This document shows, in pieces, positions 1 through 64,000 of a stretch of 64,000 nt of DNA; within the stretch, counting starts at the first letter, position 1, and the number at the start of each line of letters is the position of its first letter. Location: assembly GCA_019637295.1 (NCBI GenBank), contig JAHBVX010000004.1, forward strand, positions 496,001 through 560,000. The letters are read 5' to 3'. The notes under the pieces were generated by a model, which worked only from the letters and a program-made list of their open reading frames with translations, did not search any database and had not been told where the DNA came from. Source of the DNA: Polyangiaceae bacterium (GTDB taxonomy: Bacteria; Myxococcota_A; Polyangia; Polyangiales; Polyangiaceae). A program made the position numbers and the translations under genes.

Positions 1-1374
1 GAGGCACCACAGCTCGAGGGCGACGAAGTGGCAGGTCGCGACACGCTGCTCCACGGCAACTACATGAGCTGCGGCATCCCGTGGCGGCTGTGGACCGATC
101 CCAACCTGGGCTCGACGTTCCAGGCGGCGCTCGGCTCGAGTCGCGAGCCGCTGGCGGGCCGCACCGGCAACAACGCCGACCTTCCCTACAACCTCACGGC
201 GTTCACCGCCGCCGACGGCACGGAGGTCGTGAACGCCAACTGCCTGACGTGCCACGCAAGCAAGTTCGACGGCGAGCTGATCCTGGGTCTCGGTGATCCG
301 ACCGTAGACTTCACCGGGGGCCTGGGCGGCGGCCCCGCCGTGAGCGCCGCGCTGCTCGACCTGCTCGGGCTGAATGACTCGGAGCGTGAGCACATGGAGA
401 AGGTGCTCCGCATCGCGAACATCATCGGACCCGAGACGGTGATGCGGACGGTAGGCAACAACCCTGCCGAAGCGCTCGCGATCGTACTGTCGCTCCATCA
501 CGACCGGGACACCCTCGCCTGGAGCGACGAGCGGCTCATGGAGCTGATCGTGCGCGACGAGCACGGTCAGCCGATCGCCGATCCGAAGCTCACCTCGGAT
601 CCGCCGCCCTGGTGGCGCTCTGGCAAGAAGAACGCGCTGTTCTACAACGGCATGGCGCGCGGGGACCACCGCGGCACCATGGCGTATGCCACGTCGATCT
701 GCGTGGACGACGTCGCCGAGGCCAAGCGCGTAGATGGACTGTTCGTGGACATCCAGGCGTTTCTGCGCAGCTTGGAGGCGCCCAAGTATCCGCGCGGCAT
801 CGACGCCGACCTAGCGGACACCGGCCGGCAGCTCTTCCGACGGGACTGCGCGGGGTGTCACGGCAAGTACGGCGCCGACGGGGGCGAAGACGCCTACCCC
901 AACCTGCTGTTTCCCCTCGACGTGATCGGCACCGATCCCGTCGTCGCCAACGGTGGCGTGATCCACGCCCCCGAGCTCGTGGATTGGTACAACGACTCGT
1001 TCTACGGAACCATCACGCCGATGGTGCCGAACGATCCCTTCCCTGGCTACGTCGCGCCGCCGCTGGATGGCGTTTGGGCGACCGCTCCGTTCTTGCACAA
1101 CGGCTCCGTGCCCACCATCGAACTCGTGTTGGACAGCACGGCTCGCCCCAAGTACTGGAAGCGCGTGGACTACGACTCCAGCAACTTCGACGAGGACGCG
1201 CTCGGCTGGCCCTGGCTCGGGGTGCCCTATGGCCAGGCGGACGCTCCCGAGGCGGAGCGCAAGTTCATCTACGACACGACTCAGTGGAGCCAGTCGAACG
1301 CCGGACATACCTTCGGCGATCACCTGTCCTTCGACGAGCGCCGCGCGGTCATCGAGTACCTGAAGACGCTCTGA
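1..1374 (+). CDS. Diheme c-type cytochrome, RoxA/CcpA-like, 5'-truncated
   Basis: The reading frame is open from base 1, so the gene starts before the window and the GTG at 28 is probably internal. It has two CXXCH haem motifs: CLTCH (Cys72, counted from base 28) and CAGCH (Cys274). The C-terminal stretch PPLDGVWATAPFLHNGSVPT is typical of the diheme peroxidase/MauG superfamily, which includes the RoxA/RoxB rubber oxygenases known from myxobacteria. Such proteins are exported and carry covalent haem in the periplasm or outside the cell. Peroxidase, oxygenase and plain electron-carrier roles cannot be separated from sequence alone. The next gene is convergent. Confidence 0.8.
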   Translation, partial: EAPQLEGDEVAGRDTLLHGNYMSCGIPWRLWTDPNLGSTFQAALGSSREPLAGRTGNNADLPYNLTAFTAADGTEVVNANCLTCHASKFDGELILGLGDPTVDFTGGLGGGPAVSAALLDLLGLNDSEREHMEKVLRIANIIGPETVMRTVGNNPAEALAIVLSLHHDRDTLAWSDERLMELIVRDEHGQPIADPKLTSDPPPWWRSGKKNALFYNGMARGDHRGTMAYATSICVDDVAEAKRVDGLFVDIQAFLRSLEAPKYPRGIDADLADTGRQLFRRDCAGCHGKYGADGGEDAYPNLLFPLDVIGTDPVVANGGVIHAPELVDWYNDSFYGTITPMVPNDPFPGYVAPPLDGVWATAPFLHNGSVPTIELVLDSTARPKYWKRVDYDSSNFDEDALGWPWLGVPYGQADAPEAERKFIYDTTQWSQSNAGHTFGDHLSFDERRAVIEYLKTL

Positions 1375-1419
1375 CGTCCGGCGGTACCGGCGCGAGTGGC
1401 CGGCACCGCGCCGCACCCA

Positions 1420-2154
1420 TCAACAATTCGGGCAGCTGCAGCTCACGCCCTTCTGCCCGGAGAAGTCCGCGCAGGTCGCGTAGGGCGGCGTACACACGCT
1501 CGGACCCAGGCAGCCGCAGCTGAAGTCGCCGCTGCACACGCTCGGGACGTCCACGCAGTGGTTCTGGATGCCGACCTGGGTCTGCCAGCTCGCACACACC
1601 AGATCGCCGGTGCAGTCTGCGCAGGCCTTCACGGTCTTGCACTCCCCGGCCGGGACACAGCTGCCCTCCCAGCACGTCCCCGCTGCGTCCACGAGCGGGA
1701 CCTCCCCCGCCTTGCAGCTCGGCGGCAGGCTGTTGCAGAACACGCCCGCGGGGTCGCAGCTGAAGCCCGCGACGCAGCGTCCGGCCACGCACGACGCCTT
1801 CGCGGGCGCGCCGAGCTGGGCGCACTTGTCTTGCACGCACAGCGCGGGACACGGAACCGGGTCCTCGGAGACCGGCATGCCCAGACAGCTGCAGCAATCC
1901 GCGAAGCGCTTGCAGTCGTCGTCGCTTGCGCACTCGGGCGAGGCTGGCCCCGCGCCGCCGCTGCCGCCGCCCAGCCCGCCGGTGCCGGCGCTGCCACCCG
2001 TTGCGGCGCCGCTACCGCCCGTGCCGGAGCTGCCACCGACGCCGCCGCCGCCACCCGATGCGCCGCCGCTGCCGCCCGTGGCGTCCGACGCGGACTCCCC
2101 GCCGCAGCCGAGCAGCAAGAGCGTCGCCGAGAGCAGTACCGTGAACTTGTGCAT
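1420..2154 (-). CDS. Cys-rich lipoprotein with Gly/Ser linker
   Basis: This is a 244-residue protein. I start it at the ATG at 2154 because GGAGG lies about 6 bases upstream; a longer frame reaches 2190 without such support. A lipoprotein signal peptide ends at the lipobox LLLGC. A linker of roughly 50 residues of Gly, Ser and Thr follows, then a body with more than 20 cysteines, probably a disulfide-bonded extracytoplasmic domain. The layout is common for surface lipoproteins of Polyangiaceae. No catalytic motif is visible, so the function is unknown. Confidence 0.75.
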   Translation of the reverse strand: MHKFTVLLSATLLLLGCGGESASDATGGSGGASGGGGGVGGSSGTGGSGAATGGSAGTGGLGGGSGGAGPASPECASDDDCKRFADCCSCLGMPVSEDPVPCPALCVQDKCAQLGAPAKASCVAGRCVAGFSCDPAGVFCNSLPPSCKAGEVPLVDAAGTCWEGSCVPAGECKTVKACADCTGDLVCASWQTQVGIQNHCVDVPSVCSGDFSCGCLGPSVCTPPYATCADFSGQKGVSCSCPNC

Positions 2155-2309
2155 GCGTCCTCCGCCCTCGTGGTAGCAAGCTTGGCTCACTACCGCAAAC
2201 CGCGCGCATCTTCGTCGCGCGCACAGGGAGCTCGCGCAAAGACCGCGGAGCCAAGAGCGAAGTCTCTCGGTGATCCGAGCGGCACGGCCGATGCATCGCG
2301 CCAGTCGCC

Positions 2310-3002
2310 ATGAGACCCCTGCTCCTCCTCGCCCTCACGCTTCCCCTCTTCGCTCGCACCGCAGCCGCGCAACCGGCGGACCCGCAGCCGGCCGATCCGA
2401 GCGTGCACGTCCACGACGGATTCTACTTCCGGATCGCTGCGGGCTTCGGCGCGTACAGCGAAGGTCTGCGCAGTGAGAGCGCTGCGGCGTACGGCGGGAA
2501 GGTCAAGGGACGAAGCTCGGGCTTCGCGACGCTGGGGGAGTTCGCGCTGGGCGGCACGATCGCGAAGGGCTTGGTGCTCGGCGGTGGCGCGTACACCGCT
2601 CAGCTCGTGTCCGGTACTTATCGCACCTACCGCGACAGCGCTGGTGTACCGCCCCCCGAGCTCGACCCGGAGGTTCGCAACTTCGCGCTCGTCGGTCCGT
2701 TCTTCGACTGGTACCCGACCCCGCACAAGGGCTTCCACCTCCAGGCGGCGCTCGGTGTGGCCAGCCTGAGCGGCGTGCAGCTCGATGCGTTCCCCGTCCG
2801 CGACGACGAGCCCTACACCGCGATAGGTGGCGGCATCATGTTCGGTGTCGGGCACGAGTGGTGGATCGGCGAGCAGTGGAGCATGGGCGTGCTCGGGCGC
2901 GTCATGGGCGCCATCCTGATGGGCAAGGACGACCAGGATGTGCGCTGGTACCATGCCGCCGGCACCTCGCCGTCCGTGCTGTTGACGGTGACGTATCACT
3001 AG
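2310..3002 (+). CDS. Exported beta-rich protein, possible outer-membrane barrel
   Basis: This 230-residue protein starts with a clear signal peptide (MRPLLLLALTLPLFARTAAA). The mature part alternates short Gly-rich and aromatic strands, for example FYFRIAAGFGAYSE and GIMFGVGHEWWIG. That pattern suggests a small outer-membrane beta-barrel. No enzyme motif is seen. It is convergent with the FG-GAP lipoprotein gene, and a short dispersed repeat lies between them. Confidence 0.65.
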   Translation: MRPLLLLALTLPLFARTAAAQPADPQPADPSVHVHDGFYFRIAAGFGAYSEGLRSESAAAYGGKVKGRSSGFATLGEFALGGTIAKGLVLGGGAYTAQLVSGTYRTYRDSAGVPPPELDPEVRNFALVGPFFDWYPTPHKGFHLQAALGVASLSGVQLDAFPVRDDEPYTAIGGGIMFGVGHEWWIGEQWSMGVLGRVMGAILMGKDDQDVRWYHAAGTSPSVLLTVTYH

Positions 3003-3024
3003 GCCCGTGTCGTGCAGCTCTCGG

Positions 3025-3106
3025 CTGGCCAAGCTCTGGCGAATCTGGATTCGTCCGGGGTTCTGCAGCGTCCTTCGGCAGAGGTGACTGGCAAGAGCCC
3101 CGCGCC
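3025..3106 (+). repeat. Dispersed intergenic repeat, copy 1
   Basis: This block of about 82 bp is closely similar to 13939-14021. Shared parts include CTGGCCAAGCTCTG, TTCTGCAGCGTCCTTCGG and GGCAAGAGCCCCGCGCC, in the same order and orientation. It sits between two convergent genes. It looks like one member of a dispersed non-coding repeat family. Confidence 0.7.
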
Positions 3107-3121
3107 GAGACTACGCGTCGC

Positions 3122-5371
3122 TCAGGGCGGCGGCGAGAAGCCGCTGTGGTGGGTCCCATCCTCGAACACCCAGAGCCGCTGGTCGACGGGGAGGGGCCCT
3201 TGGAGCTGCACCTGCTTACCGCCGGGAAAGCGGACGCTGATCGTGTCGACGCTGCTCACCGCTCCCAGACCGAAGTGCAGCGTGAGCGAGTCTTGTCCGC
3301 CCTTGCCGTTGCCCCCGGACACCTGCCGCAGCCACTGCTTGCCCCCCGCCTGGACCAACACCTGGGCACCGATGCCCGACCGGTTCGAGCCAGCGTTCCC
3401 GATCACGCGCACTTGCAGGTACTTCCCCTTGGCCCCGGGCGCCAGCGTGTTGCGAAACAGCGACGTGGCAAACAGGTCCGGGTCCCCGTCGTTGTCGAAG
3501 TCGGCGGAGGCAGCGCCCCAGCCGTTGGTGGTAGTGATGCCGGCGCGGTAGGCATCGAGGCGAAACGTACCGTCGCCGTTGCCCCAGTAGAAGTCCGTGG
3601 GGCGACCGTCGTACACCGCGGTGATGGCCAAGTCCAAGACGCCGTCCTGATCGAAGTCCGCGAGCACCGGGACCGAGTGGGTCTCCTGAAAGCGCAGCCC
3701 TGCCCCCCCGAAGGGCGTCTCCCAGGCTCCCGCCTTGTCCGTGAACATCCCGGCCCCGTCGTTGAGCAAGATCTGAGTCTTGTTGGAGAAGTGGAAGAAG
3801 CGCGGGTGCGCGAGGTTGGCGGCGACGAGATCCAGATCCCCGTCGTTGTCGAGATCGCCCCACACTGCTCCGATGGTGTGACCGAAATAGCCGAAGGGGC
3901 TCATCACCCCGGCGGCTCCGCGCTGAGCAGCCTGCTCGAGGAACGTGCCGTCGCCCTGGTTCACGTACAGCTGATTGCGCTGCAGCCGGTAGTTGTTCAC
4001 GAACAGGTCGACGTCGCCGTCCCCGTCCATGTCTGCGGGCGCGACCCCACGGCTGGCGAGCCGGATGGTGCCGAAGCCGTGGCTTCCGGTCCACTCTTCG
4101 AACACCCCGCCGCCCTGGTTGCGAAACACCTGGTCGAGGTAGAAGGTCTCCTTGCCCCAACAGATGAAGTTGGCCTGATACAGATCGAGCAGCCCATCCT
4201 GATCCACATCCACCCAGGCCGCCGCGGCGGTGGGGGTGTGGACGTTGGCGGCGTCGCCACAGTCTTCGTAGCTCTGAAGGTCGTTGATGGTCGAAGCCGC
4301 GGTGACGTCGCTGAAGGTGCCGTCACAGTTCGAGCGCAGGAGCGCATCGGGACTGGCCGGGGACTCGGAGAAGAGGAACAGGTCCAAGCAGCCGTCGTTG
4401 TCGAAATCGCCGAACACACCCCCGGTGGCGCTGACCGGCGACGCCCCCACGCCAGAGCTCGCCGTCACGTCCACGAACGCGCCCTGGTCGTTGCGATACA
4501 GCTTCCCGTCCACGAGCACGTCGTCCCAGCCGTCGTGATTGTAGTCACCCCACGACACGTGGCCTCCGGTGGGGCCCGCCACCGGTTGAAAGAGCTTGGC
4601 CTCCGGCGCGACCTGCTCGGTGTACTCCACCAGCAGCCGCACCAGGAAATTGCGCTGAAACGGGAAGGAGACGCCGTCGTAGTAGCCTGGGGCCTCGGGC
4701 AGGTTGAACGCCGACGAACACGCAGTGAACGGCTCGCAGCTCGCTGCCGCCGACTCGTCGTAGGCGAACACCGGCGCGGTCGCGCTGGCAGCGAGGTGCG
4801 CGACGTAGACGAGGCCCGGGTGTTCAAGCGTAACCGGCGCTGGCAACGCGTAGCTGGTCCACTCGCCCGAGGTCACGTCCCCCGCGCAGCGAGTACCGAC
4901 CCACAGCGGATCTTTCTTCCAGAAATCGAAGCCGTTGTAGCCAAAGTCTGGGTAGAGGCCCGCCTCGAGCTCGGCGTCGGGCGTCGCCTGCGGGTCGAGG
5001 TTGCTCCACCGGACGCGAAAGCCGTGGACCTTGGCGGGGTGTTCGAGCGTGAAGCGCACGGCCTCGTACAGGGGGACCTCGGCGAGCACGTGGGTCTGCC
5101 CGTCCACGGTGATCTGTGCGCTGCTCTGCCGGATGTCCGAGTACGCCGTGCCGTCGTCATAGGCGAGCTCCGTCAATCCAAGAGGCAGCTCCGCTCCCGC
5201 GCTACCGCACGCCGGGACCGCCGTCTCCGCGTCGAGCCCCGAGTCGGACCCATCCGCGCCGGCGTCCGACGCGGGCCCAGTCCCAGCCCGCGTCTCGTCG
5301 GCCCCACAGGCGAACGGCGAGAGCGCAAGCGCGACGCCCGCTCCGCCGAGCCACCACGACAGCCTCCGCAT
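3122..5371 (-). CDS. FG-GAP/VCBS repeat lipoprotein with ASPIC/UnbV domain
   Basis: This is a 749-residue CRTAC1-like protein. The start at 5371 places a lipoprotein signal (LALSPFAC) at the N terminus; the frame continues upstream to 5452 without a better start. After an N-terminal beta-rich segment come at least five Asp-rich FG-GAP/VCBS repeats of the form D-D/N-G-D-x-D-L, such as DFDNDGCLDLFLFSE and DMDGDGDVDLFVNN. These are predicted to form a calcium-binding beta-propeller. The C terminus is an ASPIC/UnbV domain. It is probably a surface adhesion or binding protein. It is divergent from the metallopeptidase-like lipoprotein at 5451. Confidence 0.85.
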   Translation of the reverse strand: MRRLSWWLGGAGVALALSPFACGADETRAGTGPASDAGADGSDSGLDAETAVPACGSAGAELPLGLTELAYDDGTAYSDIRQSSAQITVDGQTHVLAEVPLYEAVRFTLEHPAKVHGFRVRWSNLDPQATPDAELEAGLYPDFGYNGFDFWKKDPLWVGTRCAGDVTSGEWTSYALPAPVTLEHPGLVYVAHLAASATAPVFAYDESAAASCEPFTACSSAFNLPEAPGYYDGVSFPFQRNFLVRLLVEYTEQVAPEAKLFQPVAGPTGGHVSWGDYNHDGWDDVLVDGKLYRNDQGAFVDVTASSGVGASPVSATGGVFGDFDNDGCLDLFLFSESPASPDALLRSNCDGTFSDVTAASTINDLQSYEDCGDAANVHTPTAAAAWVDVDQDGLLDLYQANFICWGKETFYLDQVFRNQGGGVFEEWTGSHGFGTIRLASRGVAPADMDGDGDVDLFVNNYRLQRNQLYVNQGDGTFLEQAAQRGAAGVMSPFGYFGHTIGAVWGDLDNDGDLDLVAANLAHPRFFHFSNKTQILLNDGAGMFTDKAGAWETPFGGAGLRFQETHSVPVLADFDQDGVLDLAITAVYDGRPTDFYWGNGDGTFRLDAYRAGITTTNGWGAASADFDNDGDPDLFATSLFRNTLAPGAKGKYLQVRVIGNAGSNRSGIGAQVLVQAGGKQWLRQVSGGNGKGGQDSLTLHFGLGAVSSVDTISVRFPGGKQVQLQGPLPVDQRLWVFEDGTHHSGFSPPP

Positions 5372-5450
5372 GATGTCCAGTGTTAGCCGGTTTGCCGCGT
5401 CGACGCTAACGGGTACGCTTCCGAGGTCGGGCGGCTGACGGGGACTGGGC

Positions 5451-7223
5451 ATGAACGAAGCGAGTCAGGACACCCGAGGCAGGGCATGGCGACGTCGGGC
5501 AGCCCTGGGCGCGGTCGCCCTGGCGCTGGCAGCGACGAGCTGCGCCCGCGCGGCACGACGTCCGCTCTCGGCTCCGCCGGCGCCGCCGCCGGCGGACGTC
5601 GAGCGCGACGTGTCGCTGATTCGCGGGCTGCCAAACACGCGCCCGGCCCCCATCCAGTTCGTCGACGAGGGGCGCTTTCGGCGCGGGCTGTTCGGCGACG
5701 GATACACCCCGCCGTCGGCCGGTAAGCCGCCCGCCTTCGGCGCCCAGGCCATCGAGCTACACGACGTGCTCGGCGAGCAGACCATCGCCTACTACGACTC
5801 GAGGCTGCACTCCATCTTCCTGCGCGACGATCTGCGCTGGAACGACGACGTCGTGGACGTCGTCGCCCACGAGATCACCCACTCGCTGCAGGCTCAGAAC
5901 CTGCCGAAGCTGGCCGCTGCCAACGACAGCCTCGACGCGCACCTGGCTCGGGACTCGCTCCTCGAGGGCGACGCGATGATGGTGATGTTGGCGTACTCCT
6001 CACACCGGCAGCGGGTCCCCGTACGCCGCAGCCTGGCACGCGCCGCGGCGATGGTGGGCGACGTGGCGCTGGAGCGCTTCCTCAAGGCGAACAAAGGCAA
6101 CGAGCTGCTGCTCGCCGCGCCGCCCGCGGTGCGGGCGCGCGTCACCTTCCCGTACATGCGCGGCCTGATGTTCGTGGGTGATCTGTGGCGCACCGGAGGC
6201 TTCGACTTGGTCAATCGCGCCTACTCGGCGCCTCCCACCACGACGGAGCACATCCTACACCCCCAGAAGTATCTGGCGGGCGAGGTGGCAGTACCGGTGC
6301 GGACTCCCGTAGCCCCAAGCGGCGCGAGTGAGGTGATCAGCGCGACGATGGGCGAGCTGTCCACGCGCATGTTGCTCGAGCGCTGCATGCCGGCGGCGGA
6401 TGCGCAGCGCGCGGCCGAAGGCTGGGGCGGGGATGCGTTCACGGTGTTCCGCAGCGCGGCAGGGCGATCAGCCGTGCTGTGGGCGACGACCTGGGACACG
6501 GAAGCGGACGCCGAGGAGTTTCTGGCGGCGCTCCGCCGCCTGGAGTCGTGTGGAGAGTCCACCGCCGGCGCGCTGGCGGAGCGCACGGGTCAGCGGGTGG
6601 TGTACGCCAGCGGCGTGGAGCCCCGCGCGGACCAGGCCGCGGAGCTCTTGGCGTTGATCGAAGCCAGACCCGAGTCCCGGCCTCCCTTCGGCCCGCTCAC
6701 CATTCCGCCACAGCGGCGCCCGCCGGCCACGCGTCCGCCGTTCATCAGCGGCGGCGCGTACGTCAACGAGTACCTCGGTCTCGTCGCTGCCGTGCCGCCC
6801 GGCGGTACGGCGGATATCGGCTCCTCCACTAGCGTCGCGTTCAGGCTCGAGGGCGCGGTCACGGCCCTAGCGGGTATCGAGCTGTCCGAGCTGCTCGCGG
6901 TGCCAGAGACCGTAGACGAGGTACACGGCGCGTTGCGAGACATCGTGGCCGACGCGATCGGGCGACGCGCCCTCGACTACGCCGGCGGGCGCGACGTCTA
7001 CCTCGATGCGCTCGGTCACGGCATCGAGCGAACCTGGTACGTGCGCGGCACCGGCGCCGGGTTGGTGGTGACGGTCTTACCCGTGTGCGGAGGCGCCGGG
7101 AGCTTCGTGTTCTGGCGCTTCTTCGCGGACGCGGCCGGGCGCGCCCTGCTCGACTCCTGGCTCGCGAGCATCAAGCCCACGGCCTGGAGCGTGCCCCCGG
7201 TGTGCGCTGTGCTCGATCCGTGA
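5451..7223 (+). CDS. HExxH metallopeptidase-like lipoprotein
   Basis: This 590-residue protein has a lipoprotein signal (LALAATSC). The first third holds DVVAHEITHSLQAQ, an HExxH zinc motif. LLEGDAMMVML follows about 33 residues later and may supply the third glutamate ligand of a gluzincin. The remainder has no recognised family. The motif predicts a zinc-dependent hydrolase anchored in the cell envelope. Substrate is unknown. It starts 79 bp from the divergent FG-GAP gene, so the two may share a promoter region. Confidence 0.7.
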   Translation: MNEASQDTRGRAWRRRAALGAVALALAATSCARAARRPLSAPPAPPPADVERDVSLIRGLPNTRPAPIQFVDEGRFRRGLFGDGYTPPSAGKPPAFGAQAIELHDVLGEQTIAYYDSRLHSIFLRDDLRWNDDVVDVVAHEITHSLQAQNLPKLAAANDSLDAHLARDSLLEGDAMMVMLAYSSHRQRVPVRRSLARAAAMVGDVALERFLKANKGNELLLAAPPAVRARVTFPYMRGLMFVGDLWRTGGFDLVNRAYSAPPTTTEHILHPQKYLAGEVAVPVRTPVAPSGASEVISATMGELSTRMLLERCMPAADAQRAAEGWGGDAFTVFRSAAGRSAVLWATTWDTEADAEEFLAALRRLESCGESTAGALAERTGQRVVYASGVEPRADQAAELLALIEARPESRPPFGPLTIPPQRRPPATRPPFISGGAYVNEYLGLVAAVPPGGTADIGSSTSVAFRLEGAVTALAGIELSELLAVPETVDEVHGALRDIVADAIGRRALDYAGGRDVYLDALGHGIERTWYVRGTGAGLVVTVLPVCGGAGSFVFWRFFADAAGRALLDSWLASIKPTAWSVPPVCAVLDP

Positions 7224-7264
7224 GCTCGGGGGCCCGGCCGAAGTCGTGAGCGTCTTTCCAATCC

Positions 7265-8566
7265 TCAGCGAGCGGAGAACTCGGGGCGACGCGGTCGACC
7301 CGAGCGACGCCGACGACCGCGACGAGCTGGATCGCCGCCGAGCTCGCGGCTGGGTGGCGGGGCCGGTGCGGAGCTGACGCGCGCGGGGGCGTCGCCGCGG
7401 ACGAGCGGCGCCGCGGAAGGCGCGACGCCGTGCAGCGCGCCCACCGCGATGGGGCGTCGGATCCAGCGCTCGATGTCCGTCAGCAGCGGGCGCTCGTCCC
7501 GATCGCAGAACGAAATGGCGCTGCCCGAGTGACCGGCGCGGCCGGTGCGACCAATCCGATGCACGTAGCTCTCCGCGACGTTCGGTAGGTCGAAGTTGAT
7601 CACGTGTGAAATCCCGTCCACGTCGATGCCGCGAGCGGCGACGTCCGTCGCGACGAGCACGCGAGTCGTACCCTGGCGGAAGCCGAGCAACGCGGCCTCC
7701 CGCGCGGACTGGGACTTGTTGCCGTGAATGGCCCGGGCGCCGATGCCAGCCTGCTCGAGGTCTCGCACCACCCGATTGGCTCCGTGCTTGGTGCGCGTGA
7801 AGACCAGGGCACGCTCGACGCCCTCGCGCCCGAGCACCTCGCGGAGGGCCTCGCGCTTGTGCGCCTTCTCCACGAACACGACGGTCTGCGCTACCGTCTC
7901 GGCGGTCGTCACGTCCGGACGAACCGAGACGCGAGCCGGCGCCTTCAGCATCTGCGCGATCAGCGCCTCGACGGAGCGGGGCATGGTGGCGGAGAGCAAC
8001 AGGGTCTGTCGCGCGGTGGGCAGCTTGGCGACGATGCGCTTGACGTCATGCACGAAGCCCATGTCCAGCATGCGGTCCGCCTCGTCGAGGACGAAGTGGG
8101 TGACGCCGCCGAGATCCACGAAGCCCTGCTGCATGAGATCGAGCAGACGCCCGGGGCAGGCCACCACGATGTCGGGGCGCGCGGACAGGGCGCGCTCCTG
8201 CGGGCGCTGTCCGACACCGCCGTAGATCACGGCGTGGCTGATGCGCACGTGCCGGCCGTAGGCGGCGATGCGATCCGCGATCTGGGCGGCGAGCTCGCGA
8301 GTGGGCGTCAGGATCAAGGCGCGGATGCGGCCGGTTCCGCGCTGGGCCGACAGGTGGTGCAGCAGCGGCAGCACGAACGCGGCGGTCTTGCCGGTGCCCG
8401 TCTGGGCGCAGGCCACCACGTCACGCCCCGCGACGGCGGGCGGCACGACCTGGAGTTGGACGGGGGTCGGGATGGTGTATCCCTCGTCGGCGACGGCCCG
8501 CACGAGGGCGGGGTTCAAGCCGAACTGGGAGAAGGCGGACTCGTCCGCAGGGGTCGTTTGGGTCAC
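7265..8566 (-). CDS. rhlE: DEAD-box RNA helicase, RhlE-like
   Basis: The conserved core carries the Q motif, AQTGTGKT (motif I), PTRELAAQ (Ia), DEAD (II), SAT (III), and the helicase C motifs including ARGIDVDGI and HRIGRTGRAG. The protein ends in a basic Arg-rich tail, typical of RhlE-type helicases acting in ribosome assembly and RNA turnover. I favour the GTG at 8566 because it gives the usual short N terminus and has a GA-rich sequence upstream. The frame is open to 8689 with another ATG at 8617. The gene stands alone, divergent from the arsR operon. Confidence 0.9.
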   Translation of the reverse strand: MTQTTPADESAFSQFGLNPALVRAVADEGYTIPTPVQLQVVPPAVAGRDVVACAQTGTGKTAAFVLPLLHHLSAQRGTGRIRALILTPTRELAAQIADRIAAYGRHVRISHAVIYGGVGQRPQERALSARPDIVVACPGRLLDLMQQGFVDLGGVTHFVLDEADRMLDMGFVHDVKRIVAKLPTARQTLLLSATMPRSVEALIAQMLKAPARVSVRPDVTTAETVAQTVVFVEKAHKREALREVLGREGVERALVFTRTKHGANRVVRDLEQAGIGARAIHGNKSQSAREAALLGFRQGTTRVLVATDVAARGIDVDGISHVINFDLPNVAESYVHRIGRTGRAGHSGSAISFCDRDERPLLTDIERWIRRPIAVGALHGVAPSAAPLVRGDAPARVSSAPAPPPSRELGGDPARRGRRRRSGRPRRPEFSAR

Positions 8567-8773
8567 TGTTTCGATACTCTCTCTCGCGACGACTCCCCGG
8601 ACATCCGGAGGCTGCATCACAGCAGCGTGCGCCGCGTCGCTACGTCTTCCCGGTGGATCGGACCTCGCTCCGTTGTGAGCGAGCGGCAACGATTCTCGCC
8701 GGCCAGCACGTACGCAGCGGAGTCTCTAGCGCAGGAGCCGCTTGGCTGCAACTCGGGGCGCGGGACCGCAGGC

Positions 8774-8802
8774 TTGACAATCAATAAGTGCTAGCTTATG
8801 TA
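8774..8802 (+). promoter_or_regulatory. Sigma-70-type promoter with overlapping inverted repeat (arsR operator)
   Basis: TTGACA (8774-8779) and TATGTA (8797-8802) are separated by 17 bp. ATAAG (8784-8788) and CTTAT (8795-8799) form an inverted repeat in the spacer running into the -10 box, with the palindrome GCTAGC inside. A repressor bound here would block RNA polymerase. Six bases separate the -10 box from the ATG at 8809, so the transcript is probably leaderless. Confidence 0.75.
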
Positions 8803-8808
8803 TTGGGC

Positions 8809-9138
8809 ATGCACGGCGCGGCCACGGCGGAAAACAAGGTCTTCCAGGCGTTGGCCGATCCCAGCAGGCGGGCGATCTTCGAGTCCCTCACCCGCGGAGA
8901 GGCGGCGGTGAAGGACCTCACTGCACGCTTCCACATCTCGCAGCCGGCGGTCTCACAGCACCTCGCAGCGCTGAAGGACGCGGGCCTGGTCAACGGGCGA
9001 CGCGAGGGGCGTTGCGTCTACTACCGCGTGCAGCCGCGGGGGATGAAGCCGCTCATCGACTGGATCGCGCACTACCGTGCGTTCTGGACGGAGCACGTCG
9101 TTCGCCTGGAGAGGCTGCTGGAGAACATGGACGAATGA
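8809..9138 (+). CDS. ArsR-family winged-helix repressor
   Basis: This 109-residue regulator has the family's winged helix-turn-helix: FQALADPSRRAIFESLT, then FHISQPAVSQHLAALKDAGL and the wing GRREGRCVYYRV. The metal-binding ELCVC-type cysteines are absent, so it is not a classical arsenic or zinc sensor. It matches the subgroup paired with SRPBCC/AHSA1 genes. The ATG at 8809 is preferred over the GTG at 8788, which lies inside the promoter. It overlaps the next gene by ATGA and probably represses its own operon through the inverted repeat at 8784-8799. Confidence 0.88.
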   Translation: MHGAATAENKVFQALADPSRRAIFESLTRGEAAVKDLTARFHISQPAVSQHLAALKDAGLVNGRREGRCVYYRVQPRGMKPLIDWIAHYRAFWTEHVVRLERLLENMDE

Positions 9139-9575
9139 ACCCCATCGACAAGACCGATCGCTCGCAGACCGACTCCATTTCGTTCGAGTTCGACTTGCAG
9201 CACTCACCCGAGAAGGTGTGGCGGGCGCTCACCGATCCGGTGCTGCTCAGCGAGTGGCTCCTACCCGTCGTCGAGCTCGAGCTCGAGCCGGGCGCCGCGT
9301 TCACGTTCACGGCGCCGCCGCAGCCGGGTTGGGACGGTGTCGTGAACTGCCAGCTGCGCGAGATCGAGCCCCACAGCAAGCTGAGCTGGGCTTGGGTCGT
9401 CGGTGAGCTGGATACCGTCGTCACGTTCACGCTCACGCCCACGACCTCGGGCACCCACTTGTCCCTCGTGCAGTCGGGCTTCAAGCCGGAGCAGAAGCAG
9501 AACTTCGGCGGCGCGCGCTACGGCTGGAGGATGATGGGCCAGAAGCTCGTCGACCTGCTCGCGAGGAGCTCGTGA
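9135..9575 (+). CDS. SRPBCC/AHSA1-domain protein
   Basis: This is a 146-residue START-like protein of the activator of Hsp90 ATPase homologue 1-like group. The family signature is seen in HSPEKVWRALTDPVLLSEWLLP near the N terminus and in the closing helix GWRMMGQKLVDLLARS. Such proteins have a hydrophobic pocket for small ligands. The ATG at 9135 overlaps the arsR stop codon, and the stop overlaps the GTG of the next gene, so all three genes look translationally coupled. ArsR-AHSA1 pairs are common, but their ligand is not known. Confidence 0.85.
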   Translation: MNPIDKTDRSQTDSISFEFDLQHSPEKVWRALTDPVLLSEWLLPVVELELEPGAAFTFTAPPQPGWDGVVNCQLREIEPHSKLSWAWVVGELDTVVTFTLTPTTSGTHLSLVQSGFKPEQKQNFGGARYGWRMMGQKLVDLLARSS

Positions 9576-10540
9576 ACAGGCCTCGCCAGGCGTCCAGCAA
9601 GCGCGCGAAGCGCGCGAAGCGACCCACCCAACCGGTCCCGGCGAAGACAACCCGGCCCCGCCCGGCAGCGGCCAAGCCCTCCGAGCCGATGGCTGTGTCC
9701 GCGCGGATCGAAAAGGTAATCAAGGACTTGGGGGACTGGCGCGGGGAGCGGCTGGCCGCCATCCGGCGGCTCATCCACCAGGTCGACCCCGAGGTGGTCG
9801 AGGAGTGGAAGTGGATGGGGACCCCCGTCTGGTCGCACGACGGGATGTTCGCCCTCGCCAACGCGCACAAGGACAAGGTCAAGCTCACGTTCTTCCACGG
9901 AGCCAAGCTCCGCGACCCCAAGGGACTCTTCAACGCGGGCCTGACGGGGAACAAGTGGCGGGCGATCGACTTTCGCGAAGGAGACAAGCTGGACAGGCCA
10001 GCGCTCGCGGCGTTGCTGCGTGAGGCGGTGGCCTACAACACCACCCACCCTGTGCCGAAGAGCAGAGGTTCGACTGCCGCGAACACGACGACCGCGAAGG
10101 TCGTGAAGCGGTCGGTCTCCAAGCGTCTCGCGACGAAGCCAGTGCTCCTCTCGGGCGGCAACCCTCAAATCCCGAAGGCCGACGGCGACGCGCCCGTGCA
10201 GGCGTACATCGCGGCCATGCCGGGCTGGAAGCGTGAGGTTGGTCGGCGTCTGGACGCGCTCGTGGAGCGCATCGTGCCCAACGTGCGCAAAGCCGTGAGA
10301 TGGAACTCGCCCTTCTACGGCGTCGAGGGCCAGGGTTGGTTCCTCTCGTTCCACTGCTTCACGAAGTACGTCAAGGTGACCTTCTTGCGCGGTGCAGCGC
10401 TGCGCCCGCTCCCGCCCGGGCCCTCCAAAGACAAGAACGTGCGCTACCTCGACCTGTACGACGGCGATCCGCTCGACGGGAAGCTCCTCGCGAGTTGGCT
10501 CGAGCAGGCGTCAGGGCTGCCGGGGGAGCGCCTGTTCTGA
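9572..10540 (+). CDS. Tandem DUF1801 protein
   Basis: This 322-residue protein has a basic Lys/Arg/Pro-rich N-terminal tail followed by two DUF1801 (YdhG-like) domains. The first is near residues 45-150 (RRLIHQVDPEVVEEWKWMGTPVW). The second is near 205-320 (LVERIVPNVRKAVRWNSPFYG). A Ser/Thr/Lys-rich linker joins them. DUF1801 proteins are usually single-domain, so the duplication is notable. It is third in the arsR operon and starts with a GTG overlapping the upstream stop. Function is unknown. Confidence 0.8.
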   Translation: MNRPRQASSKRAKRAKRPTQPVPAKTTRPRPAAAKPSEPMAVSARIEKVIKDLGDWRGERLAAIRRLIHQVDPEVVEEWKWMGTPVWSHDGMFALANAHKDKVKLTFFHGAKLRDPKGLFNAGLTGNKWRAIDFREGDKLDRPALAALLREAVAYNTTHPVPKSRGSTAANTTTAKVVKRSVSKRLATKPVLLSGGNPQIPKADGDAPVQAYIAAMPGWKREVGRRLDALVERIVPNVRKAVRWNSPFYGVEGQGWFLSFHCFTKYVKVTFLRGAALRPLPPGPSKDKNVRYLDLYDGDPLDGKLLASWLEQASGLPGERLF

Positions 10541-10631
10541 CCTGCACGGCTTTGGGGCTTGCCGGGTGGCGGCGGCCCTCGGGGTACGCTATCGTCGGGA
10601 CTCGAGGCGGCGCTGCCGCGGGGAGACGACG

Positions 10632-12074
10632 ATGACACACTGTAGTGGCTGGGCCAGAGCGGTCCAACTGGTCTGGCTCGGCGGGCTCGCGGCCGCCTGC
10701 GCGGAGAGCTCGAGCGACGGCGTCGGGGGCGGAGGTACCGACGCGGGACTCGGCGGCGCGTTCAACTTCGGCGGCACCTCGGCGAGCGGCGGCAGCGGGC
10801 TCGGCGGGTTCGGCGGCGGAGCGGGCGACGCCGCGGCAGGAGGCGGCACGGACGCGGGCAGCGGCGGCAGTCCAAACTTCGGCGGGACCGGGGGCGCGTC
10901 CGGCGGTGCCTCGGGCAGCGGCGGCGCTCCGCCAAACTGCACCACGCTGACGCCGGCTGGCTTCTCGCGGGATCCGAACTCGTCCGAGACCTACGCCGGC
11001 GCGCTGGGCAGCACCGGCGTCACGCTGGGCGGCGCGCTGCCGGATCGCGTGTCCCTGCAGCTCTACACCAACGCCACCGGCACCTTCCCACTCGGGACCG
11101 GCGTGAACGCGAACTACCAGAGCTGCGAGCAGTGCGTGCTGGTCCTCGAAGACCTCAACGAGACGACCCAGTCGGCGGGCAAGCTCTATTACCAGAAGTC
11201 GGGCACGATCACGGTCGACTCCTTCTACCCTCCCCTGATCTCCGGCGGCGTCAAGGCGACGCTGACCAACGTCACCCTCGAAGAAGTGACGATCGACGGG
11301 TTCACCTACGTGTCTACCCCGGTGGCCGGCGGCGGGTGTCTGCACATCGCGTCGCTCGACGTGCACGTCGGCTGCGGAAACGGCCAGCTCGAGACGGGGG
11401 AGGCGTGCGACGGGACGAACCTGGGCGCGTCGACTTGCGCGACCTTCGGCTACTCCACGGGCCAGCTCGGCTGCACCAGCGCGTGCCAGTACAACCTCGG
11501 CAACTGCTCCGGGTTCAGCTGCACGGCGCAAGACTTGGGAACGTTCACCGGGACCACCCTCACGGCCACCGGCAACACCTGCGGCGCTCCGAGCTCGTAT
11601 GACCTGAGCAACAGCAGCGCCGCCTGCGCCTTCAACCAAGCGAACGGTCCCGAGCGTTTGTACTCGGTCACCGTACCGGCTGGCGGCAAGATCCGCGTGA
11701 AACTGACGAACTCGTTCGACGCCTCGCTGTGGGCCACGACCACCTGCACGGACAAGGTCGGGGCGAGCTGCCTCGACGTGTCCGACACCTTCGGCAACGA
11801 GCGCGTGGACTTGCACAACGCCACCAGCGCGCCGGTCACCTACACGCTGGTGGTGGACGGCTACTCCACGTCGGACTGCGGCAGCTACACGCTCACGATC
11901 ACGGAGGTTCCGACGCCGCCTTCGACCTGGAACTGTCCGGTCAGCTACTTCGGTACGGACGACGGCTGCGACTGCGCGTGCGGCGGCTGGGATCCGGACT
12001 GCGACGATCCCAACAGCACCCTGCTCGGCTGCACGACGGGCCAGACCTGTGTTCAGCCGGGTGTGTGCCAGTGA
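10632..12074 (+). CDS. Cys-rich lipoprotein with Gly-rich linker and PPC-like domain
   Basis: This is a 480-residue protein starting at the ATG at 10632; the frame is open further upstream. The signal ends at a lipobox (GGLAAAC). About 80 residues of Gly/Ser/Ala linker follow. A segment CGNGQLETGEACDG resembles the DUF4215/myxobacterial disulfide repeats. A beta-rich region (LYSVTVPAGGKIRVKLTNSF to YTLVVDGY) resembles a pre-peptidase C-terminal domain. It probably sits on the cell surface in a binding role. No catalytic site was seen. Confidence 0.7.
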   Translation: MTHCSGWARAVQLVWLGGLAAACAESSSDGVGGGGTDAGLGGAFNFGGTSASGGSGLGGFGGGAGDAAAGGGTDAGSGGSPNFGGTGGASGGASGSGGAPPNCTTLTPAGFSRDPNSSETYAGALGSTGVTLGGALPDRVSLQLYTNATGTFPLGTGVNANYQSCEQCVLVLEDLNETTQSAGKLYYQKSGTITVDSFYPPLISGGVKATLTNVTLEEVTIDGFTYVSTPVAGGGCLHIASLDVHVGCGNGQLETGEACDGTNLGASTCATFGYSTGQLGCTSACQYNLGNCSGFSCTAQDLGTFTGTTLTATGNTCGAPSSYDLSNSSAACAFNQANGPERLYSVTVPAGGKIRVKLTNSFDASLWATTTCTDKVGASCLDVSDTFGNERVDLHNATSAPVTYTLVVDGYSTSDCGSYTLTITEVPTPPSTWNCPVSYFGTDDGCDCACGGWDPDCDDPNSTLLGCTTGQTCVQPGVCQ

Positions 12075-12092
12075 AGGTCGCGCGCCGGCGAC

Positions 12093-13904
12093 TCACAGCA
12101 TCTTCTTCACCGCGAACGCCACCCCCGCCAGGCTCTCGCCGGCGATCAGACCCGACGCCGCGACGACCAGGAAGCGCTCGGACCAGCTGCGTACGAAGCG
12201 GGCCGCGACCACCGCGATGACGCCGCCGATGAAGATGTGCAGCGAGTAGTAGGCCGGGATCACCAGCGCGAGGCCGACGCTCGATGCGCTCGGCACCCAG
12301 GTTCGCACGCGCGTTGGCAGCGTCTTCTCCAAGACCGCGCACACGATGCCGATGGCGCCGGCGATCAGCATGGCCGGGATGGAGCCCTCGGGCATGGTGT
12401 CGAACCCCTTCTGGAACACCTCCGCGACCGCCTTCCACTGGGCGACCGCGGGCGCCGGCCAGTCGCTGGTCAGGAGCATGTTCTTCGGATCCGGCACCAA
12501 GATCAGGTACGCGGCGCTGCCCGCGAGCGCACCCGCCAGCACCCCGCCGAGCTGGGCGAGGGCCTGCGGGCGCGGCCAGGCACCCAGCGCCACGCCGGTG
12601 CGCAGGTCGTGCAGCATGTCGGCGCACTGGCTCGCCGCGCCACCGGTGACGTTCGCGGCCATGAGGTTCGAGGTGGGATCTCCGGGCGCGACCACGCCGA
12701 AGCTCAGCTGAGTGACCTTGCCCATGGCGCCGACGGGCGTGATGCCGGTCTCGCCGCTGACGCGACCCGCCACGATCGCGAGGACGAAGGTGATGATCAC
12801 TCCGAGGAGCGCGACGTGCCAGCCAATCCCGAACAACCAGAACTGCAACACGACGGAGACGACGAGCACTCCGCCGAGCGCGGCCCAGTAGGAACGCCGC
12901 GAGAACTCGTAGCCGTTCGGCTCGCCTGAGCGCGCGTCACCAGCGTCGCGACCCCGACCGAACAACGCCCTCGCGATGGACCGGCCAGAGAAAGCAAAGG
13001 ACGTGAGCGACGCGGTGACCATCATCACGACGCCCGGCCACAGCATCCAGTTGACCAACGCGCCGAACCAGATCTCGGACGCGCCCGGCTTGCCCGGCGA
13101 CGCCCACCCCCGCTCGAGCAGCCAGGGCGCCAGCAGGCCCCAGGACACCAGGGCGCCCAGCAGCAGCGACGCGCACGCGCGCATGCCGATCAGTCCGCCG
13201 ACGCCGACCATCAGCACGCTGGGCTCGAGGGCAAAGCCCAGGTTCTTGAGCGACGCGGCGCCGATGCCCTTGCCGGCCAGCGCCGGACTCGTGAGTGCGA
13301 GGCTGCCGGGCAGCCCGAGCTTGGGCAACTTGAGCAGCTCCTCGGCAACCTTGAGCGCCGCGGCGAAGCCCGCCGCGCCCAGGAGCGCCTTGACGCGCGC
13401 CATCGCCTCGGCGCCACGCGCGTACATCTCGCGCAACGTCTCAGCCGTCGCGATCCCGTACGGGAACGGGAGCTTGTCCACGACGAGCATCTGGCGCCGA
13501 AGGCCCACGCCCACGGCGATGCCCACGCACGCGACCGAGAACACCCAGATCGACAGCCAGTGCCAGGCCAGGGTTTGCCCCGTGAGCATCGTCAGCGCCG
13601 GGATGGGCGCGACCAGCCCCGCCGACGAGATGGACGCACCGGCGGACGCTCCCGTCTGGCTGACCGTGTTCTCGATGATGCCGTAGGGCTTCGAGCGACC
13701 GATGGTCTGCCCGAGCTGCCAGAAGGCGTACGCCAAGAGCGCCGCGGTGATGCTCATGTTGGTGCCCCAGCCGATCTTGAGCCCGCTGTAGATGTTGCAG
13801 AGGGACAAGATCGCGCCGAGCACCATGCCGGTGACGAGGGAGCGGAGGGTGAGCTGCGCCACGGAGATGGCGACGGGCGCGGAGGAGTGGGACGAGTCGG
13901 TCAC
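12093..13904 (-). CDS. OPT-family oligopeptide transporter
   Basis: This 603-residue polytopic membrane protein has roughly a dozen or more hydrophobic segments and the family stretch LCNIYSGLKIGWGTNMSITA near the N terminus. OPT proteins are proton-coupled importers of small peptides or metal chelates. I use the GTG at 13904 because AGGTGA lies about 6 bases upstream. The frame continues to 14147, but that part runs through a dispersed repeat. It is divergent from the receiver/cyclase gene. Confidence 0.88.
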   Translation of the reverse strand: MTDSSHSSAPVAISVAQLTLRSLVTGMVLGAILSLCNIYSGLKIGWGTNMSITAALLAYAFWQLGQTIGRSKPYGIIENTVSQTGASAGASISSAGLVAPIPALTMLTGQTLAWHWLSIWVFSVACVGIAVGVGLRRQMLVVDKLPFPYGIATAETLREMYARGAEAMARVKALLGAAGFAAALKVAEELLKLPKLGLPGSLALTSPALAGKGIGAASLKNLGFALEPSVLMVGVGGLIGMRACASLLLGALVSWGLLAPWLLERGWASPGKPGASEIWFGALVNWMLWPGVVMMVTASLTSFAFSGRSIARALFGRGRDAGDARSGEPNGYEFSRRSYWAALGGVLVVSVVLQFWLFGIGWHVALLGVIITFVLAIVAGRVSGETGITPVGAMGKVTQLSFGVVAPGDPTSNLMAANVTGGAASQCADMLHDLRTGVALGAWPRPQALAQLGGVLAGALAGSAAYLILVPDPKNMLLTSDWPAPAVAQWKAVAEVFQKGFDTMPEGSIPAMLIAGAIGIVCAVLEKTLPTRVRTWVPSASSVGLALVIPAYYSLHIFIGGVIAVVAARFVRSWSERFLVVAASGLIAGESLAGVAFAVKKML

Positions 13905-13938
13905 GGCGTCACCTGGCCTCCCATCGCGCGGAACTCGA

Positions 13939-14021
13939 CTGGCCAAGCTCTGACGAAGCTGGAGACATCTGGGATTCTGCAGCGTCCTTCGGTACCGGTG
14001 ACCTGGCAAGAGCCCCGCGCC
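13939..14021 (+). repeat. Dispersed intergenic repeat, copy 2
   Basis: This is the second copy of the repeat at 3025-3106, about 83 bp long, in the same orientation. It occupies part of the 308-bp gap between the OPT transporter and the divergent cyclase gene. I recognise no gene in that gap and no clear promoter. Confidence 0.7.
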
Positions 14022-14212
14022 TCCGCCGGGAAGAAACGCAGCGGGCGCCGGCGTCGCCGGTCGTTCCCGTGGATGTGTTCGGATCCATTGCCGACCGTGA
14101 GCTGAGCGTGCCAGGGCGGCCCCAGGCGCGCCGAGTCCAAGCGACATACCGCAGCCACACTGGCGGTCGCGCGGGATTTCGCGCCGACTTTCGCCTACAG
14201 TTCGCCCTCGTC

Positions 14213-15982
14213 ATGCAGGTCGGACTCGTCACTTCGCCGGGTGTGCTCGGGCAGTTCGTCAGCCGCGCCCTCGGCCCCGCAGGGCACACGCTGATCGTGG
14301 CCCCGGAGCTCGACGCGCTGCTCGCACAATCGGATCCGCCGCCCGAGGTCGTGCTGTTCGCGCCCAACGTGTCGGGCACGCCGGCGAACGAAGCGCTCGA
14401 GTCGGCCCGGGAGCACGGGCTCGCGCCCGAGCGGTCCATCTACCTGGGCCTCGACGTGGCCTCGTGCGAAGCGGCCCGCCGCGCCGGCTTCTTTCAGGCC
14501 ATCCAGCTGCCGTTTCAAGCGCAGGAGCTACTCCGCGCCGTGGAGAGCACGGCGGAAGGGCGCTTGCTCGTGCTGCTCGCCGACGACAGCGAGTTGATAC
14601 ATCGCCACACCGTTCCGCTCTTGCTCGAGAACGGCTACCGCGTCGAGGAAGCATTCAACGGCAAGGAGGCGCTCGAGAAGATCCGCGAACTGCGACCCGA
14701 CTTGGTGCTCACGGACGTCGAGATGCCCGAGATGGACGGCTTCACCCTGTGCAAGACGCTCAAGGAGGACGAGAAGACCGCCAGCATACCCGTCGTGATC
14801 TGCTCGTCGCTCGGCGAAGCCAGCGATCTGGAGCGCGGCTTCGACTCGGGAGCGGACGACTACCTGGTCAAGCCCGTGGTGCCGGAGGAGCTCATCAGTC
14901 GACTGCATGCGCTGCTCGCCACGCGCATGATCAGCGCACGCGAGCGGGTGCTCGTGGTGGACGACTCCGCCGCCGTGCGCCACCTGGTCTCGGACTGTCT
15001 GCGTCGGCAGGGGTTCGTGGTGGAGACCGCCGTGGACGGACAGGACGGACTCGGCCGCGCCACCGGCAACCTGCCCGACCTGGTGCTGACGGACTACGAC
15101 ATGCCGCGCATGACGGGCTTCGAGTTCGTGGTCGCGCTGCGACGCGAGGAGAAGACCCGCGACGTGCCCATCGTGATGCTCACCGCCCGAGATTCCAGGC
15201 GAGATCAGGCTCAGATGCGCGCAGCGGGCCTGACCAGCTACCTGGTCAAGCCCTTCACGACCGACAAGTGCATCGCCATCGTCGAGCGCGTGCTGGCCGA
15301 GTCGCGCCTCAGTCGCTACAAGGAAGCGAGCCGGCTGTACATCAGCGAGGGCGCCGTGCGCGCCGCCGAAGAGCTCTCGAAGAGCGGCGCGATGGGCGAG
15401 GTCCGCGCGCGCGAGGTGGACGCCACGCTCTTGTTCTCGGACATCTCCGGGTTCACCAACATGAGCTCCAAGATGAGTCCTCAGGACGTGGTCGCCATCC
15501 TGAACGAAGCCTTCGACGCGCTGTGCATCGTGATCAAGGAGCAGGGCGGGGACATCGACAAGTTCATCGGCGACGCCATCATGGCCGTGTTCGAGGGTCG
15601 CCCGGATTTCGACGAGTGTCACGAGCTTCGGGCCGTGCGCGCGGCCTGGGGCATGCAGCGCGCGCTGGATGGTTTCAACGCCGGCAAGGCATCGCCGCTA
15701 GTGATGCGCATCGGCCTGAACGCCGGGCCCGTCGTGCGCGGCGACATCGGCTCGCGCTACGTCCGGCGGGACTACACCTGCATCGGCGACGTGGTCAATC
15801 GTGCGCAGCGCCACGAGTCCAAGGCGCCCCTCGGCGGCGTGCTGATGAGTCCAAGCGTGTACCAGCGCGTACGCGACTACGTGGTGGTGGAGGAGATGAC
15901 GGGCCTGACCTTCAAGGGAATCGACGAGCCTCAGAGCGCGTTCGTGCTAAAGGGATTTTCGAGCGACGGCGAAGGACGATGA
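14213..15982 (+). CDS. Triple-receiver protein with class III nucleotide cyclase output
   Basis: This is a 589-residue signalling protein. Residues 1-100 form a degenerate receiver-like domain. Two canonical receivers follow: about 118-235 (LADDSELIH, TDVEMPEMDG, LVKPV) and about 245-365 (VVDDSAAVR, TDYDMPRMTG, LVKPF). The C-terminal 190 residues are an adenylate/guanylate cyclase domain with both metal-binding aspartates, in LFSDISGFTNMS and GDIDKFIGDAIMAVF, and the later N-x-x-x-R pair. It should make cAMP or cGMP under phosphorelay control. It heads a forward gene run that includes a CheB-like protein. Confidence 0.87.
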   Translation: MQVGLVTSPGVLGQFVSRALGPAGHTLIVAPELDALLAQSDPPPEVVLFAPNVSGTPANEALESAREHGLAPERSIYLGLDVASCEAARRAGFFQAIQLPFQAQELLRAVESTAEGRLLVLLADDSELIHRHTVPLLLENGYRVEEAFNGKEALEKIRELRPDLVLTDVEMPEMDGFTLCKTLKEDEKTASIPVVICSSLGEASDLERGFDSGADDYLVKPVVPEELISRLHALLATRMISARERVLVVDDSAAVRHLVSDCLRRQGFVVETAVDGQDGLGRATGNLPDLVLTDYDMPRMTGFEFVVALRREEKTRDVPIVMLTARDSRRDQAQMRAAGLTSYLVKPFTTDKCIAIVERVLAESRLSRYKEASRLYISEGAVRAAEELSKSGAMGEVRAREVDATLLFSDISGFTNMSSKMSPQDVVAILNEAFDALCIVIKEQGGDIDKFIGDAIMAVFEGRPDFDECHELRAVRAAWGMQRALDGFNAGKASPLVMRIGLNAGPVVRGDIGSRYVRRDYTCIGDVVNRAQRHESKAPLGGVLMSPSVYQRVRDYVVVEEMTGLTFKGIDEPQSAFVLKGFSSDGEGR

Positions 15983-16644
15983 CACTCTCCCACCCTCGAA
16001 CCCCGCGAACTCGAAACACGACCCCCTGGCTGCTCGGCGCGAGCCTCGGCCTGGCCGCGCTCGGCCTCACCCTCGCTACGCGGTCCGCGGACGCGGACCC
16101 GCGCGAGGAGGCCCGCTACCCGTACGACCCCGCGTGCGCGTGGGGCCGTCTGGCCAACGGTCGGGGCATGCTCGTGCGCTGCTTGACGCAGGCGGAGGCC
16201 GCCGGGCTCGCGACGGGCAAACCCAAGCCCGTCGCCGCGGCGCCTGCAGCGCCCAGCGCGGCCCCCCCAGCCGCACCCACCGCCAGCGAGGCGCCGCCGG
16301 AGAAGCCCCCCGCGCCGCAGAACGTGAGCGCCAACCTGGTCCAGGTCTTGGTCGACGAGGGCAAGCTGCCAGCCGCGGAGAAGAGGCTGCGCGAGGCGAA
16401 TGATCGCTATGCGGAGTGTGTGACGAAGCACGGCGGGCTCAGCCAGGCCAAGGGCGAGGTGCACGTCCGCTTCCTGGTGCGGGGCGTGCGCGGGCGGGCA
16501 GAGGGCGTCAGCGTACAGCGGCGCGTGGCTGTCGGCGCTGACGCGGCCCAGTGTGTGGCACACGTCGTCGATCGCCGGTGGGTGGGCACGCCGGAAGCGC
16601 CTCTCGTCGGCGCCACAGCGGTAGTGCGCTTCGAGCGGCGCTAG
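15979..16644 (+). CDS. Exported protein of unknown function
   Basis: This 221-residue protein has an N-terminal hydrophobic segment (LLGASLGLAALGLTLA) acting as a signal or anchor. A Pro/Ala-rich linker follows, then a C-terminal domain with conserved-looking Cys residues (RYAECVTKHGG, AAQCVAHVVDRRW) and strand-like VHVRFLVRGVRG. The end resembles TonB/AgmX-type C-terminal modules, but that is weak. The ATG overlaps the stop of the cyclase gene (ATGA), which suggests coupled expression. Confidence 0.65.
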   Translation: MTLSHPRTPRTRNTTPWLLGASLGLAALGLTLATRSADADPREEARYPYDPACAWGRLANGRGMLVRCLTQAEAAGLATGKPKPVAAAPAAPSAAPPAAPTASEAPPEKPPAPQNVSANLVQVLVDEGKLPAAEKRLREANDRYAECVTKHGGLSQAKGEVHVRFLVRGVRGRAEGVSVQRRVAVGADAAQCVAHVVDRRWVGTPEAPLVGATAVVRFERR

Positions 16645-16694
16645 TCCGTATCAGCTCGTGCAACTCGGCGGTCGTTCGGAGTAGAGTCCTTGCC

Positions 16695-17747
16695 GTGGGC
16701 CGCAAGCTGAGAGTGCTCGTGGTGGACGACTCGGCGTTCATGCGCAGTGCCGTCTCTCGCATGCTCTCGTCCGACGAGCGCTTCGACGTGGTGGGGCAGG
16801 CCGCCGACGGCAACGCGGCGGTGAAGCTCGCCGCCGAGCTGTCGCCCGACGTCATCACGATGGACTTCAACATGCCGGGGCTCAATGGGGCCGACGCCAC
16901 GCGCGCCATCTTGTCGGCGCGCGCGGTGCCCATCGTGATGCTCTCCGCCCACACCAAGGAGGGCGCCTCGGCCACGGTCGAAGCGCTCGCCGCGGGCGCG
17001 CTGGATTTCGTCGAGAAACCTGCCGGCGAGGTCAGCGTGAACCTCAGCAGCATCCGCGACGAGCTGACGTCGAAGCTCGTCTCCGCTGCCGGGGCCAACG
17101 TGGCGCCGGCCCTGGCGCCCCCGTCGCTGGCCGCCTCGGAGCCGTCCTCGCGGCCAGCGCGAGCGCACAAACCCATGCCGGCGGGCCTGCGCGTCGTCGT
17201 CATCGCGTCGTCGACGGGCGGACCGGCGGCCCTGGTGCAGCTGGTGCCCACCCTCGCGCTCGAGCGTCACGCCGTGCTGGTCGTCGTGCAGCACTTGGCG
17301 GCCGGGTTCACCGGCGCGCTGGCGGAGCAGCTCGCAGAGCGCGCGGGATTTCCCATCCATGAAGCGACGGACGGGGAGGAGCTGCGCGCGGGACGAGGCC
17401 TGGTCGCCCCCGGCGGCAGCCATCTGCTGATCGAGCGCAGCGGCAGGGTCACCCTGTCGAGCGCCGAGCCGGTCCACGGCGTCAGGCCCGCAGCGGACGT
17501 CACGCTGAAGAGCGCGGCCCTGGCCTATGGTCCGCGGACGGTGGGCGTGGTGCTCACGGGCATGGGTCGAGACGGCGCCACGGGGCTAGCGGCGGTCAAG
17601 GCCGCCGGCGGTCGCACGATCGCTCAGGACCGCGCCTCCTCGACGGTGTATGGGATGCCCAAGGCCGCCGCCGAGCTCGGCGTAGTGGACGATGTGCTGC
17701 CGCTCTACCGCATCGGTCGGGCCGTCAGCAAACTGGTCAGCGATTGA
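16695..17747 (+). CDS. cheB: CheB-like chemotaxis response regulator methylesterase
   Basis: This 350-residue protein has a receiver domain (VLVVDDSAFMRSAVSRML, phosphoacceptor in TMDFNMPGLNG) followed by an Ala/Pro linker and a CheB catalytic domain. The domain holds IASSTGGPAAL with the catalytic Ser, VVVQHL with the His, and LTGMGRDGATG with the Asp. CheB removes methyl groups from chemoreceptor glutamates. No CheR or receptor gene is nearby, so the partner system lies elsewhere. The GTG at 16695 is chosen because the receiver begins immediately after it. Confidence 0.9.
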   Translation: MGRKLRVLVVDDSAFMRSAVSRMLSSDERFDVVGQAADGNAAVKLAAELSPDVITMDFNMPGLNGADATRAILSARAVPIVMLSAHTKEGASATVEALAAGALDFVEKPAGEVSVNLSSIRDELTSKLVSAAGANVAPALAPPSLAASEPSSRPARAHKPMPAGLRVVVIASSTGGPAALVQLVPTLALERHAVLVVVQHLAAGFTGALAEQLAERAGFPIHEATDGEELRAGRGLVAPGGSHLLIERSGRVTLSSAEPVHGVRPAADVTLKSAALAYGPRTVGVVLTGMGRDGATGLAAVKAAGGRTIAQDRASSTVYGMPKAAAELGVVDDVLPLYRIGRAVSKLVSD

Positions 17748-17754
17748 AGCAAAC

Positions 17755-19665
17755 GTGACAGACGCGAGTGCCGAGAGCAGTCACCCATTCGCGGCGACCT
17801 ACCGGGAGCGCGAGCGGCAGGCGAGCGCCGCGGCGGAGAGCATCGCGAGCCGCTCCCGCTTGGTGTCCAATTTGCGCGGTCTGGCCTTCGGAGCCTTCGC
17901 CATCGGCCTGTTGGTGGCGATCTTCGGCAGCTCGGGTCGAGTGCCGGCGATCATATCCGCGGTGGGCGCCCTGGCCTTCGCCGCGCTGCTCGTGGTTCAC
18001 CAGCGCATTCTGGATCGGGAGGACGAAGCGCGGCGACGGGCGCGCGTCAACCGCGACGCCTGGCTGCGCGTGAGCGGGCGCTTCCGCGAGCTGCCCCAGA
18101 CTGGCGCCGAGGTGAAGCCCCCAGCGCACCCCTACGCCGACGATCTGGACGTGCTCGGCCCCGGGTCCTTGTTTCAACGCTTGTGCACCGCGCACACTCC
18201 GTACGGCCGCCGCGCGTTGGCCCAGTGGCTGACCACACCGCAGGCTGGGCCGGTGATCGCAGAACGCCAGCGCGCCGTGCAGGAGCTCGCGCCGCTCCTC
18301 GAAGAGCGACAGCGACTCGAAGCGCTCGCGCTCTTCGCGGTGGACGCGCTGGGGTCCGACGGCAAGAAGCGCGCGAAGATCGCTCCGGATCCGGAGCCCT
18401 TCGTCAACTGGGCCAAGAGCCCACCCGTGCTGAGCCAGCGGCCGGTCGTGGTCTGGGGCAGCCGCATCCTACCGCCCGTGACGCTCGCCACCCTGGTGGC
18501 CTGGACGGCCCTGGGCACGCCCGCCTACTGGTTCACCATCCCGCTCTTGCTCCAGTTCGCGCTGCTCCACCGAGCCAGAGAGGCGACCCTACGCGCCTTC
18601 GAGGCGGTGGCCACCAGCGAAGGCGCCTTGGCACGCTACGGCGCGATGCTGGAGGTGCTCGAGAAGCTCGACGCGAAGTCGGGCTTCGTGGCGCGGCTCA
18701 AGGCGGACGTCTCCAAAGGCGGCGCTCCTCCGTCGGAAGCCATGCGCGCCCTCGGCCGACGTGTGGGGTGGTTCGAGCTGCGCCACAACGGGCTGGTCCA
18801 CCCCTTCGCCAACGCGCTGCTGCTCTGGGACGTACACTGCACGCTGAGTCTGGAGGCGTGGCAGGTGCGGAGCGGCCAGGCCTGTCAGCTCTGGCTGTTG
18901 TCCCTTGGTGAGCTGGAGGCGCTCTGCTCACTCGCCGCGCTCGCACACGACGAGCCCGAGTACGCCTTCCCGACCGTGTCGCCGGAGACTCGCTTCGAAG
19001 CGGAGGCGCTCGGTCACCCCCTGCTCCCGTCGGATTCACGGGTGACGAACGACGTCACATTGGCACGCGGGGGCGTGGCGTTGCTCGTGACTGGCTCGAA
19101 CATGAGCGGCAAGAGCACGCTGCTCAGGGCCATCGGACTCGCGGCCGCCATGGCTCAGGCGGGGGGTCCGGTGTGCGCCAAGGCGCTGGTCTGTAGCCGC
19201 TTCGCCATCCGCACGAGCATTCGCGTGAGCGACTCGCTCGAGGCCGGGGTGAGCCACTTCTACGCGGAGGTAGGCAAGCTCAAGGCAGTGATGGATGCGA
19301 CCTCGGGAGAGCTACCCGTGCTCTTCCTGCTCGACGAGATCCTGCACGGCACGAACTCCCGAGAGCGTCAGATCGGGGCTCGTTGGGTGCTCGCCGAACT
19401 GCTTGGGCGCGGCGCCACGGGCGCCATCTCGACGCACGACATGGAGCTGTGTCGCCTCCCGGATGAGCTGATGACCCTCGTCACGCTGGTCCACTTCCGG
19501 GAGAGCGTGAGGGACGGCAAGATGACGTTCGACTACCGGGCTCGACCCGGTCCCGTCACCTCGGGCAACGCGCTGCGCCTGATGCAGCTCGTGGGACTGG
19601 ACGTGCCCCTCGACGAGCCCATCAGCCGAGATCGAAACGAACTCGCACGCGATCCTGAAGCTTGA
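17755..19665 (+). CDS. Membrane-anchored MutS-like ATPase
   Basis: This 636-residue protein has two hydrophobic helices near residues 43-85, a middle lever region, and a C-terminal MutS domain V ATPase. Walker A is GSNMSGKST, Walker B is LFLLDEILHGTNSRER, and STHDMEL follows. The mismatch-recognition domain of true MutS is absent. Similar transmembrane MutS-like proteins exist in several phyla, and their role is unclear. The gene ends 44 bp inside the convergent yceI-like gene. Confidence 0.8.
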   Translation: MTDASAESSHPFAATYRERERQASAAAESIASRSRLVSNLRGLAFGAFAIGLLVAIFGSSGRVPAIISAVGALAFAALLVVHQRILDREDEARRRARVNRDAWLRVSGRFRELPQTGAEVKPPAHPYADDLDVLGPGSLFQRLCTAHTPYGRRALAQWLTTPQAGPVIAERQRAVQELAPLLEERQRLEALALFAVDALGSDGKKRAKIAPDPEPFVNWAKSPPVLSQRPVVVWGSRILPPVTLATLVAWTALGTPAYWFTIPLLLQFALLHRAREATLRAFEAVATSEGALARYGAMLEVLEKLDAKSGFVARLKADVSKGGAPPSEAMRALGRRVGWFELRHNGLVHPFANALLLWDVHCTLSLEAWQVRSGQACQLWLLSLGELEALCSLAALAHDEPEYAFPTVSPETRFEAEALGHPLLPSDSRVTNDVTLARGGVALLVTGSNMSGKSTLLRAIGLAAAMAQAGGPVCAKALVCSRFAIRTSIRVSDSLEAGVSHFYAEVGKLKAVMDATSGELPVLFLLDEILHGTNSRERQIGARWVLAELLGRGATGAISTHDMELCRLPDELMTLVTLVHFRESVRDGKMTFDYRARPGPVTSGNALRLMQLVGLDVPLDEPISRDRNELARDPEA

Positions 19666-20122
19666 TCGCGCCGAGCAGCGCCTTGTAGGGCGCGATCCCG
19701 AAGCGGCTCGGGATCAGCTCGACCTCACCGAGGTAGCGACCATCCTCGCGCTGCGCCGAGAACTCGACCGGCTGACGCTGGCCACGCAGCGTGAGCGTGC
19801 CGGCGATGCGGACGACATCGCCCTCGGGCTTGCCCGTTCCCTCGAAGCGAACCTCCGGGTAGCGCGACGTCTGTAGCACCTTGTCGCGAATGTTCTGCCG
19901 AATCTCGCCGCGATCACCGTCCGACAGCGCGCCGACTGGGTTACCGTCCACCAGGGCCGTCACCACGGTCAGGCTCGCGGGGTCGAACGTGGCTTCGATC
20001 GAGGTGCCGTCGTGGCCGATCTCGAAGCGCTCGACCTTCAGCCGTAGGTCGTGAGCAAGCCTCGACAAGAGCCCGTCTTTGTAGGTCGAGACCTCGACCG
20101 TACCCGTGAGTCGCTGGTTCAT
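19622..20122 (-). CDS. YceI-like family protein
   Basis: This 166-residue protein has YceI-like features: SRLAHDLRLKVERFEI near the N terminus, RYPEVRFEGTG in the middle, and IAGTLTLRGQRQPVEF. YceI proteins are lipocalin-like barrels that bind polyisoprenoids or other amphiphiles. No export signal is evident, so this member may be cytoplasmic. The ATG at 20122 is chosen over the upstream frame start at 20152. Its 3' end overlaps the MutS-like gene on the other strand. Confidence 0.75.
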   Translation of the reverse strand: MNQRLTGTVEVSTYKDGLLSRLAHDLRLKVERFEIGHDGTSIEATFDPASLTVVTALVDGNPVGALSDGDRGEIRQNIRDKVLQTSRYPEVRFEGTGKPEGDVVRIAGTLTLRGQRQPVEFSAQREDGRYLGEVELIPSRFGIAPYKALLGAIKLQDRVRVRFDLG

Positions 20123-20305
20123 GGCGCGGCCGCGAGCCTGTCTCGCTTTCAATTCACGGTAAATGACGGAAGGCGACCAGGGTCGACTTGGGTAGTGGCC
20201 GGCCGAACTCTGCTCGACCCCAGACCAGGACGAGGTGGACCGGTCGCCTACGAGCGCGGTCGCCTCGGCGGCTAGGGCGCGCTACAGTCGAGTGTTTCCC
20301 GCGGC

Positions 20306-20335
20306 TTGACGGTCAAATGGCGCCAAGGCTAGCCT
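20306..20335 (+). promoter_or_regulatory. Possible sigma-70-type promoter for the FHA-GGDEF operon
   Basis: TTGACG (20306-20311) and TAGCCT (20330-20335) are 18 bp apart and lie about 90 bp upstream of the GTG at 20424. They fall within the 300-bp divergent gap between the yceI-like gene and this operon. The match is moderate. I saw nothing else in the gap. Confidence 0.3.
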
Positions 20336-20423
20336 CCCTCCCGTTTCCCTGCGCATGGCCCTGGAGCGTTGACTCCGGAGGCGCCAGTCGTGGGCTGACG
20401 ACGGTTTCAGGGGCCCATCCTCC

Positions 20424-21323
20424 GTGAGCGATTTCGACGAAAAGACGCGCGTGACGCAGGTCGTGCAGCGACCCGGTCCAGAGGAGGGGGACACCGGGAA
20501 CGACTGCGTGGTCGTCATCTACACCAAGGAGCCTGGGCTGCTCGGCAAGCGCTTCGTGCTGGATACGAACCCGACGCGCATCGGGCGTGGCGCGGACAAC
20601 GCGATCGTGCTCGAGGGAGACTCCGTCTCTCGCCGTCATGCCCACCTCGAGCGCCGCCTGGGTCGCTGGTACGTGGTCGACGATGGCTCGACCAACGGCA
20701 CCTATCTGAACGAGGAGCAAGTCGCGAAGGAAGCGCTGCTGAACAACGCGGACCGAGTCAAGGTGGGCCCCACCATCTTGAAGTACCTGTCGGGGGCAGA
20801 CGCAGAGGCGAAGTACCACGAAGAAATCTATCGCATGACGATCGTGGATGGCCTGACTCAGATCCACAACAAGCGGTACCTGTTCGAGAGCCTCGAGGGC
20901 GAGGTCAGTCGCGCGCGTCGCCACGAGCGCCCGCTGTCGGTCATCATGTTCGACATCGATTTCTTCAAGCCCATCAACGACCAGTACGGCCACCTGGCGG
21001 GGGACTACGTGCTGCGCGAGTTGGCGAAGGTGGTGCAGGGGCGCATCCGCCGCGACGAGACCTTCGCGCGCTACGGCGGCGAGGAGTTCGTGGTCGTGCT
21101 GCCGGAGACCCCGCTCGAGGGCGCCATCGCCCTCGCTGAGACCCTGCGCGCGCGCATCGCGGAGCACGCCTTCGTGTTCCAGGGTGAGCGGATGGCCGTC
21201 ACGATCAGCATGGGTTGCGCGTTGCTTTCCCCGGACGACAAGTCCGCCACGGATCTGATCCAGCGCGCGGACGAGCGGCTGTACGACGCCAAGCGCGGCG
21301 GCCGCAACCGCGTGTGCTATTGA
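20424..21323 (+). CDS. FHA-GGDEF diguanylate cyclase
   Basis: This 299-residue protein has an FHA phosphothreonine-binding domain at about 45-115 (RIGRGADNAIVL, VSRRHAHLE, DGSTNGTYLN). A GGDEF domain follows at about 135-295, with the active-site motif RYGGEEFVVVLPE. The product-inhibition I-site is RxxE rather than RxxD, so feedback control may be weak. It should make c-di-GMP in response to a Ser/Thr kinase signal. It is first in a tight forward run, 7 bp ahead of the aminotransferase. Confidence 0.9.
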   Translation: MSDFDEKTRVTQVVQRPGPEEGDTGNDCVVVIYTKEPGLLGKRFVLDTNPTRIGRGADNAIVLEGDSVSRRHAHLERRLGRWYVVDDGSTNGTYLNEEQVAKEALLNNADRVKVGPTILKYLSGADAEAKYHEEIYRMTIVDGLTQIHNKRYLFESLEGEVSRARRHERPLSVIMFDIDFFKPINDQYGHLAGDYVLRELAKVVQGRIRRDETFARYGGEEFVVVLPETPLEGAIALAETLRARIAEHAFVFQGERMAVTISMGCALLSPDDKSATDLIQRADERLYDAKRGGRNRVCY

Positions 21324-21330
21324 CGGCAGC

Positions 21331-22677
21331 GTGAGCTTCTCGGAACTCCCGCCTCCCCCGGAGGTCGAGCCGGGCCAAGATCTGCCCGAGCTGCGCACGC
21401 GCCCCCCCGGCCCGCAGTCGCGGACCTGGCTCCTGCGCCTCTCGCGCACGGCGGCACCGATGGGGCCCGCGCCGGGCTTCGACCCGTTGCGAGGCATCCA
21501 CAGCGAGGCGCGACCGTGGACGATCGTGTACGCGACGGCGAAGGGGTGCAACGTGCTCGACGTGGACGGCAACCGCTACGTCGACCTCGCCGCGGGCTTC
21601 GGCGCGCAGCTGCTGGGACATGCGCACCCTCGCATCCAAAAGGTGATCGAGCTGCAGGCACCGCGCTTGCTCCAAGCGCTCGGTGACCTCCACCCAGCAG
21701 ACGCGACCATCGCGCTGATGGAACGCCTCGCGAAGCTGCATCCGGCGGCGAGCGCCCGGGTGATCCTCGGCCTCACGGGCGCCGACGCCGTGACGGCGGC
21801 GCTGAAGACGGCGATGCTCTGCACCGGGCGCCCGGGCGTGCTCGCCTTCGAGGGCGCCTACCACGGGCTCGGCTACGGGCCGCTGCGCGCCTGCGGCCTG
21901 CGCCCCGGCTATCGCGAGCCCTTCAGCCCTCAGCTTGGCACGCCGGCGCGCTTCCTGCCGTATCCGGCCAGCGCGGACGCGGCCGAGCAGGCCCTCGAGC
22001 GAGCTCGCTTCGAGCTCGCTCGAGGAGACATCGGCGCGCTGCTGTTCGAGCCGATTCTGGGGCGCGGCGGGGTGGTGGTGCCGCCGGAGGGCTTCCTGGC
22101 GGAGGTGTGTGCGATGGCGCGCACAGCTGGCGCGCTGGTCGTCGCGGACGAGATCTGGACCGCCCTCGGCCGAGCGGGCAGTTGGCTCGCGAGCCACGAG
22201 CACGGACCCGATTTGGTCTGTCTGGGCAAGGGGCTCGGTGGTGGGCTGCCCATCAGCGCGTGCATCGGCTCCGACCGCGTGATGAGCGCCTGGCGACGCG
22301 ACCCCGAGGTCGTGCACACCTCCACCTTCTCCGGCGCGCCCCTCAGCGCTGCCACGGCGATCGCGACGCTCGACGTGCTGAAGCGCGATGACCTCGTCGC
22401 CCGCTCGGCGCGGGTCGGCGCCGCCTTTCGCGAGCAGCTCGCCCGTCGCTTCGTCGGGCGCAAGCCGGTTCGAGACGTGCGTGGCAGCGGTCTGATGATC
22501 GGGATCGACTCGAGCGAGCCGGGGTCGGCTTCACGGTGGTGCCGCCGCCTGCTGGAGCGCGGATACATCACCACCACCGGCGGGGGCGACCGTGACGTGT
22601 TGGTGCTGACACCACCCCTCGACATATCCGAGCGCTTGCTGACCGCGTTTTGCGATGCGTTCGACGAGTGCTTGTGA
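21331..22677 (+). CDS. Class III PLP-dependent aminotransferase
   Basis: This 448-residue enzyme has the class III fold: VVADEIWTALGR with the PLP-contacting Asp, LGKGLGGGLPISA with the Schiff-base Lys, and AAGFGAQLLGHAHP in the N-terminal half. Class III enzymes transfer amino groups to terminal aldehydes or ketones. The next two genes could make a fatty aldehyde, so a long-chain aldehyde is a reasonable substrate; that is inference. It starts with a GTG at 21331. Confidence 0.85.
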   Translation: MSFSELPPPPEVEPGQDLPELRTRPPGPQSRTWLLRLSRTAAPMGPAPGFDPLRGIHSEARPWTIVYATAKGCNVLDVDGNRYVDLAAGFGAQLLGHAHPRIQKVIELQAPRLLQALGDLHPADATIALMERLAKLHPAASARVILGLTGADAVTAALKTAMLCTGRPGVLAFEGAYHGLGYGPLRACGLRPGYREPFSPQLGTPARFLPYPASADAAEQALERARFELARGDIGALLFEPILGRGGVVVPPEGFLAEVCAMARTAGALVVADEIWTALGRAGSWLASHEHGPDLVCLGKGLGGGLPISACIGSDRVMSAWRRDPEVVHTSTFSGAPLSAATAIATLDVLKRDDLVARSARVGAAFREQLARRFVGRKPVRDVRGSGLMIGIDSSEPGSASRWCRRLLERGYITTTGGGDRDVLVLTPPLDISERLLTAFCDAFDECL

Positions 22678-22682
22678 CGGCC

Positions 22683-23834
22683 ATGAATCGCGAGGAAATC
22701 CTGAGCCGGAGCGACGCCTTGCACGAGCGCGTGCAGCGTTTCGCCCTGGCGAACGACGGCGACAGCTTCGACGCCATCGCCTGCGACATCGCCCGCTTCC
22801 AGGCCGACGCCATCCCGGGCTATCGACGACTCGCGGACGCGCGGGGGTCGCTGCTCGACGACGCCAGCGCGCTGCCGGCGGTACCGACGGATGCGTTCCG
22901 ACTGACGCGAGTCGCAGTGCACGACTCCGCGGATGACGTCACCCGCTTCGTGAGCAGCGGCACGACCGCCGAGGCCCGGAGCGTGCACGCGCTGCGGCGC
23001 ACGGACACCCTCGAGCGCTTGGCGCTGAGCTGGGGACGCAAGGCGCTCGTTCCACACTGGCCGGCCCGCCGGGTCGTCATCGCGCTGGCTCCCCACCCCG
23101 GGGCGCCAGCGACGTCGTCGCTGGGCTTCATGATGCGCTCCTTCATCGCGTCCCTGGATGGCCGAGCGCTGGCCGCCGACCCCGCCGGCGCCGCATTCGA
23201 CCCCGACTCTTCCGCGCGCTGGCTGGCCTCTCCCCAGGGGCTCGACGCGGAAGGCGTGCGGCGCGCCGCGCTGGTCGCGCTGGAGCGACAGGAACCCCTA
23301 CTCGTGCTGGCCACCTCCTTTGCCCTGGTAGCTCTGCTCGACGGTCTCGGAGGTGAGCGCCTGCGCGCCCCGAAGAACTCGGTCGTGATGCAGACCGGCG
23401 GTTTCAAGGGGCGCACTCGCACGGTGAGCCCTGGCGCGCTCAGCTCGGCCATCGCGCGAGCGTTCGGCATCGACGAGGCGCGCATCGTCGGCGAGTACGG
23501 CATGACCGAGCTGTCCAGTCAGGCGTACGAGGGCACCCTCGCGGATGCGGAGCTCTCGGGTCCCCCCTCGGTCTACCTGCCGCCCCCGTGGCTTCGCATT
23601 CACTCCGTCGACCCGGTTCGGTTGATCCGGTTGCCGCCCGGCGAGGTCGGCCTGGCGCGCTTCGTGGACCTGGCGAACGTCGACAGCGCGGTGTGCATCG
23701 TCACCAAGGATCTGGTGCGCGAGGTCGATGGGGGGGTCGAGCTCATCGGTCGCAGTCCAGGCGCGCCCCTGCGCGGGTGCTCGCTCACGCTCGAGCAATT
23801 GCTGCCCGGTAAGGCGGCGGGAGGCGCCGCGTGA
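22683..23834 (+). CDS. LuxE-like acyl-protein synthetase
   Basis: This 383-residue protein resembles LuxE and related adenylate-forming enzymes. Features include the loop FVSSGTTAEARSV near residue 100, GGFKGRTRTVSP, and the AMP-binding-like GEYGMTELSSQAYEG. LuxE activates a fatty acid as acyl-AMP and passes it to LuxC. The start lies 5 bp after the aminotransferase, and the stop overlaps the GTG of the LuxC-like gene, so the pair is coupled as in lux operons. No luciferase genes are nearby, so light production is not implied. Confidence 0.82.
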   Translation: MNREEILSRSDALHERVQRFALANDGDSFDAIACDIARFQADAIPGYRRLADARGSLLDDASALPAVPTDAFRLTRVAVHDSADDVTRFVSSGTTAEARSVHALRRTDTLERLALSWGRKALVPHWPARRVVIALAPHPGAPATSSLGFMMRSFIASLDGRALAADPAGAAFDPDSSARWLASPQGLDAEGVRRAALVALERQEPLLVLATSFALVALLDGLGGERLRAPKNSVVMQTGGFKGRTRTVSPGALSSAIARAFGIDEARIVGEYGMTELSSQAYEGTLADAELSGPPSVYLPPPWLRIHSVDPVRLIRLPPGEVGLARFVDLANVDSAVCIVTKDLVREVDGGVELIGRSPGAPLRGCSLTLEQLLPGKAAGGAA

Positions 23835-24904
23835 CGGAGGCGAGCGTGCCCCGGATCGCTCGGGTGAGGCGGCTGCTCGACGCCGCGCGCGTGCTGGCCG
23901 ACCCGCGCACCGCGCTCGGCGCGCGTGCTCGCGCCGAGCTCCCCGCCGTCAGCGGTCTGAGTGCCGAGAACGTGGCGCGGGCTCTATCCGAGGTCCTGGA
24001 GGTCGACGCGACGGACGGCGACCTCCAGCGGTTGCTCGCCACCGTCGAGGACTCACCCAGGACCCACGTCCTGCTCGCAGCCAACGTGTTCACGGCGCCA
24101 TTGCGGGCCATTGCGCTCGCCTTGGCGCAGTCACCTCGGGTGGACGTGCGGCCCTCGCGACGTGAACCGCTCTTCACCGAACTGTTGCACGAGGCCAGTC
24201 ACGGCGCGTTTCGCATCGTGAGTGAGCTCGCCCCAGCGCCGGGGGACCACGTCTGGGCCTACGGCAGTGACGAGACGCTCGAGTCGGTGCGCGGCGAGCT
24301 GCCCGCCGGCGTGGTCTTTCACGGCCACGGCAGCGGGTTCGGCGTGGCGGTACTCGAGCTCGATGACGCAGACGCGGCGCAGGTCACACAGCTGTCGGCG
24401 GCGCTGGCGCGGGACGTCGTCGTGTTCGATCAACGGGGATGCCTGAGTCCGCGCTTGGTGCTCGTCGTCGGCGCAGAAGCGCGAGCACGGCAGTTCGCGA
24501 CCGAGCTCGCGGCGGCGCTCGCTCGACACCACCACGACATTCCGCCCGGCCCGCTCTCGAGCGAAGAGGCGGCGCTGGTGAGCTGGTATCGGGACACCTT
24601 CACCTACGCCGCGGAGGCCTTCCCGGCGGGAAAGGGCGTCGTCGGCTTCTCCCCGGGCGGAGAGCTGACGCTGCCTCCGGTCGGACGCAACGTCCACGTC
24701 GCCCGGCTGCCTGATCCCGTCGCCCCGCTCGAGCCCTGGGCGCGCGCCGTCACCAGTGTCGGGCTCTTCGGCTCCGAGCAACTGCGCGTCCGGCTTGCGG
24801 GCGTGGTTGCGGGCGCGCGCCTGTGCGCCGTGGGCCAGCAACAGCGCCCGCCCCTCGACGGCCCGGTGGACCTGCGCGAGCGCACTCGGCGCGAAGTGCT
24901 GTGA
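23831..24904 (+). CDS. LuxC-like acyl-CoA/acyl-protein reductase
   Basis: This 357-residue protein matches the LuxC aldehyde-dehydrogenase-like family. VVVFDQRGCLSPRLVLV carries the probable catalytic cysteine that holds the acyl group, and VFHGHGSGFGVAVLE resembles the LuxC nucleotide region. It should reduce the acyl group made by the preceding LuxE-like protein to an aldehyde with NADPH. It is shorter than typical LuxC (about 480 residues), with the reduction mainly at the N terminus. It is last in the operon. Confidence 0.8.
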   Translation: MTEASVPRIARVRRLLDAARVLADPRTALGARARAELPAVSGLSAENVARALSEVLEVDATDGDLQRLLATVEDSPRTHVLLAANVFTAPLRAIALALAQSPRVDVRPSRREPLFTELLHEASHGAFRIVSELAPAPGDHVWAYGSDETLESVRGELPAGVVFHGHGSGFGVAVLELDDADAAQVTQLSAALARDVVVFDQRGCLSPRLVLVVGAEARARQFATELAAALARHHHDIPPGPLSSEEAALVSWYRDTFTYAAEAFPAGKGVVGFSPGGELTLPPVGRNVHVARLPDPVAPLEPWARAVTSVGLFGSEQLRVRLAGVVAGARLCAVGQQQRPPLDGPVDLRERTRREVL

Positions 24905-24915
24905 CGCGCTGCCAA

Positions 24916-26250
24916 CTACACTCCGGCGCGGCGCAACAGCCGGGGCGCCTCCCGACGCGCGCTGGCGACCACGCTCTCCGAGTCGAGGGTCAGGAGCTCG
25001 CCGGAGCGGACCACGAAACGTCCGCCCACCAGCACGTGTTCCACGTCACGCGACTGCGCGCCGTACACGAGGGTAGCGATCGGATCGAGCGCCGGTGCCA
25101 GGTGCGCGCCGCTGCGACGAACGACGACCAGATCGGCTGCCTTGCCCGCTTCGACGCTGCCCACCTCCTCGTCGAGGCCGAGGGTGCGCGCGCCGTCGAT
25201 GGTCGCCAGCCGCAGGACGTCCCGCGCTGGCAGCGCGCCGGGGCCCGCCACCCAGCTCGACAACAGCGCCGCGTGGCGCATCTCCAGCCAAGGATCGAGG
25301 TTGTTGTTGCAGGGCGCGCCGTCCGGACCCAGGCCGACCACCACGCCGGCTGCCCGCAGCGCGGCTACTTTGGCTACGCCGCTGCCGAGCTTGAGGTTGG
25401 CGCTGGGGCAGTGCACGACCCGAGTGCCGTCCGCGCCGAGCCGGCGCATCTGGCGCGGCGTGAGCTGGACCCCGTGCGCGATCGACGCCCAGGGTCCGGC
25501 CATGCCCCAGCGGCGAAGGACGTCCACGTCGTCCGCGCCGTGGATCTGCCGCACCGCCGCGCGCTCGCCGGGATGCTCGCTGGCGTGCGTGTGAAAGCGT
25601 CGACCGGGCGCCCGACCTCGCTCGATGGCCTGTCGGACCAGCGCTTCGGAGCAGGACAGGATGAAGCGCGGGATCCAGACGTGATGCGCTCGCCCGCTCG
25701 GGTGGGCCGACCAGAGCGCCTCGAGTTGCTCGGCGCTGCGGATCGAGTCGCGAGTGCTCTCGCGCAAGCGCTTGGGCACTCCCCGCCCGGTGTCCATCAG
25801 GCTCTTGCCTCCGCACACGCGGATCCCGGCGCGCACGCAGGCGTCGAACACCACGTCGTAGTCGTGGACGGAGCCGAGATCCAGGATCGTCGTCGTCCCC
25901 GCGCCGAGCAACTCCACCAGCCCGAGCTCGGCGCTAGCGCGCAACGAGCGCTCGTCGTGAGCGGCCTCGAGCGGCCAGATACGCTCCCGGAGCCAAGCAA
26001 GCAGGGGCAGGTCATCGGCCAGCCCGCGCATCAGCGCCTGGCACAAGTGGACGTGCGCCATCACGAACCCCGGCAGCACGATGCGATCCCGCGCGTCGAT
26101 CACGCGAGCCCCAGCCGGCGCGCGAAACCGGCCCACGCGAACGATCCGCCCGGCCTCGATCCAGACATTGCCCGACAGCACGCGGTCACCAGCGTCGCAG
26201 GTGACGATCGTCGCGCCCTCGAAGATGATCGGCGTCGGCACTGGCTTCAT
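24916..26250 (-). CDS. Amidohydrolase, TRZ/ATZ deaminase-like
   Basis: This 444-residue protein has the metal-dependent hydrolase signature: HVHL after VLPGFVMA, FHTHASEHPGE, SIAHGVQL, and LGPDGAPCNNNLD with the catalytic Asp. The closest group is the MTA/SAH deaminase-guanine deaminase set. It is the last gene of a nucleoside-salvage operon with PNP and cytidine deaminase, so a purine or related base is a likely substrate. The ATG at 26250 overlaps the cytidine deaminase stop. Confidence 0.85.
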   Translation of the reverse strand: MKPVPTPIIFEGATIVTCDAGDRVLSGNVWIEAGRIVRVGRFRAPAGARVIDARDRIVLPGFVMAHVHLCQALMRGLADDLPLLAWLRERIWPLEAAHDERSLRASAELGLVELLGAGTTTILDLGSVHDYDVVFDACVRAGIRVCGGKSLMDTGRGVPKRLRESTRDSIRSAEQLEALWSAHPSGRAHHVWIPRFILSCSEALVRQAIERGRAPGRRFHTHASEHPGERAAVRQIHGADDVDVLRRWGMAGPWASIAHGVQLTPRQMRRLGADGTRVVHCPSANLKLGSGVAKVAALRAAGVVVGLGPDGAPCNNNLDPWLEMRHAALLSSWVAGPGALPARDVLRLATIDGARTLGLDEEVGSVEAGKAADLVVVRRSGAHLAPALDPIATLVYGAQSRDVEHVLVGGRFVVRSGELLTLDSESVVASARREAPRLLRRAGV

Positions 26251-26639
26251 CCCTCGAACGAGAATGCGTAGGGCAAGAGTTCCGAGAGCTGGTGCTGCAC
26301 GCGCCCCGACGGCGTCGCGCAGATGACGACCGCATCCTCGGCGAACTCGCGCAGCACCTGCCGGCAAATGCCGCAGGGCAGCGTCGGCTCCGAGGTGTCC
26401 GTGAACACCGCGACGGCCGAGAGCTCGCGCACGCCGGCGGCTACCATCGCGCCGACGGCCGAACGCTCGGCGCACTGCGTGGCGCCAAAGCTGGCATTCT
26501 CCACGTTGCACCCGACGTACACGGAGCCGTCGCTGCCGAGCAGCGCGGCGCCCACGGCGAACTTCGAGTAAGGGGCGTGCGCGTGGGCGGCAACCGCCTG
26601 TGCGGCGGCCACGAGGCTATCTTCGACGCTGCGATCCAT
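26247..26639 (-). CDS. cdd: Cytidine deaminase
   Basis: This 130-residue enzyme is of the small tetrameric type. Zinc ligands are visible in CAERSA and PCGICRQ, and CNVENASFG is the substrate-binding motif. It converts cytidine and deoxycytidine to uridine forms. The ATG at 26639 lies 4 bp after the PNP stop; a GTG at 26663 inside the PNP gene is less likely. It sits between PNP and the amidohydrolase. Confidence 0.93.
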   Translation of the reverse strand: MDRSVEDSLVAAAQAVAAHAHAPYSKFAVGAALLGSDGSVYVGCNVENASFGATQCAERSAVGAMVAAGVRELSAVAVFTDTSEPTLPCGICRQVLREFAEDAVVICATPSGRVQHQLSELLPYAFSFEG

Positions 26640-26643
26640 GACG

Positions 26644-27477
26644 CTATGCGCTGACGAGCTCACCGGTGAGCTCGACCCAGCGTGACAGGACCGAGACGAA
26701 TCGCGTGTGAGTCTGACGTGCGATCTCCTCGACCTCCGCGTGGTCGAGCAGCGAGTCCGAGAGTCCCGCGGCGAGGTTGGTGATGCAGCTCATGGCGCCC
26801 ACACGCACTCCTCGATGGCGTAGCACCAGGACCTCGACCACGGTGCTCATGCCCACGGCGTCCGCTCCGAGCGTCCGGAGCATCCGAATCTCCGCGGGGG
26901 TCTCGTAGCTCGGGCCGAGCAGCGCCGCGTACACGCCCTCGCGCAGCGGCGCGTCGACTTCGCGCGCAGCGCGTCGCCCGGCCTCACACAGCTGGGCGTC
27001 GTAGGCCGTGGTCATGTCGGGGAAGCGCGGGAACCCTTCGGGATTGGGTCCAATCAGCGGGTTTCGCGCCGTGAGGTTCAGGTGATCGGTGATGAGCATC
27101 AGATCCCCGGGCGAGAGCTGGGCCTGGATGCCCCCGGCCGCGTTGGTGATGAGCACGGCGCGACACCCGATCCGCTGCAGCAGCCTCGCGCCGAAGGTCA
27201 CGCGATCGAGACCATGACCCTCGTACAGGTGCACTCGGCCCTGCAGGCAGGCGACCGGCACGGAGGCCACGCTCCCGAGACACAAGTTGCCGGCGTGCCC
27301 CACCACGCTGGACGTGGGCATGTGGGGGATGGCCGAGTACGGGAGCTTGATCAGCTCGCTCAGCTGGTCCCCGAAGGCGCCCAGCCCGGATCCCAGAATG
27401 ACACCAACGCGGGGAGTCGGCGCGCCGGCCCGGGCGACGGCTCGCTCTGCCTCGTCGAGCTGCTGTTCGAGCTCCAT
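26644..27477 (-). CDS. Purine nucleoside phosphorylase
   Basis: This 277-residue protein is a trimeric-type PNP. Phosphate and base site motifs are GVILGSGLG, HAGNLCLG, LITNAAGGI and LGPSYETPAEIRML, followed by AVGMSTVVEV. It splits purine nucleosides with phosphate to a free base and ribose-1-phosphate. It is first of three overlapping or near-overlapping salvage genes on the minus strand. The ATG at 27477 is preferred; a further in-frame start lies at 27489. Confidence 0.93.
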   Translation of the reverse strand: MELEQQLDEAERAVARAGAPTPRVGVILGSGLGAFGDQLSELIKLPYSAIPHMPTSSVVGHAGNLCLGSVASVPVACLQGRVHLYEGHGLDRVTFGARLLQRIGCRAVLITNAAGGIQAQLSPGDLMLITDHLNLTARNPLIGPNPEGFPRFPDMTTAYDAQLCEAGRRAAREVDAPLREGVYAALLGPSYETPAEIRMLRTLGADAVGMSTVVEVLVLRHRGVRVGAMSCITNLAAGLSDSLLDHAEVEEIARQTHTRFVSVLSRWVELTGELVSA

Positions 27478-27640
27478 GGCGCTGCACACTGCCCCGATCG
27501 CGGCGTGGGGGGAAGGGCGTGCGTGCGAAGCGACGACCGCGCTAGTGTCGACGCCGGCTCGATGGTAGGGTCCGGGCCGTCCGGCGGAGCTGGTTCGCCG
27601 CGGCCTACTTCATCGTCCTTCGCGACTCGGGAGCGCATTC

Positions 27641-27967
27641 ATGGCGAGCAAATTCTCCACCTTCTTGCAGGAACACAAGATCGACACCCGGCGGCTGCTG
27701 GCCACCTCCAAACGGCTAGAGCGCCTCACCCTGGAGGATCGCCGGCTGAAGGCTCGGAAGAAGGCCGGCAGCGAGTCGGCACCCGCCGAGGAGGGAGCGA
27801 AGCCCAGGAAGCCCGCGAGCGGCCGCCCCGTCACCCCTCGCTTGGTTACCGCCGCGGAGGGGGGCAAGCCAATCTCGGGCGCCTCCAAGACCCGCCTGCT
27901 GCGCGCGGTCAACCGCATCCTGGAGCAAAAGAAGAAGGATCCCATAGACCTACGGGCGCTATTCTGA
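27641..27967 (+). CDS. Small basic protein of unknown function
   Basis: This 108-residue protein is rich in Lys and Arg. It has an N-terminal helix-like part (STFLQEHKIDTRRLLATSKRLERL), a Pro/Ala/Lys linker, and a C-terminal helix (SKTRLLRAVNRILEQKKKDPIDLRALF). GGGAG precedes the ATG. The pattern suggests a nucleic-acid or ribosome-associated protein, but I do not recognise the family. Confidence 0.6.
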   Translation: MASKFSTFLQEHKIDTRRLLATSKRLERLTLEDRRLKARKKAGSESAPAEEGAKPRKPASGRPVTPRLVTAAEGGKPISGASKTRLLRAVNRILEQKKKDPIDLRALF

Positions 27968-28110
27968 TCCCGGAGGCGCCGCCCGCGCCGCCGACCAAGT
28001 CGCGAATTTGAAAGCTGGAGGAGGGGCGGGCATCGAAACCCCTGATGCAGGCCGCTCTTGCCATTCAGCCATCTTGGCCGGTCGGGGTCGGTTCGGCGCG
28101 GGAACGACGC

Positions 28111-28701
28111 GTGGCCCTGGACGAGGAACTGATAGCTCGCTGCAAGGCCGGAGACACCGTCGCCTTCCGGGAGCTGTTTCGACTGCACCGCGCGGACGTG
28201 GCGCGGCTGGTCCAGCGCATGCTCGGGCGCCCGACGGACGTGGATGACGTGGTGCAAGAGGTCTTCTTGCAGGTGTACCGCAGCGTCGGGGACTTCCAGG
28301 GCAAGAGCCGCTTCTCGACCTGGCTCTATCGCGTCACCGTCAACGTGGTGCTGATGCATCGCCGCGCGGCGCGCAGTCGGCCCACGCTGGTGGAGCAGCC
28401 GGAAGGCATGACGCCACGCGACCCGGATCCGCTGCCCGACGAGCAGGCCGCGCGGCACGCTCGAGTGCAGGCCTTCGGGCGCCTGCTCGAGCGCATCAGC
28501 GAGAAGAAGCGCACGGTGTTCGTCCTGCACGAGCTGCAAGGGCTCGGCGCGGCCGAGATCGCCGACGTGGTCGGCGCGCCGGTGCTCACCGTGCGCACGC
28601 GTCTGTTCTACGCGCGACGCGAGCTCGAAGCGATGCTGAAGGAAGAGCCCACCCTGGCCGCGTTGGTTCCCGAGACCGCGGCTCCCGAGGACGAGTCATG
28701 A
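28111..28701 (+). CDS. ECF-type RNA polymerase sigma factor
   Basis: This protein of about 196 residues has the sigma-70 region 2 (FRELFRLHRADVARLVQRML, VDDVVQEVFLQVYRS, FSTWLYRVTVNVVLMHRR) and region 4 (RTVFVLHELQGLGAAEIADVVGAPVLTVRTRLFYARREL). I choose the GTG at 28111. The frame is open to an ATG at 28045, but that part adds an unusual leader read through a tRNA-like stretch. Its stop overlaps the FecR-domain gene, which probably regulates it. Confidence 0.88.
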   Translation: MALDEELIARCKAGDTVAFRELFRLHRADVARLVQRMLGRPTDVDDVVQEVFLQVYRSVGDFQGKSRFSTWLYRVTVNVVLMHRRAARSRPTLVEQPEGMTPRDPDPLPDEQAARHARVQAFGRLLERISEKKRTVFVLHELQGLGAAEIADVVGAPVLTVRTRLFYARRELEAMLKEEPTLAALVPETAAPEDES

Positions 28702-29744
28702 CCACCGAACGCTCCACCGAAGGTCGAGCCCTCGACCGCGTGCTCGAGGAGGCGCGCGAGGTTCCCGCACCCGACGTGGACTGGGCGCGGCTGGAGAGCA
28801 CCCTCATGCAGCGCGTTCACGCCCAACAGCGCGCGCGCAAGAGCCGAGCCGTGCTGCTGATGGGCGGCGCGCTCGCGCTGGCCGCCGCGGTGGCGATCTG
28901 GTTCACGCGACCGGCGGCGCCGCCAGCGGGCCCGCACGCTCCCGAGGTCGTGGCGCAGACGGCCGCTCGGGACCTGAGCGGCCCCGAGTTGTCGGGCACC
29001 GCCCTCGAGGTCGGGGACCGACTACTGGCATCGGGTCGCGAGCTGCGAGTGACCCACGAGGGGCACTCGAGTTACACGCTGCTCGCCGGCAGCGCGGCCC
29101 GCGTGGTGTCGCTCGGCGAGCGCGTCGTGCTGTCCCTCGAGCGCGGCGCGACCATCGACGCCAGCGTCGTGCCCAGCGCTCGGCCCGAGACCTTCGTGGT
29201 GGAGGTGGCAAACCTGCGAGTGGCCGTGCACGGCACCGAGTTTCGAGTCGTGTGGCTAGGTGACCAGATCGCGGTGGACGTGCGCGAGGGCGTGGTGGCC
29301 GTCGGACCGCGCGGAGAGCTGCCCTCCTGGCGCGTCACGGCAGGCGAGGGCGGCATGTTCGCGGCTGACGGCAAGACAGGGCAGGTCTCCAGCCGAGTCA
29401 CGGCCGAGCCGCCAGCAGCGCCGCCGCCGAGCGGCCTCGGCGTCGCTCCTCCCAAGCTGCCCGAGGCGCCGAGTGAGCAAGACGTCGCGACGCTGCTCGA
29501 CCGCGCAGGGGTGCTAGTCACGGGTTGCTTCGAAGAACACGTGCCCGTGGAGTCCGGCGTTCGCGTGAGCGCGCGCACGTCCCTCGGGCTATCCATCGGC
29601 GCGGATGGTCGCCTGGGCGCCGCCTTCGACCCACCCCTCGCCCCCGCCGTGGAGCAGTGCGCACGCCGCCGCGTGTCGGCGCTGAAGGGCCCAGTGACGA
29701 AGCAGGGCGCTGAGGCCTCCCGGGCTCTGCTGCTCGGACCCTGA
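28698..29744 (+). CDS. FecR-domain membrane protein, likely sigma regulator
   Basis: This 348-residue protein has a cytoplasmic N terminus, one transmembrane helix near residues 53-70 (AVLLMGGALALAAAVAIWF), and a periplasmic FecR domain (LEVGDRLLASGRELRV to VEVANLRVAVHGTEFRVVW). A Pro-rich stretch and a C-terminal domain with two Cys follow. The ATG overlaps the sigma gene stop (ATGA). This is the usual sigma/anti-sigma layout, although no TonB receptor is nearby. Confidence 0.8.
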   Translation: MTTERSTEGRALDRVLEEAREVPAPDVDWARLESTLMQRVHAQQRARKSRAVLLMGGALALAAAVAIWFTRPAAPPAGPHAPEVVAQTAARDLSGPELSGTALEVGDRLLASGRELRVTHEGHSSYTLLAGSAARVVSLGERVVLSLERGATIDASVVPSARPETFVVEVANLRVAVHGTEFRVVWLGDQIAVDVREGVVAVGPRGELPSWRVTAGEGGMFAADGKTGQVSSRVTAEPPAAPPPSGLGVAPPKLPEAPSEQDVATLLDRAGVLVTGCFEEHVPVESGVRVSARTSLGLSIGADGRLGAAFDPPLAPAVEQCARRRVSALKGPVTKQGAEASRALLLGP

Positions 29745-29746
29745 GC

Positions 29747-30151
29747 TCACATCTCGCGACGCAGCACGATGCTCCGCGACTCACCGAGCATCCACCGAAT
29801 GCTGTGCTCGTCATCGAGCTTGAAGCGGACCCGATCCACGGTGCCGTCGCGGCGAGTGACGGCGATCGAGACGTCGCTGTTGTGAACCTTGACGATCTTG
29901 AACGGGCCCGTGCGCGGCTCCTCGGCGGGAATGGCGACGGTCAGGGAAGAACCGGCGAACTCCATGCTCGTCCCCTTGGCCCAGCCTGTCGCCGCGGCGA
30001 CGTCCTTGTCGTCGAAGTTCTCCACGGACTCGCCGACCCAGCGACCGGACAGCTTGCGCTCGACCGGGTGGCCGCAGCCGTTGAGGACCGCAATCGCGGT
30101 TACAAGACACAGGCCACCGACCCAACGAGCGCGATTTCCCGTAAATTTCAT
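29747..30151 (-). CDS. Small lipoprotein of unknown function
   Basis: This 134-residue lipoprotein has the lipobox VLNGC. The mature part (LSGRWVGESVENF to MEFAGSSLTVAIPAE, then strands ending in RWMLGESRSIVLRRE) looks like a small lipocalin-like beta sandwich. It ends 2 bp from the convergent FecR-domain gene. The inverted repeat at 30164-30182 lies 12 bp upstream of its start. Confidence 0.65.
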   Translation of the reverse strand: MKFTGNRARWVGGLCLVTAIAVLNGCGHPVERKLSGRWVGESVENFDDKDVAAATGWAKGTSMEFAGSSLTVAIPAEEPRTGPFKIVKVHNSDVSIAVTRRDGTVDRVRFKLDDEHSIRWMLGESRSIVLRREM

Positions 30152-30163
30152 GGCAAGAGCAAT

Positions 30164-30193
30164 TGTAGGTGTTGAACCTACATCGGCCTACAA
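30164..30193. promoter_or_regulatory. Perfect inverted repeat, putative operator
   Basis: TGTAGGT (30164-30170) and ACCTACA (30176-30182) are perfect 7-bp arms around GTTGA. A further half-site CCTACAA follows at 30187-30193. It lies in the 202-bp gap between two divergent small lipoprotein genes. It has the look of a dimeric regulator site. I saw no other feature in the gap. Confidence 0.5.
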
Positions 30194-30353
30194 ATCGGCA
30201 GCTTATCGAAGCTCACGGGCTGAGACGCAGATTTGTCGCTGGTGCCAGCGGGCGGACGCACAGCCTGCGTTTCGACCCGCAGCAATCCCGGCGAATCGGC
30301 GTGGCACGACCTTGGCAAGGTGGTTGGGTTCCGCAATCAGGAGGAACGCGACC

Positions 30354-30683
30354 ATGCTCATCCAACGACGCCTCTCTCTCATCACCGTCACCGTCGCGCT
30401 CGCCACCGCCGCCGCGGGCTGTGATCGCAAGGCGAGCGGCCCCTGTGCAGGCGGCGTGGAGGCCGAGATCAGCGGCAACCACGGGCACACCTTCGACGTC
30501 CCCGCCGAACACTTCACCCGCGATCTAGGCGGTAGCTACGCGGTTCGCGGGGGCGATCACGAGCACACTGCCCCGCTGACGGACGCCAACATTGCCGCAC
30601 TCAAGAAGGGCGAGAGCGTCACCACCCGCACCACGAGCGTGAGGGGTCACGGCCACGAGATCACCGTGCGCTGCAGGCCCTGA
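30354..30683 (+). CDS. Small His-rich lipoprotein
   Basis: This 109-residue protein has a lipobox (TAAAGC). The mature part has repeated His-containing stretches: GNHGHTFDVPAEHF, GGDHEHTAPL and GHGHEITV, with two Cys. The pattern suggests a metal-binding or beta-sandwich domain similar to those in other myxobacterial lipoproteins. AGGAGG is about 9 bases before the ATG at 30354, which fixes the start. It is divergent from the lipoprotein gene at 29747. Confidence 0.7.
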   Translation: MLIQRRLSLITVTVALATAAAGCDRKASGPCAGGVEAEISGNHGHTFDVPAEHFTRDLGGSYAVRGGDHEHTAPLTDANIAALKKGESVTTRTTSVRGHGHEITVRCRP

Positions 30684-30694
30684 CGCGTGCGCGC

Positions 30695-31912
30695 TCAGTA
30701 CAGGCCCACGCCGCGGTGGCTGGGCCGCCTGAGAAAGTCGCCGACGGGTCGCGGCCCGTCGGCGCTCCAGTGCGCGTCGAACGCGTCCCGCAGCACCAAC
30801 TCCGCTAGCTTGCCACGTGGTGAGAAGCCCCACTCCGCCTCCTGAGAGACATCGTCCGGATCGGCGTACACCCGCCACATGAAGTACCCAGCGAACTCGG
30901 GCACCGTCATCAGCGGAGCCAAGAGCGCCGCGTAGGCCTCCGCTTGCGCGCGCTGGTCCACGACCACGGCCGTCATGTGATCCGGCCACTCCCACGGGCG
31001 AACGGCGGGATCCGGGCGCGTCGTGTAGCCGAACTCCGTGAACATCACGGGCTTGTTCCACTCGCGTCCGAGCGCGCCGATCCGCTGGGCCACTCGCTCG
31101 CCCCCCGCGACCAGCTCGTCGAAGCTGGCGCCCTCGCGCTCGGCGAGCGGGTAGAAGGCGTTGATGCCGATCACGTCGAGGGAACCCAGGATCACGGTGT
31201 TCTCCACGTCGTCCCAATTTGCCGCGTAGGTGAGCAGCCCGGGGTAGACGCGACGGACCTCGTCGATGATCGGGAGGAAGCTCGCCGCGCGGGGTGTGGT
31301 CACCCAGCTGCGAAGCTCCACGCCGACGGAGAACATCTCCGCCTGGGCTTCCCGGGCAACGCCCGCCCACTCCAGCACGAACCGGCGGTAGCTCTGGCTC
31401 CAACGCTGCCACGCCGCTTCGTCGCCGGGATCGATCTGCGCGCGCCACTGTCCACTCTCTACCCACAGGTGCGGCACCAGCATCACGCGCAGCCCGGCAG
31501 CGTGGGCTTGGCGAATCGCGCTGGCGACGGCGTCGCGGTTGTCCTCGAAGGGCGCCTCGAAGGTGAGGGATACGCCGCTCGGCGCCAGATCCCAGACGCG
31601 ACCGAAGGGTGTCAAGCTGACCCAGGTGGCCCCCATGCGACGGAGCTCCAAGAACGCGCGCCGTGACGCGTCCGTGCCGTACCCCACCCCGGGATGCAGC
31701 GCGCTCTCGATCGGACCAACGGTGACGCCGCGGACCGCGCCGAAGCCTCCCTCTTGCCAGCCGACGCTGCGCGGCGGGAGCGTGTCGGGCGTGGGCCGAC
31801 CGAGCAGTCGATCCGCCGCCGCTCGCACCTCGCGCACGCGGGCCTCGTCAGGTGCCTCGCCGGTAGCCGACGTCGCCACGAGCAGGCACAGGGCGCCCGC
31901 CCGCACTCTCAT
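30695..31912 (-). CDS. Glycoside hydrolase-like TIM-barrel protein (GH113-like)
   Basis: This 405-residue protein has a short signal peptide and a TIM-barrel resembling the GH113 mannanase-like group. Features include LHPGVGYGTDASRRAFLELRRMGATWVSLTPFG, SVGVELRSW with a candidate acid/base Glu, and PVMFTEFGYTT with a candidate nucleophile Glu. It is likely exported and acts on a polysaccharide. The ATG at 31912 overlaps the stop of the upstream HAD gene (ATGA), so the two are coupled. Confidence 0.75.
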   Translation of the reverse strand: MRVRAGALCLLVATSATGEAPDEARVREVRAAADRLLGRPTPDTLPPRSVGWQEGGFGAVRGVTVGPIESALHPGVGYGTDASRRAFLELRRMGATWVSLTPFGRVWDLAPSGVSLTFEAPFEDNRDAVASAIRQAHAAGLRVMLVPHLWVESGQWRAQIDPGDEAAWQRWSQSYRRFVLEWAGVAREAQAEMFSVGVELRSWVTTPRAASFLPIIDEVRRVYPGLLTYAANWDDVENTVILGSLDVIGINAFYPLAEREGASFDELVAGGERVAQRIGALGREWNKPVMFTEFGYTTRPDPAVRPWEWPDHMTAVVVDQRAQAEAYAALLAPLMTVPEFAGYFMWRVYADPDDVSQEAEWGFSPRGKLAELVLRDAFDAHWSADGPRPVGDFLRRPSHRGVGLY

Positions 31913-32586
31913 TGGTCGCTCTCGAGTCGGCCCCACGCCTGGTCGAAGTCCGCGTCGGTCACGTCCGCGATGCGACTACGGATCAAGTCGGCTCCAGCGG
32001 AAGCCAGCTCGGGCTCCGTCATGCTGTGCAGGACCGCGATGCAGGCCAGTCCGCCGCCCTTGGCAGCGCGCACCCCGGCTGCCGAGTCTTCCAGCACGAC
32101 CCCGCCCATCCCGCCGAGCAACTCTCGGGCGCGCAGGTAGCCCTCGGGGTCGGGCTTGCACTGAGCCGTGTCCTCGGCGCTGACGATGACCGACACCCGA
32201 TCGCGCACGCCCAGTCGCTCGAGCCCAAGCTCGATCTCGTCGCGCAGCGCCCCGCTGACGACCGCCACCGGGCCGAGCTCACCGCGTCGGCGCACGAGCT
32301 CCGCCGCGCCCTCGAACACCAGCAGCGACTGCTCTGCGCGCCGGCGGTAGAGCGGCTTCTTGTCGCGCACGAGCTGCGCGATGAGGTCGTCCGGCGCGGC
32401 TCGTCCGGCGTCCCTCAGGATGGCGGCGAAGGCGCCCACGTCGTCGAAGCCGAAGTAGCGAGTGAAGTAGTCGTCGTCCGACAGGCTCACGCCGAGCGGC
32501 GCGAGCGCCTCTCGGAACGCGGCGAGGTGCACGTGTTCGTCATCGACGAGGACACCGTTGAAGTCGAACAGCGTTGCGAAAGTCAC
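31909..32586 (-). CDS. HAD-superfamily phosphatase with variant motif I
   Basis: This 225-residue protein of the beta-phosphoglucomutase-like HAD group has motif II (VVSGALR), the motif III Lys in AQCKPDPEGY, and VVLEDSAAGVRAAK. Motif I is DFNGV: the first Asp nucleophile is kept, but the second catalytic Asp of DxD is Asn. That may change or reduce phosphatase activity. It is followed by a coupled glycoside hydrolase-like gene, which suggests a sugar-phosphate substrate. It is divergent from infA. Confidence 0.83.
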   Translation of the reverse strand: MTFATLFDFNGVLVDDEHVHLAAFREALAPLGVSLSDDDYFTRYFGFDDVGAFAAILRDAGRAAPDDLIAQLVRDKKPLYRRRAEQSLLVFEGAAELVRRRGELGPVAVVSGALRDEIELGLERLGVRDRVSVIVSAEDTAQCKPDPEGYLRARELLGGMGGVVLEDSAAGVRAAKGGGLACIAVLHSMTEPELASAGADLIRSRIADVTDADFDQAWGRLESDQ

Positions 32587-32702
32587 GAAAATTCCGATTC
32601 CCGGAAGGCGACGTTTCCCGAGCTTGCGCTCGGGGGGCGCCTGTGTCAGCTTGCGCCCGCCTTATACCTTACCTGTCGCACGACAGTCGTTCCCGAGCAC
32701 TC

Positions 32703-32924
32703 ATGAGCAAAGGTGATCTACTCGAAATGGAGGGCGTCATTCAGGACGCTCTCGGCGGTGGCCAGTACACCATCAAGGTGGACCAGGGCGGAGCCGTCGT
32801 ACGCGCTCAGCTGTCCGGCCGGATGCGCCGCCACCACATCCGCGTGCTGCCGGGGGATCGGGTCCGCGTCGCCGTGTCGCCCTACGACCTGACTCACGGA
32901 CTCATCGTCTATCGCGGCAAGTGA
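32703..32924 (+). CDS. infA: Translation initiation factor IF-1
   Basis: This 73-residue S1/OB-fold protein matches IF-1 (E. coli 72 residues): MEGVIQDALGGGQYTIKVDQG, LSGRMRRHHIRVLPGDRVRVAVSPYDLTHGLIVYRGK. IF-1 binds the 30S A-site during initiation. It lies outside a ribosomal protein cluster, so it may be an extra copy. The start is the ATG at 32703. Its stop overlaps the GTG of the next gene. The 116-bp gap upstream, shared with the HAD gene, contains no gene. Confidence 0.93.
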   Translation: MSKGDLLEMEGVIQDALGGGQYTIKVDQGGAVVRAQLSGRMRRHHIRVLPGDRVRVAVSPYDLTHGLIVYRGK

Positions 32925-33904
32925 CGTCGCGCGGGGCGCCCATCGTCGCGCTCGCCGCGCTGGTCTTCGGGAGCTGCTCCAAGAGCGACAATCCGGAGCC
33001 TGCCCCCGCTCCGAGCGCAACGACGACGAGCACCCTCCGCGCGCCGAGAGACGCGAGCCCGCCGGTCCTGCTCTATCTGCCGGACGGCGGCGACCTGGCC
33101 CCACCCGATCCGGGTCAGATCGTGCTGCCCGGCCCCTGGGCTAGCCCGAAGCGCGGCCGCTGCGCCGCGGACATGGTCGACATCGCCGGAGCTTTCTGCA
33201 TCGATCGCTACGAGTCCAAACTCGTGGACGCCGAGGCCGGCCGCGACATCTCACCCTACTATCACCCCACGCGTCTTCAGACCGAGCGCACCTTCGATCG
33301 CTGGAAGAACGCGACCGCGTCGGGGGAGACCGAGCGCGCGCGAAGCATGTCGGTACCCGTGCCGCCCAGCTGGCAGCTGCGCGAAGAGTTCGAGCCGCGC
33401 GCGGTGTCTCAGGCTGGAGTGGTTCCAAACGGCTACGTCAGCCTGCCCGTCGCCGAGCGCGCCTGTCGCAATGCGGGCAAGCGTTTGTGCACCCAAGCCG
33501 AGTGGGTGCGCGCGTGCCGGGGCGAAAGCAATCGACAGTTTCCGTATGGCGACCGCTACGAGGCGGGTCGCTGCAACGTCTTTCGCGAGGCCCACCCGGC
33601 GGCGGAGCTGCACGGCAACGCTTCCATCAATCACACCGACCCTCGGCTGAACCGCGTGACCTCTCGAGGCAAGCCCCTGCTCCGCCCGACGGGCAGCACG
33701 CCCGAGTGTGTCAGCCAGTGGGGGCAGGACGGCGTGCATGACATGGTCGGCAACCTCGACGAGTGGGTCGATGACCGGGAGGGTGTCTTCGTGGGCGGGT
33801 TCTTCTCCCGCAGCACCAAGGCCGGGTGCGAAGCCAAGGTCTCGTCGCATGCTCCGACCTATTTCGACTACAGCCTCGGCGTGCGCTGTTGTTCCGGGGG
33901 CTGA
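32921..33904 (+). CDS. Formylglycine-generating-enzyme-like (SUMF1) lipoprotein
   Basis: This 327-residue protein has a short lipoprotein signal (LVFGSC). The C-terminal two thirds match the FGE/SUMF1 fold: CIDRYESKL, PVAERACRNAGKRLCTQAEWVRACRG, DMVGNLDEWVDD and the closing SLGVRCCSGG. Many bacterial members are non-catalytic or have other substrates, and here the export signal argues against sulfatase maturation in the cytoplasm. The GTG start overlaps the infA stop, an odd pairing. Confidence 0.83.
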   Translation: MTSRGAPIVALAALVFGSCSKSDNPEPAPAPSATTTSTLRAPRDASPPVLLYLPDGGDLAPPDPGQIVLPGPWASPKRGRCAADMVDIAGAFCIDRYESKLVDAEAGRDISPYYHPTRLQTERTFDRWKNATASGETERARSMSVPVPPSWQLREEFEPRAVSQAGVVPNGYVSLPVAERACRNAGKRLCTQAEWVRACRGESNRQFPYGDRYEAGRCNVFREAHPAAELHGNASINHTDPRLNRVTSRGKPLLRPTGSTPECVSQWGQDGVHDMVGNLDEWVDDREGVFVGGFFSRSTKAGCEAKVSSHAPTYFDYSLGVRCCSGG

Positions 33905-33950
33905 GACTCCCGCGTTGACGCTGCTGGCTCGCGCCGTCACCCTAGCGCTC

Positions 33951-35504
33951 ATGGGACGCCCGACATCGCTTGCGCTGGCGGCCTTGCTCGCAGCTTGCTT
34001 GCCGATCGCCTGCGCCGGGAGCGATGACGACGGCCCCGGCGGCCACAGCGGGAGCGGCGGGACAGGCAACTCCGGGGGCATCGCCAGCGGCGGAGCGTGG
34101 GCCGGCGGGACGAGCGGCAGCGGCGCGACGGGTGCGAGCGCCGGCGCGCCCGGAGACGACCCCTGTGCGGGGCAGGCGGATGGCGCGCACTGCGGCTCGG
34201 ACCTCGGCGGTGGAGCCGATCACCTCACGCTGTACACCTGCCTCGCGTCGGTTACCACGCAGGCGAGCGCCTGCGCCCACGGCTGCACGGGCGGCAGCTG
34301 CAGCTCGCCTCCGTCGGATCCGTGCGCCAGCGCTCCCGGCGCAGGCACCTACTGCGGGGTGTCCCTCGCCGGAGGCGATTCGAGCACGCTGTACGTCTGC
34401 GCGGGCGGCCAGACGACCAGCACGATCGCTTGCCCAGCCGCGTGCCAGAGCAATCCGCCCGGGACTCCCGACGCCTGTGCGTCGAACGACCCGTGCACCG
34501 GAGCCTACGCGGGCAACGGAAAGTACTGTGGCCAGGCGCTCCCGGGGGGCAGCCCGAACAAGCTCTACACCTGCTCCGGAGGCGCCACCACGGCCGCCGT
34601 CACCTGCAACGGAGCGTGCGTCGAGGCGCCGCCCGGAACCCCCGACGCTTGCGCATCGGGCGATCCCTGTCAGGGGGCGAACGGCGGCAACGGCCCCTAC
34701 TGCGGCTCATCGCTTCCGGGCGGCGACGCCAACACGCTGTACCACTGCACCAATCTCACGACCGCGAGCACTCAGGGCTGCCCCAACGGCTGCCAAGCCA
34801 ACCCACCCGGGACACCCGACGCCTGCAAGAGCGGCGGTGGCGACCCCTGCAGCAGCGCCGCCAGCAACGGCGAGTATTGCGGCGGCTCGCTGAGCGGAGG
34901 CGATCCGAGCAAGCTCTACACCTGCCTGAACAAGACGACGAGCTCGGTGGTGACGTGCAGCAACGGCTGCAAGCAGAACCCGCCCGGCACTCCGGACCAG
35001 TGCGCTGCGGGCGGCAGCGGCAGTTGTTGCGTGACCAAGCCTCCGGGCTCCCTCACGCAGGGGTTCACGGCCAACTGCAGCGCGAACACCGGACACTTTG
35101 GCATGGACTACTCCGCGAGCATCGGCACGCCGATCTATGCGGGTGTGAGCGGCACCATCAAGCTCGTGACCGGGTATCCCAACTGCTACGACCCGGTGAC
35201 CAAGAGCTGCAACACCGCGTGCTACCAGTCGAACTTCAACTACCTGCGCATCAAGGCCAGCTGTGGTGATCCCAACGACGCTGCGAACGACCTGTACGTG
35301 TACTACCTGCACATTCACAAGGCAGCCCCTGGCGTCAGCGATGGAGCCGCCGTCAAGCAGGGGGACTTCGTCGCGGAGGTGGGCAACTCCGGCTGCTCGA
35401 GCGGCCCGCACACGCACATCGAGGTGGTGAGCGTACCGAAGGGCGCGAGCCCGTCGCTACACTCCTGCAAGAGCGTGAACCCCACTACCCGCTACTGCCC
35501 ATAG
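33951..35504 (+). CDS. M23 (LytM) peptidase lipoprotein with Cys-rich repeats
   Basis: This 517-residue protein has a lipobox (LPIAC) and a Gly/Ser linker. Five Cys-rich repeats of about 50-60 residues follow, patterned as YCG-x-LPGG, LY-x-C, TT, C, GC and PPGTPDAC. The C terminus is an M23 zinc peptidase domain with HFGMDYSASIGTPIYAG and the HTHIEV motif, which supply the His/Asp ligands. M23 enzymes cleave peptidoglycan cross-links. The repeats may bind a wall polymer. It could serve wall remodelling or predation. Confidence 0.82.
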   Translation: MGRPTSLALAALLAACLPIACAGSDDDGPGGHSGSGGTGNSGGIASGGAWAGGTSGSGATGASAGAPGDDPCAGQADGAHCGSDLGGGADHLTLYTCLASVTTQASACAHGCTGGSCSSPPSDPCASAPGAGTYCGVSLAGGDSSTLYVCAGGQTTSTIACPAACQSNPPGTPDACASNDPCTGAYAGNGKYCGQALPGGSPNKLYTCSGGATTAAVTCNGACVEAPPGTPDACASGDPCQGANGGNGPYCGSSLPGGDANTLYHCTNLTTASTQGCPNGCQANPPGTPDACKSGGGDPCSSAASNGEYCGGSLSGGDPSKLYTCLNKTTSSVVTCSNGCKQNPPGTPDQCAAGGSGSCCVTKPPGSLTQGFTANCSANTGHFGMDYSASIGTPIYAGVSGTIKLVTGYPNCYDPVTKSCNTACYQSNFNYLRIKASCGDPNDAANDLYVYYLHIHKAAPGVSDGAAVKQGDFVAEVGNSGCSSGPHTHIEVVSVPKGASPSLHSCKSVNPTTRYCP

Positions 35505-35516
35505 CCCGGAGGTGAG

Positions 35517-36332
35517 ATGATCATCGATGCCTGGATGCAGCCGCCGACGCTGCGCTTCATCGGACACGAGATGTTCGAGCCGCTGCGCCGCTGGACGAAG
35601 CTGGAGGTCCCCACGGCGGAGCTGCCCTTCGATTTCACCCTGGGCGCCATGGACGCGGGAGGCGTGCGGGTCGGGGTGTTCAGCGCTTGGCAGGGCCCGG
35701 ACGGCGCCATCATCTCGAACGACGAGGTCAAGCACTTCATCGACCAGGCGCCTACGCGCTGCGTTGGACTGGCGTCCGTCGACCTCGCACGTCCCATGCT
35801 CGCGGTCCGCGAACTGCGCCGCGCCGTCAAGGAGCTCGGCTTCGTGGGGCTGCGTCTGTTGCCGTGGCTCTGGGGTTTGCCGCCGAATGATCGCCGCTAC
35901 TACCCGCTGTACGCCGAGTGCGTGGAGCTCGGCGTCCCGTTCTGCACCCAGGTCGGACACACCGGCCCGCTGCGGGCGAGCGATACGGGCCGACCGATCC
36001 CCTACCTGGACGACGTCGCCCTGGACTTCCCGGAGCTCGTGATCGTCGGTGGGCACATTGGCTACCCCTGGACCGAGGAGATGATCTCGCTCTGCCGCAA
36101 GTACCCCAACGTGTACCTGGACACCTCCGCGTACACCGCCAAGCGCTACCCCAGAGCGCTGGTGGACTACCTGCGCGCCGACGGGCGGCGCAAGGTCTTG
36201 TACGGCTCGAACTACCCCATGCTGCTGCCCGCTCAAGCCCTCGCCGAGGTGAGCGCTCTTGGCCTGGACGATGACGCGACCGAGCGCTTCCTCAGCAAGA
36301 ACGCCAGTCAGGTGTTTCGACTGCCCGCCTGA
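35517..36332 (+). CDS. Amidohydrolase-2 family protein
   Basis: This 271-residue TIM-barrel protein is of the amidohydrolase-2/decarboxylase-like group. It shows VGLRLLPWLWGLPPNDRRYYPLY, PFCTQVGHTGPL, VIVGGHIGYPWTEEM and VLYGSNYPMLLP. The N-terminal HxH pair is not obvious (the start reads MIIDAWMQPP), so metal binding may be reduced. AGGTGAG precedes the ATG. The stop overlaps the next gene by one base, so the two are coupled. Confidence 0.8.
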   Translation: MIIDAWMQPPTLRFIGHEMFEPLRRWTKLEVPTAELPFDFTLGAMDAGGVRVGVFSAWQGPDGAIISNDEVKHFIDQAPTRCVGLASVDLARPMLAVRELRRAVKELGFVGLRLLPWLWGLPPNDRRYYPLYAECVELGVPFCTQVGHTGPLRASDTGRPIPYLDDVALDFPELVIVGGHIGYPWTEEMISLCRKYPNVYLDTSAYTAKRYPRALVDYLRADGRRKVLYGSNYPMLLPAQALAEVSALGLDDDATERFLSKNASQVFRLPA

Positions 36333-36799
36333 TGGCCTACTCCCTCAGCTTCGAGACCACGCTGCCGGTGCCGGCGGACGAGGCCTGGCGCTGGGTCACC
36401 TCCGTCGCGGGCATCGCGCGAGAGATGGCACCCTATCTCTCGATGTCCGTCCCACCGCGCGTCACCGACCTCGGCTCGCTGCAGGTGAAGCCGGGCGAGC
36501 GACTGTTTCGGAGCTGGATCAAGCTGTTCGGCGTGCTGCCCATCGATTACTCGGAGTTGACGCTGCTCGAGCTCTCCCCCGGCGGGGGCTTCGTCGAGCA
36601 GTCACCCATGGGCAGCATGAAGCTCTGGCGCCACGAACGTCGCGTCACCGGCGACGGACGCGCCTGCACGGTGCGGGACGAGCTAACCTTCGAACCGCGC
36701 TTCGCTGGGCCGCTCGTGCGGCGAATCGTGCGCGCGTTCTTCACTCATCGTCATCGGATGCTGGCGCGCCACCTCGGGCGGCGCCTTTCCCCGGCGTGA
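36332..36799 (+). CDS. SRPBCC-like protein of unknown function
   Basis: This 155-residue protein has a START/SRPBCC-like pattern: LPVPADEAWRWVTSVAGI near the N terminus, beta strands in the middle, and a closing helix (LVRRIVRAFFTHRHRMLARHL). Such folds bind hydrophobic ligands. It is coupled to the amidohydrolase gene and may act on the same compound. The accessory island begins directly downstream. Confidence 0.65.
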   Translation: MAYSLSFETTLPVPADEAWRWVTSVAGIAREMAPYLSMSVPPRVTDLGSLQVKPGERLFRSWIKLFGVLPIDYSELTLLELSPGGGFVEQSPMGSMKLWRHERRVTGDGRACTVRDELTFEPRFAGPLVRRIVRAFFTHRHRMLARHLGRRLSPA

Positions 36800-36983
36800 A
36801 CAGCTCGACGTCTACGAACTTGCCCGGAGAGCAGCCGTCCGCCGCGCTCGAGGTGGAGCAGGTAGCGCTCCACCAGGAAGTGCTGAAAGCCGTCTGGTTC
36901 TCCGTCGCCATTTGCGCCTCCGGTGGAGGCCGGGATGGGGGACTCACGAGCACTCGGACGCCGACCTCGCGGGCCGCAAGCAT
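36800..36983 (-). pseudogene. Remnant of a DUF2071 (YqjF)-like gene
   Basis: On the minus strand, bases near 36800-36910 encode FLVERYLLHLERGGRLLSG, which matches the central part of DUF2071/YqjF proteins. No complete frame surrounds it. It is cut on one side near the SRPBCC-like gene and on the other by the IS21-like repeat region. It looks like a gene broken by an insertion and a rearrangement. Confidence 0.45.
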
Positions 36984-37010
36984 CGCCTATTTCCTGAACG
37001 CTTGCTCAGT

Positions 37011-37107
37011 GGTGATCAAGGCCCCCGTAACGGGTGATCAAGCTCCCGAAATGGGTGATCACCATGCGCCGAAAGAGGTGATCACGATGGCGCGTAATCG
37101 GTGATCA
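37011..37107 (+). mobile_element. Five GGTGATCA repeats, possible IS21-type element end
   Basis: GGTGATCA occurs at 37011, 37033, 37054, 37077 and 37100, a spacing of 21-23 bp, with related intervening bases (CGATGGCGCGTAATC-like). Multiple 20-odd-bp terminal repeats of this sort are typical of IS21-family ends, where they bind the transposase. No istA or istB gene is in the window, so this would be an orphan end. Confidence 0.5.
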
Positions 37108-37217
37108 CGATGGTGCGCAGCACGCAGACGGCGTCCGAGCGGATTCGGGCTAGGTCGTCCCGTGCGCTGGGCGAGCTGATTAGTGGAAGCGGCGAGTCCC
37201 ACGTACACGCGCTGCAT

Positions 37218-37377
37218 CCCGCCGGCCTCCTCCATCGCGCGCGAAGCCCGTCGCGCGCAAGCGCGCGCGCAGGCCGCAGCGACGGAGAGAGTCGTTTCAC
37301 CTCCTCGAGCTGAGGCGGCCGAGCACGGGCGAGCACGTCGGCTGAGCCCGCGATTTGGGGGAGGCAAGGGTTGCAGG
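37218..37377 (+). repeat. Long direct repeat, copy A
   Basis: This 160-bp sequence recurs at 39406-39564 with only a handful of differences. It includes an inverted repeat, GCGCGCGA (37237-37244) with TCGCGCGC (37251-37258). The end TTTGGGGGAGGCAAGGGTTG is shared. The copies bracket about 2.0 kb holding the toxin/immunity-like genes, so they may be recombination boundaries. Confidence 0.85.
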
Positions 37378-37889
37378 CCGCAGTCTTGCGGCCGCGCCGA
37401 AGATCCCCTCGCAGCTTCACGGCGGGCTGCAACCCGGGTGGGGGCAACAAAGCACCCGAGGCGCCACCACCCCCAAACCCAGCCTCTCCGGCTGCAACCA
37501 GATCTTCTGCTGGGGCGAGAGTGGCTGGAAGGTCAACAAGGGTGCGGGGGACGTGGTGCCTACGCCGTACGGGCCGGCGCACCAAGCCACGAGCAAAGCG
37601 GCACTCTCCGGCCGTTCGTCGGTTGAAAGTTGGAACCACAGGACGAAGTGAAGCAACCGGTTCGCACTCTTGGGCGCTCGAACATCCGTTGTCTCCGGGC
37701 TTCGCAGGGCGCCATGGCATTCCAGAAAGCAATGTCGCGAACGCAAACTTCATACAGACGGCAAAGCAGCGCCCGGGTGCAAGCTTTGTGACGCGGCCCG
37801 CACCAGCCTTCGGAGAGAATGCGGGCGGCGCAATGGAAGTCGTCGTACCGCCGGACGGCGTGGTGATGCAGTCCTTCACGATGCAATAG
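37371..37889 (+). CDS. Orphan polymorphic-toxin-like C-terminus (fragment)
   Basis: The frame is open for 172 codons, but only the last 80 or so look like protein: HGIPESNVANANFIQ, then PGASFVTRPAPAFG and GGAMEVVVPPDGVVMQSF. The upstream part is Arg/Pro-rich and runs into the direct repeat. Short C-terminal domains ending this way resemble the toxin tips of Rhs-type polymorphic toxins, some of which are ADP-ribosyltransferase-like; the family here is not identified. No delivery domain is attached. An immunity-like gene begins 8 bp later. Confidence 0.45.
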   Translation: MQAAVLRPRRRSPRSFTAGCNPGGGNKAPEAPPPPNPASPAATRSSAGARVAGRSTRVRGTWCLRRTGRRTKPRAKRHSPAVRRLKVGTTGRSEATGSHSWALEHPLSPGFAGRHGIPESNVANANFIQTAKQRPGASFVTRPAPAFGENAGGAMEVVVPPDGVVMQSFTMQ

Positions 37890-37897
37890 GTGCGGAG

Positions 37898-38143
37898 ATG
37901 CAACAGAATGTCTACGATCAAGTCGAAGCAATCGCGATCAACCTGGAGACCGCGGGGTTTAGCTTGCGTGCGCGAACCCTGCGTGACGCCATCGCGGCCG
38001 GCGCAACCGGTGGCGAGATTCAAATGGCGCTTCGCTTTCATCTCCAAGCAATCTTGCGTGAAGAGTTGAGCGTTCCGGAGGAAATGAAACAGTCAATTCG
38101 TGGGCTGGTCGCAACCCTAAACGTGTCGCTTGGAGATGAATGA
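37898..38143 (+). CDS. Small helical protein, probable immunity protein
   Basis: This 81-residue protein reads as two helical halves: VYDQVEAIAINLETAGFSLRARTLRDAI, then GATGGEIQMALRFHLQAIL and LSVPEEMKQSIRGLVATL. AGGTG lies about 5 bases before the ATG. Small proteins with a GATG-EI-M-LR-HL pattern are often found beside polymorphic toxins, from memory rather than a search. Its position after a toxin-like tip suggests immunity. Its stop overlaps the ATG of the next gene. Confidence 0.6.
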   Translation: MQQNVYDQVEAIAINLETAGFSLRARTLRDAIAAGATGGEIQMALRFHLQAILREELSVPEEMKQSIRGLVATLNVSLGDE

Positions 38144-38454
38144 GGCGCGCGCACGGTAGTGCCCGATCACCCACGCCGCCTCGACTCGATGACTACGTCG
38201 GCCGTTGGGGAGGACGGCCCGGGGAGACGTACTGGACAGACTCGAAGTTCCGCTCCGCGGACCGAGCGCAAGACCGCTTGTCTCTGCCGAACCGCCCTGA
38301 GGTGCAGATGGAGTTCAGGTTGAAGGGTTCACCCACCGTGAGCCGCGACGGCACGCGCGTCGCGCCCGACTACGGCGGGCGCGGCGGAGGCCGTGAATAC
38401 ATGTCCACGGATCCGGTCGAGGTGGAGATAGTCAATGTCCAACCATACCGATGA
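38140..38454 (+). CDS. Second orphan toxin-like C-terminal domain
   Basis: This 104-residue protein contains TYWTDSKFRSADRAQDRLSLP, QMEFRLKGSPTVSRDGTRVAP, and GGRGGGREYMSTDPVEVEIVNV. The last part has the same layout as the end of the fragment at 37371 (TRPAPAFG, GGAMEVVVPPDGV), which suggests two toxin tips of one superfamily. The ATG overlaps the immunity-like gene stop, and the 3' end overlaps the next gene by 20 bp. No secretion or delivery domain is present. Confidence 0.5.
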   Translation: MRRAHGSARSPTPPRLDDYVGRWGGRPGETYWTDSKFRSADRAQDRLSLPNRPEVQMEFRLKGSPTVSRDGTRVAPDYGGRGGGREYMSTDPVEVEIVNVQPYR

Positions 38455-38827
38455 GCTCGTAGGCCGTTCGTTCTCGGCCAGCATTGGCGAACCCTGGGAC
38501 TTTGAGTCGGACGCCGGTCCGAACCGGCTGGACGGAAGGGTCACAGCTGTTTCGACCGATGCGGAGTCCCCTTGGTGCTTGTGCACCGTGTCGGTGTTCC
38601 GCAATGGTGGTAGGGCCGTGACGACTGTCGCGATAGTTGACCGCTATGCAACGCAAGATGGGCTTCTACGGCGGCTTGCGCGCGGGGAGAGAGTGGGCGC
38701 CAACTTCGTGTATGACCCGCTTGGTAGTGACCTAATGGCGACGGATCTCAGAGCTGCACTCGCTAGAGGATCCGGGCTCGCGTTTCTCGCAGGGGCTGTG
38801 CAGATGGTGAATGACTGGGACAGCTGA
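38435..38827 (+). CDS. Probable immunity protein, unknown family
   Basis: This 130-residue protein begins inside the end of the second toxin-like gene, in another frame. It is acidic and beta-rich at the start (DELVGRSFSASIGEPWDFES), with a hydrophobic C-terminal helix (SGLAFLAGAVQMVNDW). No family is recognised. Overlap with the toxin-like gene and the low local GC make an immunity role likely. Confidence 0.55.
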   Translation: MSNHTDELVGRSFSASIGEPWDFESDAGPNRLDGRVTAVSTDAESPWCLCTVSVFRNGGRAVTTVAIVDRYATQDGLLRRLARGERVGANFVYDPLGSDLMATDLRAALARGSGLAFLAGAVQMVNDWDS

Positions 38828-38830
38828 TCC

Positions 38831-39367
38831 TTGCCGCAAGGACACATCTGGCTGGTCGACGATCGTCGGGCCGGTCAACCACATTCCGGTGAAATCAGGA
38901 TGGCTCGGCGGCAATTCCGGCTTGGATGTGAACCCCGCGGTGCATCCTACGAAGCTCTCCTGCGCAGGGTCGCGGAGTTCTCCTCGCTAGTCTTGGTGGT
39001 CGTTCGCGACGACCTTGGGCTGACTGACGAGGCAAGGCAACTCCTGAACGAGCTAGACAAACTCGGAAGCTCACAGATGCGGGCTTCCGAGTGGCCAGGT
39101 ACACAGCTGCTCGGAGGCGAGGCCTCGATCTGGAGGGCACCTGTGACCGACAAGCTCGTCGAGATCCTAGTCCGGGCAAGTGACAGCCTCTATGGCTGGC
39201 AGCAGCCCCAGCTTCCGGAGGACCTGGCCTTTCTCAGGACTGACGGTTCAACGGTGCTGGGCACCGTCGCGCATGAAGAGGACGGGTGGCTGGAACTTGC
39301 CGATCAGGAGTACTCGAGCATTGTCGCCTCGTGCGGTGCACTGCTCGACCTTGTACCTGAAGAGTAG
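38831..39367 (+). CDS. Probable immunity-type protein, unknown family
   Basis: This 178-residue protein starts with a TTG at 38831, 3 bp after the previous stop. An ATG at 38900 is possible but would remove the opening IWLVDDRRAG. It contains FSSLVLVVVRDDLGLTDEARQLLNEL, SEWPGTQLLGGEASI, and SLYGWQQPQLPEDLAFLRTDGS. The composition is more AT-rich than the flanks. It is last in the cassette, just before direct repeat copy B. Confidence 0.55.
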   Translation: MPQGHIWLVDDRRAGQPHSGEIRMARRQFRLGCEPRGASYEALLRRVAEFSSLVLVVVRDDLGLTDEARQLLNELDKLGSSQMRASEWPGTQLLGGEASIWRAPVTDKLVEILVRASDSLYGWQQPQLPEDLAFLRTDGSTVLGTVAHEEDGWLELADQEYSSIVASCGALLDLVPEE

Positions 39368-39405
39368 CTCGAGGGGGTCCAGCGTGTTGCCCAGTCCGAG
39401 GCGAG

Positions 39406-39564
39406 CCCGCCGGCCTCCTCCATCGCGCGCGAAGCCCGTCGCGCGCAAGCGCGCGCGCAGGCCGCAGCGACGGAGCGAGTCGTTTCACCTCGTCGAGCTG
39501 AGGCGGCCGAGCACGGGCGAGCACGCGGCTGAGGCTGCGATTTGGGGGAGGCAAGGGTTGCAGG
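39406..39564 (+). repeat. Long direct repeat, copy B
   Basis: This is the second copy of the sequence at 37218-37377, 159 bp long and in the same orientation, including the inner hairpin (39425-39432 with 39439-39446). It fills most of the 209-bp gap between the cassette and the convergent channel gene. Confidence 0.85.
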
Positions 39565-39576
39565 TCGCCGCCCTCG

Positions 39577-41004
39577 CTAGCTGCGACGCTTGGCCATGAT
39601 GATGCGCTGACCCGCCTCGAGCACGAAATCTGCGGGCGGATTGATGACCGTGTCCGAGGGACCGGGCCCGGTGCGCACCGCCAGCAAGATCGCGTCGTGA
39701 CGGCTCTTGATGCGCCCGAGAGCGTCGGCCACCGACAGCCCGACCAGCTCGCCGGCCACGCGCTCGGTCCGGAGCTGCGCGTCGTCGCCGTTGCCGAGCA
39801 GCACCGCGAGCAGCGGCAGGGCGTCGCGATTCTTCACCAGCGACGCCATGGCCGCGCCGACGTACTCGTCGCTGACGATGACGTTCTCCACCCCCGCCTC
39901 CCGCAGGCTGACCTCGTTCTCGCGATTGAGCAACTGCACGATGGTGTGGATACGCGAGTTGAGCCGCTCGATGAGGAGCGCAGCCAACACCGTGCGTGCG
40001 TCCCGGTCCTGAGGGCTACGGTCCTCCTTGCCGCGATCCGAGAGCAGCACCGCGTAGCGCGCGCGTTCGATGCCCGCCGAACGCAGTATCGCGCTCTTGG
40101 TGAAGTCGTCGTGGATGACCCGCACCCGGGTGAAGAGATCGCCGAGCGCCGACTCGTCCGGTGGCGCCCCATCCGTGATCACGACGACCTCGCGCGCCTC
40201 CGCGTCCGCGTACAGCTCCCGGATCAACAGGGGGGCCGCGCCGTTCCACCCGCAGATCACGACGTGGCGTTCCAGCTCCTCGACACTCATGGGCGACATC
40301 CTCAGCTTCTTCAGTGACTCGATCATGACGGCGCTGACGGTCCCGGTGAAGAACGCAAACAGGGTCATCCCGCCGAGCATCAAGGAGAGGGTGACGGTGC
40401 GCCCGAACCGGGTGACGGGCTCGGCGCCGATGGGCTCGGCGGCCGCCACCGTCATGACCGCATACCAGAGGGCTTCCTCGAGCGTGTCGAGGGTCTCGAG
40501 ATCCCGCCCCTCGGTGTAGCGCATGCTGATCGCACCCATCAGCACCGTCACCACGATGGCGAGCCCGGCGAATACATACTCGAACTTGATGACCTGCAGC
40601 AGCTTGCGCACGAAGCCGACGCGGTGTCCGAGGATCACGCCGAAGCGAAACAGCCTCAGCAGGCGCAAGATGCGCAGCACGCGGAACGCTCGAAACAGCG
40701 GCAGCACGGCGATGATGTCCAGCCAGAAGCGCCGGAAGAACCGCCGCTTGTGGCGCTCCGCCAGAAACCGGAGCGATAGCTCCCCCACGAACACCCAAGT
40801 GATGACGTCGTTGGCGTACTCCACGCTCGCGCGCAACGTGGAGCTTCGCGACAGAGACGCCTCGGCCAGCAACAAGCCCACGCTGATGACGATGAGCAGC
40901 GCGACGAACACCTCCGTCGCCAGGTGGTTCATCGTCGCGTCGAGGCGTTCCCGCAGGGTGGGCGCTCGCGGCGCCAGCATGGAGTCCGGCGAGTCAGTAG
41001 GCAT
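39577..41004 (-). CDS. Voltage-sensor-type ion channel with RCK/TrkA domain, non-canonical filter
   Basis: This 475-residue protein has six membrane segments. S4 is RAFRVLRILRLLRLFRFG with regularly spaced Arg. The pore helix is followed by TVAAAEPIGAEPVTRFGR where potassium channels have TTVGYGD-x-x-P-V-T-x-x-GR. The cytoplasmic half holds TrkA_N/RCK-like motifs (HVVICGWNGAAPLLIREL, LRSAGIERARYAVLLSD) and a TrkA_C-like end. The fold is clearly that of a channel, but the filter predicts a different ion. It overlaps the lytic transglycosylase gene by 11 bp. Confidence 0.85.
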   Translation of the reverse strand: MPTDSPDSMLAPRAPTLRERLDATMNHLATEVFVALLIVISVGLLLAEASLSRSSTLRASVEYANDVITWVFVGELSLRFLAERHKRRFFRRFWLDIIAVLPLFRAFRVLRILRLLRLFRFGVILGHRVGFVRKLLQVIKFEYVFAGLAIVVTVLMGAISMRYTEGRDLETLDTLEEALWYAVMTVAAAEPIGAEPVTRFGRTVTLSLMLGGMTLFAFFTGTVSAVMIESLKKLRMSPMSVEELERHVVICGWNGAAPLLIRELYADAEAREVVVITDGAPPDESALGDLFTRVRVIHDDFTKSAILRSAGIERARYAVLLSDRGKEDRSPQDRDARTVLAALLIERLNSRIHTIVQLLNRENEVSLREAGVENVIVSDEYVGAAMASLVKNRDALPLLAVLLGNGDDAQLRTERVAGELVGLSVADALGRIKSRHDAILLAVRTGPGPSDTVINPPADFVLEAGQRIIMAKRRS

Positions 41005-43267
41005 CCTGAGCCGCCCGCAGTCCCTGGGGCAGCTCCAGCGAAACCGTCGGCACCGCGCTCTCGCCGCCCGCCAGGTAGGCGTAGCGCGCCAGGTTGCCCA
41101 CCACGCGGGTGACGTAGCCCCGCGTCTCCGTGTAGGGGATGCGCGCCACCCACACGTCGAGGGGCAGCTGCTCGCCAGTCTCGAGCCAACGCGACACCGC
41201 CGACGGTCCGGCGTTGTAGGCGGCCGCCGCCAGCGCGACGTTCCCGCCGAAGGTGGTGAGCACCTTGGACAGGTAGTACGAGCCCATCTCGATGTTGACC
41301 GCGGGGCTGTACAGCAAGACCGGCTCGTAGCTCAGCTCGAGCTCCCGCGCGACCGCCGTCGCCGTTGGAGGGATGAGCTGCATCAGGCCGACCGCGTTGG
41401 CGGAGGACACCACGCCCGGAGCGAACGCGCTCTCCTGGCGCATGATGGCGTACACGAAGTTCGTCGGAAGCTGGAAGCGACTCTCGGCCTGGCGCACCAG
41501 CGGCTCGTAGGGCCGCGGGTAGATGCACTCCCACAGCCAACGCGTGTCCGCCCCCGGCGCGCGGCGCAACATGCTGTAGCGCGCGGCGCGCTGACCGACA
41601 CGATAGCGACGACTCGCCCGCGAGAGCTGCGAGTAGGCTTCGCACAGCGCCTCGTCCGCGCGCGCGCCGTGTACCGCGGAGAGCTGCTTCTCCTGCTGCG
41701 CTAGCTCGCCTTCTGCCGCGTCGTCCAGACCAAGGCGCAGCAAGAGCGTGACCTTCGCCGGTAGCTCCACGGACACCGGAGCGCGGGCGGCCGCGGCAGC
41801 CGCGGGCTCAATGGGGGGCGGCAGGGGCGAGCCCATGGCGCGCAGTCGAGCGCTCGCGGCGAGCGCTGGGAACGAGAGCGGATAGTCGGTTACGACGCCG
41901 CGAAACGCTTCGGCGGCGCGAGCGTGCTGGCCACCACCCGCGAGCGCCACGCCTTGAAGTTGCTTGAGGCGAGCGGTCCCGAGCTCGTCACGGGCGCCCT
42001 TGGCCAGCTCCGCGAAGGTCTTGGCCGCCCGATCGTGTTGGCCCGCCGCGAGCCACGACACTGCGCGCTCGTAGTTGGCGCTGTCCAGGTGCTTTCCCCC
42101 CTTCTTGTAGCGATCCAGATAGCGGTCGTAGCTCTTGGCGGCGTCCGTCCAGCGTCCCTGGATGTAGCGCAGCCGCGCGGCCAGGAAGCGGGCCTCTTCT
42201 GCCAGGGAAGACTTGGGGTGGCGAGCCGCGAGCTGCTCGTACATGCGGATCGCGCGGTCGTCTTGATGTGCGCGCGACCGTGAGCGCGCCGCGTAGAACA
42301 GATCCCGCACCGCATGCTCGCTACCGCTGGCGCTGGCCTTCTCGAGTAGCTCCGCGGCCTTCACGTAGTCGCGCCGCGCGACGTACAGCGCCCACCCGCG
42401 CGCGTGCAAGAGCTCACCTGACGACGCCTTGGGTCCAGCGGCCGCGGCGCTCGCAGCGAGCTCACGCTCTACGGCTGGCACGTTCCCCGCGTCCGCGAAG
42501 GCGAGCGCTCGGGTGTAGCGCTCGCGAGCAGTCAGCTTGCGCGAGGGCGCGAGCTGCTCCAGCGTCTCGTCGGCCGACGCCGCGTGAGCCGAGGCCGGCG
42601 CGTTGAGCGCGAGCCAGAGCAAGTCCTCCACCGCTGGGGCCGTGGCGCCGAGCTTCTGGGCGACGCGGGCACGGATGCTCCGAGCGTGGGCCTGCGCCTC
42701 GACGCCTCGCTTCTTCTCGCGCTGGGCGGCGGCGAGCGCCCGCGTCGCCGCAGCGCGCGCTTGCTCCAGCTGGCCCCCGCGCTCCAGCGCCGTGGCAGCG
42801 GCACACAGCGATGCCCAGTCCGTACGCTGACCGTAGTAGCGCGCCGCCAGCTCGAAGGGCCCTGCCTCGAGGGCGCTCTTGGCGCGCAGCGCCTCGATCT
42901 CGGACCGGAGCAGCGGCAGCTCGCCCTCCAGCCCTTCTAGCTCTTTCACGGCCCGCTTGGCGTCTCCGAGCTCGGCCGCGACCACGGCGCGGACGTAGCG
43001 AGTGCCCGAGCGTCGCCTCGCCTCCTCGCTCAGGGCGTCGAGGGAGCGCGCAGCGTCGGCGAAGCGGTGCATGCGCACCTGCTCGATCCAGTCCCCCGCC
43101 GGGGGCTCGCCCGGGAATCCTTCGGCAACGGCCTTCTTGACCGCTGCGCTAGCCGGCGGCAGCGAGCGACTCAGCCCGGTGGCGCCGTCCGGCTCGGGCG
43201 CACCTCCAGGTGCCGTGCGCGCGCACGCGAGCCCCAGGACGGCTGACCAAGCGACACCTCGTCGCAT
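40994..43267 (-). CDS. Lytic transglycosylase, Slt70-like
   Basis: This 757-residue protein has a probable lipoprotein signal (VLGLAC) and a long helical TPR-like superhelix. The C-terminal SLT domain has AIMRQESAFAPGVVSSANAVGLMQLIPPTA, where the Glu after RQ is catalytic, and ALAAAAYNAGPSAVSRWL. It cleaves peptidoglycan glycan strands. The start at 43267 gives the signal peptide; the frame runs upstream to 43612. It is co-directional with the channel gene. Confidence 0.9.
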   Translation of the reverse strand: MRRGVAWSAVLGLACARTAPGGAPEPDGATGLSRSLPPASAAVKKAVAEGFPGEPPAGDWIEQVRMHRFADAARSLDALSEEARRRSGTRYVRAVVAAELGDAKRAVKELEGLEGELPLLRSEIEALRAKSALEAGPFELAARYYGQRTDWASLCAAATALERGGQLEQARAAATRALAAAQREKKRGVEAQAHARSIRARVAQKLGATAPAVEDLLWLALNAPASAHAASADETLEQLAPSRKLTARERYTRALAFADAGNVPAVERELAASAAAAGPKASSGELLHARGWALYVARRDYVKAAELLEKASASGSEHAVRDLFYAARSRSRAHQDDRAIRMYEQLAARHPKSSLAEEARFLAARLRYIQGRWTDAAKSYDRYLDRYKKGGKHLDSANYERAVSWLAAGQHDRAAKTFAELAKGARDELGTARLKQLQGVALAGGGQHARAAEAFRGVVTDYPLSFPALAASARLRAMGSPLPPPIEPAAAAAARAPVSVELPAKVTLLLRLGLDDAAEGELAQQEKQLSAVHGARADEALCEAYSQLSRASRRYRVGQRAARYSMLRRAPGADTRWLWECIYPRPYEPLVRQAESRFQLPTNFVYAIMRQESAFAPGVVSSANAVGLMQLIPPTATAVARELELSYEPVLLYSPAVNIEMGSYYLSKVLTTFGGNVALAAAAYNAGPSAVSRWLETGEQLPLDVWVARIPYTETRGYVTRVVGNLARYAYLAGGESAVPTVSLELPQGLRAAQDAY

Positions 43268-43365
43268 GACGGTGCAGTTAGCACGCGGGCCGCCCGAGGA
43301 ACCAGAAAACCCCGATCGGGCTGCGAATCCGCGCGCGTGAGCGCCCGAACGGCGTGACCGCGCCG

Positions 43366-43914
43366 CTACCAGCCCGGCCGGTACTCTGCGCGCAGCAGGC
43401 CGAGGAAATAGGGTGCATCCCCCAGAGACGACATCGGATCGCTCAAGAACCCGTGGTACCGGAGCTGGACTCCCACCGCGAAGCTGCGGCTGAACGAGTA
43501 GTCGAGCCCCAGAGGGACCGCTATCCCGAGCTCGGTCTGCTTCAGGGGGGTGGGGATCACCTCCCCGTCGAAGCGATAGACGCCAGCGTACAGGCCGAAG
43601 TACGGCACCCACTCGATGACGTCGACCTTGTACACGGCGCCCGCGCTCGCGCCATAGAAGCGCGTGCTCGTGGCCGGAGCGAGCTCGTGTTGAGAGGCAG
43701 ACAGCTCGAGGTGCAGATCGAACATGTCAGTCAGCTCGTACGCCCCCTGCAGCCCGAGCGCCGGTCCAAAGCCGCTGCCGGTCCCGGAGAAGGTGGCGGC
43801 CCCCAGGCCCGCGCCCACATGCCACTGCCCCTCGGCCGCCCGCGCTGCTCCGGGCCACCCAACGACGACGGCGACCACGAGCAGCGTGAGCAGGCGAAGC
43901 ATGAGCCGAGCCAT
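43366..43914 (-). CDS. Small outer-membrane beta-barrel protein
   Basis: This 182-residue protein has a signal peptide (LLTLLVVAVVVGWPGAARAA). A mature part of alternating strands follows (WHVGAGLGAATFSG, LGLQGAYELTDMFDLHLELSAS, FRPGW-type end), typical of OmpW/OmpX-like barrels. The ATG at 43914 shares a base with the priA stop. Function is unknown. Confidence 0.72.
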   Translation of the reverse strand: MARLMLRLLTLLVVAVVVGWPGAARAAEGQWHVGAGLGAATFSGTGSGFGPALGLQGAYELTDMFDLHLELSASQHELAPATSTRFYGASAGAVYKVDVIEWVPYFGLYAGVYRFDGEVIPTPLKQTELGIAVPLGLDYSFSRSFAVGVQLRYHGFLSDPMSSLGDAPYFLGLLRAEYRPGW

Positions 43915-46160
43915 CAAAGCATGCTCATCGGGTCGACGTCGACGGTGAGGCGCACGCGACGATCCGGAGGACTGCGAAGCACCGCCAGGAGCGCTGTGCG
44001 TAGCGGTCCGCGCTCTTTGCTGCGGACCATGAAGCGATAGCGGAACCTCCCCCGGAGCCGAGCCAGCGGCGCTGCCGCGGGCCCGACCACCTCCGCGCCC
44101 TTCGGGACGGCACGCCGCGCGATGTCCGCGAGCCGCTCGGCAGCCGCCTCGGCGATGCGCTCGTCGACCGCCTCGACGCGCACCAGCGCGATGCGAGCGA
44201 AGGGGGGGTAGTTCAGCTCACGGCGCGCCGCCAGTTCGCGGTCCACGAACGACCGCACGTCGTGATTCGCCGCCAGCGCGATGGCCGCGTGCTCGGGCTG
44301 ATAGGTCTGGATCAGCACCTGGCCGGGGCTGTCCCCACGCCCGGCCCGCCCGGCGACCTGCACCAGCAACTGGAACACCCGCTCGGCTGCGCGGAAGTCG
44401 GGCAGCGAGAGCGCGGCGTCGGCGTTCAGCACGCCGACCAGCGTGACCTGGGGCAGGTCATGCCCCTTGGTGACCATCTGCGTGCCCACCAATACGTCGA
44501 TCTCGTGGCTGCGCATGCGGTCCAGGATGCGCGCGCTCTTGTGTCCGCCGGCCACGTCCCGATCCAGGCGCGCGACTCGCGCCGTCGGGAAGAGCTCCGC
44601 GAGGGTGCCTTCAATCCGCTCCGTACCGGCTCCCTCCTCGCTCAGCTTCTGAGCGCTGCAGCTGGGACACACCTCCGGCAGCGCGCAGGCGTAGTCGCAG
44701 TAGTGGCAGCGGAGCGTGGGTCTGCCTCGGCGGTGCAGCGTGAGGGCCACCGCACAATTGGGGCACTGCATCGTCGCGCCGCAGGCTTCACACAGTACCG
44801 TGGGCGCGAAACCCCGGCGATTGAGGAACAAGATCGTCTGCTGACCAGCCGCGAGGGTGGCCTCGATGGCGCGGTAGAGCGGCAGTGAGATCAGCTTGTG
44901 CCCCCCGGGCCCGGGACCGATACGGCGCAGGTCCACGAGCTCGACCTTCGGCAGCTCCGCGCTCTGCCGCGCGCGGCCGGGTAGCACCAGGCGGCCTAGC
45001 CGCCGCTCTCGCACCAGCGCCTCGCTGCCCAACGAGGGCGTGGCCGAGCCGAGCACGCACACGGCCGAGGCGCGATGAGCGCGCAGCAGCGCCATGTCGC
45101 GCGCGTTGTAGCGCACACCTTCTTCCTGCTTGAACGATCCGTCATGCTCCTCGTCCACGCAGATCAGTCCCAGGCGCGCGACGGGCGCGAACAGGGCCGA
45201 GCGCGCGCCGATCGCGATTTGCACTTGGCCGTCGCGCAGCGAGCGCCACATCGCGTGGCGTTCGAGATCCGTGAGTCCACTGTGCAGCACGGCGATGGCG
45301 TCGCCCAAGCGGGCACGGAAGCGCGCCACGAGCTGGGGCGTCAGCGCGATCTCGGGGACCAGGATGATGGCTCCCGAGCCGGAGCGCACCGCGTGCTCGA
45401 CGGCTCGGAGGTACACCTCGGTCTTGCCCGAGCCCGTCACGCCATCGAGCAGGAACGCCGCCGGCTGGCGCCCATCCACCGCTGCCAGGATCGCGTCGAG
45501 GGCCGCGCGCTGGGCGTCGGTGAGCTCGGGGGCGACGTCCTTCTCTACCGGCTCGGCGAAGAACGGATCGATGGACTGACTCCTCGACTCGAGCCGCACG
45601 AAGCCCAGGGCCTCGAGGCGCTTCACGGAGCCGCGCGCGGAGCTCCAGCGCTTGGCGAGCGAGCTGACCTCGCAGGCGCCAGCCGAGCGCAGCTGGTCGA
45701 GGATCTCCTGGGCCTGCCCCCGCGGTGGTGCCCCGCCCGGGGGAGGCTCGACCGGCACGGCGAACCGCACCAACCTACCGACGCTCTCTAGCGCCTCGAC
45801 ACCCGCGAGGCCTTGCTGCTCCAGGCGGTGCTTGGCGCTGCGCTCGACCTGCGGCAGCGCGAGGCGCATCACCTCACCGAGGGGCGCCAGGTAGTAGCGA
45901 CCGAGCTCGATCAAGAAGGAGAGCAACTCCTCCGACAGCACCGGCTCGCGATCGACGACCGCGAGCACGCTCTTGAGCTTGGCGGCCTCGACGTCCGGTT
46001 CGCCCTCCACGACCGCGAGCACGACGCCGAGCACCCGACGACGGCCGAGCTCGACGAGCACGCGGGAGCCGGGCACGAGCTCGGCACTGAGCTCGTCCGG
46101 GATGGAGTAGCTGAACGCCTGCCCGAGCGGGACCGGCACGGCGACCTTTGCGAACGACAC
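43914..46160 (-). CDS. priA: Primosomal replication helicase PriA
   Basis: This is a 748-residue protein. It has the N-terminal DNA-binding part (VAVPVPLGQAFSYSIP), Walker A (DGVTGSGKTEVYL), DEEH, the Cys-rich zinc segment (CEACG, CPNC, CHYCDY, CPSC) and helicase motifs through GTQMVTKGHDLPQVTLVGV and QVAGRAGRG. PriA restarts stalled forks. The GTG at 46160 sits 11 bp after the kinase gene stop. Usual length is about 730 residues. Confidence 0.95.
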   Translation of the reverse strand: MSFAKVAVPVPLGQAFSYSIPDELSAELVPGSRVLVELGRRRVLGVVLAVVEGEPDVEAAKLKSVLAVVDREPVLSEELLSFLIELGRYYLAPLGEVMRLALPQVERSAKHRLEQQGLAGVEALESVGRLVRFAVPVEPPPGGAPPRGQAQEILDQLRSAGACEVSSLAKRWSSARGSVKRLEALGFVRLESRSQSIDPFFAEPVEKDVAPELTDAQRAALDAILAAVDGRQPAAFLLDGVTGSGKTEVYLRAVEHAVRSGSGAIILVPEIALTPQLVARFRARLGDAIAVLHSGLTDLERHAMWRSLRDGQVQIAIGARSALFAPVARLGLICVDEEHDGSFKQEEGVRYNARDMALLRAHRASAVCVLGSATPSLGSEALVRERRLGRLVLPGRARQSAELPKVELVDLRRIGPGPGGHKLISLPLYRAIEATLAAGQQTILFLNRRGFAPTVLCEACGATMQCPNCAVALTLHRRGRPTLRCHYCDYACALPEVCPSCSAQKLSEEGAGTERIEGTLAELFPTARVARLDRDVAGGHKSARILDRMRSHEIDVLVGTQMVTKGHDLPQVTLVGVLNADAALSLPDFRAAERVFQLLVQVAGRAGRGDSPGQVLIQTYQPEHAAIALAANHDVRSFVDRELAARRELNYPPFARIALVRVEAVDERIAEAAAERLADIARRAVPKGAEVVGPAAAPLARLRGRFRYRFMVRSKERGPLRTALLAVLRSPPDRRVRLTVDVDPMSML

Positions 46161-46171
46161 GGGGGCGCCGA

Positions 46172-47419
46172 CTATAGCGCCGCGCGGCTGAGAGCCAGCA
46201 CCACGACGACGACCACCAGCAAGGCAACGACGATTAGCGCTGGCTTGCGGCTGGACGAGGCAGCCGGCGCGAGGGATGCACCCGACGGCGGCTGCTGAAT
46301 CGAGTGCGCGACGGGCTCCATCGAGTGCGGACCGAACTCCGCGAGCGACGTGCTGGCGGGCGGCCCCAGCGGAACGGCTGTCCCGGCGAGCGAGTCGAGC
46401 TCGGAGTGGTGCTCGACGGCTTGGGCGTGGGATCGGCTGCTCACCTCGCGCGCCCGGCGGCGTTCGAGGATCTCGGCGCCGAAGTGGTCCGTCAGCCACT
46501 GTCCGAGCTTGAGCGGACTCGCCAACATGCCGCTCTGGGCGACGTAGCTCTCCAGCTCCCTGAGCATCTCTCGTGCTGAGGCATAGCGCTGCTCCGGCTG
46601 CCGACACAGCGCGCGCCCGACGACGCCGAGGAGCACCTCTTCTTGCGGCAAGCCCCGGCGAGGCAAGTCGGGAATGACCGCGCTGCGAGCCTGCTCGAGC
46701 GTCGGCGGCCGCCCCGGCTCGCTGCGGTACAGACGACGGCCGGCCAAGAGCTCCCACAGGATGACCCCCACCGCGAACACGTCGCTCTGCGCGCTCACGG
46801 ACTTCCCGGCCGCGGCCTCCGGGCTCATGTACCCCGCTTTGCCCTGGATGGCCTCGTCCGGCAGCATCTGGTCGATCCCAATGGCCCGCGCGATGCCGAA
46901 GTCGCACAGCTTGATCTGACCGTCGAACGAGACGAGCACGTTGGAGGGCGACACGTCGCGGTGAACGATGCCGAGGGGGCGGCCGTCGTCACCTCTCTTG
47001 CGATGGGCGTAGTCGAGGGCGCGCAGCGTCTCCGTCACGATCAGCAGCGAGAACTCGACCGGGAGCGGCACCTTGACCTTGGAGCAGGATTTCAGCAGGT
47101 CTCTCAGGTCGAAGCCCTCGACGTACTCCATCGCGATGTAGAGCGTGCCCTGCTCGCGCCCGAGGTCGTAGACCTTCACCACGTTGCCGTGGGTCAGCTG
47201 TGCGGCCAGCTTGGCCTCATCCACGAGCAGTCGGGCGAGCTCGGCGCTCTCCGCAAACAGCGGGAGGATGTGCTTGACGACGACCTTGCGCTCACCGCCG
47301 AGGTCCGTCTGCTCGCGGCCGAGGTAGATCTGAGCCATGCCGCCCTCGCCGATCTGGTCGTACAGCAAGTACCGGCCGAACTGCCGCGGCAGGCTGGTGC
47401 TGGGGGGCTGGCTCGACAC
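46172..47419 (-). CDS. Ser/Thr protein kinase with C-terminal membrane anchor
   Basis: This 415-residue Hanks-type kinase has the motifs IGEGGMAQIYLG (G-loop), VVVKHI (Lys), HRDVSPSNVL (catalytic loop), DFGIA and the APE-like MSPEAAAG. A Ser/Pro-rich juxtamembrane stretch and one transmembrane helix (PALIVVALLVVVVVVLALS) close the protein. Short extracytoplasmic tails like this leave no sensor domain. It is first in a minus-strand run with priA. Confidence 0.92.
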   Translation of the reverse strand: MSSQPPSTSLPRQFGRYLLYDQIGEGGMAQIYLGREQTDLGGERKVVVKHILPLFAESAELARLLVDEAKLAAQLTHGNVVKVYDLGREQGTLYIAMEYVEGFDLRDLLKSCSKVKVPLPVEFSLLIVTETLRALDYAHRKRGDDGRPLGIVHRDVSPSNVLVSFDGQIKLCDFGIARAIGIDQMLPDEAIQGKAGYMSPEAAAGKSVSAQSDVFAVGVILWELLAGRRLYRSEPGRPPTLEQARSAVIPDLPRRGLPQEEVLLGVVGRALCRQPEQRYASAREMLRELESYVAQSGMLASPLKLGQWLTDHFGAEILERRRAREVSSRSHAQAVEHHSELDSLAGTAVPLGPPASTSLAEFGPHSMEPVAHSIQQPPSGASLAPAASSSRKPALIVVALLVVVVVVLALSRAAL

Positions 47420-47469
47420 GCGACCGGGATGGTAGCGAGCCCAGCCGAGCCGGCGTAAGTTTTCTCGCC

Positions 47470-47805
47470 GTGAGCTTGCTGGTTGGAATCTTGCTCTTGG
47501 CAGCCCTGGCGCTGCCGCTGGTGTGGTCGCTCTACCGCTCCAACGAGCTGTTTCGCGTGGAAATCAGCCGTGGTCGCGTACGGCTCGTGTCCGGACGCTT
47601 GCCGCCGCGGCTGCTGGGCGATCTCGCCGACGTCGCTGCGCGGGCTCGGATCGCGCACGCTCGGTTGCGCGTGGTCAAGGAGCAGGGACGCCCGCGCCTC
47701 GTGGTCGCGGCGGGTAGCGTCGCCGAGGGCACCCTGCAGCAACTGCGCAACGTCGTGGGTCAGTGGGAGGTGCAGAAGATCCGCGCCGGCAGCCGCCGCG
47801 CCTGA
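47470..47805 (+). CDS. DUF3634-like small membrane protein
   Basis: This 111-residue protein has one N-terminal membrane helix (LVGILLLAALALPLVWSLY). A short cytoplasmic domain follows (LFRVEISRGRVRLVSGRLPPRLLGDLADVA and ARLRVVKEQGRPRLVVAAGS), matching the DUF3634 pattern. It is divergent from the kinase gene with 50 bp between them. It starts with GTG. Function is unknown. Confidence 0.72.
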   Translation: MSLLVGILLLAALALPLVWSLYRSNELFRVEISRGRVRLVSGRLPPRLLGDLADVAARARIAHARLRVVKEQGRPRLVVAAGSVAEGTLQQLRNVVGQWEVQKIRAGSRRA

Positions 47806-47829
47806 GCGCGGGGGCTACCGGCTGGGCTG

Positions 47830-49167
47830 TCACAGGCAGGCTGGGTTCGGCTTGGCGGTGGAGTTGCACTTGGCCGGATTGCAGGAGCAGTCGAGGCAAT
47901 CCGCGAAGCCGTTGTTGTCGTCGTCCAGCGTGTTGCTGCACTTCGCGAAGGTGGTCTCGCACACCGTCACGTGTGGGTTCTGGGTACACCCGAAGTCCGC
48001 ACAGTCCGTCTTGCCGTTGTTGTCGTTGTCGATGCCGTCACTGCACAGGGCGTTGGTGCTCTCCTTGTTGCAGACGGTCACGTCCGGGTTCTGCGAGCAA
48101 CCGAAGTCGTTGCAGTCCGTAAAGCTGTTGTTGTCGTTGTCGATGTTGTCCGAGCAGCGCGTGTTGGCCAAGGCAGTGTACTGGGTCGGGTCGGGCAGCG
48201 GACTGGCGGGGCTCGTCCCGTTGCACACGACGATGGCTTCGCCCCGGCAGCCCGAGTCTTCGCAGTCGATCTTTCCGTCGCCGTCGTTGTCCACGCCGTC
48301 TGAGCAGGCGGTGTTGTCCGACTCCGGAGGCAGCCCCTGACAGATGGTGGCCTCGAAATTGTCGCGGCAGCCGAAGTCCGCGCAATCGGCGAAGCCGTTG
48401 TTGTCGTTGTCCAATCCATCCGAGCAGCGCGTCTGCACCAGCGCCGGCCACTCGGACGGGCCCGGCAACGGACTGACTGGACTCGACCCGTTGCACACCA
48501 CGATGGCTTCCTTGCGGCAATCCGGATCCGCGCAGTCGATCAGCCCGTCCGCGTCGTTGTCGACCCCGTCCGAGCAAGTCGCGTTGTTCGCCTCGCCCTT
48601 GCAGATGATCCGATCTTGGCAGTCCTTGTCGTCGCAGTCGATGAACGTGTCACCGTCGTTGTCGATGCCGTCGGAGCACGCTGGGTTGCTGTTCTCCGCG
48701 GGCTTCTTGCACGCTTCGAACTTGCCGCAGTCGAAGTCGTTGCAGTCGATGAAGGTGTCCCCGTCATTGTCACAGCCGTCGCTGCAGGCCGCCTCCGTGT
48801 TCTCGGGGCCCAGCGCGCAGTTGCCGCCGTCCGCGCCGCCGGTGCCACCTCCCGTGCCACCCACGCCAACGGTGCACAGTCCGCCGGACACGTAGCTGTC
48901 GAGCGCGGCGGCGCAGGAGCCCTCGGGGTTCAGGCTGCCCTTGTGCACGGCGACCGAGTCGATGCACTGCTGCTTGACCTGGGCATCCCCGATGCTGGCG
49001 CAGCACTGCTCGAGCGCGTCACACGCGCTACCGGAGCCTCCTCCGCTGCCTCCCCCTCCGCCCAGCCCCGTGCCCGGTCCGCTCGAGCTCTCGGCTCGAC
49101 ACGCGAGCATCAACCCCAACCCAACCGCCGTGAACAACCCGACGCGAACCCACGACCATGACGACAT
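47830..49167 (-). CDS. Asp/Cys-repeat lipoprotein (thrombospondin type 3-like repeats)
   Basis: This is a 445-residue lipoprotein (lipobox LGLMLAC) with a short Gly-rich linker. More than eight repeats follow, of the form CSDGIDNDxDG-x-DCxDxxC. These Asp/Asn- and Cys-rich units bind calcium in related proteins and are abundant in myxobacteria. It is probably a structural or binding protein on the surface. The ATG at 49167 has GGAG eight bases upstream; an in-frame ATG at 49173 is also possible. A 190-bp gap follows upstream with nothing notable. Confidence 0.78.
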   Translation of the reverse strand: MSSWSWVRVGLFTAVGLGLMLACRAESSSGPGTGLGGGGGSGGGSGSACDALEQCCASIGDAQVKQQCIDSVAVHKGSLNPEGSCAAALDSYVSGGLCTVGVGGTGGGTGGADGGNCALGPENTEAACSDGCDNDGDTFIDCNDFDCGKFEACKKPAENSNPACSDGIDNDGDTFIDCDDKDCQDRIICKGEANNATCSDGVDNDADGLIDCADPDCRKEAIVVCNGSSPVSPLPGPSEWPALVQTRCSDGLDNDNNGFADCADFGCRDNFEATICQGLPPESDNTACSDGVDNDGDGKIDCEDSGCRGEAIVVCNGTSPASPLPDPTQYTALANTRCSDNIDNDNNSFTDCNDFGCSQNPDVTVCNKESTNALCSDGIDNDNNGKTDCADFGCTQNPHVTVCETTFAKCSNTLDDDNNGFADCLDCSCNPAKCNSTAKPNPACL

Positions 49168-49357
49168 GTTCATCACTCCATAAGGACATGCGAAGCGTGG
49201 CTTCGCCAGAGGGCTATCGTGCTCCGAAAGCGCCGCGGGCGCCACACGAGACGACCGGGGGTGGCCACAGCGCAGCCCGGCGGCGATGACGCGCGGGTGA
49301 CCGCGGGGTAGCGAGAGGGTTTTCGCGGCCAACGAGGCCAGGTAGCGTCTCCCGGCA

Positions 49358-49963
49358 GTGACCCGAGTGATCGTGCGCGCCGACGAGCCCATGGCGGGCA
49401 CCTTCGAGGTCGAAGAGGTGCTCCGCGTGGTGCCGCCCGGCAACCTGGTCAAGGGCATGTTCTTCAGCCGCCACGCGGAGCGCCTCGGCGACGACTTCTC
49501 CGCCGTTCAGCCGCGGCTCGCGGATCCACCGACGCGGGGTCGCTATCTCGCTTTTCGCGACTACCCCCAGCACGATTACATACGGGTCTACTGCGCGCTG
49601 GCGAAGAAGGTCTTCCCACGGCTCGGCCTGAACGAGGGTGCGCGGCGGATCGCCCGCGAAGACTTCGACGTCTTCGCCCACTCGGTGCTCGGTCGCGTGG
49701 TCGTCGCGCTGGTCCGGGACGCCCGCGCCGCCCTGCACAAACTGCCATCCGTGTACGACAACGTTGCACCGGGCGATTGGGGAGTCAGCTCCCGGGAGCT
49801 GCCGAGCGGAGAGGTGCGCATCCAGTTCGAGCGCTTGTTCGGGCCATGGGCCTACACCGCGGGCCAGATCGAGGGCGTCGTCCTGGCGTTCGGCTCCACG
49901 CCTCGAGTCTGCGTCGAAGCCAGCGGCGACGGCCGCGTGTGCTTCGACGTGACTCTGCTCTAG
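49358..49963 (+). CDS. Myxobacterial DUF2378-like protein
   Basis: This 201-residue protein matches the pattern of the DUF2378 (TIGR02265) family, known mostly from myxobacteria: NLVKGMFFSRHAERLG, RYLAFRDYPQHDYIRVYCALAKKVFP, and the C-terminal RIQFERLFGPWAYTAGQIEGVV. Function is unknown. It starts with a GTG at 49358 and is convergent with aspartate kinase, 9 bp apart. Confidence 0.7.
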   Translation: MTRVIVRADEPMAGTFEVEEVLRVVPPGNLVKGMFFSRHAERLGDDFSAVQPRLADPPTRGRYLAFRDYPQHDYIRVYCALAKKVFPRLGLNEGARRIAREDFDVFAHSVLGRVVVALVRDARAALHKLPSVYDNVAPGDWGVSSRELPSGEVRIQFERLFGPWAYTAGQIEGVVLAFGSTPRVCVEASGDGRVCFDVTLL

Positions 49964-49972
49964 CCCTGCCGC

Positions 49973-51211
49973 TCAGCCACCGACGGCTGCGCTGGCCTTG
50001 TCCAGCCCGAACCCGTCGTGCAGCGCACGCACGGCGAGCTCCGTGTACTTGGAGTGAATGATGCAGCTGACCTTGATCTCGCTGGTCGTGATGCCCTGAA
50101 TGTTGATGCCCTCGCCGGCCAGGATGCCGAACATACGAGCTGCCACCCCGGCGTGGGAGCGCATGCCCAGGCCCACGATGCTCACCTTGACGATGTCGGG
50201 ATCGTACTCGAGGGCTGCGCCCCCGATCTCTCGCGCGCACTGCTCGATCAGGTCCTTGCAGCGCGCCAGGTCGGTCTTCGCGACGGTGAACGTGACGTCC
50301 GTCGTGGCTCCGCCCTCGCGGGATGGGCTCTGGATGATCATGTCCACGGACACGTTCTTCTCGGCCAGCGTGCCGAAGATTCGGGCCACGACGCCGGGTC
50401 GATCGGGCACGTTGATGAGCTGCACTTTCGCCTCGCTCTTGTCGTAGGCGATGCCGGCGACAACGACTGCCTCTAGGCCTTCTTCACTCGTGACCATGGT
50501 TCCCGTCGTATCCGTGAAGGAGCTCCGCACATGGATGGGAACTCCGTACTTCATTGCCAGCTCGACGCTGCGGATCTGCAGCACCTTCGCCCCGAGCGAC
50601 GCCAGCTCTAGCATCTCCTCGTAGCTGATGTGATCGATCTTCCTCGCCGACGGACAGATGTTCGGGTCCGTCGTGTATACACCGTCCACGTCGGTGTAGA
50701 TCTCGCACACGTCTGCCTTGATCGCCGCGGCGATGGCGACCGCGGACGTGTCCGAGCCCCCGCGACCGAGCGTCGTGATGTTTCCCTCCGGGTCCGCGCC
50801 CTGAAAGCCGGCGACGACTGCGATGCTGCCCTCCGCACACGTGGACCGCACCTTGGAGCCCTCGATCGTGTGGATCCGCGCCTTGGTGAAGGCCGCGTCG
50901 GTCTGGATCCGGACCTGGTGACCGAGCAAGCTCTTCGCGCGACCGCCCAGGGCATGAATGGTCATCGCCACCAGCGCGGCGCTGACCTGCTCGCCGGTGG
51001 CCGCGAGCGCGTCCATCTCGCGCATGTCGGGCACCTCGGTGATCTGGTGGGCCAAGCCGAGCAGACGATTGGTCTCGCCGGCCATGGCGCTGACGATGAC
51101 CACGACGTCGTTGCCTTCACGCTGTGTGGCCACGGCGCGCTCCGCGACCGCTCGCATGCGGTCCAGGTTCGCGACCGAAGTGCCACCGTATTTTTGAACC
51201 ACGAGAGCCAA
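49973..51211 (-). CDS. lysC: Aspartate kinase
   Basis: This 412-residue enzyme has [16 protein letters not shown] at the start, [18 protein letters not shown], and [21 protein letters not shown] in the kinase domain. Two ACT domains follow ([20 protein letters not shown] and [22 protein letters not shown]) for feedback by lysine or threonine. It catalyses the first step of the aspartate pathway. The start codon is TTG at 51211 with GGAG seven bases upstream, which matches the normal N terminus. Confidence 0.95.
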
Positions 51212-51347
51212 GAGGACGCTCCGCTAGCGCTTCGCCAACGGCGGGTCAATCGGACCGGCCTGGGTTCGCGGTCGGGTCGACCCGGGTGGGCGGTTCACCC
51301 TTCCCTCTCCGGCACAAACCCACTAGCGTCCGAGCGGGGCGCGACAG

Positions 51348-51722
51348 ATGTCACCGGTCACCCGCTACGTCCTCGAGACGGTCGTGACGCTCCTGGCGAT
51401 CATCGCGCTGGGCGCGCTGGTGCTGTTCGCTGCCCGGCGCGCGGGCGTTGGGCGCGTGGCCGGACCGCTCTCCCTCGTCGGGCGCCTGCCCCTGGACGGA
51501 AGACGGGCCATCTACTTGGTGCGAGTGGGCAAGACGGTCATCGTGGTTGGCGCCAGCGAGGCGGGACTATCGAAGCTGGGCGAGCTCTCGGACGAGGGCC
51601 TCGAGCTCGACGACGCCCCGGTCCCCGCTGCCAGCCCCTTCGCCGCCATCCTGGCTCGGGCGCTGCGCAGATCCGACGCGCCCGCGTCTGGGGCGGGAGA
51701 GGGCAAGCCCCATGTCGACTAG
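51348..51722 (+). CDS. FliO-like small membrane protein
   Basis: This 124-residue protein has one N-terminal helix (VVTLLAIIALGALVLFAAR) and a short soluble domain (GPLSLVGRLPLDGRRAIYLVRVGKTVIVVGASEAG), the pattern of FliO. FliO helps FliP assemble. It overlaps the fliP-like gene by 11 bp, which supports the call. No other flagellar or type III genes are in the window. Confidence 0.7.
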   Translation: MSPVTRYVLETVVTLLAIIALGALVLFAARRAGVGRVAGPLSLVGRLPLDGRRAIYLVRVGKTVIVVGASEAGLSKLGELSDEGLELDDAPVPAASPFAAILARALRRSDAPASGAGEGKPHVD

Positions 51723-52482
51723 CGCCGCTGCACGGCGCTGGGTGCTGCCCGGGGCGACGGCGGCGGCGCTCCTGCTGCACGCGAGCGGGGCGGCGGCGCA
51801 GCCTGCGCGCGCCGCCGACGACATCTTGTCGCGCCCGGTGGCGTTGGTGGTCGCGCTGGCGCTGGTCACGTTGCTGCCGTTCGCCTTCATGACGCTCACC
51901 GCGTTCGTGAAGATCTCTACCGTGCTGCAGATCGTCCGCGGCGCGATCGGCGCGCAGAACGTCCCGTCGAACACCGTCGTGATGGCGCTCTCTGCGGCGC
52001 TCACGGTGCTGGCCATGGCGCCGGTTGGCTCCCGAATCGCCGACCGCGCCGGCCCGCTCTTCGCCGACGACAAGGCGCGTGACACCACGGAGCTCGTGAG
52101 CAGCCTCGTAGACGCTACCCGCGAGCCGCTGCGGGCGTTCCTCAAGGCCAATGCCTCGGAGCGCGAGCGAGGACGCTTCTACGAGGTGGCCCGCTTGGCG
52201 CGGCCCGAGGCCGAGCGGGATCGCGTGGGGAGGGACGACTTCGTGATCCTGATCCCCGCTTTCATGGTCAGCGAGCTAATCGCCGCGTTCGCGATCGGTT
52301 TCGCCATCTACTTGCCATTTCTGATCATCGACCTGGTCGTCTCCAACGTGCTCTTGGCGCTGGGCATGCAGATGATGAACCCCACCCAAGTGAGCCTCCC
52401 CTTCAAGCTGCTGCTGTTCGTCGCCGTGGACGGCTGGGGCCTGTTGGCCCAGGCGCTGGTGACCGGCTACCGGGTCAGTTAG
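51712..52482 (+). CDS. FliP/SctR-like type III export gate protein
   Basis: This 256-residue protein has a cleavable-looking signal peptide, as in FliP. The core includes FAFMTLTAFVKISTVLQIVRGAIG, IPAFMVSELIAAFAIGFAIYLPFLIIDLVVSNVLLALGM, and SLPFKLLLFVAVDGW. FliP forms the export gate with FliQ and FliR. Neither is present within the window, so the pair is isolated or part of a scattered type III set. A 350-bp gap follows. Confidence 0.85.
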   Translation: MSTSAAARRWVLPGATAAALLLHASGAAAQPARAADDILSRPVALVVALALVTLLPFAFMTLTAFVKISTVLQIVRGAIGAQNVPSNTVVMALSAALTVLAMAPVGSRIADRAGPLFADDKARDTTELVSSLVDATREPLRAFLKANASERERGRFYEVARLARPEAERDRVGRDDFVILIPAFMVSELIAAFAIGFAIYLPFLIIDLVVSNVLLALGMQMMNPTQVSLPFKLLLFVAVDGWGLLAQALVTGYRVS

Positions 52483-52832
52483 CGCGGCGCTCGCGGATCA
52501 CGGGCTGCCGATTGGGCTCCGCGGGCGGGGCTCGGGTGGCCCTGGCGGCGCAGGTCTCCACTTCTGGGGCTAGAAGCGGTGTTTCTGCCTTGCGGCCAGC
52601 GCCGGTCATGCGAAGATGTGACCCGGGGCGAACGTCGCCGGTACCGTGGAAACTCCTCTGTCTTCAGCACCCTTCGTGGAGAGGAACCGCACCCCGGCGG
52701 CGCGCGCGCTTCGGCAGCATTATGCTGCAACCCTTCATTCGGGGCCCGCGGCTCATCCGATTGATGGGAGTGATTTGCGCGAGATGATCTTGGAGAAGCG
52801 CTGGCGAGCCGCAACAAAGAACGAGTTGGTCA
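52483..52832. other. 350-bp region between fliP and the RRM gene
   Basis: I see no gene here. A possible hairpin pairs TCCTCT (52654-52659) with AGAGGA (52680-52685). The last part probably serves as a leader for the RNA-binding protein gene, in which structured leaders are common. No clear ribosome-binding site precedes the ATG at 52833. Confidence 0.4.
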
Positions 52833-53399
52833 ATGAGTAGCAAGCTGTACGTTGGGAACCTGTCCTTTCACACGACGGAGGACGCGGTCATGCAGGCGTT
52901 CGCCGAACACGGCAACGTCACCGAGGTGAAACTGGTTCTCGACCGCGAAACGGGACGGTCGCGCGGGTTCGCGTTCGTGCAGATGGGCAGCGAGGAGGAC
53001 GCCAAGAAGGCGATGGAGGCCATGAACGGCTTCAGCTTGGACGGCCGCGAGCTGCGCGTGAACGAAGCCGAGGAGCGCCGTCCGCGCAGCGGCGGCGGCG
53101 GCGGTTACGGCGGTGGTGGCGGCGGCTACGGCGGCGGCGGGGGTGGCGGCTACGGCGGCGGTGGCGGTGGCAGCTGCAACGGCAGTAGCGGTGGCAGACG
53201 CAGCAGCGGCAGCAACAGCGGCAGCAACGGCAGTGGCAGGCGCAGATGGGGGCAGTGGCAGCGGACGCGGCGGACGGCGCGAGCGCGGCGGCGGCGGCGG
53301 CGGCGATTGGTGAGAGCTCGCGGTGGAGGCCCCGGCGGCAGCGGCAGCTGGCGCCGGGGGACCGCCGCGAGCGGACCGCCGCTCGCCGGCGCGACGTGA
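52833..53399 (+). CDS. RRM RNA-binding protein with Gly-rich tail, frame disrupted
   Basis: Residues 1-80 are a complete RRM: KLYVGNLSF (RNP2) and RGFAFVQM (RNP1). A Gly/Tyr-rich tail follows. In this frame the tail turns into an Arg-rich stretch ending at 53399. In frame +1 the sequence ends at 53313 with RGGRRERGGGGGGDW, the usual end of such proteins. A one-base insertion or two-base deletion in the GGC/GGT run would explain this. It is either a sequencing error or true slippage. Cold-inducible RRM proteins of this kind act as RNA chaperones. Confidence 0.75.
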   Translation: MSSKLYVGNLSFHTTEDAVMQAFAEHGNVTEVKLVLDRETGRSRGFAFVQMGSEEDAKKAMEAMNGFSLDGRELRVNEAEERRPRSGGGGGYGGGGGGYGGGGGGGYGGGGGGSCNGSSGGRRSSGSNSGSNGSGRRRWGQWQRTRRTARARRRRRRRLVRARGGGPGGSGSWRRGTAASGPPLAGAT

Positions 53400-53428
53400 C
53401 CGCGTCGAACCGGCAGGCGGCGCTCACG

Positions 53429-53908
53429 TCAGTCGCACCAGCACTGCGGCAGACCCGTGGGCGAGAACTGGCCGTTGCGCTCCTTGGCGCAAACACCGGA
53501 GTACTTGCCACCTAGATCGCGGCAGACGAACGAGCACTCACGCTGCGAGAAGTACCCTCCGTTGCACGACAAGATGCGATCCCCCTGGCAGGCGACTCCG
53601 TCGGGGGAGCAGCGCGGATAGCAGGCCACGACCCAGGCCGACTTGCTGGTGGAGCCTTGTTCGAGCTCGGCGCAGGTGGTCGCCTCCATGGCGTCGGCGC
53701 ACTTCTCGGGAAAATGAGAGGCCAGACAGCGCTCCTTGCACAGGGCGTCCTGGTCGATACCCGGACACTGCGCCGTCTTCTCGCAGATCCGCACGCAGCG
53801 CTGCTCCTCTTCCCCGGGGTCGGGCAGCGCGACGCAGTTGGCGAGGGCCGCCAGCAGTGGCACGAGCAGGCGCCCTCTCGCGAACCGGACCGCCATGGAC
53901 GGGGGCAT
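53429..53908 (-). CDS. Cys-rich lipoprotein of unknown function
   Basis: This 159-residue protein has a lipoprotein signal (LAALANC). The mature part has 14 or more cysteines spread in pairs (CVRICEKTAQC, CKERCLASHF, CYPRCSPDGVACQG, CSFVCRDLGG, LPQCWC), probably disulfide-bonded outside the cytoplasm. I start at the ATG at 53908; an ATG at 53896 is also possible. It is convergent with the RRM gene. No function is recognised. Confidence 0.7.
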   Translation of the reverse strand: MPPSMAVRFARGRLLVPLLAALANCVALPDPGEEEQRCVRICEKTAQCPGIDQDALCKERCLASHFPEKCADAMEATTCAELEQGSTSKSAWVVACYPRCSPDGVACQGDRILSCNGGYFSQRECSFVCRDLGGKYSGVCAKERNGQFSPTGLPQCWCD

Positions 53909-54057
53909 ATCATCGGCTGCGAAGCGGCACCACCAGGCCCGAGGCACCGATTCTCGAGCGATGGAGCCGGCGGCTCGCGCCTCCCGGTCAGGGCCGTGCG
54001 GGAATATTCCGGAAATTCGCTGGTTTCCCTCGCGCATGCGGGCACCGTGTAGTGTTG

Positions 54058-54085
54058 TTGACACGGGGTGCGACGTCGTTAGGAT
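54058..54085 (+). promoter_or_regulatory. Sigma-70-type promoter of the Gld-like ABC operon
   Basis: TTGACA (54058-54063) and TAGGAT (54080-54085) are 16 bp apart. The start of transcription would lie near 54092, giving a leader of about 80 bases. A hairpin CGGGGCCCTTGCCCCG (54144-54159) sits just before the ribosome-binding site GGAGG. The rest of the 263-bp gap holds no gene. Confidence 0.55.
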
Positions 54086-54171
54086 GCGCCGGCCCGAGCG
54101 CAGCGGCCCTGCCCGTCGCCCTTCGGCTTAACGAATGATGCTTCGGGGCCCTTGCCCCGTGTGGAGGTCGG

Positions 54172-55383
54172 ATGGCAACCGACGTGATGATCGCCGCGAG
54201 CGGCCTGACCAAGAGATTCGGCTCCGTTCGCGCGCTCGACAAAGTCAGCTTCGAAGTTCAGAAAGGTGAGGTCGTCGGCTTCCTCGGTCCAAACGGGGCC
54301 GGAAAGTCCACGACCATGCGCATCCTGACCTGCTTCATCTCCCCCTCCGCGGGGACCGCGAAGGTGCGCGGGCACGACGTATTCGAGGAGCCCCTGGCGG
54401 TCCGAAAATCGCTCGGGTACCTGCCTCAGCGCGCCCCGCTGTACACGGACATGAACGTGTACGAGTACCTGCAGTTCGCCGCGTCGGTGCGCGGGCTGGA
54501 CGACTCCACCTTCCGTAAGCGGATGAAGCGCGTGGTGGAGGTCTGCGGTCTGGCCCAGACGCTGGGCAAAGACATCGGCACGCTGTCGCACGGCTTTCGC
54601 CAGCGCGTCGGCTTGGGGCAAGCGCTGATCCACGATCCCGCCATCCTGATCTTGGACGAGCCCACCAGCGATCTCGACCCGAACGAGAAAGCGGAGGTGC
54701 TCAAGTACATCAAAGAGATCGGACAGGACCGCACCATTCTACTGTCCACCCACAACCTGTCCGAGGTGGAGGAGGCCTGCGCCCGCGCCATCATCATCAG
54801 CAAGGGCCGCGTGGTCGCGGACGGCCCCCTCGACGACATCCGGGCCAAGACCGGCGCCGTGCGCTACATCGTCACCGTCGACGAGAAGAAGACGCTGAAG
54901 AACGGCGGCGCGCCAAAGGCCGCCGAGGTGAAGGCCGCGCTGGAAGCCATCGACGGCGCGCGCACCATTCGCGAGCTGCCAACCGACGAGACCGCTCACA
55001 AGTTCGAGGTCGGCGGCGACAAGGCGGGCGACCTACGCCGAGAGCTGTACGGTCTGATGGTGGCCAAGGGCTGGATCTTGCTCGAGCTGCGGCGCGAGGC
55101 GCAGAGCCTCGACGCCGTGTTCCGCGATCTGACCCGCAGCGACGAGCGCCTCGACCGAGGCTATGCCCCGGATGAGGACGACGATTCGGACGACGACGAC
55201 GCGACGACGGCGGCCGACGACGACGATTCGGACGACGACGATTCGGACGACGACGATTCGGACGACGACGATTCGGACGACGACGATTCGGACGACGACG
55301 ATTCGGACGACGACGATTCGGACGACGACGATTCGGACGATGACGACGACGACGACGACGACGGCGACAAGGACAAGGACTGA
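54172..55383 (+). CDS. ABC transporter ATPase, GldA-like, with acidic repeat tail
   Basis: This is a 403-residue protein. Residues 1-310 are a standard ABC ATPase: Walker A GPNGAGKST, the Q-loop region, a signature in LSHGFRQRVGLGQAL (variant of LSGGQ), Walker B ILILDEPTSDLDP and the H-loop His. The final 60 or so residues are nearly pure Asp/Ser, encoded by a perfect 15-bp repeat. With the next three genes it resembles the GldA/F/G gliding-associated ABC set and related myxobacterial clusters. Confidence 0.9.
   Translation: MATDVMIAASGLTKRFGSVRALDKVSFEVQKGEVVGFLGPNGAGKSTTMRILTCFISPSAGTAKVRGHDVFEEPLAVRKSLGYLPQRAPLYTDMNVYEYLQFAASVRGLDDSTFRKRMKRVVEVCGLAQTLGKDIGTLSHGFRQRVGLGQALIHDPAILILDEPTSDLDPNEKAEVLKYIKEIGQDRTILLSTHNLSEVEEACARAIIISKGRVVADGPLDDIRAKTGAVRYIVTVDEKKTLKNGGAPKAAEVKAALEAIDGARTIRELPTDETAHKFEVGGDKAGDLRRELYGLMVAKGWILLELRREAQSLDAVFRDLTRSDERLDRGYAPDEDDDSDDDDATTAADDDDSDDDDSDDDDSDDDDSDDDDSDDDDSDDDDSDDDDSDDDDDDDDDGDKDKD
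55216..55335 (+). repeat. Tandem repeat, 8 perfect copies of GACGACGACGATTCG
   Basis: Eight identical 15-bp units (Asp-Asp-Asp-Asp-Ser) run without a mismatch in the 3' end of the ATPase gene. The unit is a multiple of three, so copy-number change keeps the frame. The identity suggests recent expansion or conversion. Confidence 0.95.
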
Positions 55384-55386
55384 CTC

Positions 55387-56121
55387 ATGTCACCTCTCTT
55401 GACGATTGCGCGGCGCGAGTTCCGCTCTTACTTCGACTCACCCCTGGCCTACGTGGTCATCTGCCTGAGTTTTCTCGCGCTGGGCTTGATGTTCTTCATC
55501 TACCGGGGCGGCTTCTGGCAGGCAGACAAGGCCAGCCTGCAGGCCATGTTCGAGTACGCCCCGTTCGGCCTGTCCGCGTTGGTAGTGCCCGTGGTCACCA
55601 TGCGATTGCTCGCAGAGGAGCGGCGCAGCGGCACCCTGGAGATGCTCATCACCTTGCCCGTTCGCGACAGCGACGTGATCCTGGGCAAGTACCTGGGCGC
55701 CCTCGGCTTGGTGCTCGTGCTGGTGGTCACGACCTTGATCTACCCGCTAGCGATGTTCCGTTTCCCGTGGCACCTCGGTCCCCTCGACATGGGTCCGGTC
55801 CTGTCCGGGTACCTGGGGCTCGTGTTGTTCAGCGCCGCAGCCACCGCCATCGGGCTCCTGATCAGCGCGCTCACGGACAGCCAAGCCGTGGCCTTCTTCA
55901 TCACCTTCTTCGTGCTCGTGGCGCTGTGGCTCATCGGCTTCGGTGCGGACGCAGCCCCCGGGACTGTGGGCACGGTGCTGCAGTACGTGAGCTTCCAGAA
56001 GCACTTCGAGGGCTTTGCCAAGGGCCTGATCGACATCCGGGACGTACTCTTTTTCCTCAGCGTGACCGTGCTGGCGCTGGTGGTTGCTTTCCGCGCCCTC
56101 GAGCGGCGCAAGTGGGCGTGA
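55387..56121 (+). CDS. ABC-2 permease, GldF-like
   Basis: This 244-residue membrane protein has six hydrophobic segments and the ABC-2 pattern (LTIARREFRSYFDSPLAYVVICLSF, LLAEERRSGTLEMLITLPVRDSDVILGKYLG). It pairs with the ATPase encoded 3 bp upstream. Related GldF proteins form part of an ABC complex tied to gliding in Bacteroidetes. In myxobacteria the same set may serve another envelope role. Confidence 0.88.
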   Translation: MSPLLTIARREFRSYFDSPLAYVVICLSFLALGLMFFIYRGGFWQADKASLQAMFEYAPFGLSALVVPVVTMRLLAEERRSGTLEMLITLPVRDSDVILGKYLGALGLVLVLVVTTLIYPLAMFRFPWHLGPLDMGPVLSGYLGLVLFSAAATAIGLLISALTDSQAVAFFITFFVLVALWLIGFGADAAPGTVGTVLQYVSFQKHFEGFAKGLIDIRDVLFFLSVTVLALVVAFRALERRKWA

Positions 56122-56124
56122 CAG

Positions 56125-57966
56125 ATGGCGACGGAAGACAAGAAGAAGAAGGCAGCGACGCAGACGGGGTTCTACCTCGTGGTGCTCGCCGGCATCGCCG
56201 TGATGGCCAACGTCATCGCGTTCGGGCTGAACTATCGCTTCGACGTGACCAAGACCGAGCGCTACACGCTCAGCCAAGGCAGCGCACGACTGGTGGCGGA
56301 TCTGAACTCACCCATCGAGGTCGAGGCCTACGTCACCCGCGGCCTGGCGCAGCTCGACACCTTCGTCCGTGACTTGACGGACCTGCTCAAGGAGTACGAG
56401 CGCGCCGGCAAGGGCAAGTTCAAGTTCACGCTGATCGAGGCGAAGACGGACGAGGAACGCGAGCAAGCCAAGGAGGCTGGCCTGCAAGAGATGGCGTTCG
56501 GGGAGACCAGCGCCACCGGCAGCGATCAGGCCTCGATCGCCCAGGGCTACATGGGCCTGGTCTTCAAGTACGGCAGCGAGAAGGGCGTCATCCCGCAGCT
56601 CGCCCCGGGTCGTTCGGAGGGTCTGGAGTTCTGGATCACCAACAAGATCCGCGAGGTGCGTGACAAGTCCGAGGACATCAAGCACCGCATCGGGATCATC
56701 ACGGGCAAAGACGAGCTCAAGCTCAGCGACACGAACCTGGTTCCCAAGCAGGGCCGGGGCGGAGCGCCGAGTATTCAGAGCATCCTCGAGCAGGCATTCC
56801 CCTTCTACAAGATCGAGAACGTCGATCTGAAGGACGGGGAGGAAGCGATCGATGCAGAGCTGGACGGGGTGATGATCACCCAGCCGCGCAAGGACTACTC
56901 CGACAAGGAGCTGCGCCGCATCGACGAGTTCCTAATGCGCGGCAACAAGTCCTTGGTCGTGTACGCCTCAGCGGTGGGTCTGAAACCGCAGGACGCCAGC
57001 ATGACCGCCAGCCTGAACTGGCACAACCTGGACAAGCTGCTCACGGGCTACGGGCTGGGCGTCAAGAAGAACGCGATCTTGGATCACGGCGCGCAGTTCC
57101 GGCTGCCCATCATGACGGCCACCGGCGGCATCTCCTCCATTCGCCACCCCGGTATCGCGCACGTCATCAACGACCCTCGCTTCAGCGACGACGAGAAGTT
57201 GCTCGACACCGGTTTCGCGGGCTTCTTCCGCATGGACGAGATCGCGTTTCCCTTCCCCTCCAGCATCGAGCTCTTGAAGGACAAGCAAGGGGACGACGTG
57301 AAGATCTACGCCGTCGCGCGCTCCACGCCCGCCGCCAGCGTGCACGAGGGCGAGAGCATGGACATGAAGCTGCAGCCGGAGTGGAAGCCCAAGCCGCCCT
57401 ATGGCCAGCACATCATCGCCGCCGTGGCGGAGGGCAACCTCAAAGCCGCCCTCGGCGAGGGGGACGGCGTGAGCATGCCGGCCAAGGCCGCCGAGCCGTC
57501 CCGGGTCTTGGTCATCGCCTCCAGCCAGTTCATAACGAACCCCTTCGCCTACTCCGGCAACGGCCCGGAGCTTGGCGGGCAGTTCGCGATGATGGGCAAC
57601 ATCGGCGGAGACCAGCAGCTGCAGATGATCGCGCAGCCCTACGCCCAGCGCTATCTGACCAACACCATCCTGAGCGTCAAGAACACGCTGGACTGGATGA
57701 GCGGGGACGCCGATCTGCTGGCGGCCAGCGCGAAGATCCTGGGAGACCCCAACCTCACCTACACCAGCATCGCCAAGCCGAACATCAGCGCGGAGGACGA
57801 CGAGGCCGCGATTCGCAAGAAGGACGAGGAGTACCGGCAGAAGCGCAAGGCTCTGCAACAGCAGGTGCAGTGGTCGCTGACGCTGGGCATGCCGGTACTG
57901 TTCGCGTTGTTCGGTATCGGTCGTTGGCGCTACCGCCAGAACAAGAAGCTCTCGCACAAGGTGTGA
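56125..57966 (+). CDS. GldG-like ABC-associated membrane protein
   Basis: This 613-residue protein has one N-terminal membrane helix and a C-terminal one (LTLGMPVLFALFGIGRWRYR). A large extracytoplasmic part lies between them (RYTLSQGSARLVADLNSPIEVEAYVTRGL, VDLKDGEEAIDAELDGVMI), matching the GldG/IFT52-like transport family. It starts 3 bp after the permease gene. The middle domain probably binds the transported polymer or a partner protein. Confidence 0.82.
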   Translation: MATEDKKKKAATQTGFYLVVLAGIAVMANVIAFGLNYRFDVTKTERYTLSQGSARLVADLNSPIEVEAYVTRGLAQLDTFVRDLTDLLKEYERAGKGKFKFTLIEAKTDEEREQAKEAGLQEMAFGETSATGSDQASIAQGYMGLVFKYGSEKGVIPQLAPGRSEGLEFWITNKIREVRDKSEDIKHRIGIITGKDELKLSDTNLVPKQGRGGAPSIQSILEQAFPFYKIENVDLKDGEEAIDAELDGVMITQPRKDYSDKELRRIDEFLMRGNKSLVVYASAVGLKPQDASMTASLNWHNLDKLLTGYGLGVKKNAILDHGAQFRLPIMTATGGISSIRHPGIAHVINDPRFSDDEKLLDTGFAGFFRMDEIAFPFPSSIELLKDKQGDDVKIYAVARSTPAASVHEGESMDMKLQPEWKPKPPYGQHIIAAVAEGNLKAALGEGDGVSMPAKAAEPSRVLVIASSQFITNPFAYSGNGPELGGQFAMMGNIGGDQQLQMIAQPYAQRYLTNTILSVKNTLDWMSGDADLLAASAKILGDPNLTYTSIAKPNISAEDDEAAIRKKDEEYRQKRKALQQQVQWSLTLGMPVLFALFGIGRWRYRQNKKLSHKV

Positions 57967-57968
57967 TC

Positions 57969-59054
57969 ATGGCCGTCGCGATGGACAAGAAGTTGGGTGT
58001 CGCCGTTGCCGCGCTCGTCGCGTTGGGCGGCATCTACTACATGCAGCAGAAGAAGCAGAAGGAGGAGCACGCCGGCTACACGGCGGAGACTCGCAAAGCT
58101 GATTTGCCCAAGCTCGGCGTGACGGAAGAGCAGACCAAGGCCGTCGACAAGATCGTGATCAAGAAGGCCGCCGGCGACGCGGGACCCGCGAGCGAGATCA
58201 CGCTCGAGAAGAAGGCTGACAAGTGGATGGTGGCGGCGCCCGTGTCGGCCCTGGCCAACGAGACCAACGTCAAGAGCCTCCTGGACAACCTGAAGTCGCT
58301 CGAAATCAAGGAGTCCATCGACGGCAAGGCGGACTCCTATGCCAAGTACGGCCTGACCGACGACAAGGCGCTGCGCGTGGTATTCAACAAGGGCAGCGAC
58401 GCCGTCGCGGATCTCTATTTCGGAGACAGCGGCTCACGCGGACAGATGACGCGAATCGCTGGGCGCGACGGCGTGTACTCGGTCAAGGGCTACTCGAGCT
58501 ACTTGTATGACCGCGAACTGAAAGACTGGCGCGACCGAGCGCTGTTCAAGTTCGAAGAAGACAAGGTCAAGGCCGTGGACATCACGAACGAGCACGGCAC
58601 TTTCGCCTTCGTGAAGGACGGGGACAAGTGGTCCGCGAAGTTCAAGAAGGTCAAGACTCCCATGGCCACCGCGCTCGCGAAGTTCGACGACGCCAAGGTC
58701 AAGGACGCCATCCGCGCCTACAAGGCGCTGAACGCAGACGGTTTTGCCGAGGGCAAGCAGGCGAGCGACGTGGGCCTCGAGGCCCCGGCGGCCACCATCA
58801 CCTTCACCCTCGACGACGGGGCGAAGAAGACGCTCTTCATCGGCGCTAGCGCGGAAGGCACGAGCCGATGGGCTCGGATGGACGGCAGCGACGAGATCGT
58901 CAGCGTCGGCTCCTGGGCCGCGGACTGGGCCCTCGGCAACCTGGAGAAGTACCAGAAGGCCGAGGAGAAGCCCGGCGACAAGCCCGACGACGCGCCGCTG
59001 GACATGCCCGGGATGCCCGGAATGCCCGGGATGCCGGGCATGGAAGGTCACTGA
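57969..59054 (+). CDS. DUF4340-domain protein, operon partner of GldG
   Basis: This 361-residue protein has one N-terminal helix (LGVAVAALVALGGIYYM). A long extracytoplasmic DUF4340 domain follows (VDKIVIKK, LDNLKSLEIKESIDGK, YAKYGLTDD, YLYDRELKDWRDRALFKF). The tail ends in Met-Pro-Gly repeats and a His. DUF4340 proteins commonly accompany GldF/GldG-like ABC genes. It starts 2 bp after the GldG-like gene. Confidence 0.85.
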   Translation: MAVAMDKKLGVAVAALVALGGIYYMQQKKQKEEHAGYTAETRKADLPKLGVTEEQTKAVDKIVIKKAAGDAGPASEITLEKKADKWMVAAPVSALANETNVKSLLDNLKSLEIKESIDGKADSYAKYGLTDDKALRVVFNKGSDAVADLYFGDSGSRGQMTRIAGRDGVYSVKGYSSYLYDRELKDWRDRALFKFEEDKVKAVDITNEHGTFAFVKDGDKWSAKFKKVKTPMATALAKFDDAKVKDAIRAYKALNADGFAEGKQASDVGLEAPAATITFTLDDGAKKTLFIGASAEGTSRWARMDGSDEIVSVGSWAADWALGNLEKYQKAEEKPGDKPDDAPLDMPGMPGMPGMPGMEGH

Positions 59055-59139
59055 GCCCGCGCGCGACAGCGCCAATTTGCGGCGCATCGCCCGTGCATTG
59101 GCGGCGCTGACGCCGCTGCGGTAACTCTCGGCTCGAGCC

Positions 59140-60335
<1,196 letters not shown>

Positions 60336-60336
<1 letters not shown>

Positions 60337-61247
60337 TGCGGCACTTCTCCGAGCTGTCGGATCTGGGCCCGGCTGGGCTGGTCGCGATGCTGGACGCATC
60401 CGACAAGCACCTTCGCGATCGCAGCAGCAACTGCGCCCGCCCCCTCGCGCGCAAGAACATCGCCCTGGTGTTCGAGAAGGCCTCCACGCGCACGCGCCTC
60501 TCGCTAGAGGTCGCCGTGGCGGAGCTCGGCGGTCACCCGATCGTGATCGCCGGGGCGACGAGTCAGCTTGGCCGAGGGGAGCCCATCGCGGACACCGCGC
60601 GAGTGCTGGGGCGCATGGTCAATGCCATCACCTTCCGCACCAGCGGACACGACCGACTCCTGCAGATGATGCAGTTCGCCGGCGTGCCGGTGCTCAACGC
60701 GCTCACGGACGACAGCCATCCCATGCAGCTCTTGGCGGATCTGATGACGGTGCGTCGCGTGTCCGGCGACCTGTCCCGCCTTCGCTACGCCTGGATCGGG
60801 GATGGAAACAACATGGCAAACTCGTGGATCGAGGCGGCCGGCCTGCTCGGCCTCGAGCTGCGACTGGCCTGTCCGGAGGGTTACGACCCGAGCCCACGCG
60901 AGCTCGCGCGCGCGCGCGAGCGCGGCGCGCGAATCGAGGTCGTCCGCCGCCCAGAGGCAGCGGCGGAGGGCGCAGACGTGATCAGCACGGACGTGTTCTC
61001 CAGCATGGGCCAAGAGGCCGAGGCCGAGGCGCGCCGGAGGGCCTTCCTTGGTTTCTGCGTGGACGAGGAGCTCGTCGCGCGGGCCAACCCGACGGTGATC
61101 GTCCTGCATTGCCTGCCGGCACATCGCGGAGAAGAGATCAGCGCGGCCGTGCTCGAGGGGCCACGTAGCGTCGTCTGGGAGCAGGCCGAGGCACGCCTGC
61201 ACACGGCGAAAGCAGCACTCTGTTGGGCGCTTGGAGTCGATGACTGA
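60336..61247 (+). CDS. argF: Ornithine carbamoyltransferase
   Basis: This 303-residue enzyme has the carbamoyl-phosphate motif STRTR, the ornithine-side HCLPAHRGEEI, and WIGDGNNMANSWIEAAGLLG. It joins ornithine and carbamoyl phosphate to citrulline. The ATG at 60336 shares its first base with the argD stop. Its 3' end overlaps the P-type ATPase-like gene by 8 bp. Confidence 0.95.
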
Positions 61248-63543
61248 GCTCGAGCCGGCCACGCGCCCCGGCGTGCCGGGACCCGCCTCCGGTCCGGTTC
61301 CCTGCGCCAACTGCGGTCGTCCCACGGATCCGCTCCGTGCGGCGAGGGTCGCCGTGTTCGGCGAGCGCTTCCGCTACTTCTGCACGCCGGACTGCCGTCG
61401 CGCGTACGACCCGGCTACGACGACCCCGCTGCCGCTACCGCGCCGGACGCGCCGGGGGTCTGGAGACGCCGTCGTCGTGGAGCGCCAGCGCGACGAGGGG
61501 CATGAGCTCGGCGCCCGGCGCCAAGCTGCGGTGGCCCTGGCGCGGGTGGCGCCCCCCGAGCTTCAGCAGCTCGAAGAGCCGCTGCGCCGGGCGCCGCCCG
61601 AGCTCAGCGCCGACGAGGCGCTCGACTTGCCCCAGGTCGATCCCCCCGGACGGCGCGCGGAGGTCCCCACCGAGCTCGGCAATCTGCTGCTGCTGCTGGC
61701 AGGCGTCGGCGGTGTGCTCGCGGTGGCGTTGCTCTTGACCGGGAACTCGCCGGCGGCGCTGACCTCACGTCTGGTCGTCGCCGCAGTGGCGACCCTCGCT
61801 CTTACCTTTCACGTCGCCGGCGGCCGTCGCGACGAGAGCGAGATCCATCCGGCGGCGGTATTGGCCGGGCCGCTCGCGGCGCTGGTCATCGCCCTCGTCG
61901 CACGCGTCGTGTCTGCCAGTGAGTCGTCGTCTGCGATTACGCTGCTCGGACTCTCCGTCGCGTGCTGCGCCGCAGCCATCGTGGTCTCCGAGCGCACGCG
62001 GCGCCCACTCGACGCGGAGCGTGAAGAGCTCGAGCTCGTGCTCCAGGGCAGCGCACGGCGGGTAGTGGGCGAGGACGTGGTCGAGACCCGCGCCGTCGAC
62101 CTGCGACCAGGCGAGGAGATCATGGTGCAGGAGGGGGACGTCGTCCCGGTGGACGTCACCTTGACGGCGGGCAGCACCACCGTCGCGCCCTGGTGGGGTA
62201 GCCGACAGACGGTCTCGCGTGGCGAGGGGGATGCGCTGGTGGCTGGCGCGCGGGTGCTCTCAGGCCGGGCGCGAGGTGTGGTCGCCTGGACCGGCCACGA
62301 CCGCGCGTGGCTTCGGCTCACGTCTGACCCCAGGCGACGAGCGGACCTGCTCGCGCCGCTCGCTCGGCTGGGCAAGCTGCTCGCGGAGCGGGGAGCACCA
62401 GTAGCAGCAGGCCTGGCTGCCCTCGCCGCCTACGCCGAGAACCAGGGAGGGCTCGACATCGCCTTGTTCGCCGTCACCGCGCAGCTGTGCCTGGCGAACG
62501 CTTCGCTCGCGCAGATTGGCGCGCTGAGCACCTTGGCGGGCGTCCTGACGGCCCTACGCCGTGGCATCGTGTTCCGGACGGCGCAGGCCTTCGACGACGC
62601 GGGCAAGGTGGCCATCGTCGCCTTCAACGCACGTGGCACGTTGTTGCTCGGTGAGCCGGAGGTCACGAACATCGAGCCCGTCGGTGACGTCACCGCGGAG
62701 CGCGTACTCGCGCTCATGGCTGGCGCGGAGGCCGGCTCGACGCAGCCCGGCGCGACCGCGGTACTGCGCGCCGCACGGGCCCGCGGGATCCGTCCCGACG
62801 GAGTCCGCAGCCCAAATCACGTCGCCGGCCTGGGTGTGACGGCGATCGCGTCCAACGGGAAGCCCCTGGTGGTCGGCAGCAGGGCGCTGATGCTCAGGGA
62901 GCGAACCAGCGTGGCCATGGCCGAGAGCCAGATCACCGAGCTGGAGGCGCTGGGGCGGACAGTGGTGTTGGTCGCGCTCGGGGGCAGGCTGGTGGGTGTC
63001 GTCGGACTGCAAGATGGCCTTCGGCCGGGCGCCCGAGCGGCGGTGCAGCACTTGCTCGACATCGGCGTGGAGCCGGTCCTCCTCTCGGGGGACGCACGCG
63101 AGACCTGCGAGGCCATTGGCCGCACCCTCGACATCGAGCATGTGCGGCCAGAGGTCCTCCCCGCTGACCGGGGGGACGAGATCACTCACCTCGCCGATGG
63201 CGGCGCGCTGGTCGCGGTGGTCGGCAAGAGCCCCGTGGACGACATCGCGCTGTCCGCAGCGAACGTCGCCATCGCGCTGGACTCAGCGGGCAGCAGCGCG
63301 AGCGACTGGAGCGTGCAGCTCGCCTCCGACGACGTCCGCGACGCCTCCCTGGGTGTGCGCATCGCCCACGAGTCGCGGCGGGCCGCCCGAGCGGGCCTGC
63401 TGATCGCCGCCCTGCCCGCAGCCGGGGCGGCCCTGCTGGTGGCGCTCACCGTCGTGCCTCCCGCCCTCGGCCCCCCGATCGCCCTGGCGGGCGCGCTGGG
63501 CGCCCTGCTCCGCCGAAGTCCCCTGGGCTCCGGTCGCCCTTGA
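61240..63543 (+). CDS. P-type ATPase homologue lacking catalytic motifs
   Basis: This 767-residue protein has an N-terminal CANC-x-CTPDC (TRASH/YHS-like) metal site, several membrane helices and the P1B-ATPase plan. Every catalytic signature is altered. DKTGTLT is NARGTLL (Asn463 in place of the phosphorylated Asp), the TGES loop is absent, the CPC motif reads CLA, the HP dipeptide is QP, and the GDGxND hinge is GKSPVDD. Flanking sequence is well kept (RGIVFRTAQAFDDAGKVAIV, PEVTNIEPV). It is probably a sensor or chaperone. It overlaps argF and precedes fur. Confidence 0.85.
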   Translation: MTELEPATRPGVPGPASGPVPCANCGRPTDPLRAARVAVFGERFRYFCTPDCRRAYDPATTTPLPLPRRTRRGSGDAVVVERQRDEGHELGARRQAAVALARVAPPELQQLEEPLRRAPPELSADEALDLPQVDPPGRRAEVPTELGNLLLLLAGVGGVLAVALLLTGNSPAALTSRLVVAAVATLALTFHVAGGRRDESEIHPAAVLAGPLAALVIALVARVVSASESSSAITLLGLSVACCAAAIVVSERTRRPLDAEREELELVLQGSARRVVGEDVVETRAVDLRPGEEIMVQEGDVVPVDVTLTAGSTTVAPWWGSRQTVSRGEGDALVAGARVLSGRARGVVAWTGHDRAWLRLTSDPRRRADLLAPLARLGKLLAERGAPVAAGLAALAAYAENQGGLDIALFAVTAQLCLANASLAQIGALSTLAGVLTALRRGIVFRTAQAFDDAGKVAIVAFNARGTLLLGEPEVTNIEPVGDVTAERVLALMAGAEAGSTQPGATAVLRAARARGIRPDGVRSPNHVAGLGVTAIASNGKPLVVGSRALMLRERTSVAMAESQITELEALGRTVVLVALGGRLVGVVGLQDGLRPGARAAVQHLLDIGVEPVLLSGDARETCEAIGRTLDIEHVRPEVLPADRGDEITHLADGGALVAVVGKSPVDDIALSAANVAIALDSAGSSASDWSVQLASDDVRDASLGVRIAHESRRAARAGLLIAALPAAGAALLVALTVVPPALGPPIALAGALGALLRRSPLGSGRP

Positions 63544-63570
63544 CCCGTGGGCTCGCGGAGGTGATGAAGG

Positions 63571-64000
63571 GTGAACGTGAAGAGCGGGGCTCAACCGACC
63601 ACCGGACTCGCGCCGCGTCCACCGGACCTGGAGCGCCTCCGACACCAGCTCGTCGAGTTCATGGCCGCGCGTGGTCTGCGCTCTACCGAGCAGCGCCGCC
63701 TGATCGTCGATGCCTTCTTCGAGCAGACCGAGCACGTCTCGGTTGACGAGCTGCTCGAACGAGTCAAAGCCAAAGACCCGCGCATTGGCTACGCGACCGT
63801 GTATCGCACCCTCAAGATGTTGGTCGAGAGCGGCATCGTCCACGAGCACCGCTTCGGGGACGGCTACACGCGCTATGAGCTCACGGACGACGACGCCCAC
63901 CACGACCACTTGATCTGCCTGGAGTGCGGCAAGATCACCGAGTTCGAGGAGCCGCAGATCGAGGCGCTGCAGGACCGTATCGCGGCGCGCTATGGCTTCC
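63571..64000 (+). CDS. Fur-family metal-dependent repressor, 3'-truncated
   Basis: The gene runs off the window end. It has the winged helix (LRSTEQRRLIVDAFFEQTEHVSVDELLERV and GYATVYRTLKMLVESGI) and Fur metal-site motifs HHDHLICLECGKITEF. The GTG at 63571 has GGAGG nine bases upstream and lies 27 bp after the P-type ATPase homologue. Iron (Fur), zinc (Zur) and peroxide (PerR) types cannot be told apart here, though the HHDH motif favours Fur. It may regulate the upstream gene. Confidence 0.92.
   Translation, partial: MNVKSGAQPTTGLAPRPPDLERLRHQLVEFMAARGLRSTEQRRLIVDAFFEQTEHVSVDELLERVKAKDPRIGYATVYRTLKMLVESGIVHEHRFGDGYTRYELTDDDAHHDHLICLECGKITEFEEPQIEALQDRIAARYGF

Follow-up and report, generated by a model that had tools for sequence, protein, structure and literature searches.

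A four-gene run in the window, the 64,000-nucleotide stretch of Polyangiaceae DNA that we analyzed, probably specifies an ATP- and NAD(P)H-driven pathway from a carboxylate to an amine, co-expressed with a diguanylate cyclase of the DgcB type. The run (20424 to 24904) is arranged head to tail, with all four genes on the + strand, as follows.

20424-21323, + strand: FHA-GGDEF diguanylate cyclase, DgcB-like (Pfam GGDEF 163 bits, FHA 66.5)
21331-22677, + strand: class III pyridoxal phosphate (PLP) aminotransferase, here AT (Pfam Aminotran_3 271.4)
22683-23834, + strand: LuxE-like protein, putative acyl-AMP ligase/acyl carrier (Pfam LuxE 30.4, cut-off 24.9)
23831-24904, + strand: LuxC-like protein, putative acyl-thioester reductase with an ALDH fold (Pfam LuxC 76.9, cut-off 21, which is not strict)

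The intergenic distances along the run are 7, 5, and -4 bp. The open reading frame coordinates thus confirm the 5-bp spacing between AT and the LuxE-like gene that the first-pass annotation had given, and the GTGA overlap of 4 bp at the last junction bears out its statement that the LuxE-like and LuxC-like genes are translationally coupled. An alternative in-frame TTG start for the LuxE-like gene is present at 22650. The run is not a lux bioluminescence operon, there being no luciferase gene (luxA/luxB) among its four genes, as had also been noted, and a Pfam comparison found no luxD-like gene among the four. The genes flanking the run are YceI-, amidohydrolase-, and MutS-like by the same comparison.

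Conservation of the gene order

The first-pass annotation had made conservation of the gene order in relatives a check on its reading; when related loci were compared, the order AT-LuxE-LuxC proved to be conserved. At 59 of 80 named loci, the three genes stand in this order with both neighbors no more than 400 bp from LuxE. LuxC itself lies within that distance at 68 of the 80, is more distant at 3, and was not found near LuxE at 5. The triad, without the FHA-GGDEF gene, is present at 15 of 20 loci chosen by hand in other classes of the phylum, LuxC being more distant at one of the 20 and not found near LuxE at another. Sorangium cellulosum So ce26 (L083) and Polyangium fumosum (L068) are among the Polyangiales strains that carry the run. 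Stop/start overlaps of 4 bp are frequent among the related loci, and at one of them (L079), LuxE and LuxC form a single 745-amino-acid frame, although this comes from a single draft assembly and may reflect an assembly error. Because the operon arrangement recurs in divergent genomes, we do not attribute it to chance.

The component genes are also widespread: of the 183 genomes from the order, 171 have a LuxC match at an E value of ≤1e-3, and a phylum-wide sample of 377 genomes gave a LuxE match at ≤1e-10 in 298. One scan of all phyla, which reaches close relatives, confirmed 117 of them; the titles of the best 80 name myxobacterial groups or older "delta" ones.

A further fixed partner gene was sought by clustering the neighbors at 100 loci and was rejected, since no cluster occurred at more than 14 of them, many loci being ended early by contig ends. 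Ten medoids picked from the 45 clusters listed belong to unrelated Pfam families (amine oxidase, kinase, GAF/PEP-utilizer, LpxK, HPPK, and SufBD) or, in four cases, to none. At two loci (L055 and L057), an alpha/beta hydrolase resembling palmitoyl-thioesterases and lipases is inserted between AT and LuxE, and relatives of it sit upstream of LuxE at two more (L064 and L128). This hydrolase recalls luxD, and we give it little weight because only four loci are involved.

The FHA-GGDEF cyclase and the c-di-GMP link

The product of the first gene combines FHA and GGDEF domains with a GGEEF motif, RRDE at the I-site position, and an N-terminal tail, DEKTRVTQV, that contains the EKT sequence of the DgcB type; the positions at -3 and +3 differ from those of DgcB. 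Residues E6 and T8 of the tail are invariant in 23 aligned sequences. The best solved match (E value of 8e-55) is 6hbz, which the available text of PMC6733907 gives as the full-length DgcB of Bdellovibrio. In DgcB, the Thr of the EKT tail is the proposed phospho-ligand of the protein's own FHA domain, according to the parts of PMC6733907 and PMC3271064 that were available. By analogy, the operon cyclase would be a DgcB-type enzyme whose activity is switched by phosphorylation of its tail, with a Ser/Thr kinase probably switching it on through Thr8.

The first-pass annotation had suggested that a c-di-GMP synthase at the head of the run could tie product formation to signaling. Within Polyangiales, the genomic context favors that suggestion: among the 72 loci that have an AT, 50 carry an FHA-GGDEF gene directly upstream on the same strand, in most of these with an overlap or a gap of less than 100 bp, and one locus (L036) has a REC-EAL gene within the same run. 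The suggestion does not extend to the other classes, where none of 20 stretches has an FHA-GGDEF gene beside the triad (two of them, L155 and L156, end early on that side). Because none was found there, we regard the c-di-GMP link as an addition at the level of the lineage that lies outside the chemistry.

The same counts bear on a plausible, if less favored, alternative, namely, that the cyclase is functionally unrelated to the triad and merely shares its promoter. The absence from the other-class stretches is joined by 17 of the 72 loci at which no FHA-GGDEF gene was found beside the triad, which is as this alternative would have it; against it stand the close same-strand adjacency at the 50 loci and the retention of FHA-GGDEF although other flanking genes vary. 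We keep to a triad that, in Polyangiales, would be co-transcribed with the cyclase gene. In a FastTree phylogeny of 23 operon-linked FHA-GGDEF sequences and five in-genome paralogues, the L039 copy groups beside the paralogues (0.89). The operon-linked copies are thus not all set apart, and we claim no single orthologous group for them.

The LuxC-like and LuxE-like proteins

The LuxC-like protein has a catalytic Cys, Cys204, that aligns with the Cys of 7xc6_A and is invariant in 38 of 38 sequences and in 19 of 19 from other classes. Two further residues, N85 and S109, are invariant in the 38 sequences, yet are not kept in the other classes. Photobacterium LuxC in 7xc6 is the best solved sequence relative (profile E value of 9e-18). 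The predicted structure (pLDDT of 95.4) likewise places the Cys within an ALDH fold that is nearest to LuxC, with a VIA Z of 31.3 to 7xc6_A and of at most 26.1 to other ALDHs. These profile and fold comparisons are better evidence for LuxC than is the Pfam cut-off, which the model exceeds in 7 of 14 control genomes.

The Pfam LuxE match of the LuxE-like protein is weak and covers only the C-terminal part, although it is above the cut-off; the same family (PF04443) gave a match in 1 of 14 control genomes, below its cut-off. The protein has an SGT motif and a C-terminal RGCS sequence, the GCS of which aligns with the GCS of 7xc6_E. The Cys in it, Cys366, is thus the predicted acyl-accepting residue, and we take such a C-terminal Cys as a mark of LuxE. 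It is invariant in 38 of 38 sequences and at all 20 of the loci compared in other classes. In the profile comparison, 7xc6 LuxE (E value of 2e-23) is the sole solved relative at an E value of ≤1.

The predicted fold of the LuxE-like protein ranks other enzymes first. Its nearest matches are PaaK2 (Z of 24.8, root mean square deviation of 3.3, 308 residues aligned) and PaaK1 (24.5), followed by 2-hydroxyisobutyryl-coenzyme A ligase (23.7), ClxA (22.1), and the phenazine biosynthesis protein 3hgv (20.4); a fatty acid AMP ligase scores 15.6. 7xc6_E does not appear among the matches listed, a result still compatible with a LuxE fold. The ranking does raise the possibility, which we hold to be on the doubtful side, that LuxE acts like the PaaK- and EhpF-type ligases on an aromatic or small acid, such that a small amine or building block is made and not a fatty amine. 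The high PaaK scores and the low score of the fatty acid AMP ligase speak for a substrate of this kind, but a common fold does not fix the substrate, and both the profile relationship to 7xc6 and the invariant C-terminal Cys point back to LuxE.

The aminotransferase

AT has the PLP-binding Lys300 and the Asp273 of class III enzymes, and both are invariant. A Glu/Arg pair that binds carboxylate defines the GABA-, ornithine-, and acetylornithine-type aminotransferases. This pair is missing from AT, which has Arg245 at the Glu position and Val425 at the Arg position; in all 38 sequences, and in all 16 from other classes, position 245 is Arg and position 425 is a residue other than Arg. The pair is present in 4ffc, 7jh3, and 4uox. 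Five other class III enzymes are encoded in the genome, and of these, ArgD and lysine 6-transaminase have both the Glu and the Arg, whereas BioA, HemL, and an enzyme that matches an uncharacterized subfamily are without the Glu; in no case among the five is position 245 an Arg. Judged from sequence, then, a missing Glu alone is not unusual, and it is the invariant Arg245 that is particular about AT. This apparently altered site makes the amine donor of AT hard to predict, and we have counted it against the pathway reading, together with the weak Pfam LuxE match, the PaaK-type fold ranking of the LuxE model, the LuxC Pfam matches in control genomes, the loss of N85 and S109 in other classes, and the exceptions to synteny.

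AT was also considered as the genome's ArgD, BioA, HemL, or lysine 6-transaminase and was rejected for each, as four other genes score above the respective NCBIfam cut-offs. Since separate enzymes exist for those jobs, AT is not needed for them.

It is unlikely that the LuxE-LuxC aldehyde goes to another use, such as ether lipid formation, while AT serves a separate step. AT does lie 1.4 to 3.9 kb from LuxE at 5 of the 80 named loci and was not found within the fetched flank at 3 of the 80 and at 3 of the 20 other-class loci, but it is no more than 400 bp from LuxE at 67 of the 80 and at 16 of the 20, and its Arg245 signature is retained in all 38 and all 16 sequences compared. Still less probable is a lysine- or ornithine-like logic in which LuxE-LuxC acts on an amino acid or dicarboxylate, reducing its side-chain carboxylate, and AT forms the terminal amine, since, although the best NCBIfam scores of AT are to acetylornithine and succinylornithine types (all 25 listed are below their cut-offs), the carboxylate-binding Arg is missing from every AT compared and is retained, alongside the Glu, in the ArgD and the lysine 6-transaminase of this genome.

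Proposed pathway and significance

In the carboxylate-to-amine pathway that we favor, LuxE would activate a carboxylic acid with ATP and become acylated at Cys366. Within a LuxE-LuxC complex, the acyl group would then pass to Cys204 of LuxC, where reduction by NAD(P)H would yield an aldehyde, which AT would convert to a primary amine. The amine donor of AT would have to be bound differently than in GABA- or acetylornithine-type enzymes. We infer this order of reactions, the aldehyde as the AT substrate, and the LuxE-LuxC complex.

The first-pass annotation had proposed a chain from fatty acid to aldehyde to amine. Its three-step carboxylate logic gains support from the triad across classes, the intact catalytic residues, the homology to 7xc6, and the apparent fusion at L079; its fatty acid part is less secure, the LuxE model lying nearest in fold to ligases of the PaaK type, the substrates of which are small or aromatic acids. 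Our tentative choice of substrate is a long-chain or hydrophobic acid, and this could be a long-chain fatty acid; we rate an aromatic or other small acid as rather doubtful and an amino acid or dicarboxylate as unlikely.

LuxC and LuxE supply the aldehyde for bacterial light, and we know of no light production in the order. Relatives of the pair are nevertheless near-universal there, locked to an aminotransferase with an apparently altered active site, and the trio recurs in other classes. A search of the open-access literature with LuxE/LuxC terms found no published description of an AT-LuxE-LuxC operon. The conservation of the triad predicts a conserved amine that one deletion combined with untargeted metabolomics could identify, and the triad offers a natural set of enzymes for converting acids to amines. 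Through the DgcB-like cyclase, a connection of c-di-GMP signaling to a metabolic product becomes open to testing. It is conceivable, although we think it improbable, that a primary amine as yet undescribed, perhaps a lipid amine, is a core metabolite across most Myxococcota and comes from a dedicated LuxE-LuxC-aminotransferase line, that in Polyangiales this line is under a kinase-tripped c-di-GMP switch like that of Bdellovibrio prey entry, and that the amine marks or serves prey contact or a change of lifestyle.

Comparison with known systems

The nearest solved relatives by sequence are LuxC and LuxE of the Photobacterium lux operon (7xc6), the genes for which are adjacent there too. In that system, LuxE activates the acyl group and holds it on a Cys, and LuxC reduces the thioester on a Cys. 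The present run differs in that AT accompanies LuxC and LuxE, with neither a luciferase nor a luxD-like gene among the four, and in that the LuxC-like protein aligns to residues 62 to 450 of the 477-residue Photobacterium chain and is thus shorter at both ends.

AT shares its class III fold family and the catalytic Lys and Asp with PigE, which acts on an aldehyde, and with the GABA, acetylornithine, and putrescine aminotransferases. The Arg245 position is occupied by Glu in PigE (4ppm), GabT (4ffc), PuuE (7jh3), and putrescine aminotransferase (4uox). Engineered amine routes that pair a carboxylic acid reductase with a transaminase follow, as far as the available accounts describe them, an equal reaction logic; they are built in the laboratory and are not a natural LuxE-LuxC operon.

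The operon cyclase resembles Bdellovibrio DgcB in its FHA-GGDEF architecture and N-terminal EKT tail, as these are described in the available text of PMC6733907 and PMC3271064. In its tail, Asp and Thr occupy the -3 and +3 positions, respectively, for which the DgcB paper notes hydrophobic residues (PMC6733907, in the part available), its I-site reads RRDE and that of DgcB RSND (RxxD), and, unlike DgcB, it is tied to a metabolic triad.

A precedent in print from myxobacteria is myxochelin B, for which the accessible text of PMC9611931 has MxcG converting a thioester to an aldehyde and MxcL converting the aldehyde to an amine. As PMC9611931 and PMC3870968 present it in the parts available, that system belongs to a siderophore cluster rather than to a widely shared stand-alone unit, and the carrier-bound intermediate is reduced by a domain of a nonribosomal peptide synthetase; the passage from thioester through aldehyde to primary amine, completed by a stand-alone PLP aminotransferase, is the same as that proposed here.

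Four genes form a separate run

The plus-strand run of four genes described in the first-pass annotation is present, and each gene product scored over its Pfam cut-off, although for LuxE this applies to the C-terminal part only.

19622-20122, YceI-like gene, upstream of the FHA-GGDEF gene
20424-21323, plus strand, FHA-GGDEF gene
21331-22677, plus strand, class III aminotransferase gene
22683-23834, plus strand, LuxE-like gene
23831-24904, plus strand, LuxC-like gene
24916-26250, opposite strand, amidohydrolase gene, downstream of the LuxC gene
26247-26663, opposite strand, putative cytidine-deaminase-like gene, after the amidohydrolase gene

The FHA-GGDEF and aminotransferase genes are 7 bp apart, the aminotransferase and LuxE genes are 5 bp apart, and the LuxE and LuxC genes overlap by 4 bp (GTGA). 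Because the flanks are the opposite-strand amidohydrolase and cytidine-deaminase-like genes and the upstream YceI-like gene, we regard the four genes as a separate run. Also upstream is a gene for a MutS-like protein (17692-19665; Pfam MutS_V, with MutS_III below the cut-off); among the loci fetched around LuxE relatives, L034, L036, L039, and L043 have a relative of it upstream on the same strand, and L042 and L046 have one on the opposite strand.

The gene order is conserved

At the best 80 of 117 confirmed close LuxE relatives, the aminotransferase gene lay ≤400 bp upstream of LuxE in 67 cases and further off in 5; it was not found at 3 loci, and a contig end cut off that side at 5. LuxC lay ≤400 bp downstream in 68 cases and further off in 3, was not found in 5, and was cut off in 4. 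Both genes were ≤400 bp from LuxE at 59 of these 80 loci and in 15 of 20 stretches picked by hand from other classes of the phylum (aminotransferase, 16/20; LuxC, 17/20), and thus the gene order, the conservation of which in relatives the annotation had proposed as a check, is retained.

Counting matches of >250 bits at the 72 aminotransferase-bearing loci, we found FHA-GGDEF adjacent upstream on the same strand at 50 and 1.8 kb away, beyond an intervening REC-EAL gene, at one (L036); the upstream end was too short to reach it at 4, and it was not found at 17. None was found in the 20 other-class stretches, two of which end early on that side. The full run was seen in, among others, Sorangium cellulosum, Polyangium, and Minicystis rosea, and a Sandaracinus record has the other three genes without FHA-GGDEF. 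The remaining flanking genes are variable, at most 14 of 100 loci sharing any one neighbor cluster.

Individual loci carry variations on the run. In L079, a single 745-aa frame holds both LuxE and LuxC. The REC-EAL gene of L036 (3255-4547), with FHA-GGDEF on one side and the aminotransferase on the other, is c-di-GMP phosphodiesterase-like and so adds an opposing enzyme to that run. An alpha/beta hydrolase gene, matching palmitoyl-thioesterase/lipase-like proteins and recalling luxD, lies between the aminotransferase and LuxE genes in L055 (4578-5789) and L057 (4452-5900), with relatives in L064 and L128. LuxE and LuxC flank a PemK/MazF-like toxin gene in L046 (8267-8860).

Of 183 genomes from the order Polyangiales, 171 had a match to the LuxC protein (E ≤ 1e-3), mostly at a single place per genome. 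The LuxC profile (E ≤ 1e-10) matched 27 of 144 genomes of the class, 24 from the same order and 3, weakly, from other orders, and the LuxE profile (E ≤ 1e-10) matched 298 of 377 genomes sampled over the phylum. These tallies, which count homologues rather than the full set of three genes, indicate that almost every genome of the order has LuxC-LuxE, that few in sister orders do, and that the pair is common again in other classes. It may be put to a different use in another order of the class, where two genomes have distant LuxC and LuxE matches (G366:C226:71745-72506 and G487:C144:8946-9749).

The cyclase resembles Bdellovibrio DgcB

The best match of FHA-GGDEF was 6hbz (E 8e-55), full-length Bdellovibrio DgcB. 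According to PMC6733907, a tail Thr following Glu-Lys docks on the FHA domain of DgcB; homologues retain this Thr, and those that the authors aligned include three Myxococcus xanthus proteins. The window protein has the tail DEKTRVT, in which E6 and T8 did not vary across 23 sequences, but Asp at −3 and Thr at +3 where DgcB has hydrophobic residues. Since RRDE replaces the RSND (RxxD) of DgcB at the I-site position, product feedback may differ. Deletion of dgcB left Bdellovibrio nonpredatory save for rare suppressors, according to PMC3271064. The genome encodes further FHA-GGDEF proteins, and so loss of this one could be buffered. Identity to the window protein was 60 to 82% for FHA-GGDEF (22 loci) and, over 37 loci, 29 to 54% for LuxC, 39 to 57% for LuxE, and 43 to 63% for the aminotransferase, the sets differing in that the FHA-GGDEF one leaves out loci that have no such gene.

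A probable route from acid to amine

The LuxC model (pLDDT 95.4) had as its top match, in both Foldseek and VIA-align, LuxC of the solved Photobacterium LuxC-LuxE complex (7xc6_A; VIA-align Z 31.3, rmsd 3.1, 341 aligned; next fold, Z 26.1). C204 was invariant in 38 sequences and in 19/19 from other classes; N85 and S109 were invariant in the 38 but not retained in other classes.

For LuxE, SGT and C366 were invariant in 38 sequences; in other classes, C366 was present in 20/20 and T94 in 16/20, with Ser in the other 4. The profile aligned GCS onto GCS of 7xc6_E. The nearest folds to the model (pLDDT 89.0) among those listed were PaaK2 (Z 24.8) and its kin, with the phenazine protein 3hgv at Z 20.4 and a fatty-acid AMP ligase at Z 15.6. 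Sequence thus points to LuxE and the predicted-fold ranking to PaaK-like ligases.

In the aminotransferase, Lys300 and Asp273 were invariant. Residue 245 was Arg in 38/38 sequences and in 16/16 from other classes, whereas the aligned residue is Glu in GabT (4ffc), PuuE (7jh3), putrescine aminotransferase (4uox), and PigE (4ppm) and Asp in two racemases. At position 425, where 4ffc, 7jh3, and 4uox have an aligned Arg, 38/38 had Thr, Val, Gln, or Ile and 16/16 had Ser or Ala. As a control, we inspected the five further class III enzymes of this genome. Two of them, ArgD and lysine 6-transaminase, retain Glu and Arg; the other three, BioA, HemL, and an uncharacterized enzyme, do not have the Glu; and none of the five has Arg at 245. 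Loss of Glu is therefore not rare in class III, and it is the fixed Arg that is particular. We read Arg245 as a probable change in the donor or acceptor site, which does not in itself prove a substrate. An ArgD-type enzyme with the usual Glu and Arg is also encoded within the window, at about 59185-60318.

The enzymes, their order, and their deep conservation are solid. The reading we favor, and a reasonably probable one, is that aminotransferase, LuxE, and LuxC form a single acid-to-amine route; of the fatty-amine pathway originally suggested, the route is thus the probable part, and "fatty" becomes one of at least three substrate readings. Searches of an open-access library for LuxE and LuxC brought up no account of this operon, subscription journals being mostly outside that coverage. 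Carboxylate reduction by LuxC-LuxE is itself already known; what would be new here is its joining to transamination.
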